A stretch of DNA of 64,000 bases, from NCBI RefSeq assembly GCF_003050965.1, contig NZ_QAOU01000001.1:682001-746000 (forward strand), given 5' to 3'. Position 1 is the stretch's first letter, and each line of letters opens with the position of its first letter. The notes beneath the pieces are model-generated. The model was not told where the DNA came from, did not search any database, and saw nothing but the letters and a program-made list of their open reading frames with translations. The DNA comes from Nitrosospira sp. Nsp2. Lineage in GTDB: Bacteria; Pseudomonadota; Gammaproteobacteria; Burkholderiales; Nitrosomonadaceae. A program made the position numbers and the translations under genes. This document shows, in pieces, positions 1 to 64,000 of this stretch.

Positions 1-388
1 TTTCCGAGAAAAAGCCGCGGTAACTGACACATCCAACGGCTACAAAACACCATTTTTCTGGGTGCAGAGATAGCTCAGGGGTTGCGGAAACATTCCAGAT
101 TGCATAGCGCCGCCCGAGATCGGCGTACGTGGTAAAGCTCTGGTTATCCGGAAGCTTAAGATTTCGTATGGCAAATTCCCGCAGTTGGACGATCGTGGCG
201 AGAGAGCGTTTTAGCGCTGGCTCGGCATCGGGGTCGGCAATAACCGCGTGAATAGGTCGGATCTTGTTCCGGATATTCGAATGGCCATCCACCGCTTGAG
301 CGTAATAGCCGAGATTGGCGCAACCACCAAGCCAGACGGTAAGGCCAAGAGCGATCAGCCTCGATTTTGATGAAACTGTCCGCTTCAT
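1..388 (-). CDS. Putative lipoprotein aminopeptidase (PF10023-like), 3' part outside window
   Basis: Only the N-terminal ~129 residues lie in the window; no stop is reached before base 1. After the start at 388 (an in-frame ATG also sits at 397) come a signal peptide and a lipobox ending in GGCANLGYY, so this is probably an outer-membrane or periplasmic lipoprotein. The following text (QAVDGHSNIRNKIRP, a block with LREFAIRNLKLPDN, then YADLGRRYAIWNV and CVSYRGFF) is the conserved N-terminus of the predicted aminopeptidase family PF10023/COG4324. The zinc-binding part would lie beyond the window, so activity cannot be judged. Family assignment is from remembered motifs. Confidence 0.75.
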   Translation of the reverse strand, partial: MKRTVSSKSRLIALGLTVWLGGCANLGYYAQAVDGHSNIRNKIRPIHAVIADPDAEPALKRSLATIVQLREFAIRNLKLPDNQSFTTYADLGRRYAIWNVSATPELSLHPEKWCFVAVGCVSYRGFFSE

Positions 389-476
389 GATGGTCATTAA
401 ATTCGCCGGAGCGCTGGTCATGTTTCAATTCAGTTTAGCTCAGGTTCGCCCAGGTTAGGTTTGGGAGAACCGGGAG

Positions 477-1259
477 CTAAAGATGTAGCCCCCGCTGTTC
501 TTGTTCCTTGTCATGCAAAAAATGACCCTGCCGTAAAAACGAGCACACTTGTCGAGCCACCTCAGCGGACACAAGCATCTGCGAGTGGCTTACGTTCAGC
601 ACAATCTCGTCGCGTGCATTCCGAATTCGCGTTTCCTCAACTGTAACCACGCCATCATTAGGCTCCGGCAGGCGGGCTATCAGCCTGCCCGCCCCCAGGC
701 TCCTGCAACCGGCGATTACGCCAAGTTCATACGGATGATCGGGGGTTGTGTGCATTGCCCCAGCCTGATTCAGCCACTGTAACATGCTGCGTCCGAGGAT
801 GTGTCGTCCGGGTCCCCGGCGAGAAAGTTTGGTTCCCACCGAACACGCACCATAGGGGCTGCCCGCCAGTATCACGCGGCCCACTCGTGGCTCGGGAAAT
901 TCGGCGAGCATTTGCAGTATCAGCAGACCGCCAAGGCTGTGGCCAACAAAATGTATCCGAGAGGCAGCAAGACCGGCGACAAAACGCGAAAGAATCAAGG
1001 CGTTCCGGGACAGCGAGCTGGACATGGAAGGATACGAAAAGAAGGCAGTGTGGAAGCCGCACCGCCGCAGCCGCATTCCCATTGCGCTCATAACCCAGCT
1101 ACCCATCCACAGTCCATGAACGAGCACTATGGTGTCTGCCCCAGGTGCAGGGCAGGTGGCGTCCTGCGGTCGGCTGAAGCTTTGGTGGTCTTGCCGGCCT
1201 TGGTGATCTGGCGGCATTGGAATACCGGGACCCTTAGAGAAATACAGAAACGCGATCAT
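477..1259 (-). CDS. Alpha/beta hydrolase
   Basis: A 260-residue hydrolase of the alpha/beta fold. Visible are the oxyanion strand IVLVHGLW (~residues 43-51), the nucleophile elbow GHSLGG with Ser about 108, a likely acid in PNDGVVT (~200) and a late His in VSHSQML (~227). The layout resembles small lipase/esterase or PGAP1-like acyl hydrolases; the substrate cannot be read. No signal peptide is apparent, so cytoplasmic action is likely. The start is uncertain: ATG 1259 is used, but an upstream in-frame GTG (1265) and a later Met also exist and none has a clear ribosome binding site. It stands alone on the minus strand, convergent with nothing recognisable. Confidence 0.75.
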   Translation of the reverse strand: MIAFLYFSKGPGIPMPPDHQGRQDHQSFSRPQDATCPAPGADTIVLVHGLWMGSWVMSAMGMRLRRCGFHTAFFSYPSMSSSLSRNALILSRFVAGLAASRIHFVGHSLGGLLILQMLAEFPEPRVGRVILAGSPYGACSVGTKLSRRGPGRHILGRSMLQWLNQAGAMHTTPDHPYELGVIAGCRSLGAGRLIARLPEPNDGVVTVEETRIRNARDEIVLNVSHSQMLVSAEVARQVCSFLRQGHFLHDKEQEQRGLHL

Positions 1260-1410
1260 GCTCACAACCGACGTCCGTGGCAGTTGGGCGCGAAATCAAC
1301 CAACGGATTGCGGCGGGCTGCTCTTGGCGCCTCACCCGCCGAGGAATATTGTGACAGGAATGCCCCGGATCCTGATACAGGGTCGGGCAGGCCTGCCACA
1401 GTCACCAGCC

Positions 1411-1764
1411 TCAGGCTTTCGTCACCGCGCCATGGTCATCGCAATGACCATCGTGAGGATAATGGAGATGTCCATCGACCAGATAATCAATATGGTCGCC
1501 ATGCGGTACTGCCTCATGCCCACAGCCAGGCCCATGCACATGCTCCGACGCGTGTCCGGCGCATTCATGCTCAGGCGTGCAGTTTTGCGGATTGGACGAG
1601 GTTATGCCAATCACATGTTCGTCGATATGGCCTTCGTGCGGATGATGCAAATGGCCGTCGTGCAGATAATCGATATGGTCATCGTGCATGATCCCGGTGT
1701 GGCCGCACTGCGGCCCATGCGGATGATCATGATTTTCGTGCTGCTGAGAGGTACAATGGCTCAT
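1411..1764 (-). CDS. Histidine-rich metal-binding protein with an internal duplication
   Basis: A 117-residue protein about one quarter histidine. Two ~35-residue units follow each other: the first has HGPQCGH, DDHIDYLHDGHLHHP and EGHIDEH, the second HGPGCGH, GDHIDYLVDGHLHYP and DGHCDDH. A linker with four Cys/His positions (NCTPEHECAGH) separates them. Such sequences bind Zn, Ni, Co or Cu and usually act as metal buffers or chaperones; which metal is not visible. There is no signal peptide. The start at 1764 was chosen because GAGGAAA (1771-1777 on the complementary strand) sits 6 nt upstream; the longer frame from 1812 has no such site. No transporter or metalloregulator gene is adjacent. 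Confidence 0.7.
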   Translation of the reverse strand: MSHCTSQQHENHDHPHGPQCGHTGIMHDDHIDYLHDGHLHHPHEGHIDEHVIGITSSNPQNCTPEHECAGHASEHVHGPGCGHEAVPHGDHIDYLVDGHLHYPHDGHCDDHGAVTKA

Positions 1765-2182
1765 TGATAATTTCCTCATAAAATGCTGCATAGTTAAACA
1801 GGCCGCCCTCAAAGCAACGCTCTGTCAGCTGTGATAAAATTGAGCGTTTTCGGCTTTACAATCCCGGCATCGCCATCGTAGAAAACCAGCTACAACTGTA
1901 GCCGCCGATTCTGAGTATCCACACAGTGCGCTGCCGCTAACCGCGCAGCCCTGCTCAGCGGTGGTCAAGTGTAAATTTGACAGATTCAGTCGTGTACAGT
2001 TCCCTTCCGGCAGTACGGATAAATACGGCAAGGCGCGCAGCGCCGGCAGTGTCGGAGAGCGTGTAGCGCTGTGTAGCGCTGTGTAGCGCTGTGTCTATTC
2101 TATAGGGAGACTATAGGGAGAATCATTGAGAGGCTCGGGGACCGACCCCTCCTCACGCGCGGGAACCACGGGAGAAAAAAGG
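1765..2182. other. Intergenic region without a supported gene
   Basis: About 420 bases between the divergent His-rich gene and homospermidine synthase. It must hold both promoters, but no convincing -35/-10 pair was found. A TTGACA occurs at about 1977-1982 without a good -10 partner. The right end carries the small tandem repeats listed separately. Confidence 0.4.
2061..2121 (+). repeat. Short tandem repeats upstream of homospermidine synthase
   Basis: Three perfect copies of GTGTAGCGCT (2061-2090) are followed by two perfect 11-bp copies of CTATAGGGAGA (2100-2121). They lie 60-120 bases before the start codon, where promoter or leader sequence is expected. Whether they regulate the gene or are replication-slippage products is not known. 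Confidence 0.8.
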
Positions 2183-3601
2183 ATGAAGACATATAACCGC
2201 TTCGCGCATTTGCCGGGCAACCTGGTGATGGTGGGTTTCGGCAGCATTGGCCAGGCCGTGCTTCCCTTATTGTTTCGGCATCTTGATTTGCGTCCGGAGC
2301 AGATTCGGATTATTTCGGCGGGCGAAAACGGCGGGGAGGTCGCGCAGGAGTTCGGGGTGTCATTCACTCCCCAAGCGCTCACTGAAGAAAATTATCTCGA
2401 AGTGCTTGAGCCTTGCCTGCACAAGGGCGATTTTCTTCTCAATCTATCGGTGGATGTCTCAAGCCTTGCGTTAATCGAGTTATGCTTTCGGCGTGGTTCG
2501 CTGTACCTGGACACGTGCATTGAGCCGTGGCTGGGAGGCTATACCGATATGTCGCTGACTCCGTCGTTACGTTCCAACTACGCCTTACGGGAACACGCGC
2601 TTGCCTTCAGGCGGCGAACCGGCGGAGGTCCTACCGCTGTGCTATCCCACGGCGCCAATCCGGGCCTGGCCTCTGCCTTCGTCAAACAGGCGCTCCTCAA
2701 TATCGCCACGGATACAGGCGCGACCGTAAGCGCGCCCGCGAGCCGCACCGATTGGGCCGAGCTTGCGCGAGCCCTGGACATCAAAGTCATTCATATCGCC
2801 GAGCAGGATACCCAGGTCAGCAGCCGACACAAACAGCCGGATGAGTTTGTCAACACCTGGTCAGTATTCGGTTTTGCCGGAGAGGGATTACAGCCTGCGG
2901 AGCTGGGCTGGGGCACGCATGAGCGCCATTGGCCAGAGGAGGGCGGTCGGCACGAATTTGGATGTGATTCGGCCATCTATCTCAACCGCCCTGGCGCCGC
3001 TACGCGTGTGCGCAGCTGGGTCCCGCTTGGCGGGCCCTATCATGGGTTTCTGATCACGCATGGCGAGTCCATTTCGGTGGCTGATTATCTGACCTTGAGA
3101 GACGACAAAAAAGTAGTCTACCGCCCCACGGTACACTACGCGTATCATCCTTGCCCTGACGCCGTGCTTTCCGTCGACGAATTTGCCGGCAGGAACTGGC
3201 GTGCGCAGGCAAAAGAACGGGTGATCCGGGACGAGATCGTAAGCGGTATCGATGAGCTGGGCGTACTGCTGATGGGGCATGCGAAGTGCGCTTACTGGTA
3301 CGGGTCGCGCCTGTCGATCCAGCAAGCCAGGCAGCTTGCGCCATATAACAATGCCACCAGCCTGCAGGTAGGAGCCGGGGTACTGGCAGGCATGGTGTGG
3401 GCGCTTTTGAACCCTCAGGCGGGAGTGGTGGAGCCAGACGAAGTTGACCATCAGCTCATACTCGAGATCGCGAGACCATATCTGGGAGAGGTTGTGGGGG
3501 TATACAGCGACTGGACACCGCTGCGTGAAAGGGGGTGGCCCTTCGCTGAAGAGGTGGATAGCAGCGATCCATGGCAATTCAAGAATATCCGGGTGACATG
3601 A
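2183..3601 (+). CDS. hss: Homospermidine synthase
   Basis: A 472-residue enzyme of the bacterial homospermidine synthase family, which makes sym-homospermidine from putrescine (or spermidine plus putrescine) with NAD+ as prosthetic group. The Rossmann motif VMVGFGSIGQAVLP follows a short N-terminus; LDTCIEPWLGGY, VLSHGANPGLASAFVKQAL, GFAGEGLQPAELGWGTHE and QVGAGVLAGMVWAL are family signatures seen in order. Length matches the usual ~475 residues. The start at 2183 has GGAG 8 nt upstream; an upstream in-frame start at 2126 adds residues with no family similarity. It is monocistronic and followed immediately by a terminator. Confidence 0.93.
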   Translation: MKTYNRFAHLPGNLVMVGFGSIGQAVLPLLFRHLDLRPEQIRIISAGENGGEVAQEFGVSFTPQALTEENYLEVLEPCLHKGDFLLNLSVDVSSLALIELCFRRGSLYLDTCIEPWLGGYTDMSLTPSLRSNYALREHALAFRRRTGGGPTAVLSHGANPGLASAFVKQALLNIATDTGATVSAPASRTDWAELARALDIKVIHIAEQDTQVSSRHKQPDEFVNTWSVFGFAGEGLQPAELGWGTHERHWPEEGGRHEFGCDSAIYLNRPGAATRVRSWVPLGGPYHGFLITHGESISVADYLTLRDDKKVVYRPTVHYAYHPCPDAVLSVDEFAGRNWRAQAKERVIRDEIVSGIDELGVLLMGHAKCAYWYGSRLSIQQARQLAPYNNATSLQVGAGVLAGMVWALLNPQAGVVEPDEVDHQLILEIARPYLGEVVGVYSDWTPLRERGWPFAEEVDSSDPWQFKNIRVT

Positions 3602-3603
3602 TG

Positions 3604-3629
3604 TCCGGGTGGGCGCGCACCCGGATTTT
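3604..3629 (+). terminator. Rho-independent terminator after homospermidine synthase
   Basis: An 8-bp perfect stem (TCCGGGTG at 3604-3611 with CACCCGGA at 3618-3625) with a 6-nt GC loop is followed by TTTT. It starts two bases after the stop codon. Confidence 0.75.
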
Positions 3630-3762
3630 GGGCAAAAAGCCCGCCGTGCAGGCATTTGGGCGGAGTTGCGATTCAGTCCGTTAACGCTCGCTATATTGTT
3701 GGGCTTCCGATTGAATATATCGCCCTGATAGGGACGAGTTTTTGAGTAAAACCGCGCACGGC

Positions 3763-4010
3763 CATTTGTCCACAATTCCTGTGGATAAGTTTGTGGGTAA
3801 CCTATGGACGGGGTAGGTAAGTCATCTTTTTGTAACACTATTTTCTTGCATGGCTATTTTTTATACTTTATGAAAAAAGGTTTTAATTTCAAATACATAT
3901 TTTATTGCCTCTGATTAAAAGTTTTTTTCTCGACGCTATTTTAACTGCTGGCTGGCGTTACGGCGCAGCTCGAAACGGATGTGGATTAATGGCAAATGTC
4001 AATAGAAATG
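3763..4010. repeat. Repeat copy A with facing DnaA-box-like sites
   Basis: First copy of a diverged direct repeat (second at 4871-5104). The conserved core has TTGTCCACA (3766-3774) facing TGTGGATAA (3780-3788); the latter is a perfect reverse complement of the DnaA-box consensus TTATCCACA. A third box-like site TGTGGATTA lies at 3980-3988. Between them is AT-rich sequence (3840-3960). No gene is seen from 3630 to 4319. Confidence 0.7.
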
Positions 4011-4319
4011 TCGGTCTATTAATCTAAAATTTAATGGTCCTTTCGACTCCCGAATTGATCCACAAGTATGAGATTCACGCACTCGGCTGCGATCTAACCG
4101 GAGACCTTGATTGCCTGCGAAAAACGTTCTCCCATTGCTGAGAGATAAACAACGTATATAATTTTGAGAACCGTCTTCGCGGGATGGATGACGGGGTTGA
4201 CCCCGGCGCGGTCATTCGTATACTCGTATGTCCCGGATCGACCCCGGCTATGCGAAATCTCTCCGGCCCAGAGCGCGGTAGAGGTTGATAAGATACTTAA
4301 TAATCAAGGAGTGCAAAAA

Positions 4320-4547
4320 ATGGAAATCGAGTGGAAGATAGTTGATGAACATCATCAAGAGGTCTTCGTCAATCAACACGTGCGCGGCCTGCTCTGGATT
4401 ACATCGGCCGGTTTCTCATTTTGGCACAGCTATCCCAACCCCGGCGTGGTTCTGTCGCAGGCGAAAACGGTGGATGAGGCCAAAAAAATTGTAGAAGCTG
4501 CGCTGCGTTTGGAGGAATACGAAAACCCCCTGGCGGATAAACCGTAA
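4320..4547 (+). CDS. Hypothetical 75-residue protein
   Basis: Not recognised. The protein begins MEIEWKIVDEHHQEVF, contains GLLWITSAGFSFWHSYPNPG and ends with an acidic/basic helix (ETVDEAKK-like, then ALRLEEYENP). It looks like a small soluble cytoplasmic alpha/beta protein. The start is fixed by AAGGAG at 4306-4311, 8 nt upstream; a longer in-frame extension to 4164 has no ribosome binding site and low-complexity codons. It sits between the two copies of the DnaA-box repeat, with no operon partner. Confidence 0.6.
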   Translation: MEIEWKIVDEHHQEVFVNQHVRGLLWITSAGFSFWHSYPNPGVVLSQAKTVDEAKKIVEAALRLEEYENPLADKP

Positions 4548-4870
4548 TCGAACATACAGTAGCGCCTAAGGATAATAAACCGTTCGCAGCCCTTCCGCCG
4601 GCGCGAGCTGTCGCATATATCGATGAATCACCCGGAAGGCTCGGCAAAATCCGGGACTCGATCCCGGTACCGGTCTATAGGGTCATGCATGTAAACCCGA
4701 TTAAGTAACCATCCGCGTTAATTTCCTTCGACGGTCGCGGTTTCAACAAGGGCATTTGTGCCGGTATTTAGACAGCTCGCAAACTTTTTGTTGGGCGGTT
4801 TTGTACCAACTCAAGCTGCTGGTTTATCCAATCCATGAGCTTTTCCTGTTAAGTTACAGTCTGAGCGTCT
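4548..4870. other. Intergenic spacer, nothing recognised
   Basis: Mixed-composition sequence between the 75-residue gene and repeat copy B. No open frame with a ribosome binding site, no tRNA fold and no terminator could be supported. Confidence 0.4.
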
Positions 4871-5104
4871 CATTGTCCACAATTCCTGTGGATAAGTTTG
4901 TTGATAAGCTATGGACACGGAGGCTAAGTCACGTCCCTGTAACAATATTTTCTCGTTTGGCTGTTTTTTCATCTATGTAAAATACCTTTAAATTTCAACC
5001 TCTTGTAAATCATATTCTGCTCTACGCCGGTCCTGCCGGGCTGCCCTGATCATTGTTCTAATGAAATTCCAAGTGTGGATTACTATGGGAATGTCAAGAG
5101 AAAT
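4871..5104. repeat. Repeat copy B with facing DnaA-box-like sites
   Basis: Second copy of the repeat at 3763-4010. It has TTGTCCACA at 4873-4881, the consensus-reverse TGTGGATAA at 4887-4895 and TGTGGATTA at 5074-5082, in the same order and orientation as copy A. The first ~130 bases align over most positions; the middle has diverged, and similarity returns around the third box. Confidence 0.7.
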
Positions 5105-5330
5105 TTGATAGGAAAACTTTAAGAAATTTTCCACGGCGTGTGGGTAAAACCAATCCCGTGCGGGTCAATGCAGGGTGGTCATTCATGGGATCGGAGCGAT
5201 TTTCCAAGTCGCGGTACGTTCGCCGACCGACAAAATGTGCGGCAACGAACAGTTACAGCTACAGTTTCTGGTTATGCTTTGGTCGTGGTAGCCTTTTATA
5301 ACTTTTATAAACGAAAGAAAGGAAAACACG

Positions 5331-5492
5331 ATGAAAAATATAAAATTGTTCGCAGTAGCGGTCGCGGTTACCGCACTCACCGGCTGCATATCGATCGGTT
5401 CAAAAGAGCCTGGCCCTCAAGGCCCCCCCGGTCCGAAAGGCGATTCCGGCAACACTGAAAAAGTAATCGTTGTTCCCGAGAAACGGTATTAA
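5331..5492 (+). CDS. Tiny collagen-like lipoprotein (53 residues)
   Basis: Begins MKNIKLFAVAVAVTALTGC: a lysine-containing n-region, a hydrophobic core and a lipobox LTGC, so the mature protein should be a lipoprotein of only ~35 residues. After the lipidated Cys comes a short run of Gly-X-Y triplets (GPQGPPGPKGDSG), then a charged tail ending EKRY. An AAAGGA-type ribosome binding site lies ~7 nt before the ATG. Similar small GXY lipoproteins exist in Gram-negative bacteria, but no function is known to me. It is monocistronic and ends ~330 bases before the tRNA. Confidence 0.7.
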   Translation: MKNIKLFAVAVAVTALTGCISIGSKEPGPQGPPGPKGDSGNTEKVIVVPEKRY

Positions 5493-5779
5493 AAACCCAA
5501 GTCAGAAAAATCGCCGGCGCGTTGCATGGCCATCGCAGCTACAGCTGCGCGCCGGCGCTCCAGTCCGTCCGTTTCATATAGGGCCGTCATTCACCCGGTT
5601 ACTCTGCTACACGAGGCTGGACGTCCGCATGGCAGGGCAAAACCAATCACGAATATAATTACCGCGACTCGCTGCGAAGGGGAAAAGGAACGCTCCGTCC
5701 GTCGATGCAATTCGTCACCTGGACCCATCGTTATTGGGGCCATAACTCGCCCATTCGCGGAATACTTCGCCTACACGCA
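5493..5779. other. Intergenic region with a strong nested hairpin
   Basis: No gene is supported. CGCCGGCGCG (5512-5521) pairs with CGCGCCGGCG (5548-5557), and inside the loop CGCAGCT pairs with AGCTGCG. There is no T-run, so it is not a standard terminator; it could still end or stabilise the upstream transcript. Confidence 0.5.
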
Positions 5780-5809
5780 TTGACCAGCTTGCCTCAAGCT
5801 ATTAGTATA
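5780..5809 (+). promoter_or_regulatory. Candidate tRNA-Asn promoter
   Basis: TTGACC (5780-5785), an 18-nt spacer and TAGTAT (5804-5809) lie just upstream of the tRNA, placing a start about 8 nt before its first base. Confidence 0.45.
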
Positions 5810-5823
5810 TGCACCTCTCCAAT

Positions 5824-5899
5824 TCCCCGATAGCTCAGTCGGTAGAGCGACGGACTGTTAATCCGCAGGTCCCAGGTTCGAGCCCTGGTCGGGGAGCCA
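5824..5899 (+). tRNA. tRNA-Asn(GTT)
   Basis: A 76-nt tRNA with encoded CCA. The acceptor TCCCCGA (5824-5830) pairs with TCGGGGA (5889-5895). The D-arm GCTCAGTCGGTAGAGC, anticodon loop CTGTTAA (anticodon GTT) and T-arm with GGTTCGAGCC are all intact. It stays complete after integration because the phage carries the 3' half in its attachment site. Confidence 0.97.
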
Positions 5900-5902
5900 A
5901 TA
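5855..5902 (+). repeat. attL
   Basis: 48 bases starting CTGTTAATCC and ending GAGCCAATA, covering the tRNA anticodon loop through three bases past CCA. They are repeated exactly at 47452-47499. Confidence 0.95.
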
Positions 5903-5935
5903 GCCATAAGGGTTTCAGGCGATTTGGCAGTAATA

Positions 5936-5969
5936 TTCCGCTCCGCAAAAGCGGTTCCGCTCCGCAAAT
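5936..5969 (+). promoter_or_regulatory. Candidate arm-type integrase sites, left end
   Basis: A direct repeat TTCCGCTCCGCAAA, with copies starting at 5936 and 5955 (19-bp period), lies between attL and the integrase stop. The same TCCGCAAA core recurs in both orientations at the right end of the prophage. Confidence 0.55.
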
Positions 5970-5983
5970 ATCCTCAGAATATG

Positions 5984-7069
5984 TTATTTGGTTGGGGTAA
6001 CAATCTGCCCGAGCCTAACGTAATGCTCGGTCATTTTGACGGAAGAATGACCTAACTGGCGTTTTGCTTCCACCAGTCCGTCGCTGTCTGCTTTCTCCGT
6101 TCCTGCCTTCGCACGCAGATCCCGGAACTGAAATCCCCTAATCCTTTCCGCAAGATCGGCTTGGCCGCCCTGATCAGCGGCTGCCGCCGCCTTGATTCTT
6201 GCACGCTCGAAGCCATTGTCCAGGCCCGATGTGGTTAACGCATACCCACCTTTCGAGATGATCAGCGCCAGGTTGCGTACACTGCCTCCGCGTTTCCTTT
6301 CCAGGAAGGTCTCAATCAGTCGCCCCAACGCGTTGGGCACACCATCTTTCGTTAACATCAAACGCAATTTCTTCCCGCCCTTGCCCTGCTTCACAGCCAG
6401 GGTGCCATCGCGGATATCCGTCTCGCGCATCTTGAGCGTGTCCGCCGGACGCTGCCCCGTGAGGTAAGCGAGATCCATCGCATCCCGCACGGCTTGACTG
6501 GCGCAAGCCTTCACCGCACTGAATACGTCATCGTTGATGTAGACGTCACGCCCCGGTTCCTTGTATCCCTTCACACCCTTACAGGGGTTCGCTAAGGCGG
6601 TGAGGCCCCGCTCGCGGGCGTAATTCCAGATATGTGATAGGAGCGCCTTCTCCCGGTTAGCCCTCACCTTGGCCGTGGCTCCTCGCCAGTCCAGATACTG
6701 GCGGACGTGGAGCGGCTCGATCTCGTCGAGGTTGCATGGTGGGTCGTCGAAGAACTTGTAGAGGTTTTGGAGCTCGGTGAGATTGTCTTTTTGGGTGCGG
6801 GGCGCCTTGGTCGGGATGACTTCGCGCTGGTAGCGCTCTGCCACTTGGCGAAAGGTGACGGCGGGTGCCGTGGCGGTAACCGTCAACTCTGCCCATTGGC
6901 GCACGGCTTCGGTGTAGTCAGGGCCAAGGGGTAGTTCCTTGCGCGGCTTCGCTCCGGTATCCAGGTAATAGAAGACTCGTCCAGATTTTTGAACGCGAGC
7001 CCTCATACCCTTGGGGAGATTTAGATTAACTGTTGGTCGGCGTCCCATCGATCTATTCTGACTGTTCAT
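5984..7069 (-). CDS. int: Tyrosine recombinase (phage integrase)
   Basis: 361 residues. The N-terminal half has an AP2-like/SAM-like DNA-binding part (FYYLDTGAKPRKELPLG, then a core-binding helical region ~70-165). The catalytic domain shows Arg207 in TGQRPADTL, Arg319 in FRDLRAKAG, His341 in QLGHSS and the nucleophile Tyr350 in EHYVRLG. It would integrate the phage at tRNA-Asn. The stop lies ~80 bp inside attL, the usual place. It is the last gene of the leftward operon; its ATG overlaps the previous stop (TAATG), so it is translationally coupled. A diverged, broken copy lies outside attR. Confidence 0.95.
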   Translation of the reverse strand: MNSQNRSMGRRPTVNLNLPKGMRARVQKSGRVFYYLDTGAKPRKELPLGPDYTEAVRQWAELTVTATAPAVTFRQVAERYQREVIPTKAPRTQKDNLTELQNLYKFFDDPPCNLDEIEPLHVRQYLDWRGATAKVRANREKALLSHIWNYARERGLTALANPCKGVKGYKEPGRDVYINDDVFSAVKACASQAVRDAMDLAYLTGQRPADTLKMRETDIRDGTLAVKQGKGGKKLRLMLTKDGVPNALGRLIETFLERKRGGSVRNLALIISKGGYALTTSGLDNGFERARIKAAAAADQGGQADLAERIRGFQFRDLRAKAGTEKADSDGLVEAKRQLGHSSVKMTEHYVRLGQIVTPTK

Positions 7070-7272
7070 TATGCGCTCCGCAAGACTTTGGGTTGCCAGC
7101 GCGGCTTTGGCTGCTTCTCCTGCTGCTTTGATTCAAGCGCCGATCGCACCACAACCGGCCTCCCAACGGCGTTCACGTAGAAGGGAATGCCCATCGTGCG
7201 CAGCTGGGCGACCTGAGCGCCCTTGAGCTTGCGTCCGGTCAGCGTGGCGATCTCTTCAGGGGTGAGGAACAT
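7069..7272 (-). CDS. DUF4224 family phage protein
   Basis: 67 residues beginning MFLTPEEIATLTGRKLKGAQ and continuing with MGIPFYVNAVGRPVVVRSALE. This is the DUF4224 signature, found beside integrases of many proteobacterial prophages. The fold looks like a small winged helix, so an excisionase or recombination-direction role is plausible but unproven. It overlaps the integrase start by one base and the upstream gene by 17 bases. Confidence 0.8.
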   Translation of the reverse strand: MFLTPEEIATLTGRKLKGAQVAQLRTMGIPFYVNAVGRPVVVRSALESKQQEKQPKPRWQPKVLRSA

Positions 7273-7450
7273 GTCCTGCCAACCTCAGCAATGCCACGCC
7301 CTGTGAGTAGCGCGGTTCACTTTTTCCAGCCTGCCAATCGTGGAGTGTGCTTTCGGCTGCGCAGACCTTGGCCGCGATAACTTTGCGCGGCCATCTATGT
7401 TTACGCTTGATAGTCAGGACGACCTGGCGCCAGTCGATGGGTTCAGTCAC
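7256..7450 (-). CDS. Small helix-turn-helix phage protein
   Basis: 64 residues. The segment VIAAKVCAAESTLHDWQAGKSEPRYSQGVALLRL reads like a Cro/C1-type HTH in which the second helix is AESTLHDW; this is a reading of pattern, not a database match. It overlaps both neighbours by a few bases in the leftward operon, so it may regulate integrase or excision. Confidence 0.55.
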   Translation of the reverse strand: MTEPIDWRQVVLTIKRKHRWPRKVIAAKVCAAESTLHDWQAGKSEPRYSQGVALLRLAGHVPHP

Positions 7451-8043
7451 GGCTCGATCCTTTTGAACTCAAGCACCCACACCCACGGATTCTTATCCCA
7501 CGATCCCGCGCCGTTGATGGTTTCCCATAGCCCGGCATATTCCGTATAGCCTGACTCTCCGCCGGTTACGTCACCGTCAGATCCTAAGCAACCTTCAGCC
7601 CAAGCATCTTCTTCGCTGATTTCGTGCAAGCGCTCGACGCGAACGGCAGTGATCTCAAGCAGGATGCGGGAAGCCCAACGGGGCATGAAAATTGACGGAC
7701 GCCATTTACCATGGCAAGTAGCGTAGCCTGTTTCGGTACCGTTCAGGGACGCTTTCCACCACAACCCGGTGTCGTCACATTGGGACGGTGGAAGATAATC
7801 CTGATCTGGCCTTGCCGCCCACGTCTCCTTCACCCATAGCCGGTCGCCGGGTTGACCGTAGGGGCAATTAATCATGTCCAGCACATGCCCCTTGCGGTCC
7901 ACCCTCTCCCACTGACGCCCCAGCCACAGGCGGAAGCCTAGAACGGATGCCGGATTCTTCATTGCCCGCCACGTCTGCGTCTTGCTACCGTCGAGCAGGG
8001 CTCGAACCATCGGACCCGAGAAAATGATTCCGCGCTCTTTCAT
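7447..8043 (-). CDS. ASCH-like phage protein
   Basis: 198 residues starting MKERGIIFSGPMVRALLDGSKTQTWR, the typical opening of a phage family with an ASCH/PUA-like beta-barrel. Further on are YGQPGDRLWVKETWA, IFMPRWASRILLEITAVRVERL and WAEGC, also characteristic. ASCH domains are thought to bind RNA or modified nucleic acid; the phage role is unknown. It has 4-base overlaps with both neighbours. Confidence 0.65.
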   Translation of the reverse strand: MKERGIIFSGPMVRALLDGSKTQTWRAMKNPASVLGFRLWLGRQWERVDRKGHVLDMINCPYGQPGDRLWVKETWAARPDQDYLPPSQCDDTGLWWKASLNGTETGYATCHGKWRPSIFMPRWASRILLEITAVRVERLHEISEEDAWAEGCLGSDGDVTGGESGYTEYAGLWETINGAGSWDKNPWVWVLEFKRIEP

Positions 8044-8468
8044 GGTTTTACCTTATCCAGTTCGGCGAATAGGCGGTTAACTTCTTCCTCAGTTTTAGAG
8101 CTAAGCCGATACATCGTTGTCTGTATATCGAGATAAACAGCGCGAATTACATTCACCAGTTCGGACGGCGGGGCGGAGGTTCCCGTATAAAGCAAAGTCC
8201 CATTGGGAAGTTCAAGTCCCTCCGAACACAGAACAGCCTTGCGAACTGTGTGGCCGTTGTGGCTCTCGTAAGAAACAAAGGCAACCGGCGCGAACTCTGG
8301 CGTTGGCGCGCCATATTGCCTTCTAGCCTCCCACCCCCAAGCAAAGAACCCCCTGTAAGTGAATGCTTCTCCAGCGGTCCAATCCTTCGGATCAAGCTGC
8401 GGTTTAAGACTTTGCCAGGACAGTTCCATTGCTGGTTCGTTGTAATCGTCCATATCTTCTTTGCTCAT
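8040..8468 (-). CDS. Hypothetical phage protein (142 aa)
   Basis: Not recognised beyond a general phage look. It has an N-terminal acidic stretch, a middle WTAGEAFTYRGFFAWGWEARRQYG, a beta-rich part (FAPVAFVSYESHNGHTVRKAVL) and a C-terminal helix (EEEVNRLFAELDKVKP). The C-terminal words LDKVK recur at the end of the next gene upstream, so the two may share an origin. It is embedded in the leftward operon with 4-base overlaps. Confidence 0.55.
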   Translation of the reverse strand: MSKEDMDDYNEPAMELSWQSLKPQLDPKDWTAGEAFTYRGFFAWGWEARRQYGAPTPEFAPVAFVSYESHNGHTVRKAVLCSEGLELPNGTLLYTGTSAPPSELVNVIRAVYLDIQTTMYRLSSKTEEEVNRLFAELDKVKP

Positions 8469-8731
8469 GATTTCACCTTATCCAGTGCGGCCTTGAGCTT
8501 GGCAATCTCTTTCTGGGCTTCCAGAAACTGCTTTGTGATGTCGGCGTGAAGTTGTTTCCATTTTGTGTTGCTAACCCCAAGGGCGCCAAGCCTAGCGCAC
8601 AGGTTTTCAATCTCGGGTTGACGGGCTTGCCAAGAGAGCCAGTACATGTCTCTTTCAGACTTCCAAATTCCCATCCCATCCGCCCACTCCTCGAAGGCCT
8701 CTCTACCGCCCTTCGCTTCCCCTAATGTCAT
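8465..8731 (-). CDS. Hypothetical phage protein (88 aa), coiled-coil C-terminus
   Basis: Begins MTLGEAKGGREAFEEWADGM. The second half, KQFLEAQKEIAKLKAALDKV, is a likely coiled coil. It ends in LDKVKS, like its downstream neighbour. Function unknown; 4-base overlaps on both sides. Confidence 0.55.
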   Translation of the reverse strand: MTLGEAKGGREAFEEWADGMGIWKSERDMYWLSWQARQPEIENLCARLGALGVSNTKWKQLHADITKQFLEAQKEIAKLKAALDKVKS

Positions 8732-9021
8732 TTTCTGTCGTCCATCTTATGCACCAGCACACCCCGTGCCGGGCTATGGGTGCCGTTGGGGAGCCCGGGT
8801 ACGTCAGGGCGCCTATCCGGGATGAATCCCGATCCGCTGGTCCCAGTGACCCGCATATGGTCCACTTCGACCTTGACCGAGTTGATCAGCACCTGGGCGA
8901 TATCACCCACTGCCCGGGCGCGGTCGATCTCCAGCGGGTTCTTTTTGTCGAGCAGGCCATCCAGAGTTTGGGCGAGGCGATCGCGAACCGTGTCTATCGT
9001 GTAATCATTCCGACTTTTCAT
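8728..9021 (-). CDS. Hypothetical phage protein (97 aa)
   Basis: The N-terminal helical part (VRDRLAQTLDGLLDKKNPLEI, then VGDIAQVLINSVKVEVDHMR) resembles the 70-residue protein encoded at 11076-11288, which has IINSLKVELDYAAQR at the same position. The C-terminal ~35 residues are Pro/Gly-rich and probably disordered. It overlaps the HNH gene upstream by 17 bases. No function recognised. Confidence 0.55.
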   Translation of the reverse strand: MKSRNDYTIDTVRDRLAQTLDGLLDKKNPLEIDRARAVGDIAQVLINSVKVEVDHMRVTGTSGSGFIPDRRPDVPGLPNGTHSPARGVLVHKMDDRK

Positions 9022-9640
9022 TGCGTTTTTTCTCCATGTGATTGAGACGTTTTATAAAGCCCTGACGCATCCGGATGACCTCGACGAGCTCGGGCGGGTA
9101 CTGAAGCACTGAGTTGCGCAGCATCAGCTCTTTACGCGTTAGCAACTGCAGGTTTTCGACGGCACAGTTTTCGCGGTTACCGTCTTTAAAAAGAACGCAC
9201 ATGCCCTTGGGTATGGGGCCGTGCGCTTCCTCCCAATTCTTGCGGTGTACGAAAATCCATTCATTCGGATGTCCTACCTTGAGTCTCAGGTATCCATCGG
9301 ATGACATGAGCTCCGTGCCCACTGGCACGGTGTTGTGGGGGAGCTGGCCGTGCTTGAAGCGGGTATCCATACGGCTGAGCTGCAGCCCCTTCATACCCTT
9401 GTTCCAGGGCGTGTGGTTGGGGCTGAACCGGTAGGCCGCACCTTTGTCCCCCATAGGGGCGACAGCTTCCGGGCGGGATCTGAACTCGGCGCTCTTGTGA
9501 ACATTGAGGAGCCGGGCTTGCTCATAGACCGAGCGGAGCGGCCGGTCGAGTTTTCTTGCCAACTCATCGGTTGGGGTGCTCGGGTAGAGCTGCTTCAGCA
9601 ACTCTTTCTCGACGTCCGTCCATAATTGTCGTTTTCGCAT
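9005..9640 (-). CDS. HNH-type homing/phage endonuclease
   Basis: 211 residues. The N-terminal part WTDVEKELLKQLYPSTPTDELARKLDRPLRSVYEQARLL is a SANT/Myb-like or HTH DNA-binding region. A linker YRFSPNHTPWNKGMKGLQ with GYLRLKVGHPNEWIFVHRKNWEEAHGPIPKG follows, and then LFKDGNRENCAVENLQLLTRKE. The ordering H...N...N(L) is the HNH_3 phage endonuclease pattern. It cleaves DNA in known relatives and may be selfish. It starts a five-gene overlapping block. Confidence 0.8.
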   Translation of the reverse strand: MRKRQLWTDVEKELLKQLYPSTPTDELARKLDRPLRSVYEQARLLNVHKSAEFRSRPEAVAPMGDKGAAYRFSPNHTPWNKGMKGLQLSRMDTRFKHGQLPHNTVPVGTELMSSDGYLRLKVGHPNEWIFVHRKNWEEAHGPIPKGMCVLFKDGNRENCAVENLQLLTRKELMLRNSVLQYPPELVEVIRMRQGFIKRLNHMEKKRNEKSE

Positions 9641-9766
9641 GGCTAGTAAGTTGTTAGTCCCGGCATCCGGCCGGGGCGGGTGGTTTAACTACAGTTAGGA
9701 GGGCACCTACCACGGGAGACGTTATTTCTAACCCGCCACCTTCTGCTGGGCGGGACTGCTGCCTGG

Positions 9767-10045
9767 CTAAAGCCTGGTGCTTGCGACGGTGACGCCAGAG
9801 CCATATACCGGCGCCGTGGAATAGGTGCACTGCAGCTCGCCGCGTTCACCATCCACTTCCATATGGCCGCGGCCGATGAGTTGCTGGCCGGGCCCGGGGC
9901 GAGGGCAGCTGATGAGCTTAGCGTCAGGATTGTCGCGGGCGTCCATCCATGACAGGACTGCGAACAAAGCCACGATCCCGATGATCGCGATGCCGGTGCC
10001 GGAGTCGTTAGGGTCTATGAGCTTGGGGTTGCGGGGTATTGTCAT
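9767..10045 (-). CDS. Small membrane protein (92 aa)
   Basis: One transmembrane helix (~residues 17-34, GIAIIGIVALFAVLSW) after a short polar N-terminus. The C-terminal ~58 residues are polar with two Cys (LISCPRPG and ELQCTYS) that could pair if exported. Not recognised. It has a 4-base overlap with the kinase gene upstream. Confidence 0.55.
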   Translation of the reverse strand: MTIPRNPKLIDPNDSGTGIAIIGIVALFAVLSWMDARDNPDAKLISCPRPGPGQQLIGRGHMEVDGERGELQCTYSTAPVYGSGVTVASTRL

Positions 10046-10614
10046 GATTGTTCCTCGTTCGAGATGACGCGGTTAATGGATTCGTACAGATCCTCGATCG
10101 AGCCACCGTTGACGATGATCCGATCGTGTGGGGAAGTCTGGATGCCGTTCTCGCTGCTATGTGCTTTGGCCCCGTCTGTGAGGTTCGAGTAGCTGCCCGG
10201 GCGGTATATGTGCCACAGCTCGCCCATGTCGCGTACGTAGGAGGCCTCGTTTTCGAGGCGGATATCGCTGATGACGATGCCGTTGATGTGATAGCTGGGC
10301 GAGCTCCGCCGGAGCTGGTCGATGATGCGGGAGGCGAGGTAGACCCACAGATCCGGATTGATGAGCTTTCGTCCCCACTCCGTACCTATGGTTTGCAGGA
10401 GTTCGCGGGGGGATCTGCCAATTTCGGGGATGACGGTTTCCTTGAGCACTGGGTCAGTGAAATGCTCGTCCGTCAGCATCGGGAAGATCGCCTTGAGCCC
10501 GGCTCGCATTGGATCCGCGAAGGCAACCTGCACAAAGCCCTGGGTGTCACAGAGGAACGTGGCCACGGTGTCCTTGCCGCAGTGGGCAGGGCCGGTCAGT
10601 CCGATCACTCTCAT
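10042..10614 (-). CDS. Phage deoxynucleoside monophosphate kinase
   Basis: 190 residues with a P-loop GPAHCGKDTVA at ~8-18 and FADPMRAGLKAIF soon after, then LQTIGTEWGRKLINPDLWV and VISDIRLENEA. This order matches phage dNMP kinases (T4 gp1-like), which phosphorylate dNMPs for DNA synthesis. The Asp/Arg in SDIRLENE fits the family. Located in the leftward operon, so expected early after induction. Confidence 0.8.
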   Translation of the reverse strand: MRVIGLTGPAHCGKDTVATFLCDTQGFVQVAFADPMRAGLKAIFPMLTDEHFTDPVLKETVIPEIGRSPRELLQTIGTEWGRKLINPDLWVYLASRIIDQLRRSSPSYHINGIVISDIRLENEASYVRDMGELWHIYRPGSYSNLTDGAKAHSSENGIQTSPHDRIIVNGGSIEDLYESINRVISNEEQS

Positions 10615-11039
10615 TCAACCACCTCGGCCGCCGGGGTTAGGACGGCCTGCTTTCTCGGCCGGCCTCGTTTCCTGGGCGCGGCGGGAACCGCCGCCTCGAT
10701 ATGGGTTTCCTCCGGTTGCGCAACCGGTTCCGCGGCCTGCGCAGCGGGCTCGGGGTTTTCCTCGCGCGCGATGTTTATCTCTGCATGCGCAGCCGACGTG
10801 GGGGAGGGAGGCGTTTCGGTAAACGAGTGAGCGGCCGGTGCGAGTAATTGCTGTGCGTGAGAAACCACGGCGAACCGATCCAGACTGCCCCAGTGGGTCC
10901 GCTTCGAGGCGGCGCTGATGTATAACCTCAACAGATTTTTTCTTGAGAGCTTGGTATCCGCGTGGCTTCCAAGCTCATCAATAAACCTCAATTCCTGTTC
11001 AGTGGTATGTCCCTTTTCTTTGGCTACTTCTAATTGCAT
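10611..11039 (-). CDS. Hypothetical phage protein with C-terminal AT-hook
   Basis: 142 residues. The N-terminal ~65 residues are helical with EQELRFIDELGSH and LSRKNLLRLYISAASKR. The middle is Pro/Ala/Glu-rich and disordered. Near the C-terminus, APRKRGRPRKQA contains the core RGRP of an AT-hook, which binds the minor groove of AT-rich DNA. It may organise phage or host DNA; that is inference. The 4-base overlap with the kinase indicates coupling. Confidence 0.6.
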   Translation of the reverse strand: MQLEVAKEKGHTTEQELRFIDELGSHADTKLSRKNLLRLYISAASKRTHWGSLDRFAVVSHAQQLLAPAAHSFTETPPSPTSAAHAEINIAREENPEPAAQAAEPVAQPEETHIEAAVPAAPRKRGRPRKQAVLTPAAEVVE

Positions 11040-11075
11040 GGGTATCTCCGTGGTTGACTCTGCGTTCGTACGCGG

Positions 11076-11288
11076 CTATTGGTTGCTCTGTTTCAGGAAC
11101 TCAATTGACGGCTCTTCTTTTCTTTGTGCTGCATAATCAAGCTCTACCTTCAGTGAATTGATGATCTTTCCGGCGGTGTTATTCATCTCCGAGGCGATCT
11201 TTACGTCGATCGAACCGGATTTCAGGTCGGCAAACAAAGTAGAAAGTTGAGCTCGCAATTCAGTTATGTTTTTCATGTCTGTCCTCAA
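11076..11288 (-). CDS. Hypothetical phage protein (70 aa), related to the 8728-9021 product
   Basis: Two helices are likely; IINSLKVELDYAAQRKEEP matches the corresponding stretch of the protein encoded at 8728-9021 (VLINSVKVEVDHMR). The first five residues precede MKNITEL, which may be the true start (11276). Function unknown. Its start region overlaps the end of the zinc-ribbon gene. Confidence 0.55.
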   Translation of the reverse strand: MRTDMKNITELRAQLSTLFADLKSGSIDVKIASEMNNTAGKIINSLKVELDYAAQRKEEPSIEFLKQSNQ

Positions 11289-11799
11289 GTAACCGTTTGA
11301 TTCTCAGTTGAAGCCGCTTTGCTTCTATAATCTCGGCTGGGTACGGGTTTGCCCTCGTTCCACCCAATACCTTGTAGATATATCGCTCATCCAAGTTTTT
11401 TACGCTGGCCCGAATCCTCTTAGCGTTCGCTTGATTTCTGCGTGTCCTGTACTCATCGTCCGTCTTTAATCTGATTCTGTTTCGCTCTGCTGCTCTTTCG
11501 TTAACCCGGCGCCTGTATGCATCGTTGGTTTTTCGCCTTCTTTCCAACGCTGCTGCTTGATGATTGATACGTCGCCGAAACTCATCGTCTGTCTTGAGCC
11601 TGCTTGCTCTCCATGCGACAGAAGCGCGCTTAACTTTTTTCCTGAATTCCTCGTTCTGCCGATACCTTTTTCGCCATTTCTCTCTTTGGTGGGAGAGGAA
11701 GCATTTGCTGCAGCGGTGCATCCGCCAACCACGATTAAGTTTGAATTCCTCGATCGGCTTGTCCTGCTGACATTTGTTGCACACACGGGTCTCTGTCAT
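11260..11799 (-). CDS. Zinc-ribbon protein with basic repeats (phage)
   Basis: 179 residues. The N-terminus has two CxxC pairs (RVCNKCQQDK and HRCSKCFL), a small zinc ribbon. The rest is Arg-rich helix made of a repeated ~20-residue unit: LKTDDEFRRRINHQAA, RKTNDAYRRRVNERAA, LKTDDEYRTRRNQANA. The layout resembles the N-terminal part of some HNH/VSR-like phage proteins, but no nuclease centre is visible, so nucleic-acid binding is the safest call. First gene after P_L. Confidence 0.6.
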   Translation of the reverse strand: MTETRVCNKCQQDKPIEEFKLNRGWRMHRCSKCFLSHQREKWRKRYRQNEEFRKKVKRASVAWRASRLKTDDEFRRRINHQAAALERRRKTNDAYRRRVNERAAERNRIRLKTDDEYRTRRNQANAKRIRASVKNLDERYIYKVLGGTRANPYPAEIIEAKRLQLRIKRLLEDRHEKHN

Positions 11800-11856
11800 C
11801 TGGCACTCCTTCCCGCTTCACCTACGCTCACGACTTATGGTTGGGCGATGGACGGC

Positions 11857-11899
11857 AGAATACAACTATCATTGTATTTGTGTCAACAACTATCATTGT
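11857..11899 (-). promoter_or_regulatory. Leftward promoter P_L with two repressor operators
   Basis: Reading the minus strand: TTGACA (11886-11881), an 18-nt spacer, TATTCT (11862-11857). Two identical 14-bp sites, ACAACTATCATTGT on the plus strand (11862-11875 and 11886-11899), are 24 bp apart. One lies between the -35 and -10, the other abuts the -35. The same arrangement is found at P_R. Confidence 0.75.
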
Positions 11900-11949
11900 A
11901 TTTTTGCCACGACGAACGGAGCCGCTGATGGTTGCGGTAACGATGGGCA

Positions 11950-11975
11950 ACAAAAAACCCGCCGAAGCGGGTTCT
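11950..11975 (-). terminator. Rho-independent terminator, minus strand
   Basis: On the minus strand ACCCGC, loop TTCG, GCGGGT and a run of T. It follows the 12037-12288 gene and insulates it from P_L. Confidence 0.75.
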
Positions 11976-12036
11976 TGAATGACTGAGGCAGGAGATTAGA
12001 TGGGAGCTAAACCGGAAGAGTATTACAAGGCGTCAC

Positions 12037-12288
12037 TTAACGACGGCTGGATAACAAGGAATGAATCGCGTCTGCCATGCTCTCCAAGCCAACGGAAACA
12101 TGTTCTGAAACAGCTGAATTCATGCACACCACTCGGGCGCTTTCTACTTCTCGCTCGAATGAATCTGGCAAGGATTGCTGCACGTGTGGGGGCAAGGCTT
12201 TTACCAAACAAGCCAGCAATGAAAAGAGAGCGAGATTTTCTCCTTTAAGTTCGCATATTTTGACGGTTGCATCCTGCAACGTTTCCAT
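12037..12288 (-). CDS. Hypothetical phage protein (83 aa)
   Basis: Begins METLQDATVKICELKGENLAL and ends SMADAIHSLLSSRR; mostly helical, with LLACLVKALPPHVQQSLPDSFEREVE in the middle. AAGG sits 7 nt before the ATG at 12288; the frame continues upstream only to a TTG. Not recognised. Separate small transcription unit between P_L and hicAB. Confidence 0.55.
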   Translation of the reverse strand: METLQDATVKICELKGENLALFSLLACLVKALPPHVQQSLPDSFEREVESARVVCMNSAVSEHVSVGLESMADAIHSLLSSRR

Positions 12289-12428
12289 GGGAATGCCTTT
12301 GTGATTTGTTAATGTGGAAATCAAATCTTATCACGTGGAGATTCCCTTTTTTTGCGGTGCTCTATACCAAGGTGTTATAGCAACGTAAAGCAACGGCGCC
12401 TAGCAGAGGGAATAGAGCAAACAATTAC

Positions 12429-12462
12429 TTGACTGTTTTATAAGAGTGTGTATAATACACAC
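12429..12462 (+). promoter_or_regulatory. hicAB promoter with palindromic operator
   Basis: TTGACT (12429-12434), a 16-nt spacer and a perfect TATAAT (12451-12456). The 17-bp palindrome GTGTGTATAATACACAC (12446-12462) covers the -10 box, a typical antitoxin operator. The expected start of transcription is about 12463, one base before the hicA ATG. Confidence 0.8.
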
Positions 12463-12463
12463 C

Positions 12464-12646
12464 ATGGACAGCAAAACGATAATGAGGCTTTTGAGAGAAA
12501 ACGGATTCGAGGTTGACCGTATCAAAGGCAGCCATCATCAGATGAGAAAGGAAGGCTGGCCTGTTACGGTGACAGTGCCGCATCCTAAAAAACAACTTGG
12601 ACCGGGACTGGTCAACGCGATACTGAAACAAGCAGGATTGAAATAA
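12464..12646 (+). CDS. hicA: HicA family toxin (mRNA interferase)
   Basis: 60 residues with the HicA dsRBD-like fold: MRLLRENGFEVDRIKGSHHQM, then VTVTVPHPKKQLGPGLVNAILKQAGL. The catalytic His is in GSHHQ (residue 24). HicA cleaves mRNA and is held inactive by HicB. Start at 12464; there is no ribosome binding site, and the predicted transcript begins almost at the ATG, which suggests weak or leaderless translation. It is followed by hicB 9 bases later. Confidence 0.88.
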   Translation: MDSKTIMRLLRENGFEVDRIKGSHHQMRKEGWPVTVTVPHPKKQLGPGLVNAILKQAGLK

Positions 12647-12655
12647 GGAGGTTGA

Positions 12656-13075
12656 ATGCGCTATCCAATAGCGATTGAATTAGGAGATGAGGAGCATTGC
12701 TACGGCGTGGTGGTGCCCGATTTGCCTGGCTGCTTCTCATCAGGGGATTCAATCGATGATGCAATCACAAACGCCCATGAGGCCGTCATGTTGCACCTAG
12801 AGTCATATCTGGATCAAGGCTTGGCCTTTCCCAAGCCGCTGCCTATTGACGAGCATCGGAAAAATCCCGAATTCGACGGCTGGGTGTGGGCAATGGTGAG
12901 TGTTGATTTGTCCCAACTGGATGACAACGTCGAACGCGTGAATATTACGGTTCCAAAGCGTGTGCTTCGCGTAATAGATGAGGGTGCAAAGAGGGCAGGC
13001 GAAAACCGCTCCTCTTTCCTGGCCAAGGCGGGGCTGGATGCGGCGAGGGTAGCCCTCGAAGCCGCTATTAAGTAG
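12656..13075 (+). CDS. hicB: HicB family antitoxin
   Basis: 139 residues. The N-terminal HicB domain has YPIAIE, CYGVVVPDLPGCFSSGDSIDDAI and EAVMLHLE. The C-terminal part NITVPKRVLRVIDEGAKRAGENRSSFLAKAGL is a ribbon-helix-helix DNA-binding domain, expected to bind the palindrome over the hicAB -10 box. AAGGAGG lies 5 nt before the ATG, a far stronger translation signal than hicA has. Confidence 0.9.
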   Translation: MRYPIAIELGDEEHCYGVVVPDLPGCFSSGDSIDDAITNAHEAVMLHLESYLDQGLAFPKPLPIDEHRKNPEFDGWVWAMVSVDLSQLDDNVERVNITVPKRVLRVIDEGAKRAGENRSSFLAKAGLDAARVALEAAIK

Positions 13076-13095
13076 TAGAGTAAGTTACCAGTGAG

Positions 13096-13794
13096 TTATC
13101 CAGTAGACTCTATCGGATCCAGCAGAGCGGGCTCGTTATTAGCCGGATCGGGACGGTTCACGCCGCGAGTCACGCGCCACCATTGGAATTCTTCTGTAGC
13201 CAACGACCGGCTCTGAGCTATATGTGCCGCTTCCTCAACTGGCGTTTCCGGATCCATCCAGCGCAATGCATCCTGCGACTCTAAGACAACAGGCCGGCGG
13301 TCGTGTATGTCCACCATACCGCGTTCGGAATCCTCAGTAACAATAACAAGGCCGACCTCAACCTCTTGCTGAGCGTACAGCTGGAAATTCGTCAGCCCGG
13401 CCATGAAGATCGGTTCGTTTGTTTTACGGGAGATGTACCAGGGCTGTTTCTTGCCGTCCTCGAACGTCCATTCAAACCAGCCGCCACCAGGCACAATCAC
13501 CCGGCCTTGCCTGAACATATGCCGGAAATAACGGCCGGTAAGCGCCTTCTCTATCCGCGCATTGATCCACGGCTTGCGCTTCGCTGCGGCCTCATTCGGC
13601 GTTCTGTATCCCCACGTGACGTAATCAGAGTGAAGCTTTCCATCGAGCATGTGGAGCAGCAGGGCAGGCCGGCCGGGGCTCAGGTTGTACTGAGGAATGG
13701 TGTCGCCACCAGCCCATTCTCGCTCAAGAAGGTCGGGGAGGAGTCGGCGAGCGTAATACTGCCGCGACTCAGACTGTGCAATGCGTCCGCACAT
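13096..13794 (-). CDS. SRAP/YedK-type abasic-site DNA-protein crosslinker
   Basis: 232 residues. Catalytic Cys2 follows the initiator Met (MCGRIAQ). Other conserved positions are Asn78 in WINARIE, Glu108 in GGGWFEW and His164 in VDIHDRRP (the family usually has H.RMP). SRAP proteins (HMCES/YedK) shield abasic sites in single-stranded DNA by a thiazolidine crosslink. In a prophage it could protect phage DNA or act in SOS/anti-defence; that is inference. Convergent with hicB. Confidence 0.88.
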   Translation of the reverse strand: MCGRIAQSESRQYYARRLLPDLLEREWAGGDTIPQYNLSPGRPALLLHMLDGKLHSDYVTWGYRTPNEAAAKRKPWINARIEKALTGRYFRHMFRQGRVIVPGGGWFEWTFEDGKKQPWYISRKTNEPIFMAGLTNFQLYAQQEVEVGLVIVTEDSERGMVDIHDRRPVVLESQDALRWMDPETPVEEAAHIAQSRSLATEEFQWWRVTRGVNRPDPANNEPALLDPIESTG

Positions 13795-13803
13795 GGGGCA
13801 ACA

Positions 13804-14478
13804 TTATCCTGCGAGATTACGAGCCCGCCAACCTAACAGGGCGACCCCTGCCAACATCATCATGTAGGTTTGCGGTTCCGGGATGGCTGAAACGCTGTCC
13901 ATCACTCCTAATAGTCGCGTATCTAAAGGGTTTCCCGCTGGGGATGAAAAAACAAGGCCCAAAATATTAAAACCGCCAAAGTCCTGAAGGTTGAGCTCAC
14001 TAGGCAATGCAAAACTGGTCAAGCCGACGTTAAGGTGCCAAGGCACTTCCTGAAATTGGAAACCAAATCCCCGAGGGATCAAACCCAGCGTAGATATCGC
14101 CCCAGTTAAACCGACGTGGGTAGCGCCGCCATTAAAGTTGCTTCCCTGTCCCGGCGTTCCCGTTGAGATAAATGTTTGCAGGTTGTCGAGCGCCCCAGTT
14201 GCAGAACCCAGGACTGTGTTGACCACAAAGCTCCCTTGATTGGCGTAATTGGTAAACTCGGGTGATAGCGTCGAGGTGGGCAGGGCGTTTTCATCATAAG
14301 TGAGATACGCGGAGAACGGAGTGCCCTCAAGGCTCAGCAATTCCTGGGGAGTTTGAAGTGTATATTCAACCGACAGTTTTCCTAATATTTCCCACGTAAC
14401 CGCTTTGGCGCTGCCTGCTCCCGTTACCAAAGCCACAGCGACAAGTCCACCCGCGATCGTCTTTCCTACCGATTTCAT
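13804..14478 (-). CDS. PEP-CTERM sorting-domain protein
   Basis: 224 residues. Sec signal MKSVGKTIAGGLVAVALVTGAGSAKA. The body is Gly/Asn/Thr-rich beta with no Cys. The C-terminus is AIPEPQTYMMMLAGVALLGWRAR: a PEP motif, a transmembrane stretch and a basic end, i.e. an exosortase/archaeosortase sorting signal. It is probably exported, cut at PEP and placed on the surface or in the matrix. AAGGAG lies 6 nt before the start at 14478. Its presence inside a prophage marks it as host-interaction cargo. Confidence 0.88.
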   Translation of the reverse strand: MKSVGKTIAGGLVAVALVTGAGSAKAVTWEILGKLSVEYTLQTPQELLSLEGTPFSAYLTYDENALPTSTLSPEFTNYANQGSFVVNTVLGSATGALDNLQTFISTGTPGQGSNFNGGATHVGLTGAISTLGLIPRGFGFQFQEVPWHLNVGLTSFALPSELNLQDFGGFNILGLVFSSPAGNPLDTRLLGVMDSVSAIPEPQTYMMMLAGVALLGWRARNLAG

Positions 14479-14532
14479 CTGTATCTCCTTTTTTGTTTTT
14501 ATTGGAATCGGCACGGGGTGACGATTGATCTC

Positions 14533-14775
14533 TTACCTATTTACCCTGAGTAAAAGCTTATAGAGAAGCACGACAACAGTGCTGATAGCAAACGTGGGAT
14601 TGCGATCTGCTTCCCCAGCTGCTTCGGTAACAAAGCGTCGCTTTGGCTTCGTGTACATCGCGGCGAACGCGATCCCGATGAGATTGCCCTTCTTCGCTTC
14701 GTCCAGGAGGGTCTGCAGGGCCTCGACGGTATCATGGGATATCGTGTCCTTCGCCAGGACGAACGGCGGCTTCAT
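14533..14775 (-). CDS. Hypothetical phage protein (80 aa)
   Basis: Reads MKPPFVLAKDTISHDTVEALQTLLDEAKKGNLIGIAFAAMY and ends in a hydrophobic helix (TFAISTVVVLLYKLLLR) that could anchor it to the membrane. DTVEALQTLLDEAKKGNLIG is a recurrent motif of small phage proteins. Function unknown. It overlaps the repressor stop by 4 bases, so it is co-transcribed with it and probably expressed in the lysogen. Confidence 0.6.
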   Translation of the reverse strand: MKPPFVLAKDTISHDTVEALQTLLDEAKKGNLIGIAFAAMYTKPKRRFVTEAAGEADRNPTFAISTVVVLLYKLLLRVNR

Positions 14776-15239
14776 TGCTCCTCCCTACGCTTGCGTTCAA
14801 TCCGGTCAGTCGAGTCGTATTCGTAATCCGTTGCACCCTCGTAATAGATCTCACCCCACCGCCGCTCGGGGTTCGGATTGTCATTTTTCTCCCGGCGTTG
14901 CGGACCGTCATACGGGCGTTGTTTGTCTTTCACCAGCGCCTCAGCCGTTATCACAAGGTAGCGCTTCTCTTCTTCCTTCATGCACTGCATGTCGTGTATG
15001 ACTCTTTCGGTCCATCGATCATATTCAGTTACCTTGACCATTTCCCCTTGTTCCATCGCTAGCCATTCAGGGCGAACACCGCACGCAACAGCCAACTGAA
15101 CGATATCAGTTGACGACTTCTGTACGCCTGTTTCTAGGCGTGAGATTGCCTGTTGCGAAACTCCTGATTGTTTCGCCAACTCGTCCTGGCGCAGCTTCGC
15201 GAACGTGCGCGCCTGCAGTAGTCGTTCAGCAAGGGTCAT
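14772..15239 (-). CDS. XRE-family prophage repressor
   Basis: 155 residues. The HTH spans ~residues 12-35: DELAKQSGVSQQAISRLETGVQKSS. This is followed by LAVACGVRPEWLAMEQGEM, typical of Cro/CI-like repressors. The C-terminal half is charged and has no LexA/CI-type Ser/Lys protease motif, so induction must differ from lambda CI. Start taken at 15239; the frame is open upstream through the operators without a sensible N-terminus. It is divergent from the Cro-like gene across three operators. No clear ribosome binding site. Confidence 0.82.
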   Translation of the reverse strand: MTLAERLLQARTFAKLRQDELAKQSGVSQQAISRLETGVQKSSTDIVQLAVACGVRPEWLAMEQGEMVKVTEYDRWTERVIHDMQCMKEEEKRYLVITAEALVKDKQRPYDGPQRREKNDNPNPERRWGEIYYEGATDYEYDSTDRIERKRREEQ

Positions 15240-15251
15240 CGGTGAAAGCGT

Positions 15252-15318
15252 ACAACCATAATTGTTAGGTGTAAAACAATGATGATGGTTGACTCCTATA
15301 CAATGATGATGGTAATGT
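15252..15318 (+). promoter_or_regulatory. Rightward promoter P_R with three operators 24 bp apart
   Basis: Operator-like 14-mers start at 15252 (ACAACCATAATTGT), 15276 and 15300 (both ACAATGATGATGGT, opposite orientation), exactly 24 bp apart. TTGACT (15289-15294), an 18-nt spacer and TAATGT (15313-15318) form P_R. The middle operator abuts the -35 and the right one fills the spacer, as at P_L. The left one would cover the repressor's own promoter. Confidence 0.75.
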
Positions 15319-15324
15319 GTGCTC

Positions 15325-15606
15325 ATGATCTCTCCTCTACAACAAACAGTAACTCATGTCGGCGGCCAAGTTGCGTTGGCAAAGGCGATTTGCGACTGGC
15401 ATTACCGCCAAGGGCGCACCGTTAAGGTTTCGCAGGCCCATGTATGGGCATGGTTGAACATTAGTAAAACTCCCATGCCCCCCGCAGAGCACTGTATTGC
15501 GATTGCGGCGATCACCGATTGGACGATCACCCCGCACAAGCTTCGACCCGATCTTTATCCCCATCCTCATGATGGCTTGCCCGAAAACCTGCGGGAATGC
15601 ATATAA
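15325..15606 (+). CDS. Cro/YdaS-like regulator
   Basis: 93 residues. ISPLQQTVTHVGGQVALAKAICDWHYRQGRTVKVSQAHVWAWLN is the YdaS/Cro-like pattern, with the recognition helix at VSQAHVWAWL; PMPPAEHCIAIAAITDW follows, as in the family. It is the first rightward gene, opposite the repressor, so it should act as the lytic switch. ATG 15325 is used; GTG 15319 is possible. With P_R's -10 ending at 15318, the transcript would begin at or near this ATG, so it may be leaderless. Confidence 0.75.
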   Translation: MISPLQQTVTHVGGQVALAKAICDWHYRQGRTVKVSQAHVWAWLNISKTPMPPAEHCIAIAAITDWTITPHKLRPDLYPHPHDGLPENLRECI

Positions 15607-15633
15607 CAACAATAACAAGCAGAAGCGGGATTC

Positions 15634-15957
15634 ATGACAGGCCCTAAAAAAACCAGCGGGGCGCCAGTGCGGCGCGAGATGAATGACATTCCGAAGCAGT
15701 TCTACATCTCATGGGACTTGCTTCAGTGGAGCGAAGAATATTCGGACCGGCTAGGCATTTCGTACGCAGAGTACCTGCGCCGCCTCATAGACCGGGATCG
15801 GAAGCGCGTTATCAAATTGTCACAAACGCCCAGTCGGTTCGATAGAGGCAATCTGAATGAAATCCTCATGAAGATGGTTGTGATGCTGAAAGATGCGCCA
15901 GAAGTCCTCCAATTCTTTGAATGGCTGTTGAACGAGGCACAGGACGGAAAAGAATGA
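15634..15957 (+). CDS. Hypothetical early phage protein (107 aa)
   Basis: MTGPKKTSGAPVRREMNDIPKQ leads into FYISWDLLQWSEEYSDRLGISYAEYLRRLIDRDRK, which could be a helical, ribbon-helix-helix-like DNA-binding part. The C-terminal half is helical (ILMKMVVMLKDAPEVLQFFEW). Not recognised. Early rightward operon, possibly regulatory. Confidence 0.55.
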   Translation: MTGPKKTSGAPVRREMNDIPKQFYISWDLLQWSEEYSDRLGISYAEYLRRLIDRDRKRVIKLSQTPSRFDRGNLNEILMKMVVMLKDAPEVLQFFEWLLNEAQDGKE

Positions 15958-16026
15958 GATCGCATGATGGAATCATGCGCCCGTCGGCGCTTAAAAAAAA
16001 CGTTAATCGGTGAAGGGTTTTAACAC

Positions 16027-16527
16027 GTGACCTATCGCTATTCAGACATCAATCAGCACGACGCCCTCTATAAGGCAGCGCGCACATATCCTGGTGGCGT
16101 AGAGGCGCTTGCTCGAAGAATGGCTCAGCCATCAGCTGCGGTGCTTTACAACAAACTCCGCCCTGGTGTCGATACGCATCACACGCAGTTCGAGGAAGTT
16201 TCCGAGGTTATCGAAAGCTTGCAAGAGGTGGGGAAGGGGGATGCGGCCGAGCTACCGATCCAGGCTTTCTGTTGGCGCCACGGGTACGTAGCAGTGAAGC
16301 TACCCGCCGAACGGCCAGCCGCAGGTGGTGAACTCTTGAGGATGATCTGTAACGTGGTTGCTGATGAGGGGCAAGTTGCCGGGACGATCGCAACCGCGCT
16401 TTCTGACAATTGGATATCGCCCCAAGAGCAGGAACAGATCGAGCTGACGATCCGCCGGGCCGTCCAGGGTTTACTGGAACTGGAAAAACAGCTTCATGAG
16501 CGCCGCCAAGCGCCGAGGATCGATTGA
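16027..16527 (+). CDS. Phage CII-type regulatory protein (Phage_CP76)
   Basis: 166 residues from a GTG start. DALYKAARTYPGGVEALARRMAQPSAAVLYNKLRPGVDTHH is the signature of the PF06892 regulatory family (P2-like Apl/CII analogues). FCWRHGYVAV follows, and the C-terminal half is a helical dimerisation region ending LLELEKQLHERRQ. It probably activates or represses early promoters. Its TGA overlaps the next ATG. A perfect 8-bp hairpin (15961-15979) lies upstream. Confidence 0.75.
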   Translation: MTYRYSDINQHDALYKAARTYPGGVEALARRMAQPSAAVLYNKLRPGVDTHHTQFEEVSEVIESLQEVGKGDAAELPIQAFCWRHGYVAVKLPAERPAAGGELLRMICNVVADEGQVAGTIATALSDNWISPQEQEQIELTIRRAVQGLLELEKQLHERRQAPRID

Positions 16528-16685
16528 TGGGCCGTATCCGGGTAATCAGCGATTCCCGTCTCCGCCAGCTCTATGCGCTGGCTCATGCAATTCCACAACG
16601 TACAGACAAGAAAGCCGTTGCCAAACTCTGGTTTGAGCGCGCAAAGGCACTGCTTTCACGCGAAGCGGGATCCCGGAAAAGGTAA
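16527..16685 (+). CDS. Small basic phage protein (52 aa)
   Basis: MGRIRVISDSRLRQLYALAHAIPQR followed by a Lys/Arg-rich helix (KKAVAKLWFERAKALLSRE). It starts inside the TGA of the CII-like gene (TGATG) and its TAA touches the next ATG (TAAATG), so it belongs to a translationally coupled unit with the primase gene. The basic helix suggests nucleic-acid or primase binding; inference only. Confidence 0.6.
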   Translation: MGRIRVISDSRLRQLYALAHAIPQRTDKKAVAKLWFERAKALLSREAGSRKR

Positions 16686-19037
16686 ATGTCCCGCATCGAC
16701 TTCAAATACATTGCCGACGCCGCCTTATCACGCGCGGACTCCTTGTTACGGCAATGGCTCCCCGGCGGGAAGGTCGAAGGGCGGGAATACTCTGTGGTGA
16801 ACCCGCTCAGGGGCGACGGCAAGGCGGGTTCATTCAAGATCAATCTCGACACTGGCTTGTGGTCTGACTTCGCCACCGGTGACAAGGGCGGAGATTTGGT
16901 CAGCCTGTATGCCTATCTTCACGGACTTAAACAGGACGTTGCAGCGCGCGAGGTCGCGGACATTTGCGGCATCGATGTCCCAAAGGATAAGCCCGAGCCA
17001 AAAAAGCCGGACCTCAAGGTTGTAAAAACACCCTGGAAACCGATACTGCCAGCGCCTGCCGACGCTGGCCCTGGGCCTGCAGCGCATTACGCGCGTGGAA
17101 AACCCCAGAAGATTTGGACCTATCTCGACGCCAACAAGGCGATCAACGGTTTTGTGTATCGGTTCGAAACCTCCGATGGAGGCAAGGAAACCCTGCCGGT
17201 CTGTTACTGCGAGCATGAGGAGACCAAGCAGCGCGAGTGGCGCTGGCTGTCATTCCCTGAGCCTCGCCCCTTGTATGGGCTGGACCGTCTGGCCGCTAAT
17301 CCCAATCTGCCTGTGTTGCTGGTGGAAGGGGAGAAGTGCGCGGACGCCGCGGTGGAGCTGCTCCCCGAGCTCGTGATTGTCAGCTGGCCAGGCGGCAGCA
17401 AGGCGATAGACAAGGCGGACTGGTCTCCGCTTTACGGCCGCGACATTTTCGCCTGGGCGGATTGCGATGCGCAGCGCGAAAAGCTATCGAAGGATGAAAA
17501 GGCGCTCGGAGTTGACCCACTCAAGAAGCCTTTTCTGCCAGAGAACAAGCAGCCGGGCATGCGTGCAATGCTGGAGATCGGCGCGAAGCTGATAGAGGCG
17601 GACGCTAAAACAAGATTTCGCCTCATCGATATTCCCGCCCCGGGTAAGAAGCCGAACGGCTGGGATATCGCCGACGCGGTTGCAGACGGCATGAAGGCGG
17701 AGGAACTGAAAGACTTCATGCGCAAGACGCGCAAGCCTGCCGCCGAGCCGTCAAAAAGTAAATCCACGCGACAAGAGCCTTCCGGCAAGGATCGGGAAGA
17801 ATTCACCAATAACCTGCTCTGGAAAAAGGGCGAGCTCGTCGCGTGCCTGGCGAACGTCTATGACATCTTGCTCAATGACCCGAACTGGACTGGCGTGCTG
17901 GCCTATAACGCCTTCGCTTACCAGGTCGTGAAACTCAAGCCGCCGCCCTACGCTGACGGAACGGTTGGGGAGTGGGATGAGCAGGACGATATGCAGACCG
18001 CGATGTGGATGACACGCAAGTACTGTTTTGCACCATCCGCCGCGCTCACTGCCTCCGCCGCGGAAGCAATCGCGAAATCGAACAGCTTCAACCCGGTTCA
18101 AGACTACCTCACTGCCCTGAAATGGGACGGCACATCACGCATCGATGAGTGGCTGTGCGATTACCTTGGCATCGCCAAGACAGACTACTCAACACGCGTT
18201 GCCCGCTGGTTTCTGTTGGGCATGGTGGCCAGGGCGATGAAGCCGGGCGTGAAGTTCGACTACTGCCTGGTGCTCGAAGGTGAGCAGGGCAGGTTGAAAT
18301 CAACGGCGTTGAGAGTATTGGGTGGTGAATGGTTTGGCGACACTGATCTGGACCTGAACAACAAGGACAGCATGTCCGCGATTCGCGGGAAATGGCTGTA
18401 CGAATTCGCGGAGCTAGGCTCGCTGGCCAAGTCGGAAGCAACCCGGCAGAAGTCTTTCCTTTCGCGCCAGATCGATGAGTTCCGCCCGGTTTACGGTCGC
18501 AGAGAAATCCGCAGCCCACGGCAATTATGTTTCGGCGGGACCACCAACGACTGGGAATGGAACAAGGACCCAACGGGCGGCCGCCGCTTCTGGCCAATCA
18601 AGTGCGAGATCGAAGTCGATCACGCAGGACTGGCTGAGGTTCGGGACCAGCTCTTTGCTGAAGCCTATTCATTGTTCATCGCTGGCGAGCGCTATTGGCC
18701 CACAGGCGATGAGCAACGCGCGATATTCGACCCCGAGCAATTCAAGCGCACCGTGGCGGATGCCTACATCGACATGCTGCATAACTGGGTCGATGAGCAA
18801 TACAAGGAATTCACCCTGGCCGATGCGGCATTGGATTGCCTGAAGCTGGATGCATCGAAGCTAACCCGCGACGTGCAGACGCGGATCGGCAGCGCCTTGC
18901 GGCAGCTCGGCTGCACGAAGATTGAAAAACGAACACACATTATCCGGCACTGGTACAAGCCTCCCCCAAGAAATGAGGCACCGTCGACGGCTGGAAATGC
19001 ACAAGGAACGGGAGGGCCCGATGGCATTCCGTTCTAA
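16686..19037 (+). CDS. VapE-type phage primase-helicase
   Basis: 783 residues. The N-terminal region has VNPLRGDGKAGSFKINLDTGLWSDFATGDKGGDLVSLYAYL (primase-associated, PriCT/CHC2-like without zinc Cys). A TOPRIM-like part follows: LLVEGEKCADAAVELL (~210) and IFAWADCDAQ (~255). The C-terminal half is a VapE/VirE-like superfamily 3-type ATPase with Walker A in LEGEQGRLKST (~530), then WLYEFAELGSL, and GTTNDWEWNKDPTGGRRFWPIKC (sensor/arginine region). It should prime and unwind phage DNA. The iteron-rich origin candidate begins 14 bases after its stop. Confidence 0.88.
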   Translation: MSRIDFKYIADAALSRADSLLRQWLPGGKVEGREYSVVNPLRGDGKAGSFKINLDTGLWSDFATGDKGGDLVSLYAYLHGLKQDVAAREVADICGIDVPKDKPEPKKPDLKVVKTPWKPILPAPADAGPGPAAHYARGKPQKIWTYLDANKAINGFVYRFETSDGGKETLPVCYCEHEETKQREWRWLSFPEPRPLYGLDRLAANPNLPVLLVEGEKCADAAVELLPELVIVSWPGGSKAIDKADWSPLYGRDIFAWADCDAQREKLSKDEKALGVDPLKKPFLPENKQPGMRAMLEIGAKLIEADAKTRFRLIDIPAPGKKPNGWDIADAVADGMKAEELKDFMRKTRKPAAEPSKSKSTRQEPSGKDREEFTNNLLWKKGELVACLANVYDILLNDPNWTGVLAYNAFAYQVVKLKPPPYADGTVGEWDEQDDMQTAMWMTRKYCFAPSAALTASAAEAIAKSNSFNPVQDYLTALKWDGTSRIDEWLCDYLGIAKTDYSTRVARWFLLGMVARAMKPGVKFDYCLVLEGEQGRLKSTALRVLGGEWFGDTDLDLNNKDSMSAIRGKWLYEFAELGSLAKSEATRQKSFLSRQIDEFRPVYGRREIRSPRQLCFGGTTNDWEWNKDPTGGRRFWPIKCEIEVDHAGLAEVRDQLFAEAYSLFIAGERYWPTGDEQRAIFDPEQFKRTVADAYIDMLHNWVDEQYKEFTLADAALDCLKLDASKLTRDVQTRIGSALRQLGCTKIEKRTHIIRHWYKPPPRNEAPSTAGNAQGTGGPDGIPF

Positions 19038-19050
19038 AGGTTCGCGCAGA

Positions 19051-19295
19051 GGTATGGAAGGTATGGAGCAGGTATGGAACCCTGAAAGCCGCGTGGATAG
19101 GGCTTGTTCCATACCTCCATACCTTCCACACCATTTTCCCTTGCGCACACACACGTACACACACACGCGCGCACGCGCGCACGCATGTGCATATACACAT
19201 CATTTTCAGTATGGAAGGTATGGAGGTATGGAAGAGTCAACAAAGACGCGGGTTTCAGGCTTCCATACCTTATCCACACCTTCAGGAGGTATGGA
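19051..19295. repeat. Origin-like region: GGTATGGA iterons flanking a Z-DNA-type tract
   Basis: GGTATGGA occurs at 19051, 19060, 19071, 19217, 19225 and 19288, a one-mismatch copy at 19208, and its reverse complement TCCATACC at 19108, 19116 and 19262, with variants TCCACACC at 19125 and 19273. Direct and inverted clusters can form two hairpins. Between them, 19142-19200 is 59 bases of uninterrupted purine-pyrimidine alternation (CA/CG/TA steps). It lies directly after the primase-helicase gene. Confidence 0.75.
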
Positions 19296-19298
19296 ACT

Positions 19299-19547
19299 TT
19301 GACTCAGGAAACCCAGCCGGTAACGGCAGAGCAGGTGAGGGCGGCATTCCCAGAGTGTGTGGGCATTGCAGATGAGTTCAGGGACGTGTTCGGGCCCGGC
19401 GTGACGCTCAACTATGCCAGCGAGAATGGGCGGTCTATCGGTAGGCAAACACCGCCATCCCCCGAAACCACCCTGACCCTTTCCCAAATGGTGATCGAGG
19501 TGCCGGAGGAAGAACCGGAAAAGCAGGGGAGGCGCAATGGAAGATAG
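19299..19547 (+). CDS. Hypothetical phage protein (82 aa), TTG start
   Basis: Starts TQETQPVTAEQVRAAFPECVG after a TTG preceded by AGGAGG (19284-19289, 9 nt). It contains FRDVFGPGVTLNYASENGRSIG and an acidic tail. The ribosome binding site overlaps the last iteron of the origin-like region, so binding there could affect translation or transcription. Not recognised. Confidence 0.55.
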   Translation: MTQETQPVTAEQVRAAFPECVGIADEFRDVFGPGVTLNYASENGRSIGRQTPPSPETTLTLSQMVIEVPEEEPEKQGRRNGR

Positions 19548-19746
19548 CCATGCGCTGCCTGCGTCTTATTACCGCGATCCAGCGGAAACTCTTGAACGCC
19601 TGCAGTTGGATCGCCTGGGCTGCAAGCTGTGCACCAAGCATGAAAGGATTCTGGGCCGATCAATCTGTACTGAGCAGCGCAACGACAAGCAGGCAGGGGT
19701 GCCGCACATCGGGCATCGGTGCAAGTGGTACCAGGAGAGGAGATAG
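19537..19746 (+). CDS. Small Cys/His phage protein (69 aa)
   Basis: MEDSHALPASYYRDPAETLERLQLD, then GCKLCTKHERILGRSICTEQRN and HIGHRCKWYQERR. CxxC-H ... C ... H-x2-H/C arrangement suggests one zinc. The pattern GCKxCxKHE...GRxxCTxxRNxKQAGVPxIGHRCKW is familiar from small phage proteins of unknown function near replication genes. It overlaps the previous gene by 11 bases. Confidence 0.6.
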   Translation: MEDSHALPASYYRDPAETLERLQLDRLGCKLCTKHERILGRSICTEQRNDKQAGVPHIGHRCKWYQERR

Positions 19747-19748
19747 CC

Positions 19749-20171
19749 ATGTGCGGAAAGGGAAAGATTTATCAGGCTGTATCGGAAAACTTTATCCGGC
19801 AGATGCGCAACTGGGCGCTGACCAGCGCTGGTGCAAGCATGGGGCAATCCCTGATCAGCTCATGCTATACGCTGGGCGGTGGCGATCGTTACCCGGAATC
19901 AAGGGAGCCAGTGTTGATTGGGGAAGCGGAAGATGTTGGCCAGGCGTTGGGTAAGTTGCCGAACCGTTACAAGCAAGCCGTCTCATTGTTCTGGCAGTAT
20001 GAAGGCAGGCCGCTGGTGTGGTTCGCTCGCCGTTGTGGCGAGGGCGTGGATTGGCGCACATATGAACGCCGCGTGATGCATGGCCATGAGCTGTTGAAAG
20101 CGGAGCTCGCAAAGCAGGCGGAGGAGGTTGCCCGGTATCGCGCATCCGCGCTGATGAGTCAGAGCGCTTGA
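19749..20171 (+). CDS. Candidate late-gene regulator (antiterminator Q/sigma-4-like)
   Basis: 140 residues starting MCGKGKIYQAVSENFIRQMRNWALTSAG. The central part LGKLPNRYKQAVSLFWQYEGRPLVWFARRCGEGVDWRTYERRVMHGHELL looks like a helix-turn-helix of the sigma-70 region 4/ArpU type. Its place, last early gene before the terminator and the packaging genes, is that of a Q-type antiterminator. Function inferred from position and HTH look only. Confidence 0.55.
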   Translation: MCGKGKIYQAVSENFIRQMRNWALTSAGASMGQSLISSCYTLGGGDRYPESREPVLIGEAEDVGQALGKLPNRYKQAVSLFWQYEGRPLVWFARRCGEGVDWRTYERRVMHGHELLKAELAKQAEEVARYRASALMSQSA

Positions 20172-20232
20172 CTTCCCGTTTTTGTCGGTTTATCCTCCCG
20201 ATTGTCAGATGTTTATAAATCCGTCTGAAGAA

Positions 20233-20267
20233 AGCCCGACGCCGTGACCCCGCCGTCGGGCTTTTTG
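20233..20267 (+). terminator. Terminator before the late genes
   Basis: AGCCCGAC pairs with GTCGGGCT, followed by TTTTTG. It separates the early operon from terminase and is the natural target of an antiterminator. Confidence 0.8.
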
Positions 20268-20362
20268 TTTGGGCGCTCGCAGAAAACCCAAGGTACTTCC
20301 AGCCTCTCCTCTTAGTGCGGCACTCAAGGGCGCGAAAAAGCGCTAGGCAGTGAAAAGTCATG

Positions 20363-20403
20363 GGGTGGTCGGTTCGGGGTGGTCTTTGGTCAGCAGGGTG
20401 GTC
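20363..20403 (+). repeat. GGGTGGTC repeats, candidate packaging (cos/pac) site
   Basis: Three perfect copies of GGGTGGTC start at 20363, 20377 and 20396, directly upstream of the terminase small-subunit gene, where cos and its R-sites lie in lambda-like phages. Cohesive ends cannot be identified from sequence alone. Confidence 0.45.
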
Positions 20404-20420
20404 GAGTCACGGGATAACGC

Positions 20421-21044
20421 ATGGTCAGCGAGTCAAAGTATGTTTCCCTGCGTGAGTTCTCGCGGCGTCTTAACGTAAGACTGTCAGCGGTTCAAAAAGC
20501 GATCGCATCAGGCCGGGTAACATCAGTCAAGCGCGGCCACGGCGGCCGGCTGTGCGGGGTGGATCCGGAGCTTGGCCTGCAGGAATGGGCGCGCAACACG
20601 GACCCATGTGAAGCTGCGAAGAGCGGAAAAGTTATCGAAGCGCCGGCGGCACCGCAGCTGATGTTCGAAGTGCAGACGTCTGCACAGAGTAACCCTGACA
20701 GTTTGCCGCCGACAGAGCCTGCGGCGCCAGGCTACCAGGACCACAGGACAAAACGCGAGAAACATCTCGCCGATATCGCTGAGCTGGAGTACCTCGAACG
20801 CGTTGGCCAGCTGGTGTCAGCCAAGGAGGTCGAGCGCGAAACCATGTCGATCTTCTCACTGCTGAAGATCAGCATGTTCAGGATTATCGATCGCAAGGCC
20901 CAGCAGCTGGCCACCGAAACCGATCCGGCCCGGATCGAGCGTCTGCTGAGAGCCGAATTTACACAGGTCTTTGATGAATGCTCGCGTGAGCTGGATACCT
21001 CTACTGCCGAAGGGACTGAGGAGCGCCCGGCAACTATGCCGTAG
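20421..21044 (+). CDS. Terminase small subunit (Nu1-like)
   Basis: 207 residues. An N-terminal winged HTH SKYVSLREFSRRLNVRLSAVQKAIASGRV (~5-33) recognises the packaging site in Nu1 relatives. The middle linker contains EVQTSAQS, encoded by a palindrome also found in two other phage genes. The C-terminal half (TKREKHLADIAELEYLERVGQLV, then helical) would bind the large subunit. Overlaps the large subunit gene by 71 bases in another frame. Confidence 0.85.
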   Translation: MVSESKYVSLREFSRRLNVRLSAVQKAIASGRVTSVKRGHGGRLCGVDPELGLQEWARNTDPCEAAKSGKVIEAPAAPQLMFEVQTSAQSNPDSLPPTEPAAPGYQDHRTKREKHLADIAELEYLERVGQLVSAKEVERETMSIFSLLKISMFRIIDRKAQQLATETDPARIERLLRAEFTQVFDECSRELDTSTAEGTEERPATMP

Positions 21045-23229
21045 CACTGCGGCACGCGCTATTGCACCAGAGCCTGATCTAACGGTCTCGGCCTGGTCGG
21101 ACAAGAATCGCAGGCTGTCGTCCAAGGCATCATCCGAGCCTGGCCAGTGGCAGACATCACGCACCCCGTACTTGCGTGAAATCATGGACGCGATGTCGTT
21201 TTCGCACCCCTGCACTGACAGTGCCTTTATGAAGGGCACGCAGATCGGCGGATCCGAGGCACTGTATAACGCGATCGGCTACGTTGCCGACCAGGTGCCA
21301 TGCCCGATCATGCTGCTGATGCCGACTATCGATACCGCCAAACGCGTATCGAAGCAACGCTTGCAGCCAATGATCGACGAGACGCCGTGTCTCGCGACGC
21401 GGTTTGCTGAGGTCAAATCGCGTACCTCTTCGAACACCGTTCTGATGAAGGATTTTCCGGGCGGCGTCCTGGTGGTTACCGGCGCGAACTCTGGCCCGGG
21501 GTTGCGCTCGATGCCCGTGCGAGTCTTGCTGCAGGATGAGATCGACGCCTATCCGGACGATGTCGATGGCGAAGGCGATCCTTCCGCGGTAGCGGACAAG
21601 CGCACGGACACGTATGCCCGCGCCAAGCGCATCAAGTGCAGCACGCCAAAGATCAAGGGCAAGTCCCGCATCGATCGCCGGTACCAGGCGGGAACGCAGG
21701 CGCGGTATTACGTGCCGTGCCCGCACTGCAAACACGAGCAGCCATTGGCTTGGGAGCAGATGCGCTGGCAGATGATGCACCGCTGCGAGGCAGTATGCCT
21801 CGAATGCGGCGGCATTTCGGAAATTGAGGCCGTTGATGCGCAGGACGCAATAACATGCCGGCATTGCCAGGCGGGAATGCTGATCAACGACAGTACTGCT
21901 CGCGAGGTGGTGACCGATGAAATCGAGCGCGTCTGGTACGAGTGCGAGAACTGTGGTGAGTCAATCCAGGAGCATCACAAGACGGCGATGCTCGAGCAAG
22001 GTCGCCACATCCACCACGCGCCGGGCCCAGGTGTGGTACTGGACGACAACGACCCAGATCCCCACGCAATCTGGGCGATGGTGCGGGGAGAAGTAAAGCG
22101 GTTCCTGCCGAACTGGACGAAGCCGCTCTCCTGGCATGTGTCCGCGCTGTATTCACCGCTTGGCTGGTTCAGCTGGCTCAAGGCCGTGCGGCAGTACCTC
22201 GATGCGCAGCAAGGCGGTTACGACGAGGAGACGGGCGAATCCCTGATGCAGGTGTTCGAAAACACCGTCAAGGGAGATCCGTACGAGATTGTCGGCGAGC
22301 AGCCGAAGATCAACATCATCAAGCAGCGGGTTGAGGATTACCAGTTGGGGCAGGTGCCTGCAGGCGGCTTGCTGCTCGTGGCCGGGGTTGACGTCCAGGG
22401 CGATCGCCTAGAGGTAGAAGTTGATGCGTTTGGTCGCGGCGAGGAATGCTGGACTGTTGATCACCAGGTTATCCACGGTGATCCAACCCGCAAGGGTCCT
22501 GGCTCTGTCTGGGAGGCTCTTGCAGATATGCGAGCAAAGTCCTATCAGCATGCCGGCGGACAGACGCTCAGGATCACCGCAATGGCAGTCGACTCGGGTT
22601 ATCTCACGCAGGAGGTGTACGACTTCTGCCGCGCCTGGTCTCATCGTCATGTGTTTGCGACCAAGGGCGACGGGGCCACCGGCAAGCCCGTCATCTCGCG
22701 GCCCGTCCTAGTGGATATCAACCACAAGGGCGTGCGGATCAAGCAGGGCGTGCAGCTGTGGCACGTCGGTACCGACACTGCCAAGGAACGGTTTTACAAG
22801 CGGCTTGAGTTGTCGGAACAAGGGCCCGGATACCACCACTTCCCCCGAGGCCTGCCGGATGAGTACTTCGAGCAGCTCGCCGCCGAGAAACTGGTGCGCC
22901 GCAAAGTGCGGGGAATGGAAAAGCACGAGTGGGTGAAAACCCGCGAGCGCAACGAAGCGCTCGATCTGAAGATCCTCTGCTATGCCGCCGCGATTTACTC
23001 CGGGCTGCAGCGCACAAACTGGGACATGATCGAATCAATGATCAACCCAACGCAACAAGACATGTTTGCACGGAATACTACGAGGTCGGCTGCGACCACA
23101 GGTGCGCCGGGCGGCGGGGTTTCCCCGCCGCCATCAGCGCCAGCACAGCCCCAACAGCCCGCCGCGAGCGGGCTTTTTAACGCCCCAAAAACCCGCCGTG
23201 TGCGCAGCGCAGGCATCGGATCGAGATAG
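20974..23229 (+). CDS. Terminase large subunit (GpA family)
   Basis: 751 residues. ATPase part: FMKGTQIGGSEALYNAIGY (~84-102) as the P-loop variant of GpA terminases, LLMPTIDTAKRVS, and the Walker B-like VLLQDEIDAYPDD (~185). Zinc-like CPHC (~248) and CLECGG/CRHC/CENCG pairs follow. The nuclease half contains VAGVDVQGDRLEVEVDAFG and later VDSGYLTQEVYDFC, conserved Asp-containing strands. It cuts and packages DNA into the prohead. ATG 20974 is the first plausible start; no upstream alternative fits. Confidence 0.92.
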   Translation: MNARVSWIPLLPKGLRSARQLCRSTAARAIAPEPDLTVSAWSDKNRRLSSKASSEPGQWQTSRTPYLREIMDAMSFSHPCTDSAFMKGTQIGGSEALYNAIGYVADQVPCPIMLLMPTIDTAKRVSKQRLQPMIDETPCLATRFAEVKSRTSSNTVLMKDFPGGVLVVTGANSGPGLRSMPVRVLLQDEIDAYPDDVDGEGDPSAVADKRTDTYARAKRIKCSTPKIKGKSRIDRRYQAGTQARYYVPCPHCKHEQPLAWEQMRWQMMHRCEAVCLECGGISEIEAVDAQDAITCRHCQAGMLINDSTAREVVTDEIERVWYECENCGESIQEHHKTAMLEQGRHIHHAPGPGVVLDDNDPDPHAIWAMVRGEVKRFLPNWTKPLSWHVSALYSPLGWFSWLKAVRQYLDAQQGGYDEETGESLMQVFENTVKGDPYEIVGEQPKINIIKQRVEDYQLGQVPAGGLLLVAGVDVQGDRLEVEVDAFGRGEECWTVDHQVIHGDPTRKGPGSVWEALADMRAKSYQHAGGQTLRITAMAVDSGYLTQEVYDFCRAWSHRHVFATKGDGATGKPVISRPVLVDINHKGVRIKQGVQLWHVGTDTAKERFYKRLELSEQGPGYHHFPRGLPDEYFEQLAAEKLVRRKVRGMEKHEWVKTRERNEALDLKILCYAAAIYSGLQRTNWDMIESMINPTQQDMFARNTTRSAATTGAPGGGVSPPPSAPAQPQQPAASGLFNAPKTRRVRSAGIGSR

Positions 23230-23232
23230 ACA

Positions 23233-23457
23233 ATGGCCGGAATTACACTCGTACAAGCGGAAGCGCAGCTGGCCCTCTGGATTGATGCGGACACTGCTGT
23301 CGCATCGGGGCAGGAATACCAGATTGCCGGCCGCACATTGCGGCGCACCGACGCGGCCGAAATCAGCAACAAGATCGACTACTGGAATAAGTGGGTGCAA
23401 CGGCTGTCGAGTGGCGGCAACGGCGGCATGCGGATCCGCGGGGTCACACCCGTATGA
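23233..23457 (+). CDS. Head-tail joining protein (DUF6148, gpW-like)
   Basis: 74 residues: MAGITLVQAEAQLALWIDAD, IAGRTLRRTDAAEI and KIDYWNKWVQRL. This is the DUF6148/gpW-type pattern between terminase and portal in lambda-like phages. It would bridge the portal and the connector. Its TGA overlaps the portal ATG (ATGA). Confidence 0.82.
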   Translation: MAGITLVQAEAQLALWIDADTAVASGQEYQIAGRTLRRTDAAEISNKIDYWNKWVQRLSSGGNGGMRIRGVTPV

Positions 23458-25403
23458 AATTTGCCGTCAAGGTGGGCCGCAAGCAAATCGAGATCAACGA
23501 GAATCTTGTTGACCGTGCTGTCCGGTATTTCAATCCAGCTAAGGCTCAGCGCCGCATGCAAGCGCGCCTGCAGATGGAAGCGCTGTCCGGCGGAAGCAGC
23601 TATACGGGTGCGTCGAAGTCGCGCCGTGGTACGTCGGAATGGCGCACCACAAGCAATAGCGCGGATGCCGATCTGCTGCCTGATCTGCCGACGCTACGCG
23701 AGCGATCGCGTGACCTGGTGCGCAACGCGCCGCTCGCATCGGGCGCCATCAATACAGTCGTAACGAACGTCATCGGCACCGGCCTCTCGCTCCAATCACG
23801 GGTAGACCACCATGTGCTTGGAATGACGGAGGAACAAGCCAGCGAGTGGCAAACAAATACGGAACGCGAGTTTCGTATGTGGTGCGAAAGCGCGGATTGC
23901 GACATCACGCGCACGCAGAACTTTTATGAGCTGCAGGATCTCGCCTTCCGCAGCGCCCTTGAGTCCGGTGATTCTTTCGCAGTACTGCCGCATATCCGCC
24001 GCCCTGGCGATGCCTATGGTCTCAAAATTCAAGTGGTCGAGGGAGACAGGGTAAGTAATCCCAGCTTTGCCATGGATAAGCTGGGGCTTGCCGGCGGAGT
24101 GGAGATGGATGATACCGGCGCGCCTGTTGCTTATCATATCCTGACAACACATCCGGGTGACTTCCTCGCGAGCGGCAAGAAATGGGATCGCATCGAGGCG
24201 TTCGGAAAAAACACCGGCCGCCGCAACGTGCTGCACCTCTTCAAGCGCGTGCGCCCTGGTCAGAACCGTGGCGCGCCTTACCTTGCGCCCGTGATCGAAT
24301 CATTGAAGCAGCTGGACCGCTATACCGAGGCGGAGATCATGGCGGCGGTCGTATCCGGCATGTTTACCGTGTTCGTACATTCCGAGGGTCAGGGGCTAGA
24401 TCCGGCGAACCAGATGGGTATGGGCGCGGAGACAGGTGCACGCGCATCCGACACGGATGTGAAGATGTCACCCGGCTCGATCATAGATCTGGGGGTTAAC
24501 GAGAAGATCGAAACCGCGAATCCCGGGCGGCCCAACACAGCATTCGATCCCTTCGTCCAGGCGATCCTGCGCCAGGTAGGCGTTGCGCTAGAGCTCCCTT
24601 TCGAAATACTGATCAAGCATTTCACCGCGAGCTACAGCGCGGCACGTGCAGCGATGCTCGAAGCCTGGAAGTTCTTTCGCGTGCGCCGAGATTGGCTTGC
24701 CGCGCGATTCTGCCAGCCGATATATGAGACCTTCCTCGCAGAGGCCATAGCCAGCGGACGGATATCAGCACCTGGTTATTTCGATGACCCCGTGCTTCGG
24801 GCCGCGTACTCAGGATCAGAGTGGATTGGCGACGTGCCTGGACAGATCGATCCTCTCAAGGAAGTCCAGGCAGCGAAAGAGCGTATAGCCGGTGCGCTAT
24901 CCAATCACAGCATAGAAACAATGCAACTGCACGGGCTGAAATGGGAGCCGGTGCATACGCAACTGGCGAAGGAAATCCAGGACCGGAAAGACAAGGGAAC
25001 ACTCATTGACCTGCAGCCTGAGGCCTTTGGTGACGTAAACAGTTCCCCCAACGGTTCTGGCCAGACTTCGCAGCCGAGTCCGAACGACGAACGCGATACC
25101 GAAGAGGCGGCTGACAAGGCTGAGACGGTTGACGAATCTGCGCTCCTGGGCGCATTGCCACCAGGAGACGAAGCGTACAAAGAGAGGATCGCCGAGCTCA
25201 GCACGTCCCTTGCGCAGCTGAGCGAGATAGTCGCATCGCTCCAGGCTCAGAAACCGCAGTCCTTTGTTGAACAAATCGAGCGTGGAGAAAACGGCGAGAT
25301 AGTCCGCATCGTTCGTACTGCCGCCAATGGCCACGTGCAGATCGAAAACATTGAGCGGGACAGAAACAACGAAATAATCCGGATCAACAGAACAACACCA
25401 TAG
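23454..25403 (+). CDS. Portal protein (lambda family)
   Basis: 649 residues of the PF05136 type: RERSRDLVRNAPLASGAINTVVTNVIGTGL, WQTNTEREFRMWCES, DCDITRTQNFYELQDLAFRSALESGD, HLFKRVRPGQNRGAPYLAPVIESLKQLDRYTEAEIMAAVV and LPFEILIKHFTASYSAARAAMLEAWKFF. It forms the dodecameric DNA channel at one capsid vertex. The C-terminal ~120 residues are acidic, coiled and low-complexity, longer than usual. Start 23454 overlaps the previous stop. Confidence 0.92.
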   Translation: MKFAVKVGRKQIEINENLVDRAVRYFNPAKAQRRMQARLQMEALSGGSSYTGASKSRRGTSEWRTTSNSADADLLPDLPTLRERSRDLVRNAPLASGAINTVVTNVIGTGLSLQSRVDHHVLGMTEEQASEWQTNTEREFRMWCESADCDITRTQNFYELQDLAFRSALESGDSFAVLPHIRRPGDAYGLKIQVVEGDRVSNPSFAMDKLGLAGGVEMDDTGAPVAYHILTTHPGDFLASGKKWDRIEAFGKNTGRRNVLHLFKRVRPGQNRGAPYLAPVIESLKQLDRYTEAEIMAAVVSGMFTVFVHSEGQGLDPANQMGMGAETGARASDTDVKMSPGSIIDLGVNEKIETANPGRPNTAFDPFVQAILRQVGVALELPFEILIKHFTASYSAARAAMLEAWKFFRVRRDWLAARFCQPIYETFLAEAIASGRISAPGYFDDPVLRAAYSGSEWIGDVPGQIDPLKEVQAAKERIAGALSNHSIETMQLHGLKWEPVHTQLAKEIQDRKDKGTLIDLQPEAFGDVNSSPNGSGQTSQPSPNDERDTEEAADKAETVDESALLGALPPGDEAYKERIAELSTSLAQLSEIVASLQAQKPQSFVEQIERGENGEIVRIVRTAANGHVQIENIERDRNNEIIRINRTTP

Positions 25404-25412
25404 GAGTAGGAA

Positions 25413-25817
25413 ATGTCGAACGTATTATTTGATAAAGGGCGCGAAGGTATTCTGGACCGCACTATCGACATGACGGGGGATATCCGCGTCATGTTGGTCA
25501 AAAGCGCTTATGTCTTCAATGCCGCGCATGAGGATCTGGCTGATATCACATCGGGTAACGACAACGGCCGCAGTGCAGCGCTGGGGTCCAAGACCTACAC
25601 AGGCGGCGTGTTCGACGCGGCCGATACTTCGCTTACCGCCCTTGCCGCTGCAGCGTCCAATGCGCTTGTCTATTTTCAACACACCGGGACCGACGCGACA
25701 GCGCGGCTGATCGCCTATGTTGACACCCCCAGCGCAGGCCTGCCGTTCACGCCGAGCGTGGGGCAGACGGTCAACATCACGCACGACAACGGCGCCAACA
25801 AGATATTCAAGCTGTAG
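25413..25817 (+). CDS. Phage virion-associated protein (134 aa), hypothetical
   Basis: MSNVLFDKGREGILDRTIDMTGDIRVMLV followed by beta-rich text with SNALVYFQHTGTDATARLIAYVDT. Such proteins occur in phage structural modules next to LamG-like proteins; a function is not known to me. First of a four-gene group inserted between portal and protease. Confidence 0.6.
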   Translation: MSNVLFDKGREGILDRTIDMTGDIRVMLVKSAYVFNAAHEDLADITSGNDNGRSAALGSKTYTGGVFDAADTSLTALAAAASNALVYFQHTGTDATARLIAYVDTPSAGLPFTPSVGQTVNITHDNGANKIFKL

Positions 25818-25852
25818 AGCGCTGAGTTCCACAGGAAACGACAGGGGTAATC

Positions 25853-26158
25853 ATGGCGACATACGACGAATTGCTGACGGCGAACGGGAACCAGGCACTA
25901 CTTAATAAAGTGCGTGTGGCCGTGGTTGTGGCGGCGACCGCGATCATGACGGAATCCGACCAGACGACGAACCACGCCAACCGGCTTAAGTGGGCAAAAG
26001 AGGTATTTGCGAATCCCGCTCTGGCCGCTACACAAATGATGTGGCCCGTACTCGCACAGAATAAAGCGTTCACTTTGGCGCAGCTCATCGCGGCAGATGA
26101 CGCGACGGTACAAGCGAAGGTAGACCTCGCCGTTAACGTCTTTGCGCAGGGGGCGTAA
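25853..26158 (+). CDS. Hypothetical phage structural-module protein (101 aa)
   Basis: Helical and Ala-rich: MATYDELLTANGNQALLNKVRVAVVVAATAI, HANRLKWAKEVFANP and VQAKVDLAVNVFAQGA. No Cys, no signal. It overlaps the next gene at TAATG. Role unknown; the gene group suggests a virion or decoration part. Confidence 0.55.
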   Translation: MATYDELLTANGNQALLNKVRVAVVVAATAIMTESDQTTNHANRLKWAKEVFANPALAATQMMWPVLAQNKAFTLAQLIAADDATVQAKVDLAVNVFAQGA

Positions 26159-26541
26159 TGGCTCTCACAAAAACAGCCGTTACAGTAGTATCCAGCCAGA
26201 CGCGAACCGCTGGAGGCGCTGCTGTTCGCGGTAGAGCGGATCTTGCCGATGCGTATGGCGCTTTCCTCACTATCAAGATAACGAACGGGGCGACCGGTCC
26301 GGCGGCGCAATGCGTCTGCAAGATCATGGTGGCGCACAACGCGGCCTTGCCTGCCGCAGCTGCCGAGGGGGCGGACTGGAAGGTCATCGCGCAGTATGGC
26401 GGCGGGCTAACGGCGAACGCTATAACGGAAGTCGGCATACCAATCGATATCGCGGTAATGCATCTTCAGGTTGACTTCGACGACAACACAAGCCAGAACG
26501 TTACGGTAGAGGCGTTCCTTAGCGAAGTGACGACGGTATAG
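26158..26541 (+). CDS. Hypothetical phage structural-module protein (127 aa)
   Basis: Beta-sandwich-like: MALTKTAVTVVSSQTRTAGGAAVRG, FLTIKITNGATGPAAQCVCKIMVAH, WKVIAQYGGGL and VMHLQVDFDDNTSQNVTVEAFLSEV. It reads like a small Ig-like or jelly-roll decoration domain. Not recognised. Followed after 2 bases by the repeat protein. Confidence 0.55.
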   Translation: MALTKTAVTVVSSQTRTAGGAAVRGRADLADAYGAFLTIKITNGATGPAAQCVCKIMVAHNAALPAAAAEGADWKVIAQYGGGLTANAITEVGIPIDIAVMHLQVDFDDNTSQNVTVEAFLSEVTTV

Positions 26542-26543
26542 CC

Positions 26544-28247
26544 GTGATCCCGCTGCTGAAAAGGCATCTTATCCAGCCACAGTACTCTGTTGAGCTGGAT
26601 CCGGCATGGAAAGACCGTGTCGCGTTCGCTTCCATTACCGGCCTGCCCGGAAGCGAGGACATTGTCACCCGTTCGTTCCCAGCTGAGGGCTCAACGGTCG
26701 GACGGCGCCCATCGCAAAAAGGGCTGGCCAGCTATACCGGAAACGTGGCGCACGGCCTGGTATGGTCCAGTCTGCGTCCGATCCCAAGCATCTTTGCCAC
26801 TGGGATGACGTTCCTGATGTACGCCAAGCCAGTTGCGGGCGGTACGTTGCAGAGGGCGTTTTTCGTCGGAGACGAGTTACCTGCGGTCAGTTCTCAATAC
26901 AATCAGGCCTGTTTCGCGTTCAACTGCACCGCTTCCGGTACTGCTTCATCTGGCCTCTTTTCCACCTTTGAATACAACTTCGGATTTCAAGGCACAGGGC
27001 AATCGTCGGCCGGCGTCGTCGATGGCGAATGGCACGTTTTTATTGCTACTCGGCCCGCAGGCTTTGGATCGTGGACGCTCTACCGGGACGGCATCAACGT
27101 TACATCGAGCGGGACGCCAGCGAACGGCGTAATCCTTACCGATGGTTGCCGGGTACATGTCCACCCGGGAGCGACTCAAGGGTACCCGGACGATGCGGAA
27201 TTGGCCGTTATCCTCAAGGAGTACACCACTCCCGAGGACGCCCTCAGACTGTCAAACAACCCGTGGCAGATCTATCGGCAAGAGCGGCGACTGGTAATCC
27301 CGTCCACTGGCGGTGGCGCTGCAAGCGTTACCGGCGCTGGGCAGATCGCATCAGCAGAGGCGATTGGTCAGCCTTCACTTACCGTTAACATTGCCGCAGC
27401 TGCGGTAACGAGCGCAGAAGCGTTTGGCAGTTCCGGCATTGCAGCAACTGTCGCAGCGTCATCGATTGCAAGTGCTGAGGCCGCGGGATCGCCAGCTATC
27501 GTGGCGAGTGTAACCGCGTCCGGGCTCGCTGGCGCGGAAGCCTTAGGCAGTGCGGCAATCGCAGCAACAGTTGATGCTGCTGGCATCGCCAGTGCGGAAG
27601 CAGTCGGCTCGCCGGCAGTTGGTGGAGCTGCTGCGGCGGAAATCACAGCCGCGGGCATTACATCAGCGGAAGCCTTGGGCTCACCCGCCCTGGGCGTAGC
27701 GGTGGAAGCCGCAGCCATTGCATCAGCCGAAGCTCTTGGCCAACCGAACGTAGGCGCAGCAGCTGCAGACGTCACCGGCGTGGGGCAGATTGCAACTGCG
27801 GAAGCGATTGGCGCGCCCGTAGTTGGAATAGCGGTAGCGGGTTCAGGAGTAAGCAGTGCTGAAGCGTTTGGAAGTCCAGCGCTAGCTGTCCAGGTCACCG
27901 GCGCCGGCGGTATAGCCACAGCAGAAGCAGTAGGTGCGCCTCTGGTTGGCGAATTGGTTGCGGCCGAGATAACCGGCGCCGGCGGGATCGCCAGCAGTGA
28001 GGCTTTCGGCACTCCGACTGTGTTTCCCCTGGTGCCCTATACCGGAACGGGCTTCCAGCTCGGGTCCGGGCACAGGCCGCTTCGTTCGCGTCGCAGCTCC
28101 GCTCAGCTGACACAGAACGTACAACCCCATCGGATTGCCGCTGCCGGCATCGAAAGCCAGGAGCGGTTTGGCTACCCCACGTTGGAATGGGGCGGGCGCA
28201 GCCGCATGATTCGGGATGAAGAGTTTCTGCTCGGCCGGGCAGCGTAA
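26544..28247 (+). CDS. LamG-like phage protein with twelve SAEA-xG-P repeats
   Basis: 567 residues, GTG start. N-terminal ~250 residues are a concanavalin/LamG-like domain (VDGEWHVFIATRPAGFGSWTLYRDG, DAELAVILKEYTTPEDALRLSNNPWQIY). Residues ~260-545 are twelve ~19-24 residue repeats of the form IASAEAxGsPav: IASAEAIGQPSL, VTSAEAFGSSGI, IASAEAAGSPAI and so on; the last (IESQERFGYPTL) is degenerate. The repeats should make a regular beta or fibrous stalk. Probably a head fibre or other surface adhesin. Confidence 0.7.
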   Translation: MIPLLKRHLIQPQYSVELDPAWKDRVAFASITGLPGSEDIVTRSFPAEGSTVGRRPSQKGLASYTGNVAHGLVWSSLRPIPSIFATGMTFLMYAKPVAGGTLQRAFFVGDELPAVSSQYNQACFAFNCTASGTASSGLFSTFEYNFGFQGTGQSSAGVVDGEWHVFIATRPAGFGSWTLYRDGINVTSSGTPANGVILTDGCRVHVHPGATQGYPDDAELAVILKEYTTPEDALRLSNNPWQIYRQERRLVIPSTGGGAASVTGAGQIASAEAIGQPSLTVNIAAAAVTSAEAFGSSGIAATVAASSIASAEAAGSPAIVASVTASGLAGAEALGSAAIAATVDAAGIASAEAVGSPAVGGAAAAEITAAGITSAEALGSPALGVAVEAAAIASAEALGQPNVGAAAADVTGVGQIATAEAIGAPVVGIAVAGSGVSSAEAFGSPALAVQVTGAGGIATAEAVGAPLVGELVAAEITGAGGIASSEAFGTPTVFPLVPYTGTGFQLGSGHRPLRSRRSSAQLTQNVQPHRIAAAGIESQERFGYPTLEWGGRSRMIRDEEFLLGRAA

Positions 28248-28258
28248 TTGGAGAAAAC

Positions 28259-29647
28259 ATGAGCAAGCTACTCGATATCGTCAATTCCCCCTGGGCAATC
28301 CAGCCGGACAAGCTCAGGGAAATCAGGGCGATCTATGAAACCCACATGAAGGGGGAGAAGATCGACCTGGATGCGGTAAGGTCGCAAACGGGACTGCCCT
28401 TGCAGAACAAGCCGCAGGGCTACGATGTGGTTGATGGCGTTGCCATCATCCCTATCCATGGCGTTATCGCAAAGCGGATGAACATGTTCGCCGCGATATC
28501 CGGCGGCGCATCGTCGGAACTCGTCGGGCGGGACATTCAAGCCGCGCTCGCCGATTCCTCCGTGCACTCCATCATCCTGCACATCGACTCGCCCGGCGGG
28601 ACGGTTGACGGAACGCCGTCGCTTGCAGACATCATCCGCGATGCGGGAGAAGTAAAGACAGTGGTCGCGTTCGCCGATGGCCTCATGGCGTCAGCAGCAT
28701 ATTGGATCGGATCTGCAGCCTCCTCAATCTACATCGATGGGCCGACCACTCAGGTCGGTTCCATTGGTGTGGTGGCGTCCCACGTTGACATTAGCCAGGC
28801 GCAGGCAAAGGAGGGAATCAAGACCACCGAAATCTCCTCTGGCAAGTACAAGCGTATTGCTTCCGGCTACGCTCCTTTGTCCGAAGAGGGGCGGCAGTCC
28901 ATCCAGGATCAGACGGATTACCTTTATTCGGTTTTCGTCGAAGTCGTGGCGGTGAACAGAGGCGTATCGGTAGAGGCCGTGCTAAAGAACATGGCGGACG
29001 GAAAGACTTTCATTGGCCAGCAAGCCATCGATGCCGGGTTGGTGGACGGTGTTTCCACTCTCGACTCGTTGATTGCCAGCCTAGCAGCAGGCAGCAACCC
29101 CCTCAGTAAGCCAGCCGGTGCTGCTGGCAGCCATTCAATAACCATCGACGAAGGAAACCACATGTCAATTACTAAAGATTTTGTTGCAAAGAACCATCCG
29201 GATATTGCGGAGGCATTCCGTGCGGAGGGGTACTCCCAGGGCCGCTCCGAGGGCGTCAACGACGGCGCTACACGCGAGCGTGAGCGCATCCTGGCACTCG
29301 ACGCCCTGCCTGCACGCGGTCACGAAGCGCTGGTGGCGACATTCAAGGCAGACGGAAAGACGACTGCCCCCGAGGCCGCGTTGCAAGTCCTGGCCGCAGA
29401 GCATGCCAAGGGCAACAAGATGCTCGCTGCCCTGGCTGCCGATGCGCCCAACGCAGTGCCTGCCGCGACTGAGCCCGGTACCGCTGCCCCAGCTGGAGAC
29501 GACAGCCTTCCAGTCGAAGACCGCTGCAAAGCAACTTGGGAGAAAGATTCAAAGATCCGTGCCGAGTTTGGTACTTTCGATACCTATCTTGCCTTCGAGA
29601 AAGCATCCAGCCAGGGGCGCGTGAGCATTCTGAGTAAGCGAGCCTAA
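28259..29647 (+). CDS. S49-family prohead protease with C-terminal scaffold
   Basis: 462 residues. The protease domain (~1-280) shows GVAIIPIHGVIAKRM, ILHIDSPGGTVDG, the nucleophile Ser in GLMASAAYWI and the likely general base Lys in EISSGKYKR (SppA/lambda gpC type). The remainder (~302-462) is helical and Ala-rich, as in the lambda Nu3 scaffold, and has its own start signal. The enzyme matures the prohead. Position between portal and capsid genes agrees. Confidence 0.9.
   Translation: MSKLLDIVNSPWAIQPDKLREIRAIYETHMKGEKIDLDAVRSQTGLPLQNKPQGYDVVDGVAIIPIHGVIAKRMNMFAAISGGASSELVGRDIQAALADSSVHSIILHIDSPGGTVDGTPSLADIIRDAGEVKTVVAFADGLMASAAYWIGSAASSIYIDGPTTQVGSIGVVASHVDISQAQAKEGIKTTEISSGKYKRIASGYAPLSEEGRQSIQDQTDYLYSVFVEVVAVNRGVSVEAVLKNMADGKTFIGQQAIDAGLVDGVSTLDSLIASLAAGSNPLSKPAGAAGSHSITIDEGNHMSITKDFVAKNHPDIAEAFRAEGYSQGRSEGVNDGATRERERILALDALPARGHEALVATFKADGKTTAPEAALQVLAAEHAKGNKMLAALAADAPNAVPAATEPGTAAPAGDDSLPVEDRCKATWEKDSKIRAEFGTFDTYLAFEKASSQGRVSILSKRA
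29162..29647 (+). CDS. Nested internal scaffold protein (Nu3-like)
   Basis: Same frame as the protease gene. An ATG at 29162 is preceded by AAGGAAA (29151-29157) at 5-6 nt and would give a 161-residue helical protein starting MSITKDFVAKNHPDIAEAFRAEG. In lambda, Nu3 is made from exactly such an internal start in gene C. Not experimentally known here. Confidence 0.6.
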   Translation: MSITKDFVAKNHPDIAEAFRAEGYSQGRSEGVNDGATRERERILALDALPARGHEALVATFKADGKTTAPEAALQVLAAEHAKGNKMLAALAADAPNAVPAATEPGTAAPAGDDSLPVEDRCKATWEKDSKIRAEFGTFDTYLAFEKASSQGRVSILSKRA

Positions 29648-29682
29648 GTACCCGAATCCGACTGAAACAAGCTATTCACCAG

Positions 29683-29713
29683 ACCCGCACAGTTAACGCT
29701 GGCGGGTTTTTTA
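29683..29713 (+). terminator. Terminator after the protease/scaffold gene
   Basis: ACCCGC (29683-29688) pairs with GCGGGT (29702-29707), then seven T. It probably sets the ratio between the head genes and the highly expressed capsid genes. Confidence 0.75.
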
Positions 29714-29743
29714 ATGTCCGTTTTTGAAAAAAGGAAAGCAACT

Positions 29744-30280
29744 ATGAAATTCATGAAATCACACCTGTTCAACATCGCGCTTGCTGCTGTTGTCGTCGGC
29801 GCCGTGCTCGTCCTGGGCGTGCCCCAAGGTACGGAGGCGACCTCACTGTTGCCCATGATCGCGGGATTTGGCATGACTACCCTCGCGGCTAACCAACCTC
29901 GCGCCTACGAGCTGGGCAATCGCAACGAGATCCCGATGATCGCCAGCGACATTATCTATGAAGGCGCGGCGGTCGGCATCGTCTCGGCGAGTGGCCACGC
30001 ACGACCCCTGGTTGCGGCGGATGCGTTTGCTGGATTCGCAGAAGCCCAGGCGGATAACTCGGCAGGCGCCGCGGCTGCTATCCGGGTTCGCGTTGTCACT
30101 GAGGGGTTGATTGAGTTGCCGGTTGCCAGCGTTGCCATTACCAGTATTGGCGCTGCTGTCTATGCCTCCGACGATAACACCTTCACCCTTGTTTCGACCT
30201 CAAACACCAAGATCGGTAAGGTCCGTCGTTTCATTTCGACTGGTGTCGCCCTGGTCGCATTCGAGGCATTTGTATCCTAA
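29744..30280 (+). CDS. Capsid cement/decoration protein with extra N-terminal membrane segment
   Basis: 178 residues. From ~residue 44 (MTTLAANQPRAYELGNRNEIPMIASDIIYEGAAVG) to the end (VRRFISTGVALVAFEAF) it matches the phage capsid cement (DUF2190-like) type. The first 43 residues are hydrophobic (FNIALAAVVVGAVLVLGV), unlike normal cement proteins, which begin at MTTLAAN. ATG 29873 could be an internal start. AGGAAA precedes 29744; ATG 29714 lies in the terminator T-run and is unlikely. Confidence 0.78.
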   Translation: MKFMKSHLFNIALAAVVVGAVLVLGVPQGTEATSLLPMIAGFGMTTLAANQPRAYELGNRNEIPMIASDIIYEGAAVGIVSASGHARPLVAADAFAGFAEAQADNSAGAAAAIRVRVVTEGLIELPVASVAITSIGAAVYASDDNTFTLVSTSNTKIGKVRRFISTGVALVAFEAFVS

Positions 30281-30336
30281 GCATCGGCTCGCTCGGTACC
30301 TAACAACCAGACATTCTCAGATAAGGAACGAAAAAC

Positions 30337-31287
30337 ATGGATCAACAGATTTTATCAAGCCGTGCAATTGTCGGCATGTACTACGCCCGCCTGGAGACCA
30401 ATCCGGGCCTGGCGTGGGTCGATGGCGTGTCGAACCTGTTCGACTCGGACCAGGCAAGCGAGACGTATGCATTCCTCGGCCAATCGCCGGCGATGCGTGA
30501 ATGGGTCGGCGGCCGTCAAGCCAAAGGCCTTAGTGGGGGTTCGTTGATTCTTACGAATCGGCATTATGAAGCTACCCTGGAGATCGCCGTGCGCGATGCT
30601 CGTCGCGACAAGACTTCGCAGATTGCTGCCAGGGTACAGGAGTTTGCCGATCGCGCCGAAACCCATTGGGCCAGCCTGCTCTCGACACTGCTGCTCAACG
30701 GCGCATCTTCGCTTTGCTACGACGGCCAGTACTACTTCGATACCGATCATTCGGAAGGTGACTCCGGCACCCAAAGCAACAGCATCTCAGTGGACATTTC
30801 CACTCTGCCGGCTGCTGTACACGGTGCTGTAACTGCCCCGTCGGTTGAGGAAATGCAGCAAGCCATCCTCGCTGCGATCGCGCAAATCCTGTCGTTCAAG
30901 GATAACCGCGGCGAACCAATGAACGAGAATGCCAAGTCATTCTCGGTGATCGTTCCGGTCGGGCTTTTCCTGACCGCTTCCGCCGCGGTAAGCGCCATCA
31001 CGACTGGGGCACTTCAGCAAAACCTCAACCCCAACCTGATTGCGGGTCTGAAGATCGAAGTACACATGAATCCGCGCCTGACCTGGACGGACTCCTTTGC
31101 GGTCTTCCGTACCGATAGTCCCATCAAGGGGCTGATTCGTCAGTCGGAGACCGGTATTGAGCTCAAGGTCAAGGGGGAAAACAGCGAGTACGAGTTCGAC
31201 AACCAGGCATGGCAGTTCGGCATCGACACCTGGCGTACCGCCGGCTACGGGTACTGGCAGCGTGCCTGCAAAGTGACGATGACCTAA
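30337..31287 (+). CDS. Major capsid protein (Mu gpT-like)
   Basis: 316 residues, Mu-like gpT family (PF10124): ALAWVDGVSNLFDSDQ-like opening with YAFLGQSPAMREWVGGRQAK, LILTNRHYEATLEIAVRDARRDK, YDGQYYFDTDHSEGDSGTQSN, VIVPVGLFLTASAAV and FDNQAWQFGIDTWRTAGYGYW. It should take the HK97 fold and make the shell. Strong translation context; enclosed by terminators on both sides. Confidence 0.9.
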   Translation: MDQQILSSRAIVGMYYARLETNPGLAWVDGVSNLFDSDQASETYAFLGQSPAMREWVGGRQAKGLSGGSLILTNRHYEATLEIAVRDARRDKTSQIAARVQEFADRAETHWASLLSTLLLNGASSLCYDGQYYFDTDHSEGDSGTQSNSISVDISTLPAAVHGAVTAPSVEEMQQAILAAIAQILSFKDNRGEPMNENAKSFSVIVPVGLFLTASAAVSAITTGALQQNLNPNLIAGLKIEVHMNPRLTWTDSFAVFRTDSPIKGLIRQSETGIELKVKGENSEYEFDNQAWQFGIDTWRTAGYGYWQRACKVTMT

Positions 31288-31308
31288 AAGCGCATTGCGT
31301 CAACCATT

Positions 31309-31338
31309 GGGGCTTCTCTCCCGGGAGGCCCCTTTTTT
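31309..31338 (+). terminator. Terminator after the capsid gene
   Basis: GGGGC (31309-31313) pairs with GCCCC (31328-31332); the inner part is also self-complementary (CTCCCGGGAG). Six T follow. Confidence 0.75.
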
Positions 31339-31386
31339 CATGTTCTTCCAGGAAGAGGGGCATGAAAAAACTTCGAGGAGACCACC

Positions 31387-31713
31387 ATGAAATACAAAGT
31401 TGCTGCACCGTTTGTTGAGTTTCATTCAGGCGTTTTAGTGCTGAGCAAAGAGCAAGTGCGTGATCGCATTCACAACCTGAAGAAGGTTAAAAACGGGTAT
31501 GAGGTCGTGAACCCCGTGCAATTCAAGTGCGGCGAAGTGATCGGCTACGACGGCGAGCTCAACCACTATCTCGCCGATGCGTTTGGGGTTCCGTGGAGCA
31601 AAGAGAAGAGCAAGAAAGCCGCCGAAGTGCAGACGTCTGCACAAACCGATACGCCGCCGGATAATCCGGAAGATGTCGCACCCGGCGAGGAAGACCCCAA
31701 GGACGCGGAGTAA
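31387..31713 (+). CDS. Hypothetical phage protein (108 aa)
   Basis: MKYKVAAPFVEFHSGVLVLSKEQVRDRIHNLKKV, then EVVNPVQFKCGEVIGYDGEL. The C-terminal 40 residues are acidic and disordered and include EVQTSAQTD, encoded by the recurrent palindrome. The place after the major capsid gene suggests a head-completion or connector part, but no family was recognised. Confidence 0.6.
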   Translation: MKYKVAAPFVEFHSGVLVLSKEQVRDRIHNLKKVKNGYEVVNPVQFKCGEVIGYDGELNHYLADAFGVPWSKEKSKKAAEVQTSAQTDTPPDNPEDVAPGEEDPKDAE

Positions 31714-31716
31714 CAC

Positions 31717-31992
31717 GTGGCATTTGCCGAAGACTTGAGCGTCTTCTTCGATACCGATGAGTTCGCGGATGCGGTCACCTATAACGGCGCGCCGCTAGCC
31801 GGAATCTTCGATAACGCTTATTTCGAAGGGCAGGGCATCCAGGGCAGCCAGCCTGTCTTCACCTGCCCGACCGCGGATGTCGCCTCAGCGAGGCACGGCG
31901 ATCTTCTGGTTCGCGCCGGCGTAACGTACAAGGTCGTCGGTGTCGAGCCGGACGGTACCGGGATCACCCTCTTGAGGCTGGAGAAGCAGTAA
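31717..31992 (+). CDS. Head-tail attachment protein (lambda gpFII-like)
   Basis: 91 residues, GTG start: FAEDLSVFFDTDEFADAVTYNG, GQGIQGSQPVFTCPTADV and LLVRAGVTYKVVGVEPDGTGITLLRLE. This is the pattern of PF05354 attachment proteins, forming the head side of the neck. It precedes the gpZ- and gpU-like genes as in lambda. Confidence 0.8.
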   Translation: MAFAEDLSVFFDTDEFADAVTYNGAPLAGIFDNAYFEGQGIQGSQPVFTCPTADVASARHGDLLVRAGVTYKVVGVEPDGTGITLLRLEKQ

Positions 31993-32615
31993 TGCAGATC
32001 GACATACGGACCAACGTCGACAAGGTGCTTGCCCGCCTGGATGTCGTGTTCCAGTCCGAGATAAAAGACAAGGCAACAGTACGCTCGCTGAACCACGCCA
32101 TCGGCAAAGTCAGAACCGAATCTGGCCGCGAGATCCGCAAGATCTACAACATCAAGCTTGGGGTTATCACCAAGGCAACCAAAGTCACGAAGGCGCACCT
32201 GAAACAGGCGAACTTGCGCGCGAGCGTGACTATTTCCGGTGGAACGATCAGCCTGGTCGAATTTGCAGCTCGGCCCGTCAACCCGTGGAACGTGCCAGGC
32301 AGGCCGCATCGCAAGCTGGGTGGCGGAGTGAGCGTCAAGGTCAAGGTCGCCGGCGGACGCCGCACGGTGAAGCACGCCTTCATTGCCACCACTAAGGAGG
32401 GATACCGCGGGGTGTTCATGCGGGAGAGCATTCCCGGCGCGCCGAAAGCGCGCGGCGGTGCCCAGCAATACAAGGATCCCATTGTGAACCTGCGCAGCAT
32501 CAGCCTGCCGACTGCCGTTCGAAACAAGGCTGTCATGACCGCGCTACGGACGGTCGGTGGGGAGCAGTTCGAAAAAGAGTTTGCACGCCAAATTAACCTT
32601 TTGGGTAACAAATAA
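31992..32615 (+). CDS. Minor tail protein Z-like
   Basis: 207 residues: ATVRSLNHAIGKVRTESGREIRKIYNIKLGVI, SVTISGGTISLVEFAARPVNPW and GYRGVFMRES match the phage minor tail protein Z family (PF06763), which acts in tail-end completion/head-tail joining. Overlaps both neighbours by one base (TAATG). Confidence 0.8.
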   Translation: MQIDIRTNVDKVLARLDVVFQSEIKDKATVRSLNHAIGKVRTESGREIRKIYNIKLGVITKATKVTKAHLKQANLRASVTISGGTISLVEFAARPVNPWNVPGRPHRKLGGGVSVKVKVAGGRRTVKHAFIATTKEGYRGVFMRESIPGAPKARGGAQQYKDPIVNLRSISLPTAVRNKAVMTALRTVGGEQFEKEFARQINLLGNK

Positions 32616-33061
32616 TGGCTGATCACGTCAAGACACAGCTGCGTGCAGCTGCTGTAACGCTGCTGTCAGGACTGAGCCTGACCGGTTCACGTGTCTTTAA
32701 GGGCAGGATTTACCCGGTCGAGGATGAAGAGCTGCCTTGTCTTCTGATTGCGACGCCGGCCGAGGATCCCGAATATACCTCGATGGGTTATCCACGCAGG
32801 ATACGGAGCCGGATTACGCTGAGCGTAAATGCGGTGACCAAGAACAATGACGACCTGGATGACGTCCTGGACGCCATCGAAAAGGAAGTTAGAGCTGCGA
32901 TCGGCAACGACCCCACAATCGGTGGACTGGCGAAAGACGCCGTCATAACCGGCGTGACAACTGGCCTGCATGGCGACGGCGAGAAGCCTCGGGGCATGAC
33001 AGCAATGCTGTTCACAGTAGAAATTCATACGAAGGAAGACGCCCCGGATATCGCCAGATAG
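32615..33061 (+). CDS. Tail terminator protein (gpU-like)
   Basis: 148 residues: ADHVKTQLRAAAVTLLSGL, GRIYPVEDEELPCLLIATPAEDPE and DDLDDVLDAIEKEVRAAI. Typical tail-terminator look and position between gpZ-like and tail tube genes. It caps the tail tube at its final length. Confidence 0.72.
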   Translation: MADHVKTQLRAAAVTLLSGLSLTGSRVFKGRIYPVEDEELPCLLIATPAEDPEYTSMGYPRRIRSRITLSVNAVTKNNDDLDDVLDAIEKEVRAAIGNDPTIGGLAKDAVITGVTTGLHGDGEKPRGMTAMLFTVEIHTKEDAPDIAR

Positions 33062-33084
33062 CTCGGCTTTTCCCAAACCGGATC

Positions 33085-33119
33085 CCGGCCTCTTAGATTC
33101 TAAGCGGCCGGTTTTTTTT
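33085..33119 (+). terminator. Strong terminator before the tail tube gene
   Basis: CCGGCC and CTTAGA pair with TCTAAG and GGCCGG in a long, almost perfect stem with a one-base loop centre, then eight T. Confidence 0.85.
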
Positions 33120-33159
33120 GCCCGTCTCTGCGGGCGCCACCACTTGAAAGGAAAACATC

Positions 33160-33621
33160 ATGTCAGTTCGCACATCCGCAGGGACGACGCTAAAAATCTC
33201 TGCTGCAGCCCCCGCCACGTTTGACGCTGCCGGTTACGCTGCGCTTACCTTCACCAACGTTGCCGAGATCACTGACCTTGGCGAGTTTGGTCGCGAGTAT
33301 GCGCTGGTCACGCACAACCCCATCGGCTCACGTGGCACCGTCAAGAAAAAAGGATCCTTCAACGAGGGAACGATGGCGCTCAAGCTGGGCCTCGATACCG
33401 ACGATGCCGGCCAGATCCTTATAAAGGCAGCATCGCTATCCGACAACGATTACAGCTTCCAGATTACCTCACAGAACGGGGATAAGTATTACTTCCAGGC
33501 TCAGGTAATGAACTTCAAGGTTGGCTTGAGCACGGTTGACGCTGTCACCAGCGCGAGCGTGAACCTGGAACTGACCTCGTCGTCCGCGGGTGTCGGGGTC
33601 ATTGAAGTCTTGGCAGCCTAA
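33160..33621 (+). CDS. Major tail tube protein
   Basis: 153 residues: FTNVAEITDLGEFGREYALVTHNPIGSRGTVKKKGSFNEGTMALKLGLDTDDAGQ and YYFQAQVMNFKVGLSTVDAVTSASVNLELTS. This is the phage tail tube family of lambda gpV type (without its Ig domain). Own ribosome binding site AAAGGAAAAC before ATG. Enclosed by a terminator upstream, fitting its high demand. Confidence 0.85.
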   Translation: MSVRTSAGTTLKISAAAPATFDAAGYAALTFTNVAEITDLGEFGREYALVTHNPIGSRGTVKKKGSFNEGTMALKLGLDTDDAGQILIKAASLSDNDYSFQITSQNGDKYYFQAQVMNFKVGLSTVDAVTSASVNLELTSSSAGVGVIEVLAA

Positions 33622-33671
33622 GCTCATAGCCTAGAGCCTGGCCTAGCAAAAAATCATAGAGGGGAATTGCA

Positions 33672-34178
33672 ATGTCATCTGTAACGGGAAGACTTTCCTT
33701 GAATGTCGACATGCTGCTCAGCAGCGCACTCGATATCGGCGTGGCCGAGTACAAGCCACAGTACGGCGCCAATTACGTGTTCGAAAACGGGACGGGAGCG
33801 AACCAGGCTAACGAACTGTTTGCCGACGTCCGCACCCTTGCCGCATCGGCCAACGAGAACCTGGACCTGGCCGGATCGCTGACGAATGCATTTGGCGCGA
33901 CGATCACGTTCGACAAGATCAAGGCGCTCATTATCAAGGCTGATGCGGGCAATACCAACGACGTGCTGGTGGGCGGAGCTGCCGCAAGTCAGGCATCAGC
34001 TTTCTTTGGCGACGCAACCGACGTGGTGAAGGTCAAGCCCGGCGGGACGGTCGCTTTCATCGCTCCGGATGCGACGGGGTACGACATCACCGCAACAAGC
34101 GCGGACCTGCTGAAGATTGCAAACAGCGCAGCCGGCACCTCAGTGACTTACACAGTCATCATCATTGGCGTGGTTTAA
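33672..34178 (+). CDS. Phage tail-module protein (168 aa), beta-rich
   Basis: Repeated beta strands (LSLNVDMLLSSALDIGVAEYKPQYGANYVFENGTG, ATDVVKVKPGGTVAFIAPDATGYDI). No family recognised. Such genes beside the tail tube may encode a second, decorating tube protein. Confidence 0.55.
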   Translation: MSSVTGRLSLNVDMLLSSALDIGVAEYKPQYGANYVFENGTGANQANELFADVRTLAASANENLDLAGSLTNAFGATITFDKIKALIIKADAGNTNDVLVGGAAASQASAFFGDATDVVKVKPGGTVAFIAPDATGYDITATSADLLKIANSAAGTSVTYTVIIIGVV

Positions 34179-34182
34179 AGAA

Positions 34183-34464
34183 ATGCGTATCTGGAAGTTT
34201 CCTCTTGTAGTGACCGACAGGCAATCTGTCCTCATGCCCGCCGGTGCGAATCTGCTGGACGTGCAAATGCAGGGTGACGAGTGCTGCCTGTGGGCCTTAT
34301 GTGACGAGAAAGCGCCGCTAAGCACTCGCCACCTCGCGATGTATGGAACCGGTAATCCGATGCCGGACAACCCGGGTAAGTACGTGGCGACTTTCCAGAT
34401 GCGGGGCGGTTCGCTCGTGTTTCACGCCTTTGAGTCCCCTGATCTGACTTACACCGGGCATTAG
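34183..34464 (+). CDS. DUF7352-like phage protein (93 aa)
   Basis: MRIWKFPLVVTDRQSVLMPAGANLLDVQMQGDECCLWALCDEK, then YGTGNPMPDNPGKYVATFQMRGGSLVFHAFE: a small beta-barrel protein widespread in phages and of unknown role. ATG 34183 follows the previous stop by 4 bases. Confidence 0.65.
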   Translation: MRIWKFPLVVTDRQSVLMPAGANLLDVQMQGDECCLWALCDEKAPLSTRHLAMYGTGNPMPDNPGKYVATFQMRGGSLVFHAFESPDLTYTGH

Positions 34465-34553
34465 CCCATAACCAGCACCGACCAGGCCCGTCTGCCTCTC
34501 GCGGGTGATGGGCCCGGCACGGGCATCTTTTATCCCGCGAAAAGGAAGCAATC

Positions 34554-34955
34554 ATGTTCGACATTAGCAAACTGGCAGTAAATGAAACAACCGATATTCA
34601 TCTGCGCGGCGCAGACGACGAGCCGCTAGTCGCTGAGAATGGCAAGCCTATGACGATCACCGTGAACGGGCCAGGGACCAAAGCGTTTGCCAAGGCCCAG
34701 TCAGCGCGAAACAAGGCGACGATCGAGCGTTTCCAGCGCAAGGGCAAGAATAAGGCTGACACAACGCTTGAGGAAACTGCCGAGTTCCTCGCCGCTGTCA
34801 CGGTCAGCTTCAATAATTTCCAGTACCTGGAGCTGGAAGGATACGAGCAGTTCAAGGCGTGCTACCTGGATACCAAGATCGGATTCATTGCCGAGCAGGT
34901 AAATAAGGAGCTGGGTGACTGGTCAAATTTTACGAAGGGCTCTACGAAGAGCTGA
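34554..34955 (+). CDS. Tail assembly chaperone (gpG-like), 0-frame product
   Basis: 133 residues: MFDISKLAVNETTDIHLRGADDEPLV, KPMTITVNGPGTKAFAKAQSARNKATIERFQRK and LAAVTVSFNNFQYLELEGYEQFKACYLD. It occupies the place of lambda G and ends shortly after the slippery sequence at 34925. It should bind the tape measure during tail assembly. Confidence 0.8.
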   Translation: MFDISKLAVNETTDIHLRGADDEPLVAENGKPMTITVNGPGTKAFAKAQSARNKATIERFQRKGKNKADTTLEETAEFLAAVTVSFNNFQYLELEGYEQFKACYLDTKIGFIAEQVNKELGDWSNFTKGSTKS

Positions 34956-35410
34956 GCCTGTACATCCGGCAGATCGCCTGGCTCCAGGCGGTCCCGGAAG
35001 AAAAGAACAAGAAAAGAAGCAACCCGGGGATCGATACCCCCGAGCCGGTATCGCGCATCGAGAAGATCAAGGAAAACGGCGGAGAAGTCCTGCTGCCGGA
35101 AATCGGTGCAGCGGGATACCTCATTGACTACCTGTTGGAGATAGGCCCGGCGAGCAGCATCGGCATGGGCCTCGCCCAGATCGCTTTCACGGAGTTGCAA
35201 GCCTGGCAGCAATGCTCAGGAATAAGCCTGCAGCCCTGGGAGACGCAGATATTGCGCAGGCTGTCATCTGACTATATCGCAGAAAACAGGCGGGCTGAGA
35301 AGCCGGATTGCCCGCCTCCGTACGGAAATCCTGAACTTGAATTTGACCGCGAAGTAGTGGCGAGAAAAGTCACTAATGCGCTGAAGGCACTCGCGCGCGC
35401 GAAAAGGTAA
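34554..35410 (+). CDS. Tail assembly chaperone fusion (gpGT-like) by -1 frameshift
   Basis: The downstream frame (VKFYEGLYEELSLYIRQIAWLQAV ... ALKALARAKR) has no usable start: a TGA lies two codons before the slip point. Reading A AAT TTT at 34925-34931 and slipping back one base joins residues 1-126 of the 0 frame to 159 residues of the -1 frame, 285 in total (lambda gpGT: 279). This conserved mechanism gives a small fraction of longer chaperone. Stop at 35408-35410, three bases before the tape measure ATG. Confidence 0.85.
34925..34952 (+). promoter_or_regulatory. Programmed -1 ribosomal frameshift signal
   Basis: Slippery heptamer A AAT TTT (34925-34931) in the 0 frame, a 7-nt spacer and a hairpin GCTCT (34939-34943)/AGAGC (34948-34952) with loop ACGA. 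All three elements lie where the lambda G/T signal is expected. Confidence 0.85.
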
Positions 35411-35413
35411 CCC

Positions 35414-38400
35414 ATGAACATCGGTACGATGACAATCGAGATGGTGGCGAAGCTATCCAGCCTGGAGCGGGATATGAACCGAGCCAAAGGCATCGTCGCC
35501 GGGGCAATGGGCGATATTCAAAAATCGGCCAACCTGGTGAGCGGCGCACTCGGTTTGATTGGCGTTGGATTATCAGCCGGCGCATTTGCTGCCTATGCGC
35601 ATCGCGTTGTCGACACACTCGCAACGATAGACGATGCGGCGCAGAAAACCGGATCATCGGTTGAGAACCTGTCGCGTATCGAGAAAACAGCACGAGCCTT
35701 CGGTGCCAATTTTGGGGACATCGATTCAGCACTCGTAAAGCTGGCCCGGGGAATTGCTACAGTCGACGATGAATCGAACCGAACCAATCAGGCATTAAGG
35801 GCACTGGGTCTGTCCTCACGCGATGCTGCAGGCAATCTTCGCGATCCATCTGAGGTGCTGATCGAGATTGCGAAGCGGCTGCAGAACTACCAGGACGGAG
35901 CTAACAAGTCTGCCATTGTTACCGATCTGTTCGGCAAGTCCGGTGCTAACCTGCTCCCCGTTCTGAACGACCTGGCAGAAAACGTCGATAAGTTCGGCAG
36001 TGTATCAGCGGCCTCGGCTGCCGAGGCAGCGCGGTTTCAGGACCAGATGGGCTTGCTCAAGGGCAAGGCGGACGAAGCGTTGACATCATTCTCACTGGGA
36101 CTGCTGCCCGCGTTGAACCGGATAACTGGAGCAATGCAGGGATCGGCGGGCGGAATGAATGTCTTTACCGCTGCGGGCCGGTCGGTCGGTTCCATGCTTG
36201 AGTTCCTGCTGGTCAAGGGCTCGGCTGTCTGGATGCTGTTTGGCAATATGGGTGACGCCATCGGCACCCGCGCGCGACAGTTGATAGCGATTGTAAAGGG
36301 CGACTTCCATGAAGTCGGGCAGCTGCAGAAGAACCTGGACAACGAAATTGGCAAGCGAATCGCAGAGCACCAGCACTATGTTTCAACCATCCTCGGCGGA
36401 AATCAGCAGGTCGAGAAATCGACTCAGTCTGTAAAACCCCAACTCAACTACCTGTCGGGCGCGATTGACAAGAGCGGCGCTGTGTCGGGCTACGAACGGG
36501 CTACGAAAGCAGCCACGGACTACATCAATAAGCTGCGGGAAGAGACCGAAGCGGTTGGCTTAAACGCTGTTCAGATGAAGCTACTTGGCGCTGCTCGCGA
36601 GGCTGCGAAGGCTCCGCTTGAGTCTCAGCGTGCGGCGATCATGGAATCCGCCCAGGCATGGGCGATGGCGACCCAGGCGCAGGAAGAAAGCGCGGCTGCC
36701 GCAAAGGCGATCGAAGCTGAAGAAAAGAAACGACTCGATGGTTATGCCGCGATGATAAGCGCGGACGAGAAGGCCCTCCAGTCCCTGCAAGAAAAAAACA
36801 ACCTGCTTGAATACGGCGCTAGTGCAGTCGCGGCAATGGGTCAGGCCGATTTGCAAGCTGCGCTCGATCGCGCGTGGGCCGCGGACAACATCGACATCAA
36901 TGTGATCGCGATGCTTGAGCGTCGGCTTGAGCTATCCAAACAACTGGCGGCTGAGGCAAAACGCGGCGAGGCGCTCACGGCTGTCAAAGAAGCGGCTAAA
37001 GCGGCCTCGGATGCTTGGCAACACACTGCGCGCGACATCAACCGTTCGTTGACCGACGCTCTCTTGAGGGGTTTCGAGTCCGGCAAAACGTTCGCACAGA
37101 ACCTGCGCGACACGATGGTGCACATGTTTCAAACGACGATACTGCGGCCAGTTATAGACTTGGCGATGGCGCCAGTGAGCAGGGGAATGGCGGGCGTGAT
37201 GGGCGCGCTTGGATTTCCTGGTACAGGAATCGCAGGAACTAGCTCCGCTGCCGGAAACAGCTTCAACTTAATGAATCTCGCCTCTGGCGCGAAATCTATT
37301 TTCAGCGCCTTCACTGGCGGTGCATCTTCGCTCGTGACGTCGATTGCTACATCAGCAATCGGGCAGGCGATGGGGCTCGGCGTTGCTGGCGGATCTGCGC
37401 TTGGTGCCGGAGTAGGCATTGGCGGCGTTGGCGCTGGTGCCGGCGCTGGAACTGCGTTTATTGGTGGCGCCGGTACTGCCTTGGGTGGCACCGGCGCGAC
37501 AGTTGCCGGGCTGACTGGCATGGGTTCAATGCTGGCCGCTGCTGCCGGTCCTCTGGCCATCGCTGCTGCTGCCGACATGATCTTCAGGCTGATAGCTGGG
37601 AACAAGACAATCAAGGGCGCTGAAGCGCTGACCTATGTCCCGGTTATAGGACCGCTGATCAATATGTTGTTCGGCATGGGCCCCAAGAAACTAGGGCCGC
37701 AGGAGCTCACCGGCAAATTTAGCGATCAAGGTTTCGATGGCCAGTTCGAGGCCGACTGGACACGCAAGGGCGGTCTGTTCGCCTTCGGAAAAAAGAAGGG
37801 TCGCCGTGGGCTGGGGATCTCCGCAGAGCAGGATGCTGCCCTGGACGCGATGGTGGGTGATATATCCGGCGCATTCCTGAGTCTGACGAAAACGACGGGT
37901 GACGCCGGACGCTCGCTTGCCGGGTGGACGTTCGAAGTCAAGCGCGCCATCGATACGGAAGAGAAGCAGGAAGAGCTAACAAAAGACCTTAGCAATAGCA
38001 TTGGCTCGAAGCTTATTCCAGAGTTGACTTTGATCCAGCAAAAGGGCGAAGAACTGGCGGATACCGCCGCCCGTGCAAGCGCTGAATTCACTCTCGTCAA
38101 TTCCATCCTCGACTTAACTGGCAAATCACTTGCGGTTGCAGGCTTGGCATCACTCGGCCTGCGTGACAGCCTCGTCCAATTGCTCGGCGGCATCGAAAAC
38201 GCTGGATCCGCGCTCCAGCCGTTCTTCGAAAACTTCTATACCGACGCTGAGCGCGTGGCCAGCACCGGCCGGCTGATGAATGCCGAGATGAGCAAACTTG
38301 GCATCACAACGCTACCGACAACCCGCGCGCAGTTCCGCGCCCTGGTCGAGGCACAGGATCTGAATACCGATGCCGGGCAAAAGATGTTCGCCGCACTCAT

Positions 38401-38920
38401 CCAGCTGGCTCCGGCATTCGTTACGGTGACCGATGCGATCGCCAAAGCGGCTGACGACGCAGCCGCCGAAGCAAAGCGTATCGCTGATTCGATCCAGCTG
38501 CTAACCACCGACGCATTCGCCACGTTGTTTGATTACACCAGGTACATCCGCCTGGCCGCCAATGCCGGTGTAACTGCCGCGCAGCCGGCAGGGCCCGTCT
38601 ATCAAGCACCGGGACAAGTATTCCTGCCCGGGTTTGCAAGCGGCTCGAACGAAATCCCGCACGACATGACGGCGAGGATCCACAAGGGAGAACGGATACT
38701 GCCTGCAGCTGATAACCGTGAGCTGATGCGCAGGCTGAGCGACCCTGGGGCGGCAAATGACGCTCTTGTTGACGAGATACGTCAGTTGCGTGCCGAGTTG
38801 AAGGCGGTCCATGTCGCCATGGCTACCAATACCAGCAAGACAGCCAGGAATACCGAGAAGATGCTGCGGTTCACTGAAGAGTGGGACGTGAGCGGCTTGC
38901 CGCCGGAGCGCGCTGCATGA
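35414..38920 (+). CDS. Tail tape measure protein
   Basis: 1168 residues. The N-terminal TMP domain (MNIGTMTIEMVAKLSSLERDMNRAKGIVAGAM) and a first hydrophobic part are followed by long coiled segments and a Gly/Ala-rich hydrophobic middle (~620-740: GVAGGSALGAGVGIGGVG, LAAAAGPLAIAAAADMIF). The C-terminus is basic/Gln-rich (ELRAELKAVHVAMATNTSKTARN). At ~0.15 nm per residue the tail would be about 175 nm, i.e. a siphovirus. No lytic domain (lysozyme, peptidase) was recognised. Confidence 0.9.
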   Translation: MNIGTMTIEMVAKLSSLERDMNRAKGIVAGAMGDIQKSANLVSGALGLIGVGLSAGAFAAYAHRVVDTLATIDDAAQKTGSSVENLSRIEKTARAFGANFGDIDSALVKLARGIATVDDESNRTNQALRALGLSSRDAAGNLRDPSEVLIEIAKRLQNYQDGANKSAIVTDLFGKSGANLLPVLNDLAENVDKFGSVSAASAAEAARFQDQMGLLKGKADEALTSFSLGLLPALNRITGAMQGSAGGMNVFTAAGRSVGSMLEFLLVKGSAVWMLFGNMGDAIGTRARQLIAIVKGDFHEVGQLQKNLDNEIGKRIAEHQHYVSTILGGNQQVEKSTQSVKPQLNYLSGAIDKSGAVSGYERATKAATDYINKLREETEAVGLNAVQMKLLGAAREAAKAPLESQRAAIMESAQAWAMATQAQEESAAAAKAIEAEEKKRLDGYAAMISADEKALQSLQEKNNLLEYGASAVAAMGQADLQAALDRAWAADNIDINVIAMLERRLELSKQLAAEAKRGEALTAVKEAAKAASDAWQHTARDINRSLTDALLRGFESGKTFAQNLRDTMVHMFQTTILRPVIDLAMAPVSRGMAGVMGALGFPGTGIAGTSSAAGNSFNLMNLASGAKSIFSAFTGGASSLVTSIATSAIGQAMGLGVAGGSALGAGVGIGGVGAGAGAGTAFIGGAGTALGGTGATVAGLTGMGSMLAAAAGPLAIAAAADMIFRLIAGNKTIKGAEALTYVPVIGPLINMLFGMGPKKLGPQELTGKFSDQGFDGQFEADWTRKGGLFAFGKKKGRRGLGISAEQDAALDAMVGDISGAFLSLTKTTGDAGRSLAGWTFEVKRAIDTEEKQEELTKDLSNSIGSKLIPELTLIQQKGEELADTAARASAEFTLVNSILDLTGKSLAVAGLASLGLRDSLVQLLGGIENAGSALQPFFENFYTDAERVASTGRLMNAEMSKLGITTLPTTRAQFRALVEAQDLNTDAGQKMFAALIQLAPAFVTVTDAIAKAADDAAAEAKRIADSIQLLTTDAFATLFDYTRYIRLAANAGVTAAQPAGPVYQAPGQVFLPGFASGSNEIPHDMTARIHKGERILPAADNRELMRRLSDPGAANDALVDEIRQLRAELKAVHVAMATNTSKTARNTEKMLRFTEEWDVSGLPPERAA

Positions 38921-39816
38921 AGATAGTCGTACCGATTACGATCAATGACGCGGCGCTTATATCCACAAACGTTTCTGAGACACTGCATCCGCCATACGAC
39001 GCTGGGTACGTGTACGCGCTCGGCGACCGGGTATCCATTATCGGGTCCGACATCCATGAGGTTTACGAGTCTCTTGTCGCCAGCAATGTAGGTAACGATC
39101 CCGCCGCCTCCACGACAAAATGGGTCTACGTTAGCGCCACGAATCCCTGGTTGATGTTCGACAAGTCCGTCACTTCCCAGACGGAAAATGCGGACAGCAT
39201 TGATGTATCCCTGCAGGCGACCGGAAGAATATCCGCCCTTGCGCTCTTGAACGTCTCTGCGGTCGAAGCGCGCGTGGTCATGATCGATCCGCTCGACGGT
39301 GTGGTCTATGACGAGACCCACAGCCTTGTTTCCAACTCCGGGATTGACAGCTGGTACGACTATTTTTTTGAACCGATAGTGCGCCTTAACGACCTCGTCA
39401 TAACGGGGTTGCCGCTTTACTCCGGGCCGATTATCAACATCACCCTGTCCGCGCCTGGTGAAACAGTCAAGTGTGGCGCCCTGGTGATAGGCCCAACGAC
39501 CGATGTGGGTGAAACGCAATACAGTGCAGCCGTCGGCATTCAAGATTTCAGCACCAAAGACCAGGACACGTTCGGGAATTACTCCATCGTCCAACGTGCA
39601 TACCGAAAACGCGCCACTTTCCCCGTAATCATTGACTCCGCCCGCGTAGACACATTGCACAACTTTTTGGCATCGCTGAGAGCAACGCCAACGCTATACA
39701 TCGGGGCGGACGACTACACATCCACGGCCATTTACGGCTTCTTTAAGGACTTCACGATTGAAATCGTGTACGCGAAAGAGTCTCTTTGCTCGCTGGAAAT
39801 CGAGGGATTGACCTAG
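38917..39816 (+). CDS. Tail-tip protein (299 aa), hypothetical
   Basis: MKIVVPITINDAALISTNVSE, a carbohydrate-binding-like piece YALGDRVSIIGSDIHEVYESLVASNVGNDP (seen as a CBM-like element in tail proteins), and a C-terminal part FSTKDQDTFGNYSIVQRAYRKRATFPVII. It likely belongs to the distal tail or hub. ATGA overlap with the tape measure stop. Confidence 0.62.
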   Translation: MKIVVPITINDAALISTNVSETLHPPYDAGYVYALGDRVSIIGSDIHEVYESLVASNVGNDPAASTTKWVYVSATNPWLMFDKSVTSQTENADSIDVSLQATGRISALALLNVSAVEARVVMIDPLDGVVYDETHSLVSNSGIDSWYDYFFEPIVRLNDLVITGLPLYSGPIINITLSAPGETVKCGALVIGPTTDVGETQYSAAVGIQDFSTKDQDTFGNYSIVQRAYRKRATFPVIIDSARVDTLHNFLASLRATPTLYIGADDYTSTAIYGFFKDFTIEIVYAKESLCSLEIEGLT

Positions 39817-41052
39817 ATGTCGGATTTATATTTTGAGGAAGATTATGCCGAATCAGATTATGTCGAGGGGGTTGTTATGGCGATAGACGCGCTACCTCCG
39901 GTCCCGCAGCGCGGCGATTCTAAAGATGTATTTGACGGTAAAGCAGATACGTTCATGGCTGCTCTAGTCCTGTTTGCCCAGCAGGCCGACGCGGTCGCCA
40001 TCGCGATGAACAACAATGCGACGAACGCTGAGAGCACCACGAGCCTGACCATCGGCACTGGCGACAGGATCTTTGTTGCTGATGTTGGCCGCAGCTATGT
40101 TGTAGGACAAACGGTCAAGGCCGCATCAACCGCCAGCCCCACGAACTGGATGCAGGGAGATGTGACCGCATACAACACCGTTACCGGTTCTCTGACGATC
40201 AACATGAACTTGTTGCAGGGATCCGGGACCTTCGCCGCGTGGACATTATCCTTGTCGAACGCGAGCTCGTCGGGTGGGTCGATTACGCAGGATTTTGCAG
40301 TCAAGTCATTGCAGCACGCGATCGGGGCAAACATCGCCTCCGCAGCCACAATCGACCTCTCTACCGCCACCGGTAACATAGCGCACCTTACAGGAAACAC
40401 GACCGTAACTGGCGCGACGATGACCGCCGGTAAAGATGTTTTGTTAATTATCGACGGCACTCCGCAATTTAACTATCACGCCACGAACCTGAAGCTCAAT
40501 TCAGGCGGCGCGAATATCACTGGAGCCGCGGGCGACGTCGCGCTATTCACCTATGACGGCACTACCGTACGGGTGACTTACATCAAGATGAGCGGGCATG
40601 CCAACGTAGAGACTGCGGCGCCTGCAGGCGCCCCCGTTGGCTCCTTCCTGCTCTATGCCGGATCATCCCCGCCCGCTGGTTACCTGACTTGCCCAACCAC
40701 GCTGACCAATATTAGCCGAACCACATACGCGACACTGTTTACCGCAATAGGCACGACATGGGGGGTCGGCGATAGCTCAACCACATTTGGCCTGCCGTGG
40801 TTTGCCTCCGGTTATGCAATTTTGCAGGCAAACCCATCTGTGACCCTGGAGGGTGTGGGTAAAGCAACAGCCGGCGATAACCTTGCTCACACTCACACTT
40901 ATGCGGACGTGGATAACACGGGATCAGTGAGCACTGGCGGCTCATGGATCAACTCGGTAGGTAACCTCACAACGAAAACGTCGTCCTCGTCAGGCGGATC
41001 CGCGAACTTGGCCGCGGGCGCGCGCGTACTGATTTGCATCAAATACCAGTAA
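39817..41052 (+). CDS. Tail fibre protein with tail-collar domain
   Basis: 411 residues. The N-terminus FDGKADTFMAALVLFAQQADAVA anchors it; a beta-repeat middle (ATIDLSTATGNIAHLTGNTTVTG) follows. The C-terminal domain PVGSFLLYAGSSPPAGYLTCPTTLTNISRTTYATLFTAIGTTWGVGDSSTTFGLP is a phage tail collar (PF07484) domain, ending with HTHTYADVDNTGS. It probably recognises the host surface. Confidence 0.85.
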   Translation: MSDLYFEEDYAESDYVEGVVMAIDALPPVPQRGDSKDVFDGKADTFMAALVLFAQQADAVAIAMNNNATNAESTTSLTIGTGDRIFVADVGRSYVVGQTVKAASTASPTNWMQGDVTAYNTVTGSLTINMNLLQGSGTFAAWTLSLSNASSSGGSITQDFAVKSLQHAIGANIASAATIDLSTATGNIAHLTGNTTVTGATMTAGKDVLLIIDGTPQFNYHATNLKLNSGGANITGAAGDVALFTYDGTTVRVTYIKMSGHANVETAAPAGAPVGSFLLYAGSSPPAGYLTCPTTLTNISRTTYATLFTAIGTTWGVGDSSTTFGLPWFASGYAILQANPSVTLEGVGKATAGDNLAHTHTYADVDNTGSVSTGGSWINSVGNLTTKTSSSSGGSANLAAGARVLICIKYQ

Positions 41053-41059
41053 GGAAGCC

Positions 41060-41551
41060 ATGAGAAAAACAGTCTATTTATATGACCCGGTAACGTTCGC
41101 TCCTACTGGGGCCTATGACGCACAGGAAAGCCCGTTGGAGCCCGGCACATTCCTTACCCCCGTCCATTGTGTCGAGACTCCTCCGCCTGCAGTAGAGCCC
41201 GGCCAACTCATTTTCTTTGATGGAGTGGCTGCATGGATCGTGAGGGACGCACCTTTGCCGACTGCAGAGCAGAAGCTTCAGTACGAGATTGAGCGACGAC
41301 GTCTCGCGGTGCGGCAACATATGAGCGCCGTAGCTCAAGCAGCGCCTGAGCACTTCAACAGTATCAGTGAGGCGAAGAGCTTCGTCGGAACAGATAACCC
41401 GCTGCGCGCCGTATCCGAAGCATTCCAGGTCTGGGCGGCCCAAGTGCAGACGTCTGCAAACGCCACGCTCGATGCGGTAGAGGCAGGCGAAACTGCGCTG
41501 CCCGCCATCTCTGATTTGATCGCATCACTTCCTGAGTGGGTGCATCCCTAA
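41060..41551 (+). CDS. Tail fibre assembly-like protein (163 aa)
   Basis: N-terminal VYLYDPVTFAPTGAYDAQESPLEPGTFLTPVHCVETPPP is the usual opening of tail fibre assembly/DUF4376-type proteins; the C-terminal half is helical (YEIERRRLAVRQHMSAVAQAA, LIASLPEWV). It contains QVQTSAN, encoded by the recurrent palindrome. A chaperone for the adjacent fibre is likely. Confidence 0.65.
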   Translation: MRKTVYLYDPVTFAPTGAYDAQESPLEPGTFLTPVHCVETPPPAVEPGQLIFFDGVAAWIVRDAPLPTAEQKLQYEIERRRLAVRQHMSAVAQAAPEHFNSISEAKSFVGTDNPLRAVSEAFQVWAAQVQTSANATLDAVEAGETALPAISDLIASLPEWVHP

Positions 41552-42946
41552 ATGGCAACGATCATAAAAAGACTGACGAAAGGAACCCTGCTCACTAAAG
41601 CCGAGCTGGATGCAAATTTCACCAACCTGAACAAGGAACTGATCCAGCTCACCCCGGCTATTTTCGCGCCGAGAGCGGCGTATGGAAACGTACTCATCGA
41701 GCCGCCAGTCGCTGGAATCACCGTCACGGCCGGAGCCAATGTCAGCGTCAGCTCATCAGCCCAAGCCACGGTCGGCGGAGAGACGCTGTGGGTGGTAACG
41801 GCAACCGGGACTGGGGCAGGCCCGACAAACAACTTCGAGATCAACCTTCCGGTAGCCAGTGAGGCATTCTCAGCGAAGGACATCGCCTTCGAGATATACA
41901 CACCCGACATGTCGAAAGTAGAGAGCATGACGCTTTATGTCGGCAGTGCCGCGTATGCAAAATTCGCCAGCCGCAATATCACTACCGCCTTGGTGCCAAC
42001 TACTCAAGGCCCCTTCGCGATTAACGGGCTGACCGCATATTTCGTGCACGAGGCCTTATGGACGAAGAGTGGGTTTACCCATCCGGTGGGTGATCTGGAT
42101 TGCACGCAGTGCAAGCTGCGCGTATTTTTAACCAGCGGCAATACTGCGACGATTGGATTGCGCTCAGTACGTGCCGGCGTGATGCGCAAAAAAGCAAGAC
42201 TCGCCATTACCGCAGATGACGGTTACTCATCATTCATGCGCATGGGTCTGCCGATACTCCAGGAGTACGGCCTGAAGAGCACCATGAGCATCATCTATGC
42301 CACGGTGGGAACGTCCACCTATGCCTCGCTGAGCGATCTCCAAGCTTATGTGGCGGCTGGAAATGAATGCATCGCACATGGTCCGAACCATCCGACGACA
42401 CTGGGAGCTGGCAACCTGTTTTCAGTCTGGACAACCGATGCTGAGCGTTTGGCGGATGTGCTCGCGTGCAAGAATTACCTGGTCGCCAATAGCTTGACGT
42501 CTGAATGGGGTGCCAAGTGTTACATCTGGCCCCAAGGCAAATACGCCAACACGGTAACAGACTTGGCGTTTCTCGGACTGATGCTTGATAACGGCTTTTC
42601 TGTAGCCCGCACCGCTGATGGTGCCAACCCGGCATACCATATGCAGAAAAACAACGCACTCAGCACGAGGAATCTACAGCGTCTCTGCGGCCCGATTATC
42701 GGGCACACCTGGACCAGTTCGGGAACGGAGGCAGCAAATATAGCGACAATCATTTCCTACATCAACGACGTAGCAGCAGCTGGCGGCGACGCCACCCTGA
42801 TGATTCACCGCGTTGTCGGTCCGGATGCTGCCGCGAACTCAATCCAGATATCGAGCAATCGGCTGCGGGAGTTATGTGTCGCTATCAGGGCTCAAGTCGA
42901 TGCCGGTGCGCTCGACGTGGTTCTGTACAGTGAGTATGCAAGATAG
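41552..42946 (+). CDS. Tail spike with polysaccharide deacetylase (NodB-like) domain
   Basis: 464 residues. N-terminal ~200 residues are a beta-rich appendage (LTKAELDANFTNLNKELIQL is a fibre-type opening). From ~215 a NodB homology domain: ITADDGYSSFMRMGLPILQEYGLKSTMSIIYA, then HGPNH (H-x3-H, ~273-277) for metal, WPQGKY, and LMIHRVVG near the end. Such enzymes deacetylate surface polysaccharide. The first Asp, normally the base, is present. It may trim the host capsule for adsorption. Confidence 0.82.
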   Translation: MATIIKRLTKGTLLTKAELDANFTNLNKELIQLTPAIFAPRAAYGNVLIEPPVAGITVTAGANVSVSSSAQATVGGETLWVVTATGTGAGPTNNFEINLPVASEAFSAKDIAFEIYTPDMSKVESMTLYVGSAAYAKFASRNITTALVPTTQGPFAINGLTAYFVHEALWTKSGFTHPVGDLDCTQCKLRVFLTSGNTATIGLRSVRAGVMRKKARLAITADDGYSSFMRMGLPILQEYGLKSTMSIIYATVGTSTYASLSDLQAYVAAGNECIAHGPNHPTTLGAGNLFSVWTTDAERLADVLACKNYLVANSLTSEWGAKCYIWPQGKYANTVTDLAFLGLMLDNGFSVARTADGANPAYHMQKNNALSTRNLQRLCGPIIGHTWTSSGTEAANIATIISYINDVAAAGGDATLMIHRVVGPDAAANSIQISSNRLRELCVAIRAQVDAGALDVVLYSEYAR

Positions 42947-42967
42947 ATCAGCCCAGCTTATGACCAC

Positions 42968-42990
42968 AGCCGCCTTGAGCGGCTTTTTTT
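42968..42990 (+). terminator. Terminator abutting the sigma factor gene
   Basis: AGCCGC pairs with GCGGCT around a CTTGA loop, followed by seven T; the next base is the A of the sigma-factor ATG. Confidence 0.85.
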
Positions 42991-43557
42991 ATGGAAAAAC
43001 AAATAGAACAATTTGCGCCCCTGGTGCGAAGCATCGCATCCCGCATGAAGGCGCATCTGCCCGCATGTGTCGAGCGCGACGATCTGATTCAAGTAGGAAT
43101 GATGGGTTTGATGCAGGCCCTGAATCGATACGAGGAAATGCCAGGGGCGAAATTCGAGACTTACGCGAGCCACCGGATCAAGGGCGCGATGCTTGATGAG
43201 CTGAGGCGCGAGGATTGGGGTCCGCGCCGGGCTCTCAGGAAAGGCGATGAGATTGTTTACAGCATGGTGAGTATTGACGACTTGCCGTCTGAACAGCTCG
43301 TGTCTCTCCATGCACGGCATTCTGATGAGGTTACGCCGCTGGACAGGCTGATGGAGAAGGAAAGGGTTTTCGCGGCGGTAGCGGCGATAGCAAACCTACC
43401 TGAGCGGGAAAAGAACGTGATCGATATGTACTACGGGCAAGACATGACGCACCGAGACATTGGAAATGAATTGGGCGTGAGCGAATCAAGGGTATGCCAG
43501 TTGCTTAAACGTTCGCTTGGGCACTTGAACGAAATATATAACAGCCGGAATCCATAG
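42991..43557 (+). CDS. FliA-like (sigma-28 family) RNA polymerase sigma factor, region 3 reduced
   Basis: 188 residues. Region 2: FAPLVRSIASRMKAHLPACVERDDLIQVGMMGLMQALNRYE and FETYASHRIKGAMLDELRREDWGPRR, closely FliA-like. Region 4: LPEREKNVIDMYYGQDMTHRDIGNELGVSESRVCQLLKRSLGHL. FliA is ~240 residues; the missing ~45 are in region 3. It should redirect RNA polymerase, perhaps to lysis or host genes. The start directly follows a terminator T-run without a ribosome binding site, so expression may depend on read-through and be weak. Confidence 0.85.
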   Translation: MEKQIEQFAPLVRSIASRMKAHLPACVERDDLIQVGMMGLMQALNRYEEMPGAKFETYASHRIKGAMLDELRREDWGPRRALRKGDEIVYSMVSIDDLPSEQLVSLHARHSDEVTPLDRLMEKERVFAAVAAIANLPEREKNVIDMYYGQDMTHRDIGNELGVSESRVCQLLKRSLGHLNEIYNSRNP

Positions 43558-43559
43558 CC

Positions 43560-43823
43560 ATGGCGCTTTTTACTCTCAAGCCCGGCAAGTCCGGATGGCT
43601 GGAATCCGGAGAACAGATTGGTCATGGCGCCTATGTCGTCATCATGGCGGTCGGTTTCGCCAATCCGATGCCATTGTGGGGCGCCGTGCTCCTGGCGATG
43701 GGGTATTTCATCCTCCGCGAGCTCGAACAAAAGAAATGGCACTGGGAATTGATCGGTAGGCAAGACACGCTTTGCGCCGGCCTTGCCTGCCTGATTTTTG
43801 CAGCGTTGTATTACGCGATATGA
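43560..43823 (+). CDS. Small membrane protein, two helices (87 aa)
   Basis: MALFTLKPGKSGWLESGEQIGHG, then helices AYVVIMAVGFANPMPLWGAVLLAMGYFIL and LCAGLACLIFAALYYAI. Sits in the lysis region, so a holin-like role is possible, as for several neighbours. Starts 3 bases after the sigma factor stop. Confidence 0.55.
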   Translation: MALFTLKPGKSGWLESGEQIGHGAYVVIMAVGFANPMPLWGAVLLAMGYFILRELEQKKWHWELIGRQDTLCAGLACLIFAALYYAI

Positions 43824-43855
43824 ATGGCGCGACGTTTTTTAAAAGGAGAAGAAAA

Positions 43856-44014
43856 ATGGGTATCGGAGCTAAAGCCAAAAAGTATTACGACAAGGCGGAA
43901 GGCAAGGTCGACGGCTTCTTCGTTCGCCATAAGGGGACGGTTCTCATATTGACCGCAGTTGCGATCGCGCTGGTGGTTTTTGGCTGGTCGTTCATCAAGT
44001 CGTTGTTCAGTTAA
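43856..44014 (+). CDS. Small membrane protein (52 aa)
   Basis: MGIGAKAKKYYDKAEGKVDGFFVRHKG then one helix TVLILTAVAIALVVFGWSFIKSLF. Basic N-terminus and C-terminal helix. AAGGAG 7 nt before the ATG. Unknown; one of several small membrane proteins of this cassette. Confidence 0.6.
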   Translation: MGIGAKAKKYYDKAEGKVDGFFVRHKGTVLILTAVAIALVVFGWSFIKSLFS

Positions 44015-44030
44015 GAAGAGGGTGGCGGGC

Positions 44031-44327
44031 ATGGCGTGTGAAGGGGAAGAAGAAAGACGGGAGCCGCGTAAAGGCCCTACCACCTATACGTTGTCCTTTG
44101 CCGGGATCATTGCCGTTGCCGGTCTTGCGGCGTCGGGGGTCGCTACTTACAACTCCATCCAGAACGACATCGCGAGTCTCAAGCGGGGAGAGTTGTATCA
44201 GGAACGAACCAATGACCGCTTGAGCGAAGAAATGAAAGCGATGCGGGTAGAGCATCGCGAATCCTTGCACCAGTTCAACGACAAGCTCGACAGGCTAATC
44301 GAGCAATGGCCGAACAGGAGGCGTTGA
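44031..44327 (+). CDS. Membrane-anchored coiled-coil protein (98 aa)
   Basis: Starts MACEGEEERREPRKGPTTY; one helix LSFAGIIAVAGLAASGVATYN, then a coiled coil (IASLKRGELYQERTNDRLSEEMKAMRVEHRESLHQFNDKLDRLIEQW). Type II orientation with a periplasmic coil is likely. Its TGA overlaps the next ATG. Confidence 0.55.
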   Translation: MACEGEEERREPRKGPTTYTLSFAGIIAVAGLAASGVATYNSIQNDIASLKRGELYQERTNDRLSEEMKAMRVEHRESLHQFNDKLDRLIEQWPNRRR

Positions 44328-44611
44328 TGAGATACCTGCCCATTTTGTTAGTGACCTTCCTTACGGGGTGCCCCGTTCCACCTAAGACGTCAAACCTAGA
44401 AACGGCGCCTGCGGCTTCCATGCTCGCCCCGGTCGCCGCTCCCACGGCATGGCCGGTTGTATTGCCGCCGGTCGAGGTTGTCGCGCCAAGGGCGAAGGAC
44501 GTAGTCAAGCCCAAGCCGGTCGAAAGGAATCCATGCGTCGATCTCGATGTGGTTGACGTGGAGGATGCCATCAACCAGAAGCTGGACTGCTTGCTGAGTC
44601 CGCCGAAATGA
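44327..44611 (+). CDS. Phage lipoprotein, Pro/Val-rich (94 aa)
   Basis: Signal MRYLPILLVTFLTGC with lipobox LTGC; mature part Pro/Ala/Val-rich (PVPPKTSNLETAPAAS..., WPVVLPPVEVVAPRAK) with a last pair of Cys (NPCVDLDVV, LDCLL). It could be an outer-membrane lysis or exclusion lipoprotein. ATGA overlap with the following gene. Confidence 0.6.
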   Translation: MRYLPILLVTFLTGCPVPPKTSNLETAPAASMLAPVAAPTAWPVVLPPVEVVAPRAKDVVKPKPVERNPCVDLDVVDVEDAINQKLDCLLSPPK

Positions 44612-44763
44612 GCTGGCTGAAGTGGCTACAAGGCTGGCCGGTGGCCTATGCCGGCGTTGGGTCTTTTTCGCTGGGGATAGGGCTTCACAGTGGGGTTGAT
44701 TGGGGCTTGATCGCAGCTGGGGTCGGTCTGGTCGTTGCTGGGCTAATGCAGATATGCAAATGA
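44608..44763 (+). CDS. Small membrane protein (51 aa)
   Basis: MSWLKWLQGWPVAYAGVGSFSLG with a second hydrophobic stretch WGLIAAGVGLVVAGLMQIC. Two short helices; Trp-rich start. Overlaps both neighbours with ATGA, so it is clearly part of the operon. Candidate holin or antiholin. Confidence 0.55.
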   Translation: MSWLKWLQGWPVAYAGVGSFSLGIGLHSGVDWGLIAAGVGLVVAGLMQICK

Positions 44764-45011
44764 CACTCATTGAAAACTGGAAGGACGTTCTCAAGAAAGC
44801 ATGGAGCGTCAGGATGACCTACGTCACAGCCGCGCTGGAATCCATACAGCAGGGGATCAAGCAGGTTCCCGCCGAGTGGTTGGGCCTGAATCCGGATCTG
44901 TTTGCCGCGACGGCGGATATTTGCGGTGGTCTTGTCCTCGTTTCCGCGGGGCTTACCGTCATCGTGCGACTCATGGAACAGAAGAACCTGACAGTGACCA
45001 AAAATGATTAA
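44760..45011 (+). CDS. Candidate holin (DUF7940-like, 83 aa)
   Basis: MTLIENWKDVLKKAWSVRMTYVTAALESIQQGIKQVPAEWLGL then helix ADICGGLVLVSAGLTVIVRLMEQKN. This arrangement directly before an endolysin, with an 8-base overlap, is that of DUF7940-type holins. It would permeabilise the inner membrane at the end of infection. Confidence 0.65.
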   Translation: MTLIENWKDVLKKAWSVRMTYVTAALESIQQGIKQVPAEWLGLNPDLFAATADICGGLVLVSAGLTVIVRLMEQKNLTVTKND

Positions 45012-45525
45012 ACCCTCAATCACGGAATCGCGGTCCGCGCTGGCCGCGCTGGCTCTGGCCGCTTCAACACTCGTGGGGATCGCATTGCACGAGGGCTACA
45101 AGGGCGAAGCGTATATCCCGGTTCCCGGGGATGTGCCGACCATTGGGTTTGGCACGACTGCCGGCGTCAGGATGGGTGACAAGACCACGCCAGAGCGCTC
45201 GCTGGTGCGACTGCTGGGCGAGATCGAGGACGTGTACGCGGGCGGAATTCGGCAGTGCGTTACCGTGCCTCTCTATCCGCATGAGTTTGAAGCATTCGTG
45301 CGGTTGGCATACAACATAGGCGTCCCTACATTCTGCCGAAAGGCCAAGCCTGGGAAGCCGCCGAACCTCATTGACCTCATAAACGCCGAGCGCTATGAGG
45401 AGGCTTGCGAGCGCATCGAGGCGTTCAAGTATGGTCCGGGGAGAAAGGTGTTGCCGGGGCTCGTCAAGCGACGTGCTGAAGAGCGGGCAATCTGCGAAGG
45501 GAAACGGGCGAAGGGTGCGGCGTGA
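45004..45525 (+). CDS. Endolysin (GH24 lysozyme), possible signal-anchor
   Basis: 173 residues. Glu30 in HEGYKGEAY, Asp43 in PGDVPTIGFG and Thr46 form the lysozyme triad area; YPHEFEAFVRLAYNIGV and KYGPGRKVLPGLVKRRAEERAICE are GH24 landmarks. Residues 11-28 (SALAALALAASTLVGIAL) form a weakly hydrophobic Ala/Gly-rich stretch suitable for a SAR signal-anchor, so export without holin pores is possible. Confidence 0.88.
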   Translation: MIKPSITESRSALAALALAASTLVGIALHEGYKGEAYIPVPGDVPTIGFGTTAGVRMGDKTTPERSLVRLLGEIEDVYAGGIRQCVTVPLYPHEFEAFVRLAYNIGVPTFCRKAKPGKPPNLIDLINAERYEEACERIEAFKYGPGRKVLPGLVKRRAEERAICEGKRAKGAA

Positions 45526-45848
45526 GCCTGCCAGATGATTTTGTCATCGTTGACGGGCTGATCACCGTGGAGCAGCTCGTTCGTCGCGCGTACCTGATAC
45601 GCAAGCGGTTTGACGACACGTCGCTGACAGGGCCTTACGGCTGGGTTATGAACATGGTCGAATCGGAACAGGCCAACGTATGTGAGATAAAAGGATACTT
45701 GGCCAGGCTGGGTTTTGAAGTCACGGGCGAGGATCACCACGCGCTAAGACGCATTGGGGAGCAATTGGAATTCCAGTTGGGACAATATGACCGCGTGGAT
45801 AACGCGGGACAGTTTCGAGCGCGGCACGAGATACGACGGCATCGCTAA
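45522..45848 (+). CDS. Hypothetical phage protein (108 aa)
   Basis: From GTG: MSLPDDFVIVDGLITVEQLVRRAYLIRKRFDD, WVMNMVESEQANVCEIKGYL and HHALRRIGEQLEFQLGQYDR. Soluble, mixed charge, not recognised. Overlaps the endolysin stop. Confidence 0.5.
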   Translation: MSLPDDFVIVDGLITVEQLVRRAYLIRKRFDDTSLTGPYGWVMNMVESEQANVCEIKGYLARLGFEVTGEDHHALRRIGEQLEFQLGQYDRVDNAGQFRARHEIRRHR

Positions 45849-45930
45849 AACTGCGCAAAATGCGGGCGATTAAAACGCCCTGCAATCGATCTAAATCAGC
45901 ACCTTAATGGTAGTACAAGGGGGTAAGGAA

Positions 45931-46419
45931 ATGCTAATTCCAGCAGTTTGGGGCGGGACGGTTCTTGTGGCATTCGCGGGCGGATTGTATGTCGGTGGCT
46001 ACTGGAATGAGGCCGGGCATAGCCTGGAAACTATTGCTGAACAGAAGAAAGAGATCAGGATCGATGGAGAGCGAGATGATGTGTCGAACGCTGCCGGTAC
46101 CCAGGCGGTGGCCGTGCAAGAGAAGATCCGGACGGTGTTTAAAGACCGCATTATTTACCGAGACAGAGAGGTCCCATATGAAGTCACGTTGCGCACTGAT
46201 CGCGGCTGCGTTATCCCTAAGTATTTTGTCAGCATGTGGAACAGCGCAAACCAAGGGGCGGTTCCCGACGCCGCCGGCGGAATTGATGAAAGCGCCTCCG
46301 ACGTTGGGCTCACAGACGTTGAGCGGCAGAAAGAGCTCGAGTCCGAAGTCTGCATCGCCAACACGGAGCAATTGATCGGGCTGCAAGACTGGGTGGCCCA
46401 GCAGCTTGCAGTCAAGTGA
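45931..46419 (+). CDS. Inner-membrane spanin subunit (Rz-like)
   Basis: 162 residues: MLIPAVWGGTVLVAFAGGLYVGGYW is an N-terminal anchor, then a charged periplasmic helical part (HSLETIAEQKKEIRIDGERDDVS) typical of i-spanins. AAGG precedes ATG 45931. It carries a complete Rz1-type gene in another frame. Disrupts the outer membrane together with it. Confidence 0.68.
   Translation: MLIPAVWGGTVLVAFAGGLYVGGYWNEAGHSLETIAEQKKEIRIDGERDDVSNAAGTQAVAVQEKIRTVFKDRIIYRDREVPYEVTLRTDRGCVIPKYFVSMWNSANQGAVPDAAGGIDESASDVGLTDVERQKELESEVCIANTEQLIGLQDWVAQQLAVK
46178..46375 (+). CDS. Outer-membrane spanin lipoprotein nested in the Rz-like gene (Rz1-like)
   Basis: 65 residues in a frame shifted from the Rz-like gene: MKSRCALIAAALSLSILSAC (lipoprotein signal, lipobox LSAC) then a Pro-rich short mature part GTAQTKGRFPTPPAELMKAPP. 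GAGAGG lies just upstream. Embedded Rz1 genes of this size are standard in lambda-like phages. Not overlapping any host gene. Confidence 0.78.
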   Translation: MKSRCALIAAALSLSILSACGTAQTKGRFPTPPAELMKAPPTLGSQTLSGRKSSSPKSASPTRSN

Positions 46420-46627
46420 AACCTTTTCGGGTTTACTGTAAGCCCGGCGATACGTTCTGAGACTGGAAAAGTTATGGTATTTACAACGGCAGGCTTTTGC
46501 CGTGTTCATATTTAGCTATTGAAACCGATGACATGGGCGTTTTCGACCCGTCCTCATGCTCTGCTATACTTGCCGGCTTCGTGAACCGGTTCTCGGGGCG
46601 CGAGTTTGTCATGCGACTGGGCACTCA
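46420..46627. other. Intergenic spacer with hairpins and a weak promoter
   Basis: CGGGTTTA/TAAGCCCG (46427-46445) and ACGGCA/TGCCGT (~46480-46495) can fold; neither has a T-run. TATACT at 46565-46570 may be a -10 box for the downstream membrane protein. Confidence 0.4.
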
Positions 46628-47260
46628 ATGGCACGGAATAATAGGTGGGCACGGGCGGGTCTAAACTCCTTTGTAGATTTCGCGATCGAGCATTGGGTAG
46701 CGATAGTATCGGTTCTTGCGAGCGGCTCGGCCGGTTACATTGCCAGTTTGTCTGAACCAATTGCAAAATATGGGCTAGTGGCGTGGGTTGCAATTGGATT
46801 GCTGGTCGGTCTCGGCGTCGCCGCTGTTGCTTGGTTATTAAGTGGCGTCCGAGTGAAACTATCTCAGGCGAACTGGGCGGATAGGCAGGCTCAAATGATA
46901 GCCATTAATCCGTTAGCAAAGAGATTTGAGCGGGAACGTCTGAAGCTCTCAGATTTTTTTCATCCTTTCTACATGGGTACTGAAAAAGCTAGATTTGAAG
47001 AATGTGAGTTATTAGGACCAGCGCACATCATCTTAATAGGCTGCGACCTGAGATCATGCATTTTTAATGACTGTGAAATAGTAATTATTAAAAATAACAT
47101 TCCTATTAGGGGATGTACCGTATTTCTAAATTGTTTTTTTGAGAACTCCACTTTTTTTTCAGTTACCTTCTACATGCCTAAGGAATATTTCGAGGTCTTT
47201 AAGAGCAATAACGGGCAACATCCACCTGTTATTTCCGACGGAATGGCGGGTAATCTATAG
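46628..47260 (+). CDS. Prophage-end membrane protein with pentapeptide-like tail
   Basis: 210 residues: MARNNRWARAGLNSFVDFAIEH, helix WVAIVSVLASGSAGYIASL, second helix WVAIGLLVGLGVAAVAWLL. The cytoplasmic part ends with ECELLGPAHIILIGCDLRSCIFNDCEIVIIKNN, an incipient pentapeptide/beta-helix pattern with periodic C/D/I. The 3' half is clearly AT-richer than the phage late genes, and the gene lies alone next to attR, so it looks like a separately expressed cargo gene (exclusion or defence candidate). No ribosome binding site is obvious. Confidence 0.6.
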   Translation: MARNNRWARAGLNSFVDFAIEHWVAIVSVLASGSAGYIASLSEPIAKYGLVAWVAIGLLVGLGVAAVAWLLSGVRVKLSQANWADRQAQMIAINPLAKRFERERLKLSDFFHPFYMGTEKARFEECELLGPAHIILIGCDLRSCIFNDCEIVIIKNNIPIRGCTVFLNCFFENSTFFSVTFYMPKEYFEVFKSNNGQHPPVISDGMAGNL

Positions 47261-47330
47261 ACAAATTTTGTTCGTGTTGGCTGGGAGAAAATGCAATCGT
47301 AGAAGCTCCGGGATAACTCGTGGATCTAGA

Positions 47331-47412
47331 TTTTTGCTCCGCAAAAACATTCGGCCGCAGTATTCATGCCGCTTTCCTAGAGGCGGTTTGGCCATAATTG
47401 CGGAGCAAAAAC
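47331..47412. promoter_or_regulatory. Candidate arm-type integrase sites, right end
   Basis: TTTTTGCTCCGCAA at 47331-47344 is repeated in inverse orientation at 47399-47412. The core CTCCGCAAA is the one repeated beside attL. Confidence 0.55.
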
Positions 47413-47451
47413 GGTCTTAAGTGGCTGAAGAGAAACGATTGAGCCGATAGC

Positions 47452-47499
47452 CTGTTAATCCGCAGGTCCCAGGTTCGAGCCCTGGTCGGGGAGCCAATA
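47452..47499 (+). repeat. attR with 3' fragment of tRNA-Asn
   Basis: Exact copy of 5855-5902, beginning in the tRNA anticodon loop (CTGTTAATCC). Only the 3' half of the tRNA is present, so it is not a functional tRNA gene. Confidence 0.95.
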
Positions 47500-47580
47500 T
47501 CCGTAAGGCTTTAAGCGATTTTCCGCATATTATTTCGGTCCGCAAAAGCATGGTTGGTCCGCAAATATGAAGGAAATATG

Positions 47581-48058
47581 TCATTTGGTAGGCGTGACGA
47601 TCTGGCCCAGGCGGACGTAATGCTCGGTCATTTTGACGGAAGAATGGCCTAGCTGGCGTTTTGCTTCTACCAGTCCGTCGCTATCTACTTTCTCCGTTCC
47701 GGCCTTCGCACGCAGATCCCGGAACTGAAATCCCCTAATTCTTGCTGCAAGATCGGCTTGACCGCGCTGGTCAGCAGCTGCCGCTGCCTTGATTCTTGCA
47801 CGCTCGAAGCCGTTGTCCAGGCCCGATGTGGTCAACGCACATACCCGCCTTTTGAAATGATCAGCGCCAAGTTGCGCACACTGTCTCGCGCTTCCTCTCC
47901 AGGAAGGTCTCAATCAGTCGCCCAGCTCGTTGGGCACGCCATCTTTCGTCAACATCAAACGCAATTTCTTCCCGCCCTTGCCCTGCTTCACAGCCAGGGT
48001 GCCCTCGCGGATATCCGTCTCGCGCATCTTGAGTGTGTCGGCCGGACGTTGCCCGGCC
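47581..48058 (-). pseudogene. Decayed tyrosine integrase of a second element
   Basis: Aligns over ~475 bases with the C-terminal ~160 residues of the prophage integrase at 5984-7069 (GLDNGFERARIKAAAAADQ, FRDLRAKAGTEKVDSDGLVEAKRQLGHSS, HYVRLGQIVTPTK) at high identity. Relative to it there is a 2-base insertion near 47840 and single-base losses near 47890 and 47925, so the frame is broken; the N-terminal half is absent. It lies at the same distance outside attR as the intact gene lies inside attL, so it marks a tandem second insertion. Confidence 0.85.
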
Positions 48059-48099
48059 GCGACGCATCAATTCCGCAACAGAAAACCGTTTTCTGCCTT

Positions 48100-48303
48100 T
48101 TACGACGATAACTTTTTTCCTGGTGAGTTGCCTGAACCATAATCCTTTTCCTGAGTTTTCCATTTCGCGTAACAATCCAATCCGCAAAAATGCAGGACGT
48201 AATCGGTCGCTTCTTCATTAACTGCTTCGGATAAAGGGATTTCCTTGAAACAGACCTTGCATGCCACCCTATCGGGATCAGATGGTATTTCCGGTTCACG
48301 CAT
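48100..48303 (-). CDS. DUF3330 family small Cys protein
   Basis: 67 residues: CKVCFKEIPLSEAVNEEATDYVLHFCGLDCYAKWK, with CxxC and FCGLDC as probable zinc ligands. The DUF3330 family has no defined function; relatives are found near mobile or metal-resistance genes. GGGAGC lies 8 nt before ATG 48303. It lies between the integrase remnant and nuoN, on the same strand as nuo, ~95 bases after nuoN; whether it is read from the nuo promoter is unclear. Confidence 0.7.
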   Translation of the reverse strand: MREPEIPSDPDRVACKVCFKEIPLSEAVNEEATDYVLHFCGLDCYAKWKTQEKDYGSGNSPGKKLSS

Positions 48304-48398
48304 TTTTGAAGCTCCCTATTTTCAACCTGCCTCAATCCCACCGACCTTTTGCCCCGCCCCACCTTTTGCATTGTGACAAACAGACGAAGCACCGGTAA

Positions 48399-49910
48399 TC
48401 AAGTCAAATCCACCACCGTTCCTTCAAGCACATCAATAAGCTGAGCCGGAAAGACGCCCAGCCATATAAGCAATAACGCCAGCGCCGCCAGCGTCACACT
48501 TTCCCCAAGGGAGGGTGATGCAACGGGCCTCATGGTTGGTTCAGTGATTGCCTGGGAACCAGGCGCACACATCACTGCGATAATACGCAGGTAATAGAAG
48601 AGCCCGATGGTGCTGCCAACAACCAATGCAATCACAGGTATCCACAACGATGCTTCCACGCCAGCCGTTAATATGTAGAACTTACCGATAAAGCCCATCG
48701 TCAGCGGAATTCCGGCCAACGACAGTAGCATGGCGGTAAACACCCCCGCGAGCCACGGTCTGTGCCAGAATAGACCCGTATAATCCGCAAGCCTGTCGCT
48801 ATCCCTTTCCGCTACGCGCTGGGATTCGCCCTCGGATCCGTTATTGAACCCGCCCGACAATACCGTTACCACACCGAACGCACCCAGCATAGTGACAAAA
48901 TACGCCGTAAGAAAATAAGCCACCGCCTCGATTGCCAGCGGATCAAAAGCCAGAAACCCGACCAGCAGATAGCCAAGCTGGGCAATTGAGGAATAGGCAA
49001 GAATCCGCTTGATGTTATCTTGCAGCAGGGCGAGCAGGTTGCCAACCAGGATTGTCGTGACGGCAATCAGGCTCAATGCCAGCGTGATCGGCTGCGACTG
49101 GTGCGCTCCCGCCATCAGGAAATAGCGCAGTAGCAGGGCGAGCATGGCGCCCTTTGAAACAGTGGCGATGAATGCGGTAATCGGTGCGGGTGCACCTTCA
49201 TATACATCCGGAGTCCACATGTGAAAGGGCACGAGGGCCAGCTTGAATCCGACACCTGTCACAATCAGCGCGAGCCCGGCCAGTCCGTAGAGCTCCAACG
49301 CCTGATCCGGCGCGGTAAGCATTGTTCCGATTTTCGCAAACTGCATCGTCCCGAGCTGCGCGTAGACCAGCGCCATGCCAAACAAAAGCAATCCGGATGA
49401 GAATCCAGCCAGGATCAGGTATTTGATCCCCGCTTCGAGAGGACGCTCTGTGAATCGCGGATAGGCGATCAATGCAAACAACGAAATGCTGAGCAGTTCC
49501 AGACCCAGGAGAAACGAAGCAAAATGGCTGCTTGCCACGAGAACCCCACCGCCAAGGGCGGCCAGCAGTAACAGGATGTAAAGCGCCTCATGGCGGCTTT
49601 CAGAACCGCCGAAGTAGCGATAGCACAGCACTGCGACGACAAAGGTCGCGGCGAAGATGAGCCCGATAAAAAACAGCGCATAGGTATCGAGGACCAGCAG
49701 AGCCGTGACCTGACGGGACCCGCCGCCCTGGGACAGAAACAATGATGCAAATGACAGAACCAGCCCAGCGAGTGTCAACATCATGACCGGCCGGGGATGA
49801 CGGTAAAAGGCTGCGGCCAGCATCACCACTACCGCAGACCCGGCAAGGAGGATGAGCGGGGACAGGGCCACGAGGTCGGAGTGTAGTGAGTCGGAGTGTA
49901 GCGGGTTCAT
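48399..49910 (-). CDS. nuoN: NADH-quinone oxidoreductase subunit N
   Basis: 503 residues, ~14 membrane helices, an antiporter-like proton-translocating subunit of complex I. KYLILAGFSSGLLLFGMALVYAQLGT, KLALVPFHMWTPDVYEGAP, IKRILAYSSIAQLGYLLVGF and LSLAGIPLTMGFIGKFYIL contain the conserved Lys/Glu of the channel. Last gene of the operon; its ATG overlaps the nuoM stop (ATGA). The N-terminus HSDSLHSD stems from a small duplication. Confidence 0.95.
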   Translation of the reverse strand: MNPLHSDSLHSDLVALSPLILLAGSAVVVMLAAAFYRHPRPVMMLTLAGLVLSFASLFLSQGGGSRQVTALLVLDTYALFFIGLIFAATFVVAVLCYRYFGGSESRHEALYILLLLAALGGGVLVASSHFASFLLGLELLSISLFALIAYPRFTERPLEAGIKYLILAGFSSGLLLFGMALVYAQLGTMQFAKIGTMLTAPDQALELYGLAGLALIVTGVGFKLALVPFHMWTPDVYEGAPAPITAFIATVSKGAMLALLLRYFLMAGAHQSQPITLALSLIAVTTILVGNLLALLQDNIKRILAYSSIAQLGYLLVGFLAFDPLAIEAVAYFLTAYFVTMLGAFGVVTVLSGGFNNGSEGESQRVAERDSDRLADYTGLFWHRPWLAGVFTAMLLSLAGIPLTMGFIGKFYILTAGVEASLWIPVIALVVGSTIGLFYYLRIIAVMCAPGSQAITEPTMRPVASPSLGESVTLAALALLLIWLGVFPAQLIDVLEGTVVDLT

Positions 49911-51409
49911 TGCGCATTGACCTCATGGCGAGCGACAGCAATCGCAGGCGGACTATTTGGGGTGTTTGGCGCGGCATCCAGCACCGGCTGCGGATACAGC
50001 CCCAGCCATAGGGTAATCGCCGCCATTGAATACAGGGTCGCCATTTCACGGCCTGACAGATCGTGCAGTTGCCAACCATGGGTATTCTCGCCATGGAAAG
50101 TTTTCTGCACCAGCGCAAGCGCATACACGACACTGGCGACAAATGCCACGCCCGCGACGGACGCCAGCACGCTGCTGGCGCGGTATAATCCCATCAGTAC
50201 CAGGAATTCCCCGACGAAATTACCCATTCCCGGCAGCCCAAGCGCGGCAATGGCAAAAAACAATCCCATTGCCGCCAGGCGCGGCATGACGCTCCACAGG
50301 CCTTCAAAGCGACGCATATCGCGTGTGTGGGTCCGCTCCTGCAAAATGCCTGCGATTACAAACAGTGCTCCCGTACTGATGCCGTGCGCGATCATTTGCA
50401 TCACGGCCCCCCCAAGCGACCAGGGATTCCAGGCGAATATCCCGAGCACCGCAAAGCCCAGGTGACTCACGCTGGTGTAGGCCACGAGGCGCTTGAAATC
50501 CGTCTGGGCGAACGCCAGGAAAGCGCCATAGAGAACTCCGGTTGCTCCCAACGCCATCGCCACCGGGGCAAAATACCCGGCCGCCTCGGGAAATAGCGGA
50601 ACAACGAAGCGCAATAGCCCGTAGGTTCCGGTTTTCAGCAGCACCCCTGCAAGAATCACGCTTCCTGCTGTCGGCGCCTCGGTGTGTGCGTCCGGCAGCC
50701 AGGTGTGAAATGGCACGATGGGCGCCTTGACTGCGAACGCAATGAAAAAGCCAAGCATGATCCACAGCTCGGTGGAGGGAGACATGGCCGTATTCAACAG
50801 CTCGAAATAATCGAATGTCAGGACTCCAGTGCCGCGGTAGTGGACGAATACCAGCGCAAGAATTGCTACCAGCATGAACAGACCGCTCCCCTCGGCGAAA
50901 ATGAAGAACTTGATCGATGCATACTGCCGATTCTCATGGCCCCAGATCGCAATCATGAAATACATCGGCACCAGCATCAGCTCCCAGAAGAAGAAAAACA
51001 GAAACAGGTCCAGCGCAAGGAATACGCCGACAGCCCCTGCCAGCGTCCATAGCAGGTTTAAGTAAAAGAACCCAGCACGCTCCTGGATTTCCGTCCAGGA
51101 ACATGCCACCGATACCACCCCCAGAAAAGCGGTCAGCACGACCAGGATGAGGCTTATTCCATCCATGGCCAGATGAAAGCTCACTCCGAAACGCGGAATC
51201 CACTCCGCCCTGGTCTCGGCAAGCCACCCCCCGTGAGCGGGAAGAGCCATAGCGCTGGCAGACTGCAGCCAAAGCCATATCGCCAATACGAGCTCGATGC
51301 CCACCGTAGCCAGCGCAACCCACTTCGCAGAGTCCGAATGCCACAGATTCGCCATCCATGCCAGCAAACCGCCGGCCACCAGGATGAAAATTAATGCGGA
51401 GAGAATCAT
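49907..51409 (-). CDS. nuoM: NADH-quinone oxidoreductase subunit M
   Basis: 500 residues, E. coli NuoM type. MILSALIFILVAGG is the real N-terminus (start 51409, ATGA overlap with nuoL); an upstream extension in frame lies within nuoL. Channel residues are visible in FFFFWELMLVPMYFMIAIWG (Glu on TM5), KFFIFAEGSGLFML, IVPFHTWLPDAHTEAPTAGS and KRLVAYTSVSHLGFAVLGIF. Membrane arm, proton pumping. Confidence 0.95.
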   Translation of the reverse strand: MILSALIFILVAGGLLAWMANLWHSDSAKWVALATVGIELVLAIWLWLQSASAMALPAHGGWLAETRAEWIPRFGVSFHLAMDGISLILVVLTAFLGVVSVACSWTEIQERAGFFYLNLLWTLAGAVGVFLALDLFLFFFFWELMLVPMYFMIAIWGHENRQYASIKFFIFAEGSGLFMLVAILALVFVHYRGTGVLTFDYFELLNTAMSPSTELWIMLGFFIAFAVKAPIVPFHTWLPDAHTEAPTAGSVILAGVLLKTGTYGLLRFVVPLFPEAAGYFAPVAMALGATGVLYGAFLAFAQTDFKRLVAYTSVSHLGFAVLGIFAWNPWSLGGAVMQMIAHGISTGALFVIAGILQERTHTRDMRRFEGLWSVMPRLAAMGLFFAIAALGLPGMGNFVGEFLVLMGLYRASSVLASVAGVAFVASVVYALALVQKTFHGENTHGWQLHDLSGREMATLYSMAAITLWLGLYPQPVLDAAPNTPNSPPAIAVARHEVNAQ

Positions 51410-53379
51410 GCGAATATCCCGATGAATATAATACCGATCGATCCGGTGGCAATCGCCGCCGCGTAGCGGCGTACCTGTCCGCTTTGCGTTGCACTTAAGG
51501 CGCGATAGAGAAACAGACAAAGCTCGGCCAGGCCGCTGTAGATATTGTCGATCACGTCATGCCGATCGACCTTCTGGAGCCACCTGAGTGTGGATGAAAT
51601 CGCCATGCTGTAGATATTGTCGATCACGTCGTGCCGATCGGCGTACGCAAGCCAGAGATAGGGCCGGACGAACAGGAACTCATAAAAACGGTCGAAACCC
51701 CAGCCAAAATGCCAGAACTTCCGGATTCTTGCCAATGCCGGGATCAACATCAGTCCATGGAGAAAGGCGGGATATCTCAAAAACAACAGATACGCCAACG
51801 CGATGCTGCCAAGAGAGGCAGCAATTGCGAGCAGCTCCAGAATGGTTTCGTCATTTTTCCCGCCATGAACGACCTGAGCCGACGGCAAGGCATGCTGAAT
51901 AAAGCTGGAAAACAGCGTTAAATTGCCGAGAAAAGGTGGGGTTTCAATCCATCCGCCAACCAGAGAGAGTGCTGCAAGAACGATGAGCGGTATAGTTATG
52001 CGCAACCCCGGCCGTCTGGTTTCGGGAGGCGTCGCAGTCCTCGCTTCGCCAAAAAAGACGAGAAACACCACGCGAAAGATGTAGAGGCCAGTCAATATTG
52101 CACCCCCCCATCCCGCGGCCCACAACCATGGATTCCCTCCTGCTGACGACCAGGCCCGCCAAAGAATCAGGTCCTTGCTGTAGAAGCCCGCAGTAATGAG
52201 CGGCAGCGCCGCGAGCGATGCGCTGCCAATTAGAAAAGTCCAGAATGCAACGGGAAGTTTTTTCCTCAGCCCACCCATCCGAAAAATATCATGTTCCTCG
52301 TGCAGGCTCATGATGACCACACCTGCGCTCAGGAACAGCAGAGCCTTGAAGAAGGCGTGAGTCATCAGGTGAAAGATGGCTGCGGACCAGGCGCCCACTC
52401 CCAGAGCAAGGAACATATAACCGATCTGGCTGATGGTCGAATACGCGAGCACGCGCTTGATGTCTTTTTGGGCAAGTGCACTGAACCCTGCCAGCAGCAG
52501 GGTAAGGGCGCCGATCACTGCTACCGCAAGCTGCACTACTGGTGCGAGCGTAAAGAGCGCATGCGTGCGGGCGATCAGATATACGCCTGCCGTTACCATG
52601 GTTGCGGCATGGATCAGCGCGCTCACCGGCGTAGGCCCGGCCATTGCGTCAGGCAGCCACGTCTGTAGCGGGAGCTGGGCAGATTTGCCCACCGCACCGG
52701 CAAGCAAAAGTGCTGCAGCGAGAATAGCGAGCTCCGACCCCTCCGGCCACTGCTGCGTCACGCGCTGCATCAACGGCTGGATATCAAGGGTTCCCAGATG
52801 AGTGAACAGCAGAAAAAGGCCGATCGCCATAGCGGTATCGCCGATCCGGGTCACGATAAACGCTTTGCGCGCAGCGCGCCCATTGACGGGGTCCCGATAC
52901 CAGAATCCGATCAGCAGGTAACTACAAAGTCCCACCCCTTCCCAGCCAAGGTAAAGAAACAGCAGATTGTCGGCAAGAACCAGGATACACATCGAGCCAA
53001 CAAAGAGATTCATGTAGGCGAAAAAGCGCGCATAGCCGTCATCGCCAATCATGAATTCCGTGGAATAGAGGTGGATCAGGAAACCGATGACGGTCACGAC
53101 CAGGGCCATTACCAGTGATAACGCGTCAAGATAAAAGCCGATCCTCGGCGAGAAATCGGCTGTGGCGATCCAGACCCATGCTTCCTGCTGAAAGGCGAGA
53201 CCCGGCGGTCTTGCAGCGATGAAGTCGATCGCGATCAGAATGGCGATGAGTGCCGAGAGAGCCACGGAGCCAGTTCCAATTACCGCGACACTGCGCCGGC
53301 TCAAGTGGCTTCCGCCCAGTGCCAGCATCAGGAAACCGGCCAGAGGCAGCGTGGGAATAAGCCAGAGCAGGGGTAACAC
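51406..53379 (-). CDS. nuoL: NADH-quinone oxidoreductase subunit L
   Basis: 657 residues, longer than E. coli NuoL (613). Conserved parts: LFLYLGWEGVGLCSYLLIGFWY, KSAQLPLQTWLPDAMAGPTPVSALIHAATMVTAGVYLIAR, KRVLAYSTISQIGYMFLALG and AFFKALLFLSAGVVIMSLHEEHDI. The C-terminal region, which carries the lateral helix, contains a duplicated block DRHDVIDNIYS (two copies 24 residues apart). Antiporter-like subunit at the arm's far end. Confidence 0.95.
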   Translation of the reverse strand: MLPLLWLIPTLPLAGFLMLALGGSHLSRRSVAVIGTGSVALSALIAILIAIDFIAARPPGLAFQQEAWVWIATADFSPRIGFYLDALSLVMALVVTVIGFLIHLYSTEFMIGDDGYARFFAYMNLFVGSMCILVLADNLLFLYLGWEGVGLCSYLLIGFWYRDPVNGRAARKAFIVTRIGDTAMAIGLFLLFTHLGTLDIQPLMQRVTQQWPEGSELAILAAALLLAGAVGKSAQLPLQTWLPDAMAGPTPVSALIHAATMVTAGVYLIARTHALFTLAPVVQLAVAVIGALTLLLAGFSALAQKDIKRVLAYSTISQIGYMFLALGVGAWSAAIFHLMTHAFFKALLFLSAGVVIMSLHEEHDIFRMGGLRKKLPVAFWTFLIGSASLAALPLITAGFYSKDLILWRAWSSAGGNPWLWAAGWGGAILTGLYIFRVVFLVFFGEARTATPPETRRPGLRITIPLIVLAALSLVGGWIETPPFLGNLTLFSSFIQHALPSAQVVHGGKNDETILELLAIAASLGSIALAYLLFLRYPAFLHGLMLIPALARIRKFWHFGWGFDRFYEFLFVRPYLWLAYADRHDVIDNIYSMAISSTLRWLQKVDRHDVIDNIYSGLAELCLFLYRALSATQSGQVRRYAAAIATGSIGIIFIGIFA

Positions 53380-53380
53380 G

Positions 53381-53731
53381 TTATCCCCGCATCTTGCTCA
53401 CCGCGTCTGCATCCAGCGTCTGGAAGCGGCGATGCAACAGCAGCAGCAATGCCAGGCCGACAGAGACTTCAGCCGCCGCCACAGACAGGATAAAGATGAA
53501 CATTACCTGACCGTCGGCCTGCGCCCAGTGCGAACCAGCAACCACGAAGGCAAGCCCGGCCGCATTCAGCATGATCTCAATCGACATCAGGATGAAGATC
53601 AGGTTGCGTCTGACCAGAATGCCGACCATTCCCAGCACGAAAAGGATTGCAGCGAGCAGCAGGCCGTGATGCATGGGAATAGCGGCCGCAACAGCGGTAG
53701 TGGCGGACGTGACAGCCTCAGCCGTGCTCAT
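53381..53731 (-). CDS. nuoK: NADH-quinone oxidoreductase subunit K
   Basis: 116 residues; E. coli NuoK is 100. The conserved part starts [46 protein letters not shown], with the essential Glu in SIEIML, and ends [15 protein letters not shown]. An N-terminal Ala-rich piece of ~18 residues precedes it if 53731 is the start; ATG 53674 would remove it. The longer form overlaps nuoJ by 14 bases. Confidence 0.93.
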
Positions 53732-54269
53732 GGCCGCGCCTATCCGAAAGGGGCTCAGAACGTGAACCCCAACCTGACTCGGTGTGCCAGCCGAGATGAC
53801 ATGCGCCGACCAACCCCGCCAGTAACAGCAGCGAAGCCAGTTCGACACCGAGGAGATAGGGTCCGAAGAGCGTAATACCTACTTCCCTGGAGTCGACCGC
53901 TGCCCTGCCGGCGATTGCGGCGCCTTCATTCCCCATAAGGATATAAATCAGTTCAGCCAGCAGTAACGCCGACAGTATGGCGGGGCCCATCCACATGCCG
54001 GGGCTCAACCATTCGCGCTCCTTAACCGCTGCGGCCTTGCCGAGGTTAAGCATCATTATCACGAACACGAACAGCACCATGACGGCGCCTGCGTAAATAA
54101 TGACCTCCAGTGCAGCGACAAACGGCGCCCCCAGCACAAAAAAGACGACCGCAACGGCGAGCAGGGACACGATCAGGTAGAGCAGCGCATGCACGGCACT
54201 CGCCCGTGTAACGACCATCAGCGTGGCTGCAACGGCAACTGCTGCGGATAAGTAGAATGTCGCTTCCAT
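53718..54269 (-). CDS. nuoJ: NADH-quinone oxidoreductase subunit J
   Basis: 183 residues: [73 protein letters not shown] (the helix with the pi-bulge Tyr). Start 54269 has GGGAGG 4 nt upstream. C-terminal 30 residues are polar and variable. Membrane arm. Confidence 0.94.
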
Positions 54270-54315
54270 AGCCTCCCTCCCCAATCAGGAATCAAGATCC
54301 GCATTAAGGTACGGA

Positions 54316-54831
54316 TCAAGGCAACAGCGAACGTGGGTCTACGGGCGGCGCCTCGTTCTCGGCATCACCCTTGTGCTTGCCGCCGATTCCAACCCCGGCT
54401 ACCCGGTAGAAGTTATAGCCAGGGTATTTGCCGGTGCCATCGATTAAAAGGTCCTCTTTTTCGTACACCAGGTTTTTCCGGTTGTATTCGCCCATTTCGA
54501 AGTCGGGCGTAAGCTGGATCGCATCGGTAGGGCATGCCTCCTCGCAATACCCACAGAAAATGCAACGCGAAAAATTGATCCGGAAGAACTCGGGATAGCG
54601 CCGCCCATGCTCATCCTCAGTCGCCTGCAATGCGATGCAATCCACCGGACAGGCCGCCGCGCAGAGGTAGCATGCAACGCATCGTTCCTCCCCATCCGGA
54701 TCGCGGCTCAGGATGATGCGTCCGCGCCAGCGCGGCGGAATCTTGGGTTTCTCGTCCGGATACTGAATCGTCACCCGGCGGTGGAACATGTGCAGAAAGA
54801 TGATCCACATTGTCTTCAGGGAATTCCACAT
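54316..54831 (-). CDS. nuoI: NADH-quinone oxidoreductase subunit I
   Basis: 171 residues with two [4Fe-4S] motifs: [15 protein letters not shown] and [14 protein letters not shown] (clusters N6a/N6b). [23 protein letters not shown] and [18 protein letters not shown] agree with the E. coli-type protein. Passes electrons from NuoG to NuoB. Confidence 0.95.
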
Positions 54832-54861
54832 GCAATCTTCTCCCGGAGCTATCTGAACAGG

Positions 54862-55815
54862 TTACGCCGCAGCCAATATGACCGCGCCGGTGATCAACAA
54901 ATTGACAAGTGTGAGCGGTAGCATGACTTTCCAGCCGTAGGCCATCAGTTGGTCGTAACGGGGCCGGGGCAATGAAGCTCGCAGTAAAATGAAGAACCCA
55001 ATGACAATAAAGGTTTTGAGCAAAAACCATATCACTGGGGGCAGCACCGGCCCCAGCCACCCTCCGAAGAATAATGTCACCATCATTGCCGAGACAAGGG
55101 TGATGCCCACGTATTCACCAATGAAAAACAGGCCGAACTTCATGCTGGAGTATTCGGTGTGAAAGCCAGCCACCAGCTCGTTCTCCGACTCGGGCAGATC
55201 GAAAGGTAGCCGGCGCGCTTCGGCAATGCCCGCTACGGTAAAAGTTGCCAGGCCAAGGATCTGGGGTACGCAGAACCAGAGATTTTCCTGCGCGGCGACG
55301 ATATCGCGCAGGTTGAACGAACCGGCGAGCATGACGACGCCCATCAGCGCCAGACCCATGAAAACCTCGTAGCTCAACATCTGTGCCGCCGCCCGAAAGC
55401 CGCCGAGCAGCGAATATTTGTTGTTGGACGCCCATCCGCCCAGTACGACGCTGTAAACGCCAAGCGAAGACATGGCGAGAAAAAACAGTAACCCGATGTT
55501 CAGGTCGACCACACCGATGTCCGGCGCGATCGGCACCACGGCAAATGCAAGCAGCGTAGTGACGGCAACTATTGTCGGCGCCAGCACGAACACCGCCTTG
55601 TCGGCGAATGGCGGCACCCAGTCCTCCTTGGTAAGGAGCTTGATCGAATCGGCAACAATTTGCAGAATACCGAACGGCCCCACCCGGTTCGGGCCGTAGC
55701 GGTCCTGCCAGACGCCGAGCAAACGGCGTTCGATCCAGGACAGCAGCGCCGAGAAAGCAAACACGGCAGCGAGGATCAAGATCAGGTTCGCCCAGATGCG
55801 CGCCGATTCACTCAT
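54862..55815 (-). CDS. nuoH: NADH-quinone oxidoreductase subunit H
   Basis: 317 residues, 8 helices: [43 protein letters not shown] is the conserved quinone-site loop, followed by [39 protein letters not shown]-type text and [26 protein letters not shown]. Overlaps nuoG by 8 bases. Confidence 0.95.
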
Positions 55816-58633
55816 GGCGTCCCTCTTCTATCCGGTTCTCCTTCCTCGCCCTTCTTATCTTGCCGAATGCCGGCAATCCGACCCCCCCAAGACTGCCCGG
55901 ACTTGGCAGACCGACGGGCAGCCCAGCAGTGCCGCGTTGCAATTCTGGTTTCAACCGCACCGGCAGCCAGTACGCTCGCGGAATTTCCTCGGGGAAGCCG
56001 GGTGAAATTTCCATAAGCTCGGGCCCAAACAGCAACTGCGCGTCATCCCCCTCAGCCAGGCGAAGATCGACCGCATCGTCGGGGTTGAGCGCCAGATACG
56101 GTTCAGTACTTAGCTCAGCGATACCGGGCGCCAGGGCGCTCAGTTCCTCGGAGCCAAAGATGTGATGCAACGGCAACAGCAGCCATTCGCCCAAACGCGG
56201 CGCGAAGCCAGCCGGTACATTTTCAAAGTACGCCGTTTTTTTCGCCGGCATGGGCTCGATGAGGCGCTCGCCTGGGTCGCCCCCGGAGAGCGCGCCGCCC
56301 ACTTCGTCCTGAAACTTGTTTAACGCCTGCACCGAGTTCCAGCCGGGCGCCCAGAACCGGGGAATAAGCGACGGCGGTGGATGGCCCGGATAGCCTTCCA
56401 TGGAAAATGACAGGGGGCTATCCGGATCATCCGGCAGCTCGGGTTCGTGGATGTTTACGTTGGCGTGCATGGCGGTGCGCCCGCTATAACGATGGGGCTC
56501 ACGCGGAATCTTCTGTCCATCCATGCGGAAGCTCGCCGATGGCGCCGCGCGCAAAATCGGTTCGAGGTGGTGAATTGCCGCGGCACAGGCGGCGGTGACA
56601 TCGTCCAGGCTTGACCATGGTGCTTCATCACCGCGGCCAGCCACAGCCATGATGTCCCGCAGCCAGCGCCAGCTTTCCTGGATATCGCCCGGAATGTCAC
56701 TCCCCGGAATATTACCCGTAGGCACGAAAACCTGGAAAAAGCGCTGTGCCCGTCCTTCGTTATTCACCAGCGTACCATCCGCCTCGGCAAAGGTCGCGGC
56801 AGGCAGCACCACGTCAGCCTTCGCGCTGGCAGCATGCTCGATATGATCGATCACCACGACGCGCCGGGCTGCGGCGAGAAGCCGATCGACCATCGCGGCA
56901 TCCGCTCGCCGGTAAAGATCGTTTTCCAGAACGATGAGGGTATCCACGGCGCCGCTGTCCATTGCTTCCAATGCGCTGTTGAGGCTATCGCCTCCGAGCA
57001 TCGACCCGCCCAGGCTGTTGCATTCGGGAACAACGAAGCAGAGCTCGGCGGCGTGGCCCGTGCTGCATAGCGCCCATGCAACGTTGGCCGCCGCCTCAAC
57101 GGTGGCCTTGTCCCCGCAACCCATCCCGGAGATAATCAATGGACGCTCAGCCGCCCTCAGTTTTTCTGCGATGACGTCAGCCAGTGCTTGTGCCGCACTG
57201 GATAATCCAACTACCGGAGGCGCGTTCGAATCGACCGCGTGCGCCACCGCGAACCCAAGGCGGGCGAGATCGGCAGGCGGCCCATGGAAGGTCCGAGTCG
57301 CAATATCATCGAGCCGGGTATCCGTCACAGTGGCAACAAACAATGGCCCCCGCTCCTGTTGCGTCGCATCGCGCACCGCATTGTCATTCCAGAGCGGGAT
57401 ACCCATTTTCTCCGCCATCTTTTGCGGTTCGCGTCGCACCGCCTGGCGCAGGGCCAGCGCAAGCCGGGGCGCAGTATTGGTGACATCTTCCCCCAGCACC
57501 AGCACCGCGTCCGCCAACTCCACTTCATGCAGCGATGGCGCGCGGGCAGGACCCTTTCTCAAAATATCGAGGACTGAAGCAAGCAGGCGGGAATCCCGCT
57601 CCGATATTCCGAGATAAAACTGATCACGTCCAACCAGCGTACGCAACGCAAAGTTGGCTTCGATCGAGGCGCGCGGGGAGCCGATACCGATGGCGCGGGC
57701 GCCACTGGACAGGATTTCTCCCAAATGTTGGAGCGCGTCCTGTTTGGTGGCAAGCTGCAGTGGTTCGGTTTTGGCTTTACGCAACACTGGCTGCCTGATC
57801 CGGCGCTCGCTATTAACGAACTCGTAACCATAGCGGCCGCGGTCGCATAAAAAATAGCCGTTGACCGCGCCGTTGAAACGGTTGCGGATGCGGCGCAGCA
57901 TGCCGTAACGCTCGCCCGGAATCGTGTTGCAACCGAGTCCGCAGTGCACGCACACCGATGGCGCCGTTTGCAAATCCCACTTGCGCGTATAGTGCCGCTT
58001 CAATGTCTTGTCGGTAAAAACACCGGTAGGGCAAATCTCCACCAGGTTGCCGCTGAATTCGCTTTCGAGAACCCCGTCCTGATGGCGGCCGAAGTAGACC
58101 TGATCGCGCAACATCAAGGCGTCAAAGTCGCGTCCGCCCGTATAGTCCCGGTAGAATCGCGTACAGCGATAGCATTGAATGCAGCGATTCATCTCGTGGT
58201 TGACGAGAGGCCCGAGGTCCTGGTTATGGAACGTGCGCTTGCGGCCATGGAAGCGGCGATAAACATGACCGTTCATCACTGTCATGTCCTGCAAATGGCA
58301 TTCGCCGCCCTCATCGCACACCGGGCAATCGTGCGGGTGATTGACCATCAGCCATTCCGCCACGCTCGCGCGAAATTCGTGTGCCTCGGGGTCATCGATT
58401 GAAATCCGAACTCCATCTTTAGCCGCAGTCATGCACGCCATAACGATCTTGCCATGCTTATCTTCCTCGTTCTTGAACTGCTTGACCGCACACTGGCGGC
58501 ACGCCCCTACCGAGCCAAGCGCCGGATGCCAGCAGAAATAAGGCAGGTTGAATCCCAGCGAGAGGCATTCCTGCAGCAGGTTCTCGCCATCCTTGGCAGG
58601 ATAAGGCCGGTTGTCGATATGGATGATCGTCAC
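55808..58633 (-). CDS. nuoG: NADH-quinone oxidoreductase subunit G
   Basis: 941 residues (E. coli 908). N1b ligands C34, C45, C48, C67; N3 in [15 protein letters not shown]4 in [10 protein letters not shown] with CPTGVF; N7 in CVHCGLGC (C228, C231, C235) with CDRGRYG further on, as in E. coli. The rest is the molybdopterin-type domain without cofactor, including [15 protein letters not shown]. The start overlaps the nuoF stop (ATGA). Confidence 0.95.
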
Positions 58634-59946
58634 ATTCGCCTCGCCACATTCCCATGCTGCGTCCCCACATCGCGCTCGCCCCAGGGGCAGCGTTTTTCAT
58701 GGATGTGGCGCTCGAAATCATCCCGGAAATACTTGAGGCCGCTTTGCAGCGGCTCTGCCGCACCGGGCGCGAGGGCGCAGAAGGTGTGCCCCGGGCCCAG
58801 CAGGCGGGTATGCGATTCTAGCCGTTCCAGATCGGAAGCCTGGCCGCGCCCCTCCTCCATGTCCTGCAATATCTGTTCGATCCATGAAAGCCCCGACCAG
58901 CAAGGGGTGCACCAGCCACACGACTCCTGCGCGAAGAAATGCTCGAGATTGAGCAGCATGCCAACCGGGCAAGTCTTGTCGTCAAGGACAATCATGGTGC
59001 CCGTCCCTAAACGGCTGCCCACCGCCTGCATCGAATCGAAATCCATCGCTACGTCGAGGTGATCGGCAGTAACAAAATCCGTCGACGCACCTCCCGGCAG
59101 CAAGCCGCGAAACCGGTAGCCGTCGCGCATGCCGCCCGCGTGTTCTTCCAGAATCTCCCGCAGAGGGGTGCCCATGGGCAATTCCCATAACCCCGGGTTC
59201 TTTACCCTTCCGCTGGCGCCGTAGAGTTTGGTACCGCCATCGCGGCTACGGCTCAGGCTCTTGAACCATGCAGCGCCATGATTCACGATATGCGGAATAT
59301 TGCACAGGGTTTCAACATTATTGACGATGGTGGGCTTGCCCCATAGGCCGCTCACCTGCGGGTACGGAGGCTTGGCGCGCGGATTGGCGCGCTTGCCTTC
59401 GAGGGCATTCAGTAGAGCGGTCTCTTCTCCGCACATGTAGCGCCCGGCGCTGACGTGTAGGTGCATCTCCAAGCTGTACGCCGAGCCCAGGATATTTTTC
59501 CCAAGGTAGCCCTGGTGATAAGCTTCAGCGATCGCTCGCTCCATCCGCCGGGCCGCCAGCTTGTACGCCCAGCGCAGAAAGACGTAGGCCACGTCGGCCT
59601 GGATCGCATAGCCGCTGATGATGATGCCCTCGATCAACTGGTGGGGATCACCTTCGAGCAACAGGCGGTCCTTGAATGTACCCGGCTCCATCTCGTCGGC
59701 GTTGCAGACGAGATACTTGGGCCGCGGCGCGTCCTCACCCATTGGCACGAAACTCCACTTCTGCGCGGTGGGGAATCCTGCCCCCCCGCGCCCGCGCAGG
59801 TTTGATTCCTTCACCGCTGCCTGGACTTCCGCGGGAGACATGTGCAGGGCCTTGCGCAGGGCAGCATAACCACCCGCCTTTTCGTACTGCGCAAGATCGG
59901 GCGGTTCTTTCCCCAAAGAAATATTACGGGTCAGCGGTGTTTCCAT
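58630..59946 (-). CDS. nuoF: NADH-quinone oxidoreductase subunit F
   Basis: 438 residues, NADH- and FMN-binding. NADH motif GRGGAGFPTAQKWSF, FMN-region KYLVCNADEMEPGTFKDR, and N3 ligands SCGWCTPC with a distant C in GHTFCALAPGA. Start at METPLTRN (59946), overlapping nuoE by 23 bases. Site of NADH oxidation. Confidence 0.95.
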   Translation of the reverse strand: METPLTRNISLGKEPPDLAQYEKAGGYAALRKALHMSPAEVQAAVKESNLRGRGGAGFPTAQKWSFVPMGEDAPRPKYLVCNADEMEPGTFKDRLLLEGDPHQLIEGIIISGYAIQADVAYVFLRWAYKLAARRMERAIAEAYHQGYLGKNILGSAYSLEMHLHVSAGRYMCGEETALLNALEGKRANPRAKPPYPQVSGLWGKPTIVNNVETLCNIPHIVNHGAAWFKSLSRSRDGGTKLYGASGRVKNPGLWELPMGTPLREILEEHAGGMRDGYRFRGLLPGGASTDFVTADHLDVAMDFDSMQAVGSRLGTGTMIVLDDKTCPVGMLLNLEHFFAQESCGWCTPCWSGLSWIEQILQDMEEGRGQASDLERLESHTRLLGPGHTFCALAPGAAEPLQSGLKYFRDDFERHIHEKRCPWGERDVGTQHGNVARRM

Positions 59947-60430
59947 CAGTTGATTCTTTTTCTTCCTGTTGGTAATTAGCAAGGATTTCATCGATCCTGG
60001 CCGCGTCCAGGTCCTGGTAATGCGCATCATCCACCATCATGACAGGAGCATGGTCAGAGGCGCCGAGGCACACGTTCGGCAGCAGGGTAAAACGGCCGTC
60101 GGCAGTGGTCTGGCCCGGCCTGATGCCCAGGCGCGCCGCCAGGTGCTCGCGCAGATGTTCATAACCCATGATCCAGCAACTGACGCTGTCGCACAGCAAG
60201 ATGACATGCTTGCCTACCGGCTTGCGGAAAATCATGTTGTAGAAGGTTGCAACGCTCTCCAGTTCAGCCGGCTTCATCTGCAATGCCTCGGCCACGTCGG
60301 CAATCCCCTCATTCGATACCCAGCCGCGATGCTGCTGCACGATCTTGAGCGCCTCGATGCATACCGCCCGATTATTCGGGTAGTGCCGCGCATGCGCTTC
60401 TATTTCTCTCCTCTCCTGTTCGCTCAGCAT
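59924..60430 (-). CDS. nuoE: NADH-quinone oxidoreductase subunit E (one cluster Cys replaced by Ser)
   Basis: 168 residues. ATFYNMIFRKPVGKH, CDSVSCWIMGYEHLREHLAARLGI and GQTTADGRFTLLPN are typical. The N1a ligands should be four Cys; here they are Cys80, Cys85, Cys121 and Ser125 (CLGASDHAP instead of CLGxCDxAP), codon TCT at 60056-60058. Everything else looks intact, so this is either a real variant or a base error. Confidence 0.94.
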   Translation of the reverse strand: MLSEQERREIEAHARHYPNNRAVCIEALKIVQQHRGWVSNEGIADVAEALQMKPAELESVATFYNMIFRKPVGKHVILLCDSVSCWIMGYEHLREHLAARLGIRPGQTTADGRFTLLPNVCLGASDHAPVMMVDDAHYQDLDAARIDEILANYQQEEKESTDGNTADP

Positions 60431-60478
60431 TGTTTCCCCTCGGTATCCCCCTCAGCGATCCCATGTCAACGTTCCACA

Positions 60479-62296
60479 TCAGCGGTCCACGTCGGCCATG
60501 ACAAAATCGATGCTGCCCAGAATGGCGATCAAATCCGAAATCATCAGTCCACGGCTGATCAAAGGAATCATTTGCAGGTGCGGAAAGGAAGGCGTACGGA
60601 TACGCACCCGATAAGCCATGGTATTGCCGTCGCTAATCAGGTAATAGCCGTTGTTTCCTTTGGTCGCCTCGATCCCTACAAATGCTTCCCCCGGAGGAAT
60701 GACAGGTCCCCAGCTCACACCCAGGAAATGATCGATGAGCGTTTCGATGTCATGCAAGGTATGCTTCTTGAGCGGCGGTGTGGTGAGCGGATGATCCGCT
60801 TTATGCGAGCCGGCCGGCATGTTTTCCAGACACTGCTCGATGATGCGCAAGCTCTGGCGGATTTCTTCGACGCGAACGGCACAGCGATCATAGCAATCGC
60901 CATGCTGGCCGGTTGGTACATCGAACTCGAACTGGTCGTAGCCCGAATACGGCCGTGCCTTGCGGAAATCCCATTCGAAGCCGCAGGCGCGCAGATTGGG
61001 TCCCGTCACGCCCCATTCGATCGCCTCATCTGTCGAGTAACTGCCGACGCCGCGCGTCCGGGCTTTCAAGATGCGGTTGCCCACAGCAATCCTGTCATAC
61101 TCATCCAGTCTTGCAGGCATATAATCCAGAAAATCCCGCACCATCCGATCCCATCCATTGGGCAAGTCCTGAGCCACACCGCCGATGCGATACCAGCTCG
61201 GGTGCATTCGCCCCCCACAGATGGCTTCGACGACATCGAACACTCGCTCGCGGTCGGTGAACATGAAAAATACCGGGGAAAGCGCGCCCAGGTCCTGGGT
61301 AAAAGTTCCATAGAACACCAGATGGCTTGCAACGCGAAAAAATTCAGCCATCATCACGCGCATCACCTTTACCCGATCAGGCACTTCAATGCCTGCCAGT
61401 TTTTCCACGGCCAGCACATAGGGAAGGTTGTTCATGACCCCTCCCAGGTAATCGATGCGGTCGGTGTAGGGAATATAGGTATGCCAGGATTGGCGCTCAC
61501 CCATCTTTTCCGCTCCGCGATGGTGAAAGCCAATCTCTGGCACAGCGTCGATGATTTCCTCGCCGTCGAGCTGCAGTACAATGCGAAATACGCCATGCAC
61601 GCCCGGATGGTTCGGCCCCAGGTTGAGGAACATAAAATCGGTGCCGTCGTGTGCGCGGCGCATTCCCCATTCTTCAGGATGGAAACGCAGCGTTTCCTGC
61701 TCAGCCTCCTCCTTCTCTCCGGACAAATGGAACGGTTCCATTTCAGTCGCGCGAGCGGGGTGTTCCTTGTGCAGGGAATGCCCCTGCCACCACGGGGGTA
61801 GCAGAATCCGGCGCAGGTGCGGGTGGCCGTCGAAGACGATCCCGAACATGTCCCATATCTCGCGCTCGTACCAGTTTGCGGCAGGCCAGATATCCGTAAT
61901 CGTGGGCATGTGAAGATCAGTCTCCGTAAGCGCGACCTTGAGACGCACGTCCGCATTACGCTCGAACGACAGCAGGTGATAGATGACGGTGAATCGGCTT
62001 GGCGGCTGATCGTTGCGATGCGCCCGCGTGCGCTCGTCGATCGCGGTCAGATCGTACAGCATGCGGTAAGGCCGCTCCGCTTCCAATTTCAGATAGCGCA
62101 GGACGTCGCGTACCCTGTTCCGGGAAACCCACTGAGTGGGAAGGTCATCGGCGGTTTTTTGCACTAAACCCATCGGTCCGCCCGGGTTACCGGCGTTCGG
62201 GGGCCCAAAGCGACCTTTCAATTCCTCCAGCACATCTGAAGGGCTTGATGTGTTCGGCATATCCTGCTTTAAGGCAATGCTGGAGGCTGCGCTCAC
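60479..62296 (-). CDS. nuoCD: NADH-quinone oxidoreductase subunit C/D fusion
   Basis: 605 residues in one chain: NuoC part ([42 protein letters not shown]) fused to NuoD ([66 protein letters not shown]). The quinone-site His/Tyr text is conserved. The fusion is typical of E. coli-type complexes. GTG 62296 is used; a later ATG (62260) is possible. The 241-bp MITE-like element lies immediately upstream, so the native start region may have been changed. Confidence 0.95.
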
Positions 62297-62301
62297 GGGT
62301 T

Positions 62302-62542
62302 TAACCTAAACCCGGCAGTTGGACAGAGTGAAGTGACAGCCTGGGGATGCAGGGAAAGGCGCAACGACGCGGAATGGTTATTCCATTCCGAGGAGTTGCA
62401 ATGCAGCCATACGCCCCAAAAACGTGCAATCAAGCTTGTAGCGAACTCATTCAAAAAGGTGAAAGTCAAGTTTGGGGAAAAACGGTTATAAGGCACAGCG
62501 CCGTCCTGAAAAGTATGAGCGGTCAATTGCCGGATTTAGGTT
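62302..62542. mobile_element. MITE-like element between nuoB and nuoCD
   Basis: Ends are imperfect inverted repeats of ~23 bp: TAACCTAAACCCGGCAGTTGG at 62302 and its reverse counterpart TAACCTAAATCCGGCAATTG from 62542. The ~195-bp interior codes for nothing convincing (a 65-codon frame across it lacks a family). Size, repeats and position make it a non-autonomous insertion; its parent is not identified. The nuoB stop codon is formed at its right edge. Confidence 0.65.
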
Positions 62543-63197
62543 AGACCTCGTCCGGACTTCGTAGCGTCGTAGCCCGCATTCGGTCTGCCCGCTTGAGATC
62601 CCGCTGGGATCCCGCAGCCGGTCGTTCGATCCCTTGCGGACCGATCACCCAGCTCAATGGGCGCTTTTCCTTGCCGATTGCGTCCTGAAGCAGATTCAGC
62701 CCCTGCATGAATGCGTCGGGCCGAGGTGGACAACCGGGAACATAAACATCCACGGGAAGGAACCGGTCTACACCCTGCACCACGCTGTAAATGTCATACA
62801 TTCCGCCGGAATTCGCGCACGAACCCATCGAAATTACCCAGCGCGGTTCAAGCATCTGATCGTAAAGACGCTGGAGCACGGGCGCCATCTTGATAAAAAC
62901 CGTACCGGAAATAACGATCAGATCGGCCTGACGGGGAGAAGCGCGGATAACTTCGGCGCCAAACCGGGCAAGGTCATACTTGCTGGTGAAGCTGGTCGCC
63001 ATTTCCACATAACAACACGACAGACCGAAATTGTAGGGCCAGACGGAATTCTTGCGGCCCCATGCGACAAGGTCTTGCAATCGCGTCAGCAACACACTGC
63101 GGCGTCCGTCTTCTTCAAAACCGTTATCACGGATTATTGAAGACCCGGACGTTGCCCCAGATGGTTTATCGTATGGCTTACTTAGAGACCACCGCAT
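62541..63197 (-). CDS. nuoB: NADH-quinone oxidoreductase subunit B
   Basis: 218 residues. [58 protein letters not shown] and [13 protein letters not shown] hold the Cys ligands of cluster N2. C-terminus [19 protein letters not shown] ... TLRSPDEV matches E. coli-type NuoB (LRTPDEI), so the end is natural even though the stop lies in the MITE edge. AAGGAG sits 8 nt before 63197; overlaps nuoA by 20 bases. Confidence 0.95.
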
Positions 63198-63621
63198 GGT
63201 TTGGGCTCCTTGATTCTTTGGCAAACTTGCCAGCCGAATGCCTTTTGGGCCCCCAATCCAGGGCACCCAGCCGCCATAAATAAGCGAGGGCCGCTCCCAG
63301 AATAGCTATGAAGATGACAGCCTCGATATAGCCGGGCCAGCCCAGCTCACGAAAAGCGACGGCCCAGCCAAAAAGGAACACAGCTTCCACATCGAAGATC
63401 ACAAAGAACACTGCGATCAGGTAGAATTTGGCGGACAGGCGCAAGCGCGCAAGGCCGACGGTGACAATACCGCTTTCAAATGGCTCATCCGTAGCCTTCG
63501 ATCTATGACGCTCCCCAATGATGTACGAAAGCGCCATGACGCCCACAACCAGCGTGACGACGAGGAAGAAGTATGCAACCAGGGGCCAGATTTCTGTTGC
63601 TTGTGTCACGGAAGCATTCAA
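63178..63621 (-). CDS. nuoA: NADH-quinone oxidoreductase subunit A
   Basis: 147 residues, three helices: [80 protein letters not shown]. First gene of the operon, AAAGGAG before the ATG. All following nuo genes are read on the same strand with overlaps or short gaps. Confidence 0.95.
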
Positions 63622-64000
63622 GGATTAGGCTCCTTTGGGCTTGGTCCTTTGATTGATTCACCAGGATTAAACAGGCCGGTCCACGCAGAAAGCTGCGGGG
63701 CCAGAGAGGGCTGGCTTCAGGTGGAAGTTTAGTATTTCCCATCGAGCAGCAGACTTCTGTGCGATAGCCAACAAAAAAGTGGTATGCGTACTGTCCGTCG
63801 TTATCCGGCAGTCCTGTCCAGTTGGTTGAACAGTCGCCGACGGAGGTATGTAAGTCACATGCGTGGTAACAAACGTGGTAATTCGACGGTGATCTAAATA
63901 TAGAAGCATTAGAATACAATACCTTAGAACTTAAGTGTGGAGGACACCCTCGCTACGAGCGAGCAAGGAGGGGGCGCTCCTGCTTATATCCTTGGCCTCT
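63622..64000 (-). other. Upstream region of the nuo operon
   Basis: About 380 bases without a supported gene. An AT-rich stretch (63890-63940, e.g. TATAGAAGCATTAGAATAC) may hold the promoter, but no convincing -35/-10 pair was settled on. A frame of 80 codons at 63667-63909 has no ribosome binding site and no recognisable content. Confidence 0.4.

What the first reader, a model, noticed from the sequence alone, without database searches (positions are those of the whole stretch)
19051..19295. Possible new type of prophage replication origin: iterons around a 59-bp Z-DNA-type tract
Seen: at least nine copies of GGTATGGA or TCCATACC in two blocks of direct and inverted repeats, with a perfect 59-bp alternating purine-pyrimidine run (19142-19200) in the middle, immediately after a VapE-type primase-helicase gene. 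Known: iterons next to a primase/helicase gene often mark phage origins, and such alternating tracts can adopt Z-DNA and melt easily. Inferred: this is the phage origin and the VapE protein or its 52-residue partner binds the octamer. It also overlaps the ribosome binding site of the next gene.
Basis: partly seen in the sequence, partly recalled or inferred. Interest (0 to 1): 0.78.

Follow-up and report, generated by a model that had tools for sequence, protein, structure and literature searches.

The report
Phage replication origin with Z-type centre
The repeats next to this prophage's helicase gene look like its DNA-copying start site: related phages share the layout, one helicase residue tracks the repeat's spelling, and the middle is an unusual alternating purine-pyrimidine stretch where known start sites of this kind are AT-rich.

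Summary
Window 19051-19295 holds nine exact GGTATGGA octamers (plus two GGTGTGGA, one AGTATGGA) around a perfect 59-bp purine-pyrimidine run, the only such run of 20 bp or more in 64 kb. It is a dyad, > B < < < [tract] > > > B' <, directly 3' of a VapE primase-helicase gene. Of 117 VapE loci examined, 89 carry a GGTNNGGA array there. In 85 distinct central gaps alternation averages 0.84, against 0.51 in shuffles. Octamers are GGT-RT-GGA or GGT-TR-GGA; only 1 of 89 loci has both. VapE residue 755, in the wing of a predicted C-terminal winged helix, separates the classes in 84 of 84 distinct sequences, through at least 7 supported switches, and in 16 of 16 array-found loci outside that set. So VapE very probably reads the octamer, and this is very probably the phage's replication origin, working like the SaPI/PICI origins found 3' of the helicase gene. 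It differs in its centre: usually not AT-rich, but a conserved, rather stable alternating tract. That the tract flips to Z-DNA is unproven, and 'melts easily' is not supported. The 52-residue partner is not conserved. Verdict: new variant of a known kind; no replication or binding was measured.

The parts
16686..19037 (+). VapE-type primase-helicase, 783 aa: N-terminal primase-like part, VapE/SF3-type helicase domain (475-680), C-terminal winged helix (about 690-760); residue 755 is H
   Evidence: Pfam PF05272 E 1.8e-70; AlphaFold model mean pLDDT 87, best PDB match 7pds PriRep1 with dsDNA, E 3e-28; profile search 7pds E 3e-76 and DNA primase 1d0q E 1.3e-5 over positions 26-96; C-terminal fragment modelled as helices plus a two-strand wing, PDB matches weak
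19051..19078 (+). outer left octamers, + strand: 19051, 19060, 19071
19079..19107 (.). element B, 29 bp (consensus AgCCtgaAAgCCgcg...), between facing octamers 37 bp apart
   Evidence: spacing 37 in 67 of the 77 left blocks that could be measured among 85; consensus of 66 distinct sequences
19108..19132 (-). inner left octamer triple, - strand: 19108, 19116, 19125
   Evidence: conserved triple
19142..19200 (.). 59-bp perfect alternating purine-pyrimidine tract, dyad centre
   Evidence: conserved as alternation, not as sequence
19208..19232 (+). inner right octamer triple, + strand: 19208 (AGTATGGA), 19217, 19225
19233..19261 (.). element B', inverted copy of B
   Evidence: spacing 37 in 61 of the 68 right blocks that could be measured among 85; 75-bp inverted repeat
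19262..19295 (.). outer right octamers: 19262 (-), 19273 (-, GGTGTGGA), 19288 (+, overlaps the ribosome-binding site of the next gene)
19299..19547 (+). next gene, TTG start, 82 aa; not generally conserved beside the array
   Evidence: a relative in 12 of 73 loci

Best explanation
19051-19295 is the replication origin of this prophage. VapE, a primase fused to a self-loading helicase, binds the octamers through its C-terminal winged helix; the wing residue at 755 reads the two central bases (H, F or S with GGT-A/G-T-GGA; Y or R with GGT-T-A/G-GGA). The two inverted half-sites, each > B < < <, load one helicase ring each in opposite orientation on either side of the alternating tract. The rings then force the duplex open between them and the fused primase starts synthesis. 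The tract is the opening zone: instead of being AT-rich it is built of CG, GC, CA and TG steps that can take up negative twist, possibly by flipping to Z-DNA. Supported by comparison: layout, linkage to vapE, residue-base covariation, conservation of alternation. Inferred: origin activity, direct contact, ring assembly, opening in the tract, Z-DNA.
For: 89 of 117 VapE loci have 5 or more GGTNNGGA octamers within 420 bp 3' of the gene, 76 distinct; one more, L232, has one that a frameshift hid. Array-first scans of viral contigs with triple-octamer patterns gave 77 stretches: 69 have a VapE reading frame ending within 900 bp upstream, 1 is a half array cut by a contig end, 7 are tandem repeats without the dyad. 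Residue 755 separates the classes in 84 of 84 distinct VapE sequences (48 RT, 36 TR), mutual information 0.95 bit, next best column 0.40; 13 class switches on a quick helicase-domain tree, at least 7 forced by well-supported branches, residue following in 7 of 7 independent pairs; 50 of 50 after thinning at 70% identity; 16 of 16 loci outside the set, all at most 79% identical to it. Residue 755 lies in the wing strand. Alternation 0.84 in 85 distinct gaps against 0.51 in shuffles and 0.52 in random windows; 83 of 85 above the 99th percentile of shuffles. Closest fold is PriRep1 solved with dsDNA. Literature passages: SaPI Rep reads iterons directly downstream of its gene with its C-terminal domain, apparently as two hexamers; [quoted passage not shown] The large terminase belongs to two families (25 and 14 of 41 scanned).
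Against: No replication, binding or structure-mapping data were found for any member. Cumulative GC skew shows no turn at the array. The raw transition/transversion test did not separate tract from third codon positions (0.57 against 0.61, p 0.22). Two of 85 gaps (L220, L150) are not above the 99th percentile of shuffles, and L220 does not alternate at all (0.45). The residue rule holds inside the GGTNNGGA family; outside it residue 755 does not predict the iteron (L424 has H without a GGTNNGGA array; L044 has I with two GGTATGGA). Nine of the ten new TR loci carry R and are nearest to one lineage (L162/L164). The array also overlaps a ribosome-binding site, so a regulatory role may coexist.
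Confidence: 0.85

Rival explanations
1. The array is a regulatory region between early and late genes: VapE or another protein binds the octamers to control late transcription or translation of the next gene, and replication starts elsewhere.
For: It lies between vapE and the terminase genes and its last octamer overlaps a ribosome-binding site.
Against: The octamer tracks a helicase residue; the downstream gene is not generally conserved (relatives in 12 of 73 loci); a dyad with fixed spacing and a conserved unusual centre is not a usual promoter layout; helicases of this kind are known to bind origins 3' of their genes.
Confidence: 0.08
2. It is a packaging site (cos or pac) read by the small terminase subunit.
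For: The small terminase gene lies about 1.1 kb downstream in the window, and long frames that proved to be large terminases in 39 of 41 scanned lie roughly 1.3-2.8 kb downstream in other loci.
Against: Those large terminases are of two different Pfam families (25 GpA-type, 14 TerL-type, 2 neither) while the array stays the same; octamer class follows VapE.
Confidence: 0.03
3. The alternating tract is a mutational by-product (dinucleotide expansion at an origin) with no function.
For: CA and CG runs can expand by slippage (general knowledge); the simple transition/transversion test was inconclusive.
Against: Alternation is kept in mixed sequences, not simple repeats; transversions between relatives fall so as to keep alternation better than random placement in 45 of 50 directions over 25 pairs, 46 of 52 with the pair I had left out; alternating stretches also sit beside other iterons.
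Confidence: 0.12
4. The tract matters but not as Z-DNA: flexible pyrimidine-purine steps in B-form DNA, a spacer of set phasing, or priming sites.
For: Gap length varies from 63 to 103 bp and some members alternate only to about 0.7; short T-rich edges persist beside the tract.
Against: Steps are the Z-prone set: CG and GC 40%, CA, AC, GT and TG 36%, TA and AT 7%.
Confidence: 0.45

Closest known systems
SaPI/PICI replication origins (Rep-ori of phage-inducible chromosomal islands)
   Same: directly 3' of the helicase gene; two sets of iterons flanking a central region; helicase C-terminal domain reads the iterons (PMC6092414 and PMC7581432, passages seen)
   Different: The E. coli PICI origins mapped in PMC6092414 always have an AT-rich centre; here it is an alternating tract, mean G+C 0.62. 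Dyad with 9-bp triples, 37-bp facing pairs and element B.
SCCmec Cch2 putative origin
   Same: repeats downstream of the helicase gene, bound by its C-terminal domain (passages)
   Different: 5-nt iteron AAGTG, only three copies; the helicase is described there as carrying a Primase_Cterm/D5-type domain
PriRep1 (PDB 7pds, 'similar to D. nodosus vapE')
   Same: closest solved relative of the VapE helicase domain in sequence and fold
   Different: no residue-iteron rule was seen in the sources read; the paper I looked up for it was not held
SV40 large T antigen origin
   Same: two opposed ring helicases open the duplex between them (abstract and start of the introduction, PMC9894130)
   Different: recognition by an N-terminal domain
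Phage P4 alpha protein origin (ori/crr)
   Same: recalled: primase-helicase with octamer-like iterons
   Different: recalled only; not compared here

Membership tests
SaPI/PICI-type origin | immediately 3' of the replication helicase gene | tested here: met
   89 of 117 loci by gene; 69 of 77 stretches by array
SaPI/PICI-type origin | two sets of iterons on both sides of a centre | tested here: met
   dyad in window and relatives
SaPI/PICI-type origin | AT-rich centre | tested here: not met
   window gap 0.53 G+C; mean 0.62 in 85 gaps, 3 at 0.40 or less (L141, L144, L230); 0 of 85 among the 5% least stable windows, 8 of 85 among the 25% least stable
SaPI/PICI-type origin | helicase C-terminal domain recognises the iteron | tested here: met
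   by covariation only: residue 755, 84 of 84 and 16 of 16
SaPI/PICI-type origin | drives autonomous replication with its helicase | not testable with these tools
   needs a plasmid maintenance assay
VapE/PriRep1-type helicase (protein) | VapE-like domain and PriRep1 fold | tested here: met
   PF05272 E 1.8e-70; 7pds
Z-DNA-forming sequence | long alternating purine-pyrimidine run | tested here: met
   59 bp in window; 0.84 mean alternation
Z-DNA-forming sequence | adopts Z-DNA under cellular supercoiling | not testable with these tools
   none
cos/pac packaging site | linked to one terminase type | tested here: not met
   two large-terminase families beside the same array (41 frames scanned)
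P4-type origin | P4 alpha-type iterons and crr | not tested
   recalled comparison only

The most novel reading that the evidence does not exclude
A widespread origin class in proteobacterial VapE phages in which the opening site is not AT-rich but a supercoil-driven left-handed (Z-DNA) switch held between two inverted helicase-loading sites, with iteron identity set by one wing residue of the helicase.
Probability: 0.35. Interest if true: 0.9.

Novelty: new variant of a known kind. Interest (0 to 1): 0.72.

Why it matters
Origins are normally expected to open in AT-rich DNA; here an origin-like element has kept a rather stable, Z-prone tract at its centre across many phages, so a role of Z-DNA in bacterial replication initiation becomes testable. 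The natural two-letter recognition rule (one residue, one dinucleotide, many independent switches) shows how phage initiators change origin specificity, and gives a simple way to find such origins and predict their iteron class from the protein.

Tried and rejected
Transition/transversion excess in the tract: inconclusive (0.565 against 0.614 at third codon positions, p 0.22; the neighbouring left blocks gave 0.41). In eight same-length pairs that I picked, the inner tract showed 16 transitions to 4 transversions, two pairs having no differences and L179 being used twice. RNA or ssDNA hairpin role: the left block of the window folds very well (z -7.9), but in relatives the outer octamers change orientation and no stem in element B shows convincing covariation. 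Rfam matches were all below the gathering score. Window 52-aa protein, 107-aa protein and CII-like protein as readers: relatives in 4, 2 and 15 of 73 loci. GC skew: no signal. Packaging site: see rivals. Literature: ten searches gave no description of this element in what they listed; four returned nothing or a single paper, others listed only their best 10-15 of many, and the library lacks most subscription journals, so this does not show that it is unpublished. Pseudomonas-type relatives: 42 of the 80 loci were given to, 35 distinct best windows; the plan with GTGGGACA/GTAGGACA-type iterons recurs but alternation is weaker (mean best 45-bp window 0.79 against 0.70 background, whose 95th percentile is 0.76), in 8 of 35 the best window lies within 330 bp of the gene end and outside the iterons, and the three examples printed have an AT-rich part beside the tract. 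A search of 369 genomes of the class gave no close relative besides the window's own; 399 genomes of the order gave 7 others at E 1e-100, of which L422 and L423 have GGTNNGGA arrays. Element B remains unexplained.

Full report
What is there. The array at 19051-19295 is as described. Nine GGTATGGA copies, two GGTGTGGA and one AGTATGGA form two blocks that are inverted copies of each other (75-bp arms, 80% complementary) around a perfect 59-bp alternating run at 19142-19200, the only run of 20 bp or more in the window. Octamer pairs occur nowhere else in the 3.46-Mb genome held. The gene upstream encodes a 783-aa primase with a VapE helicase domain. Around it are a repressor-type gene, a CII-like regulator and terminase genes and portal, protease, head and tail genes, so it sits in a tailed-phage prophage. 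By arithmetic from the contig range, the IMG/VR record of this prophage spans roughly window 5984-47260.

Relatives. VapE relatives came from viral contigs and species genomes, 119 loci in all, the window's own prophage (L121) and some prophages held in both collections included; two had too little DNA after the gene, leaving 117. Of these, 89 have five or more GGTNNGGA octamers within 420 bp after the gene, 76 distinct. Of the 28 others, 12 are distant (L165-L176); L232 does have an array that a frameshift hid from the script, and most of the rest have 2-5 octamers. The shared plan is > B < < < tract > > > B' <, with 9-bp spacing in the triples and 37 bp between facing octamers (67 of 77 left and 61 of 68 right blocks that could be measured, of 85). 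Extra outer octamers vary in number and direction.

Searching from the array instead of the gene. Two scans with triple-octamer patterns, not capped, gave 33 and 44 stretches. Of the 77, 69 have a VapE frame ending within 900 bp upstream, one (L475) is a half array cut by the contig end, and seven are plain tandem repeats. Many of these contigs are the same as in the gene-first set.

Who reads the octamer. In the 89 loci, 870 of 924 octamers have centre A/G-T (RT, 481) or T-A/G (TR, 389); only one locus, L141, holds both (1 and 12). I took the VapE sequences whose class could be called (at least 3 of one class, at most 1 of the other; rows with stops, under 200 aa or identical in a C-terminal stretch dropped): 84 sequences, 48 RT and 36 TR. 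Column 755 has F 42, H 5, S 1 in RT and Y 33, R 3 in TR: complete separation, 0.95 bit, against 0.40 for the next column. On a quick tree of the helicase domain without the C-terminus the class changes 13 times, at least 7 forced by well-supported branches, and the residue follows in 7 of 7 independent pairs (sign test p 0.016; the tool warned of long branches). At 70% thinning, 50 of 50 representatives agree. Array-found loci outside the training set agree in 16 of 16: ten TR (R nine, Y one) and six RT (F six). They are at most 79% identical to the training set, but L430/L447 and L451/L455 are close pairs, the nine R sequences are nearest to one lineage, and L446 comes from the contig of L232. 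L497 is nearest to a TR sequence (65%) yet has F and RT octamers. In a mixed set of 22 further loci (some the same contig twice), the 12 with GGTNNGGA arrays all had F or H with RT octamers, including L017 and L116 at 35-36% identity; the other ten had no such array, and there the residue does not predict the iteron. The models place residue 755 in the wing strand of a C-terminal winged helix; PDB matches for that fragment are weak (none at E 0.001 or better, best 0.047), with winged-helix DNA-binding domains such as TFE and FOXO among the top ranks beside methyltransferases. This points to direct reading by the wing; contact is inferred.

The tract. In 85 distinct central gaps (63-103 bp), chosen by octamers and not by alternation, the inner part alternates at 0.84 of steps, against 0.51 after shuffling and 0.52 in random windows of the same loci; 83 of 85 exceed the 99th percentile of shuffles, the lowest (L220) being 0.45. 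Thinned sets give the same. Sequence is not conserved, alternation is: placing the observed transversions at random would lower it, and the observed partner was above that expectation in 45 of 50 directions over 25 pairs (three further pairs had no transversion; both directions of a pair are not independent), 46 of 52 with the pair L220/L221 that I had left out. A simpler transition/transversion comparison was inconclusive. The tract is not easy to melt by composition: mean G+C 0.62, more stable than a median 83% of same-length windows, though the window's own tract sits near the middle (0.54, energies recalled) and three gaps are at 0.40 G+C or less. Steps are mainly CG, GC, CA/TG and AC/GT; certain alternating sequences, CG runs first, are those most accessible to Z-DNA under negative supercoiling (PMC3024258, passages). 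Short T-rich edges remain beside the inner triples.

Beyond the family. A similar plan with other iterons and alternating stretches of varying strength appears in Pseudomonas phage vB_Pae_U5 (GTGGGACA type, after a further short gene) and, read by eye and weaker, in Variovorax phage VarioGold, Acidovorax phage Aval and loci L239, L367, L426, L427. In the Pseudomonas group alternation is weaker and an AT-rich stretch lies beside it in the three examples printed. Burkholderia phage Mica showed no comparable array in the 1.2 kb examined. Distant VapE loci from Selenomonadales, Elusimicrobia, Muribaculum and Saccharibacteria bins have different iterons in AT-rich surroundings (L170-L173, L176; read by eye).

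Mechanism. [quoted passage not shown] the E. coli PICI origins mapped in PMC6092414 always have two iteron sets flanking an AT-rich region (passages). The element fits this working model except for its centre. I therefore infer two opposed VapE rings on the inverted triples, opening the duplex between them. How the alternating centre helps is the open point: taking up negative twist as Z-DNA, flexible steps in B-form, or priming. Because AT-richness was tested and not met, I do not file it as a plain member of the PICI-type origins; it works like one.

Limits. Everything is comparative. I found no binding, replication or structure-mapping data for any member, the paper looked up for the nearest solved helicase was not held, and the statement that I found no earlier description rests on ten searches of an open-access library.

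Noticed in passing
window 19079-19107 and 19233-19261: Element B (AgCCtgaAAgCCgcg...) next to the distal octamer is conserved in both half-sites of most relatives measured, and by eye something similar appears in Pseudomonas-type origins that use another iteron; its reader is unknown.
   Followed up: partly
L246 4560-4850 (Pseudomonas phage vB_Pae_U5): Same plan with GTGGGACA/AGTAGGAC-type iterons around an alternating stretch in a named phage isolate, useful as a laboratory model; a short annotated gene lies between the primase and the array.
   Followed up: partly
L247-L326: In Pseudomonas-type VapE loci the iteron varies (GTGGGACA, GTAGGACA, ATGGGACA) and wing residues seem to vary with it (often Q with GTG, V with GTA, with exceptions); few lineages, not tested.
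   Followed up: no
window 13096-14514: An SRAP-family gene and a PEP-CTERM protein gene lie on the minus strand beside the repressor-type gene, within the predicted prophage span.
   Followed up: no
window 42991-43557: A 188-aa RNA polymerase sigma factor-like gene (PHROG 351, E 6e-34) lies within the predicted prophage span.
   Followed up: no
L134 about 3716-3800: In this relative the centre is a long G+C-rich palindrome rather than a long alternating run (longest run 10 bp, alternation 0.75).
   Followed up: no
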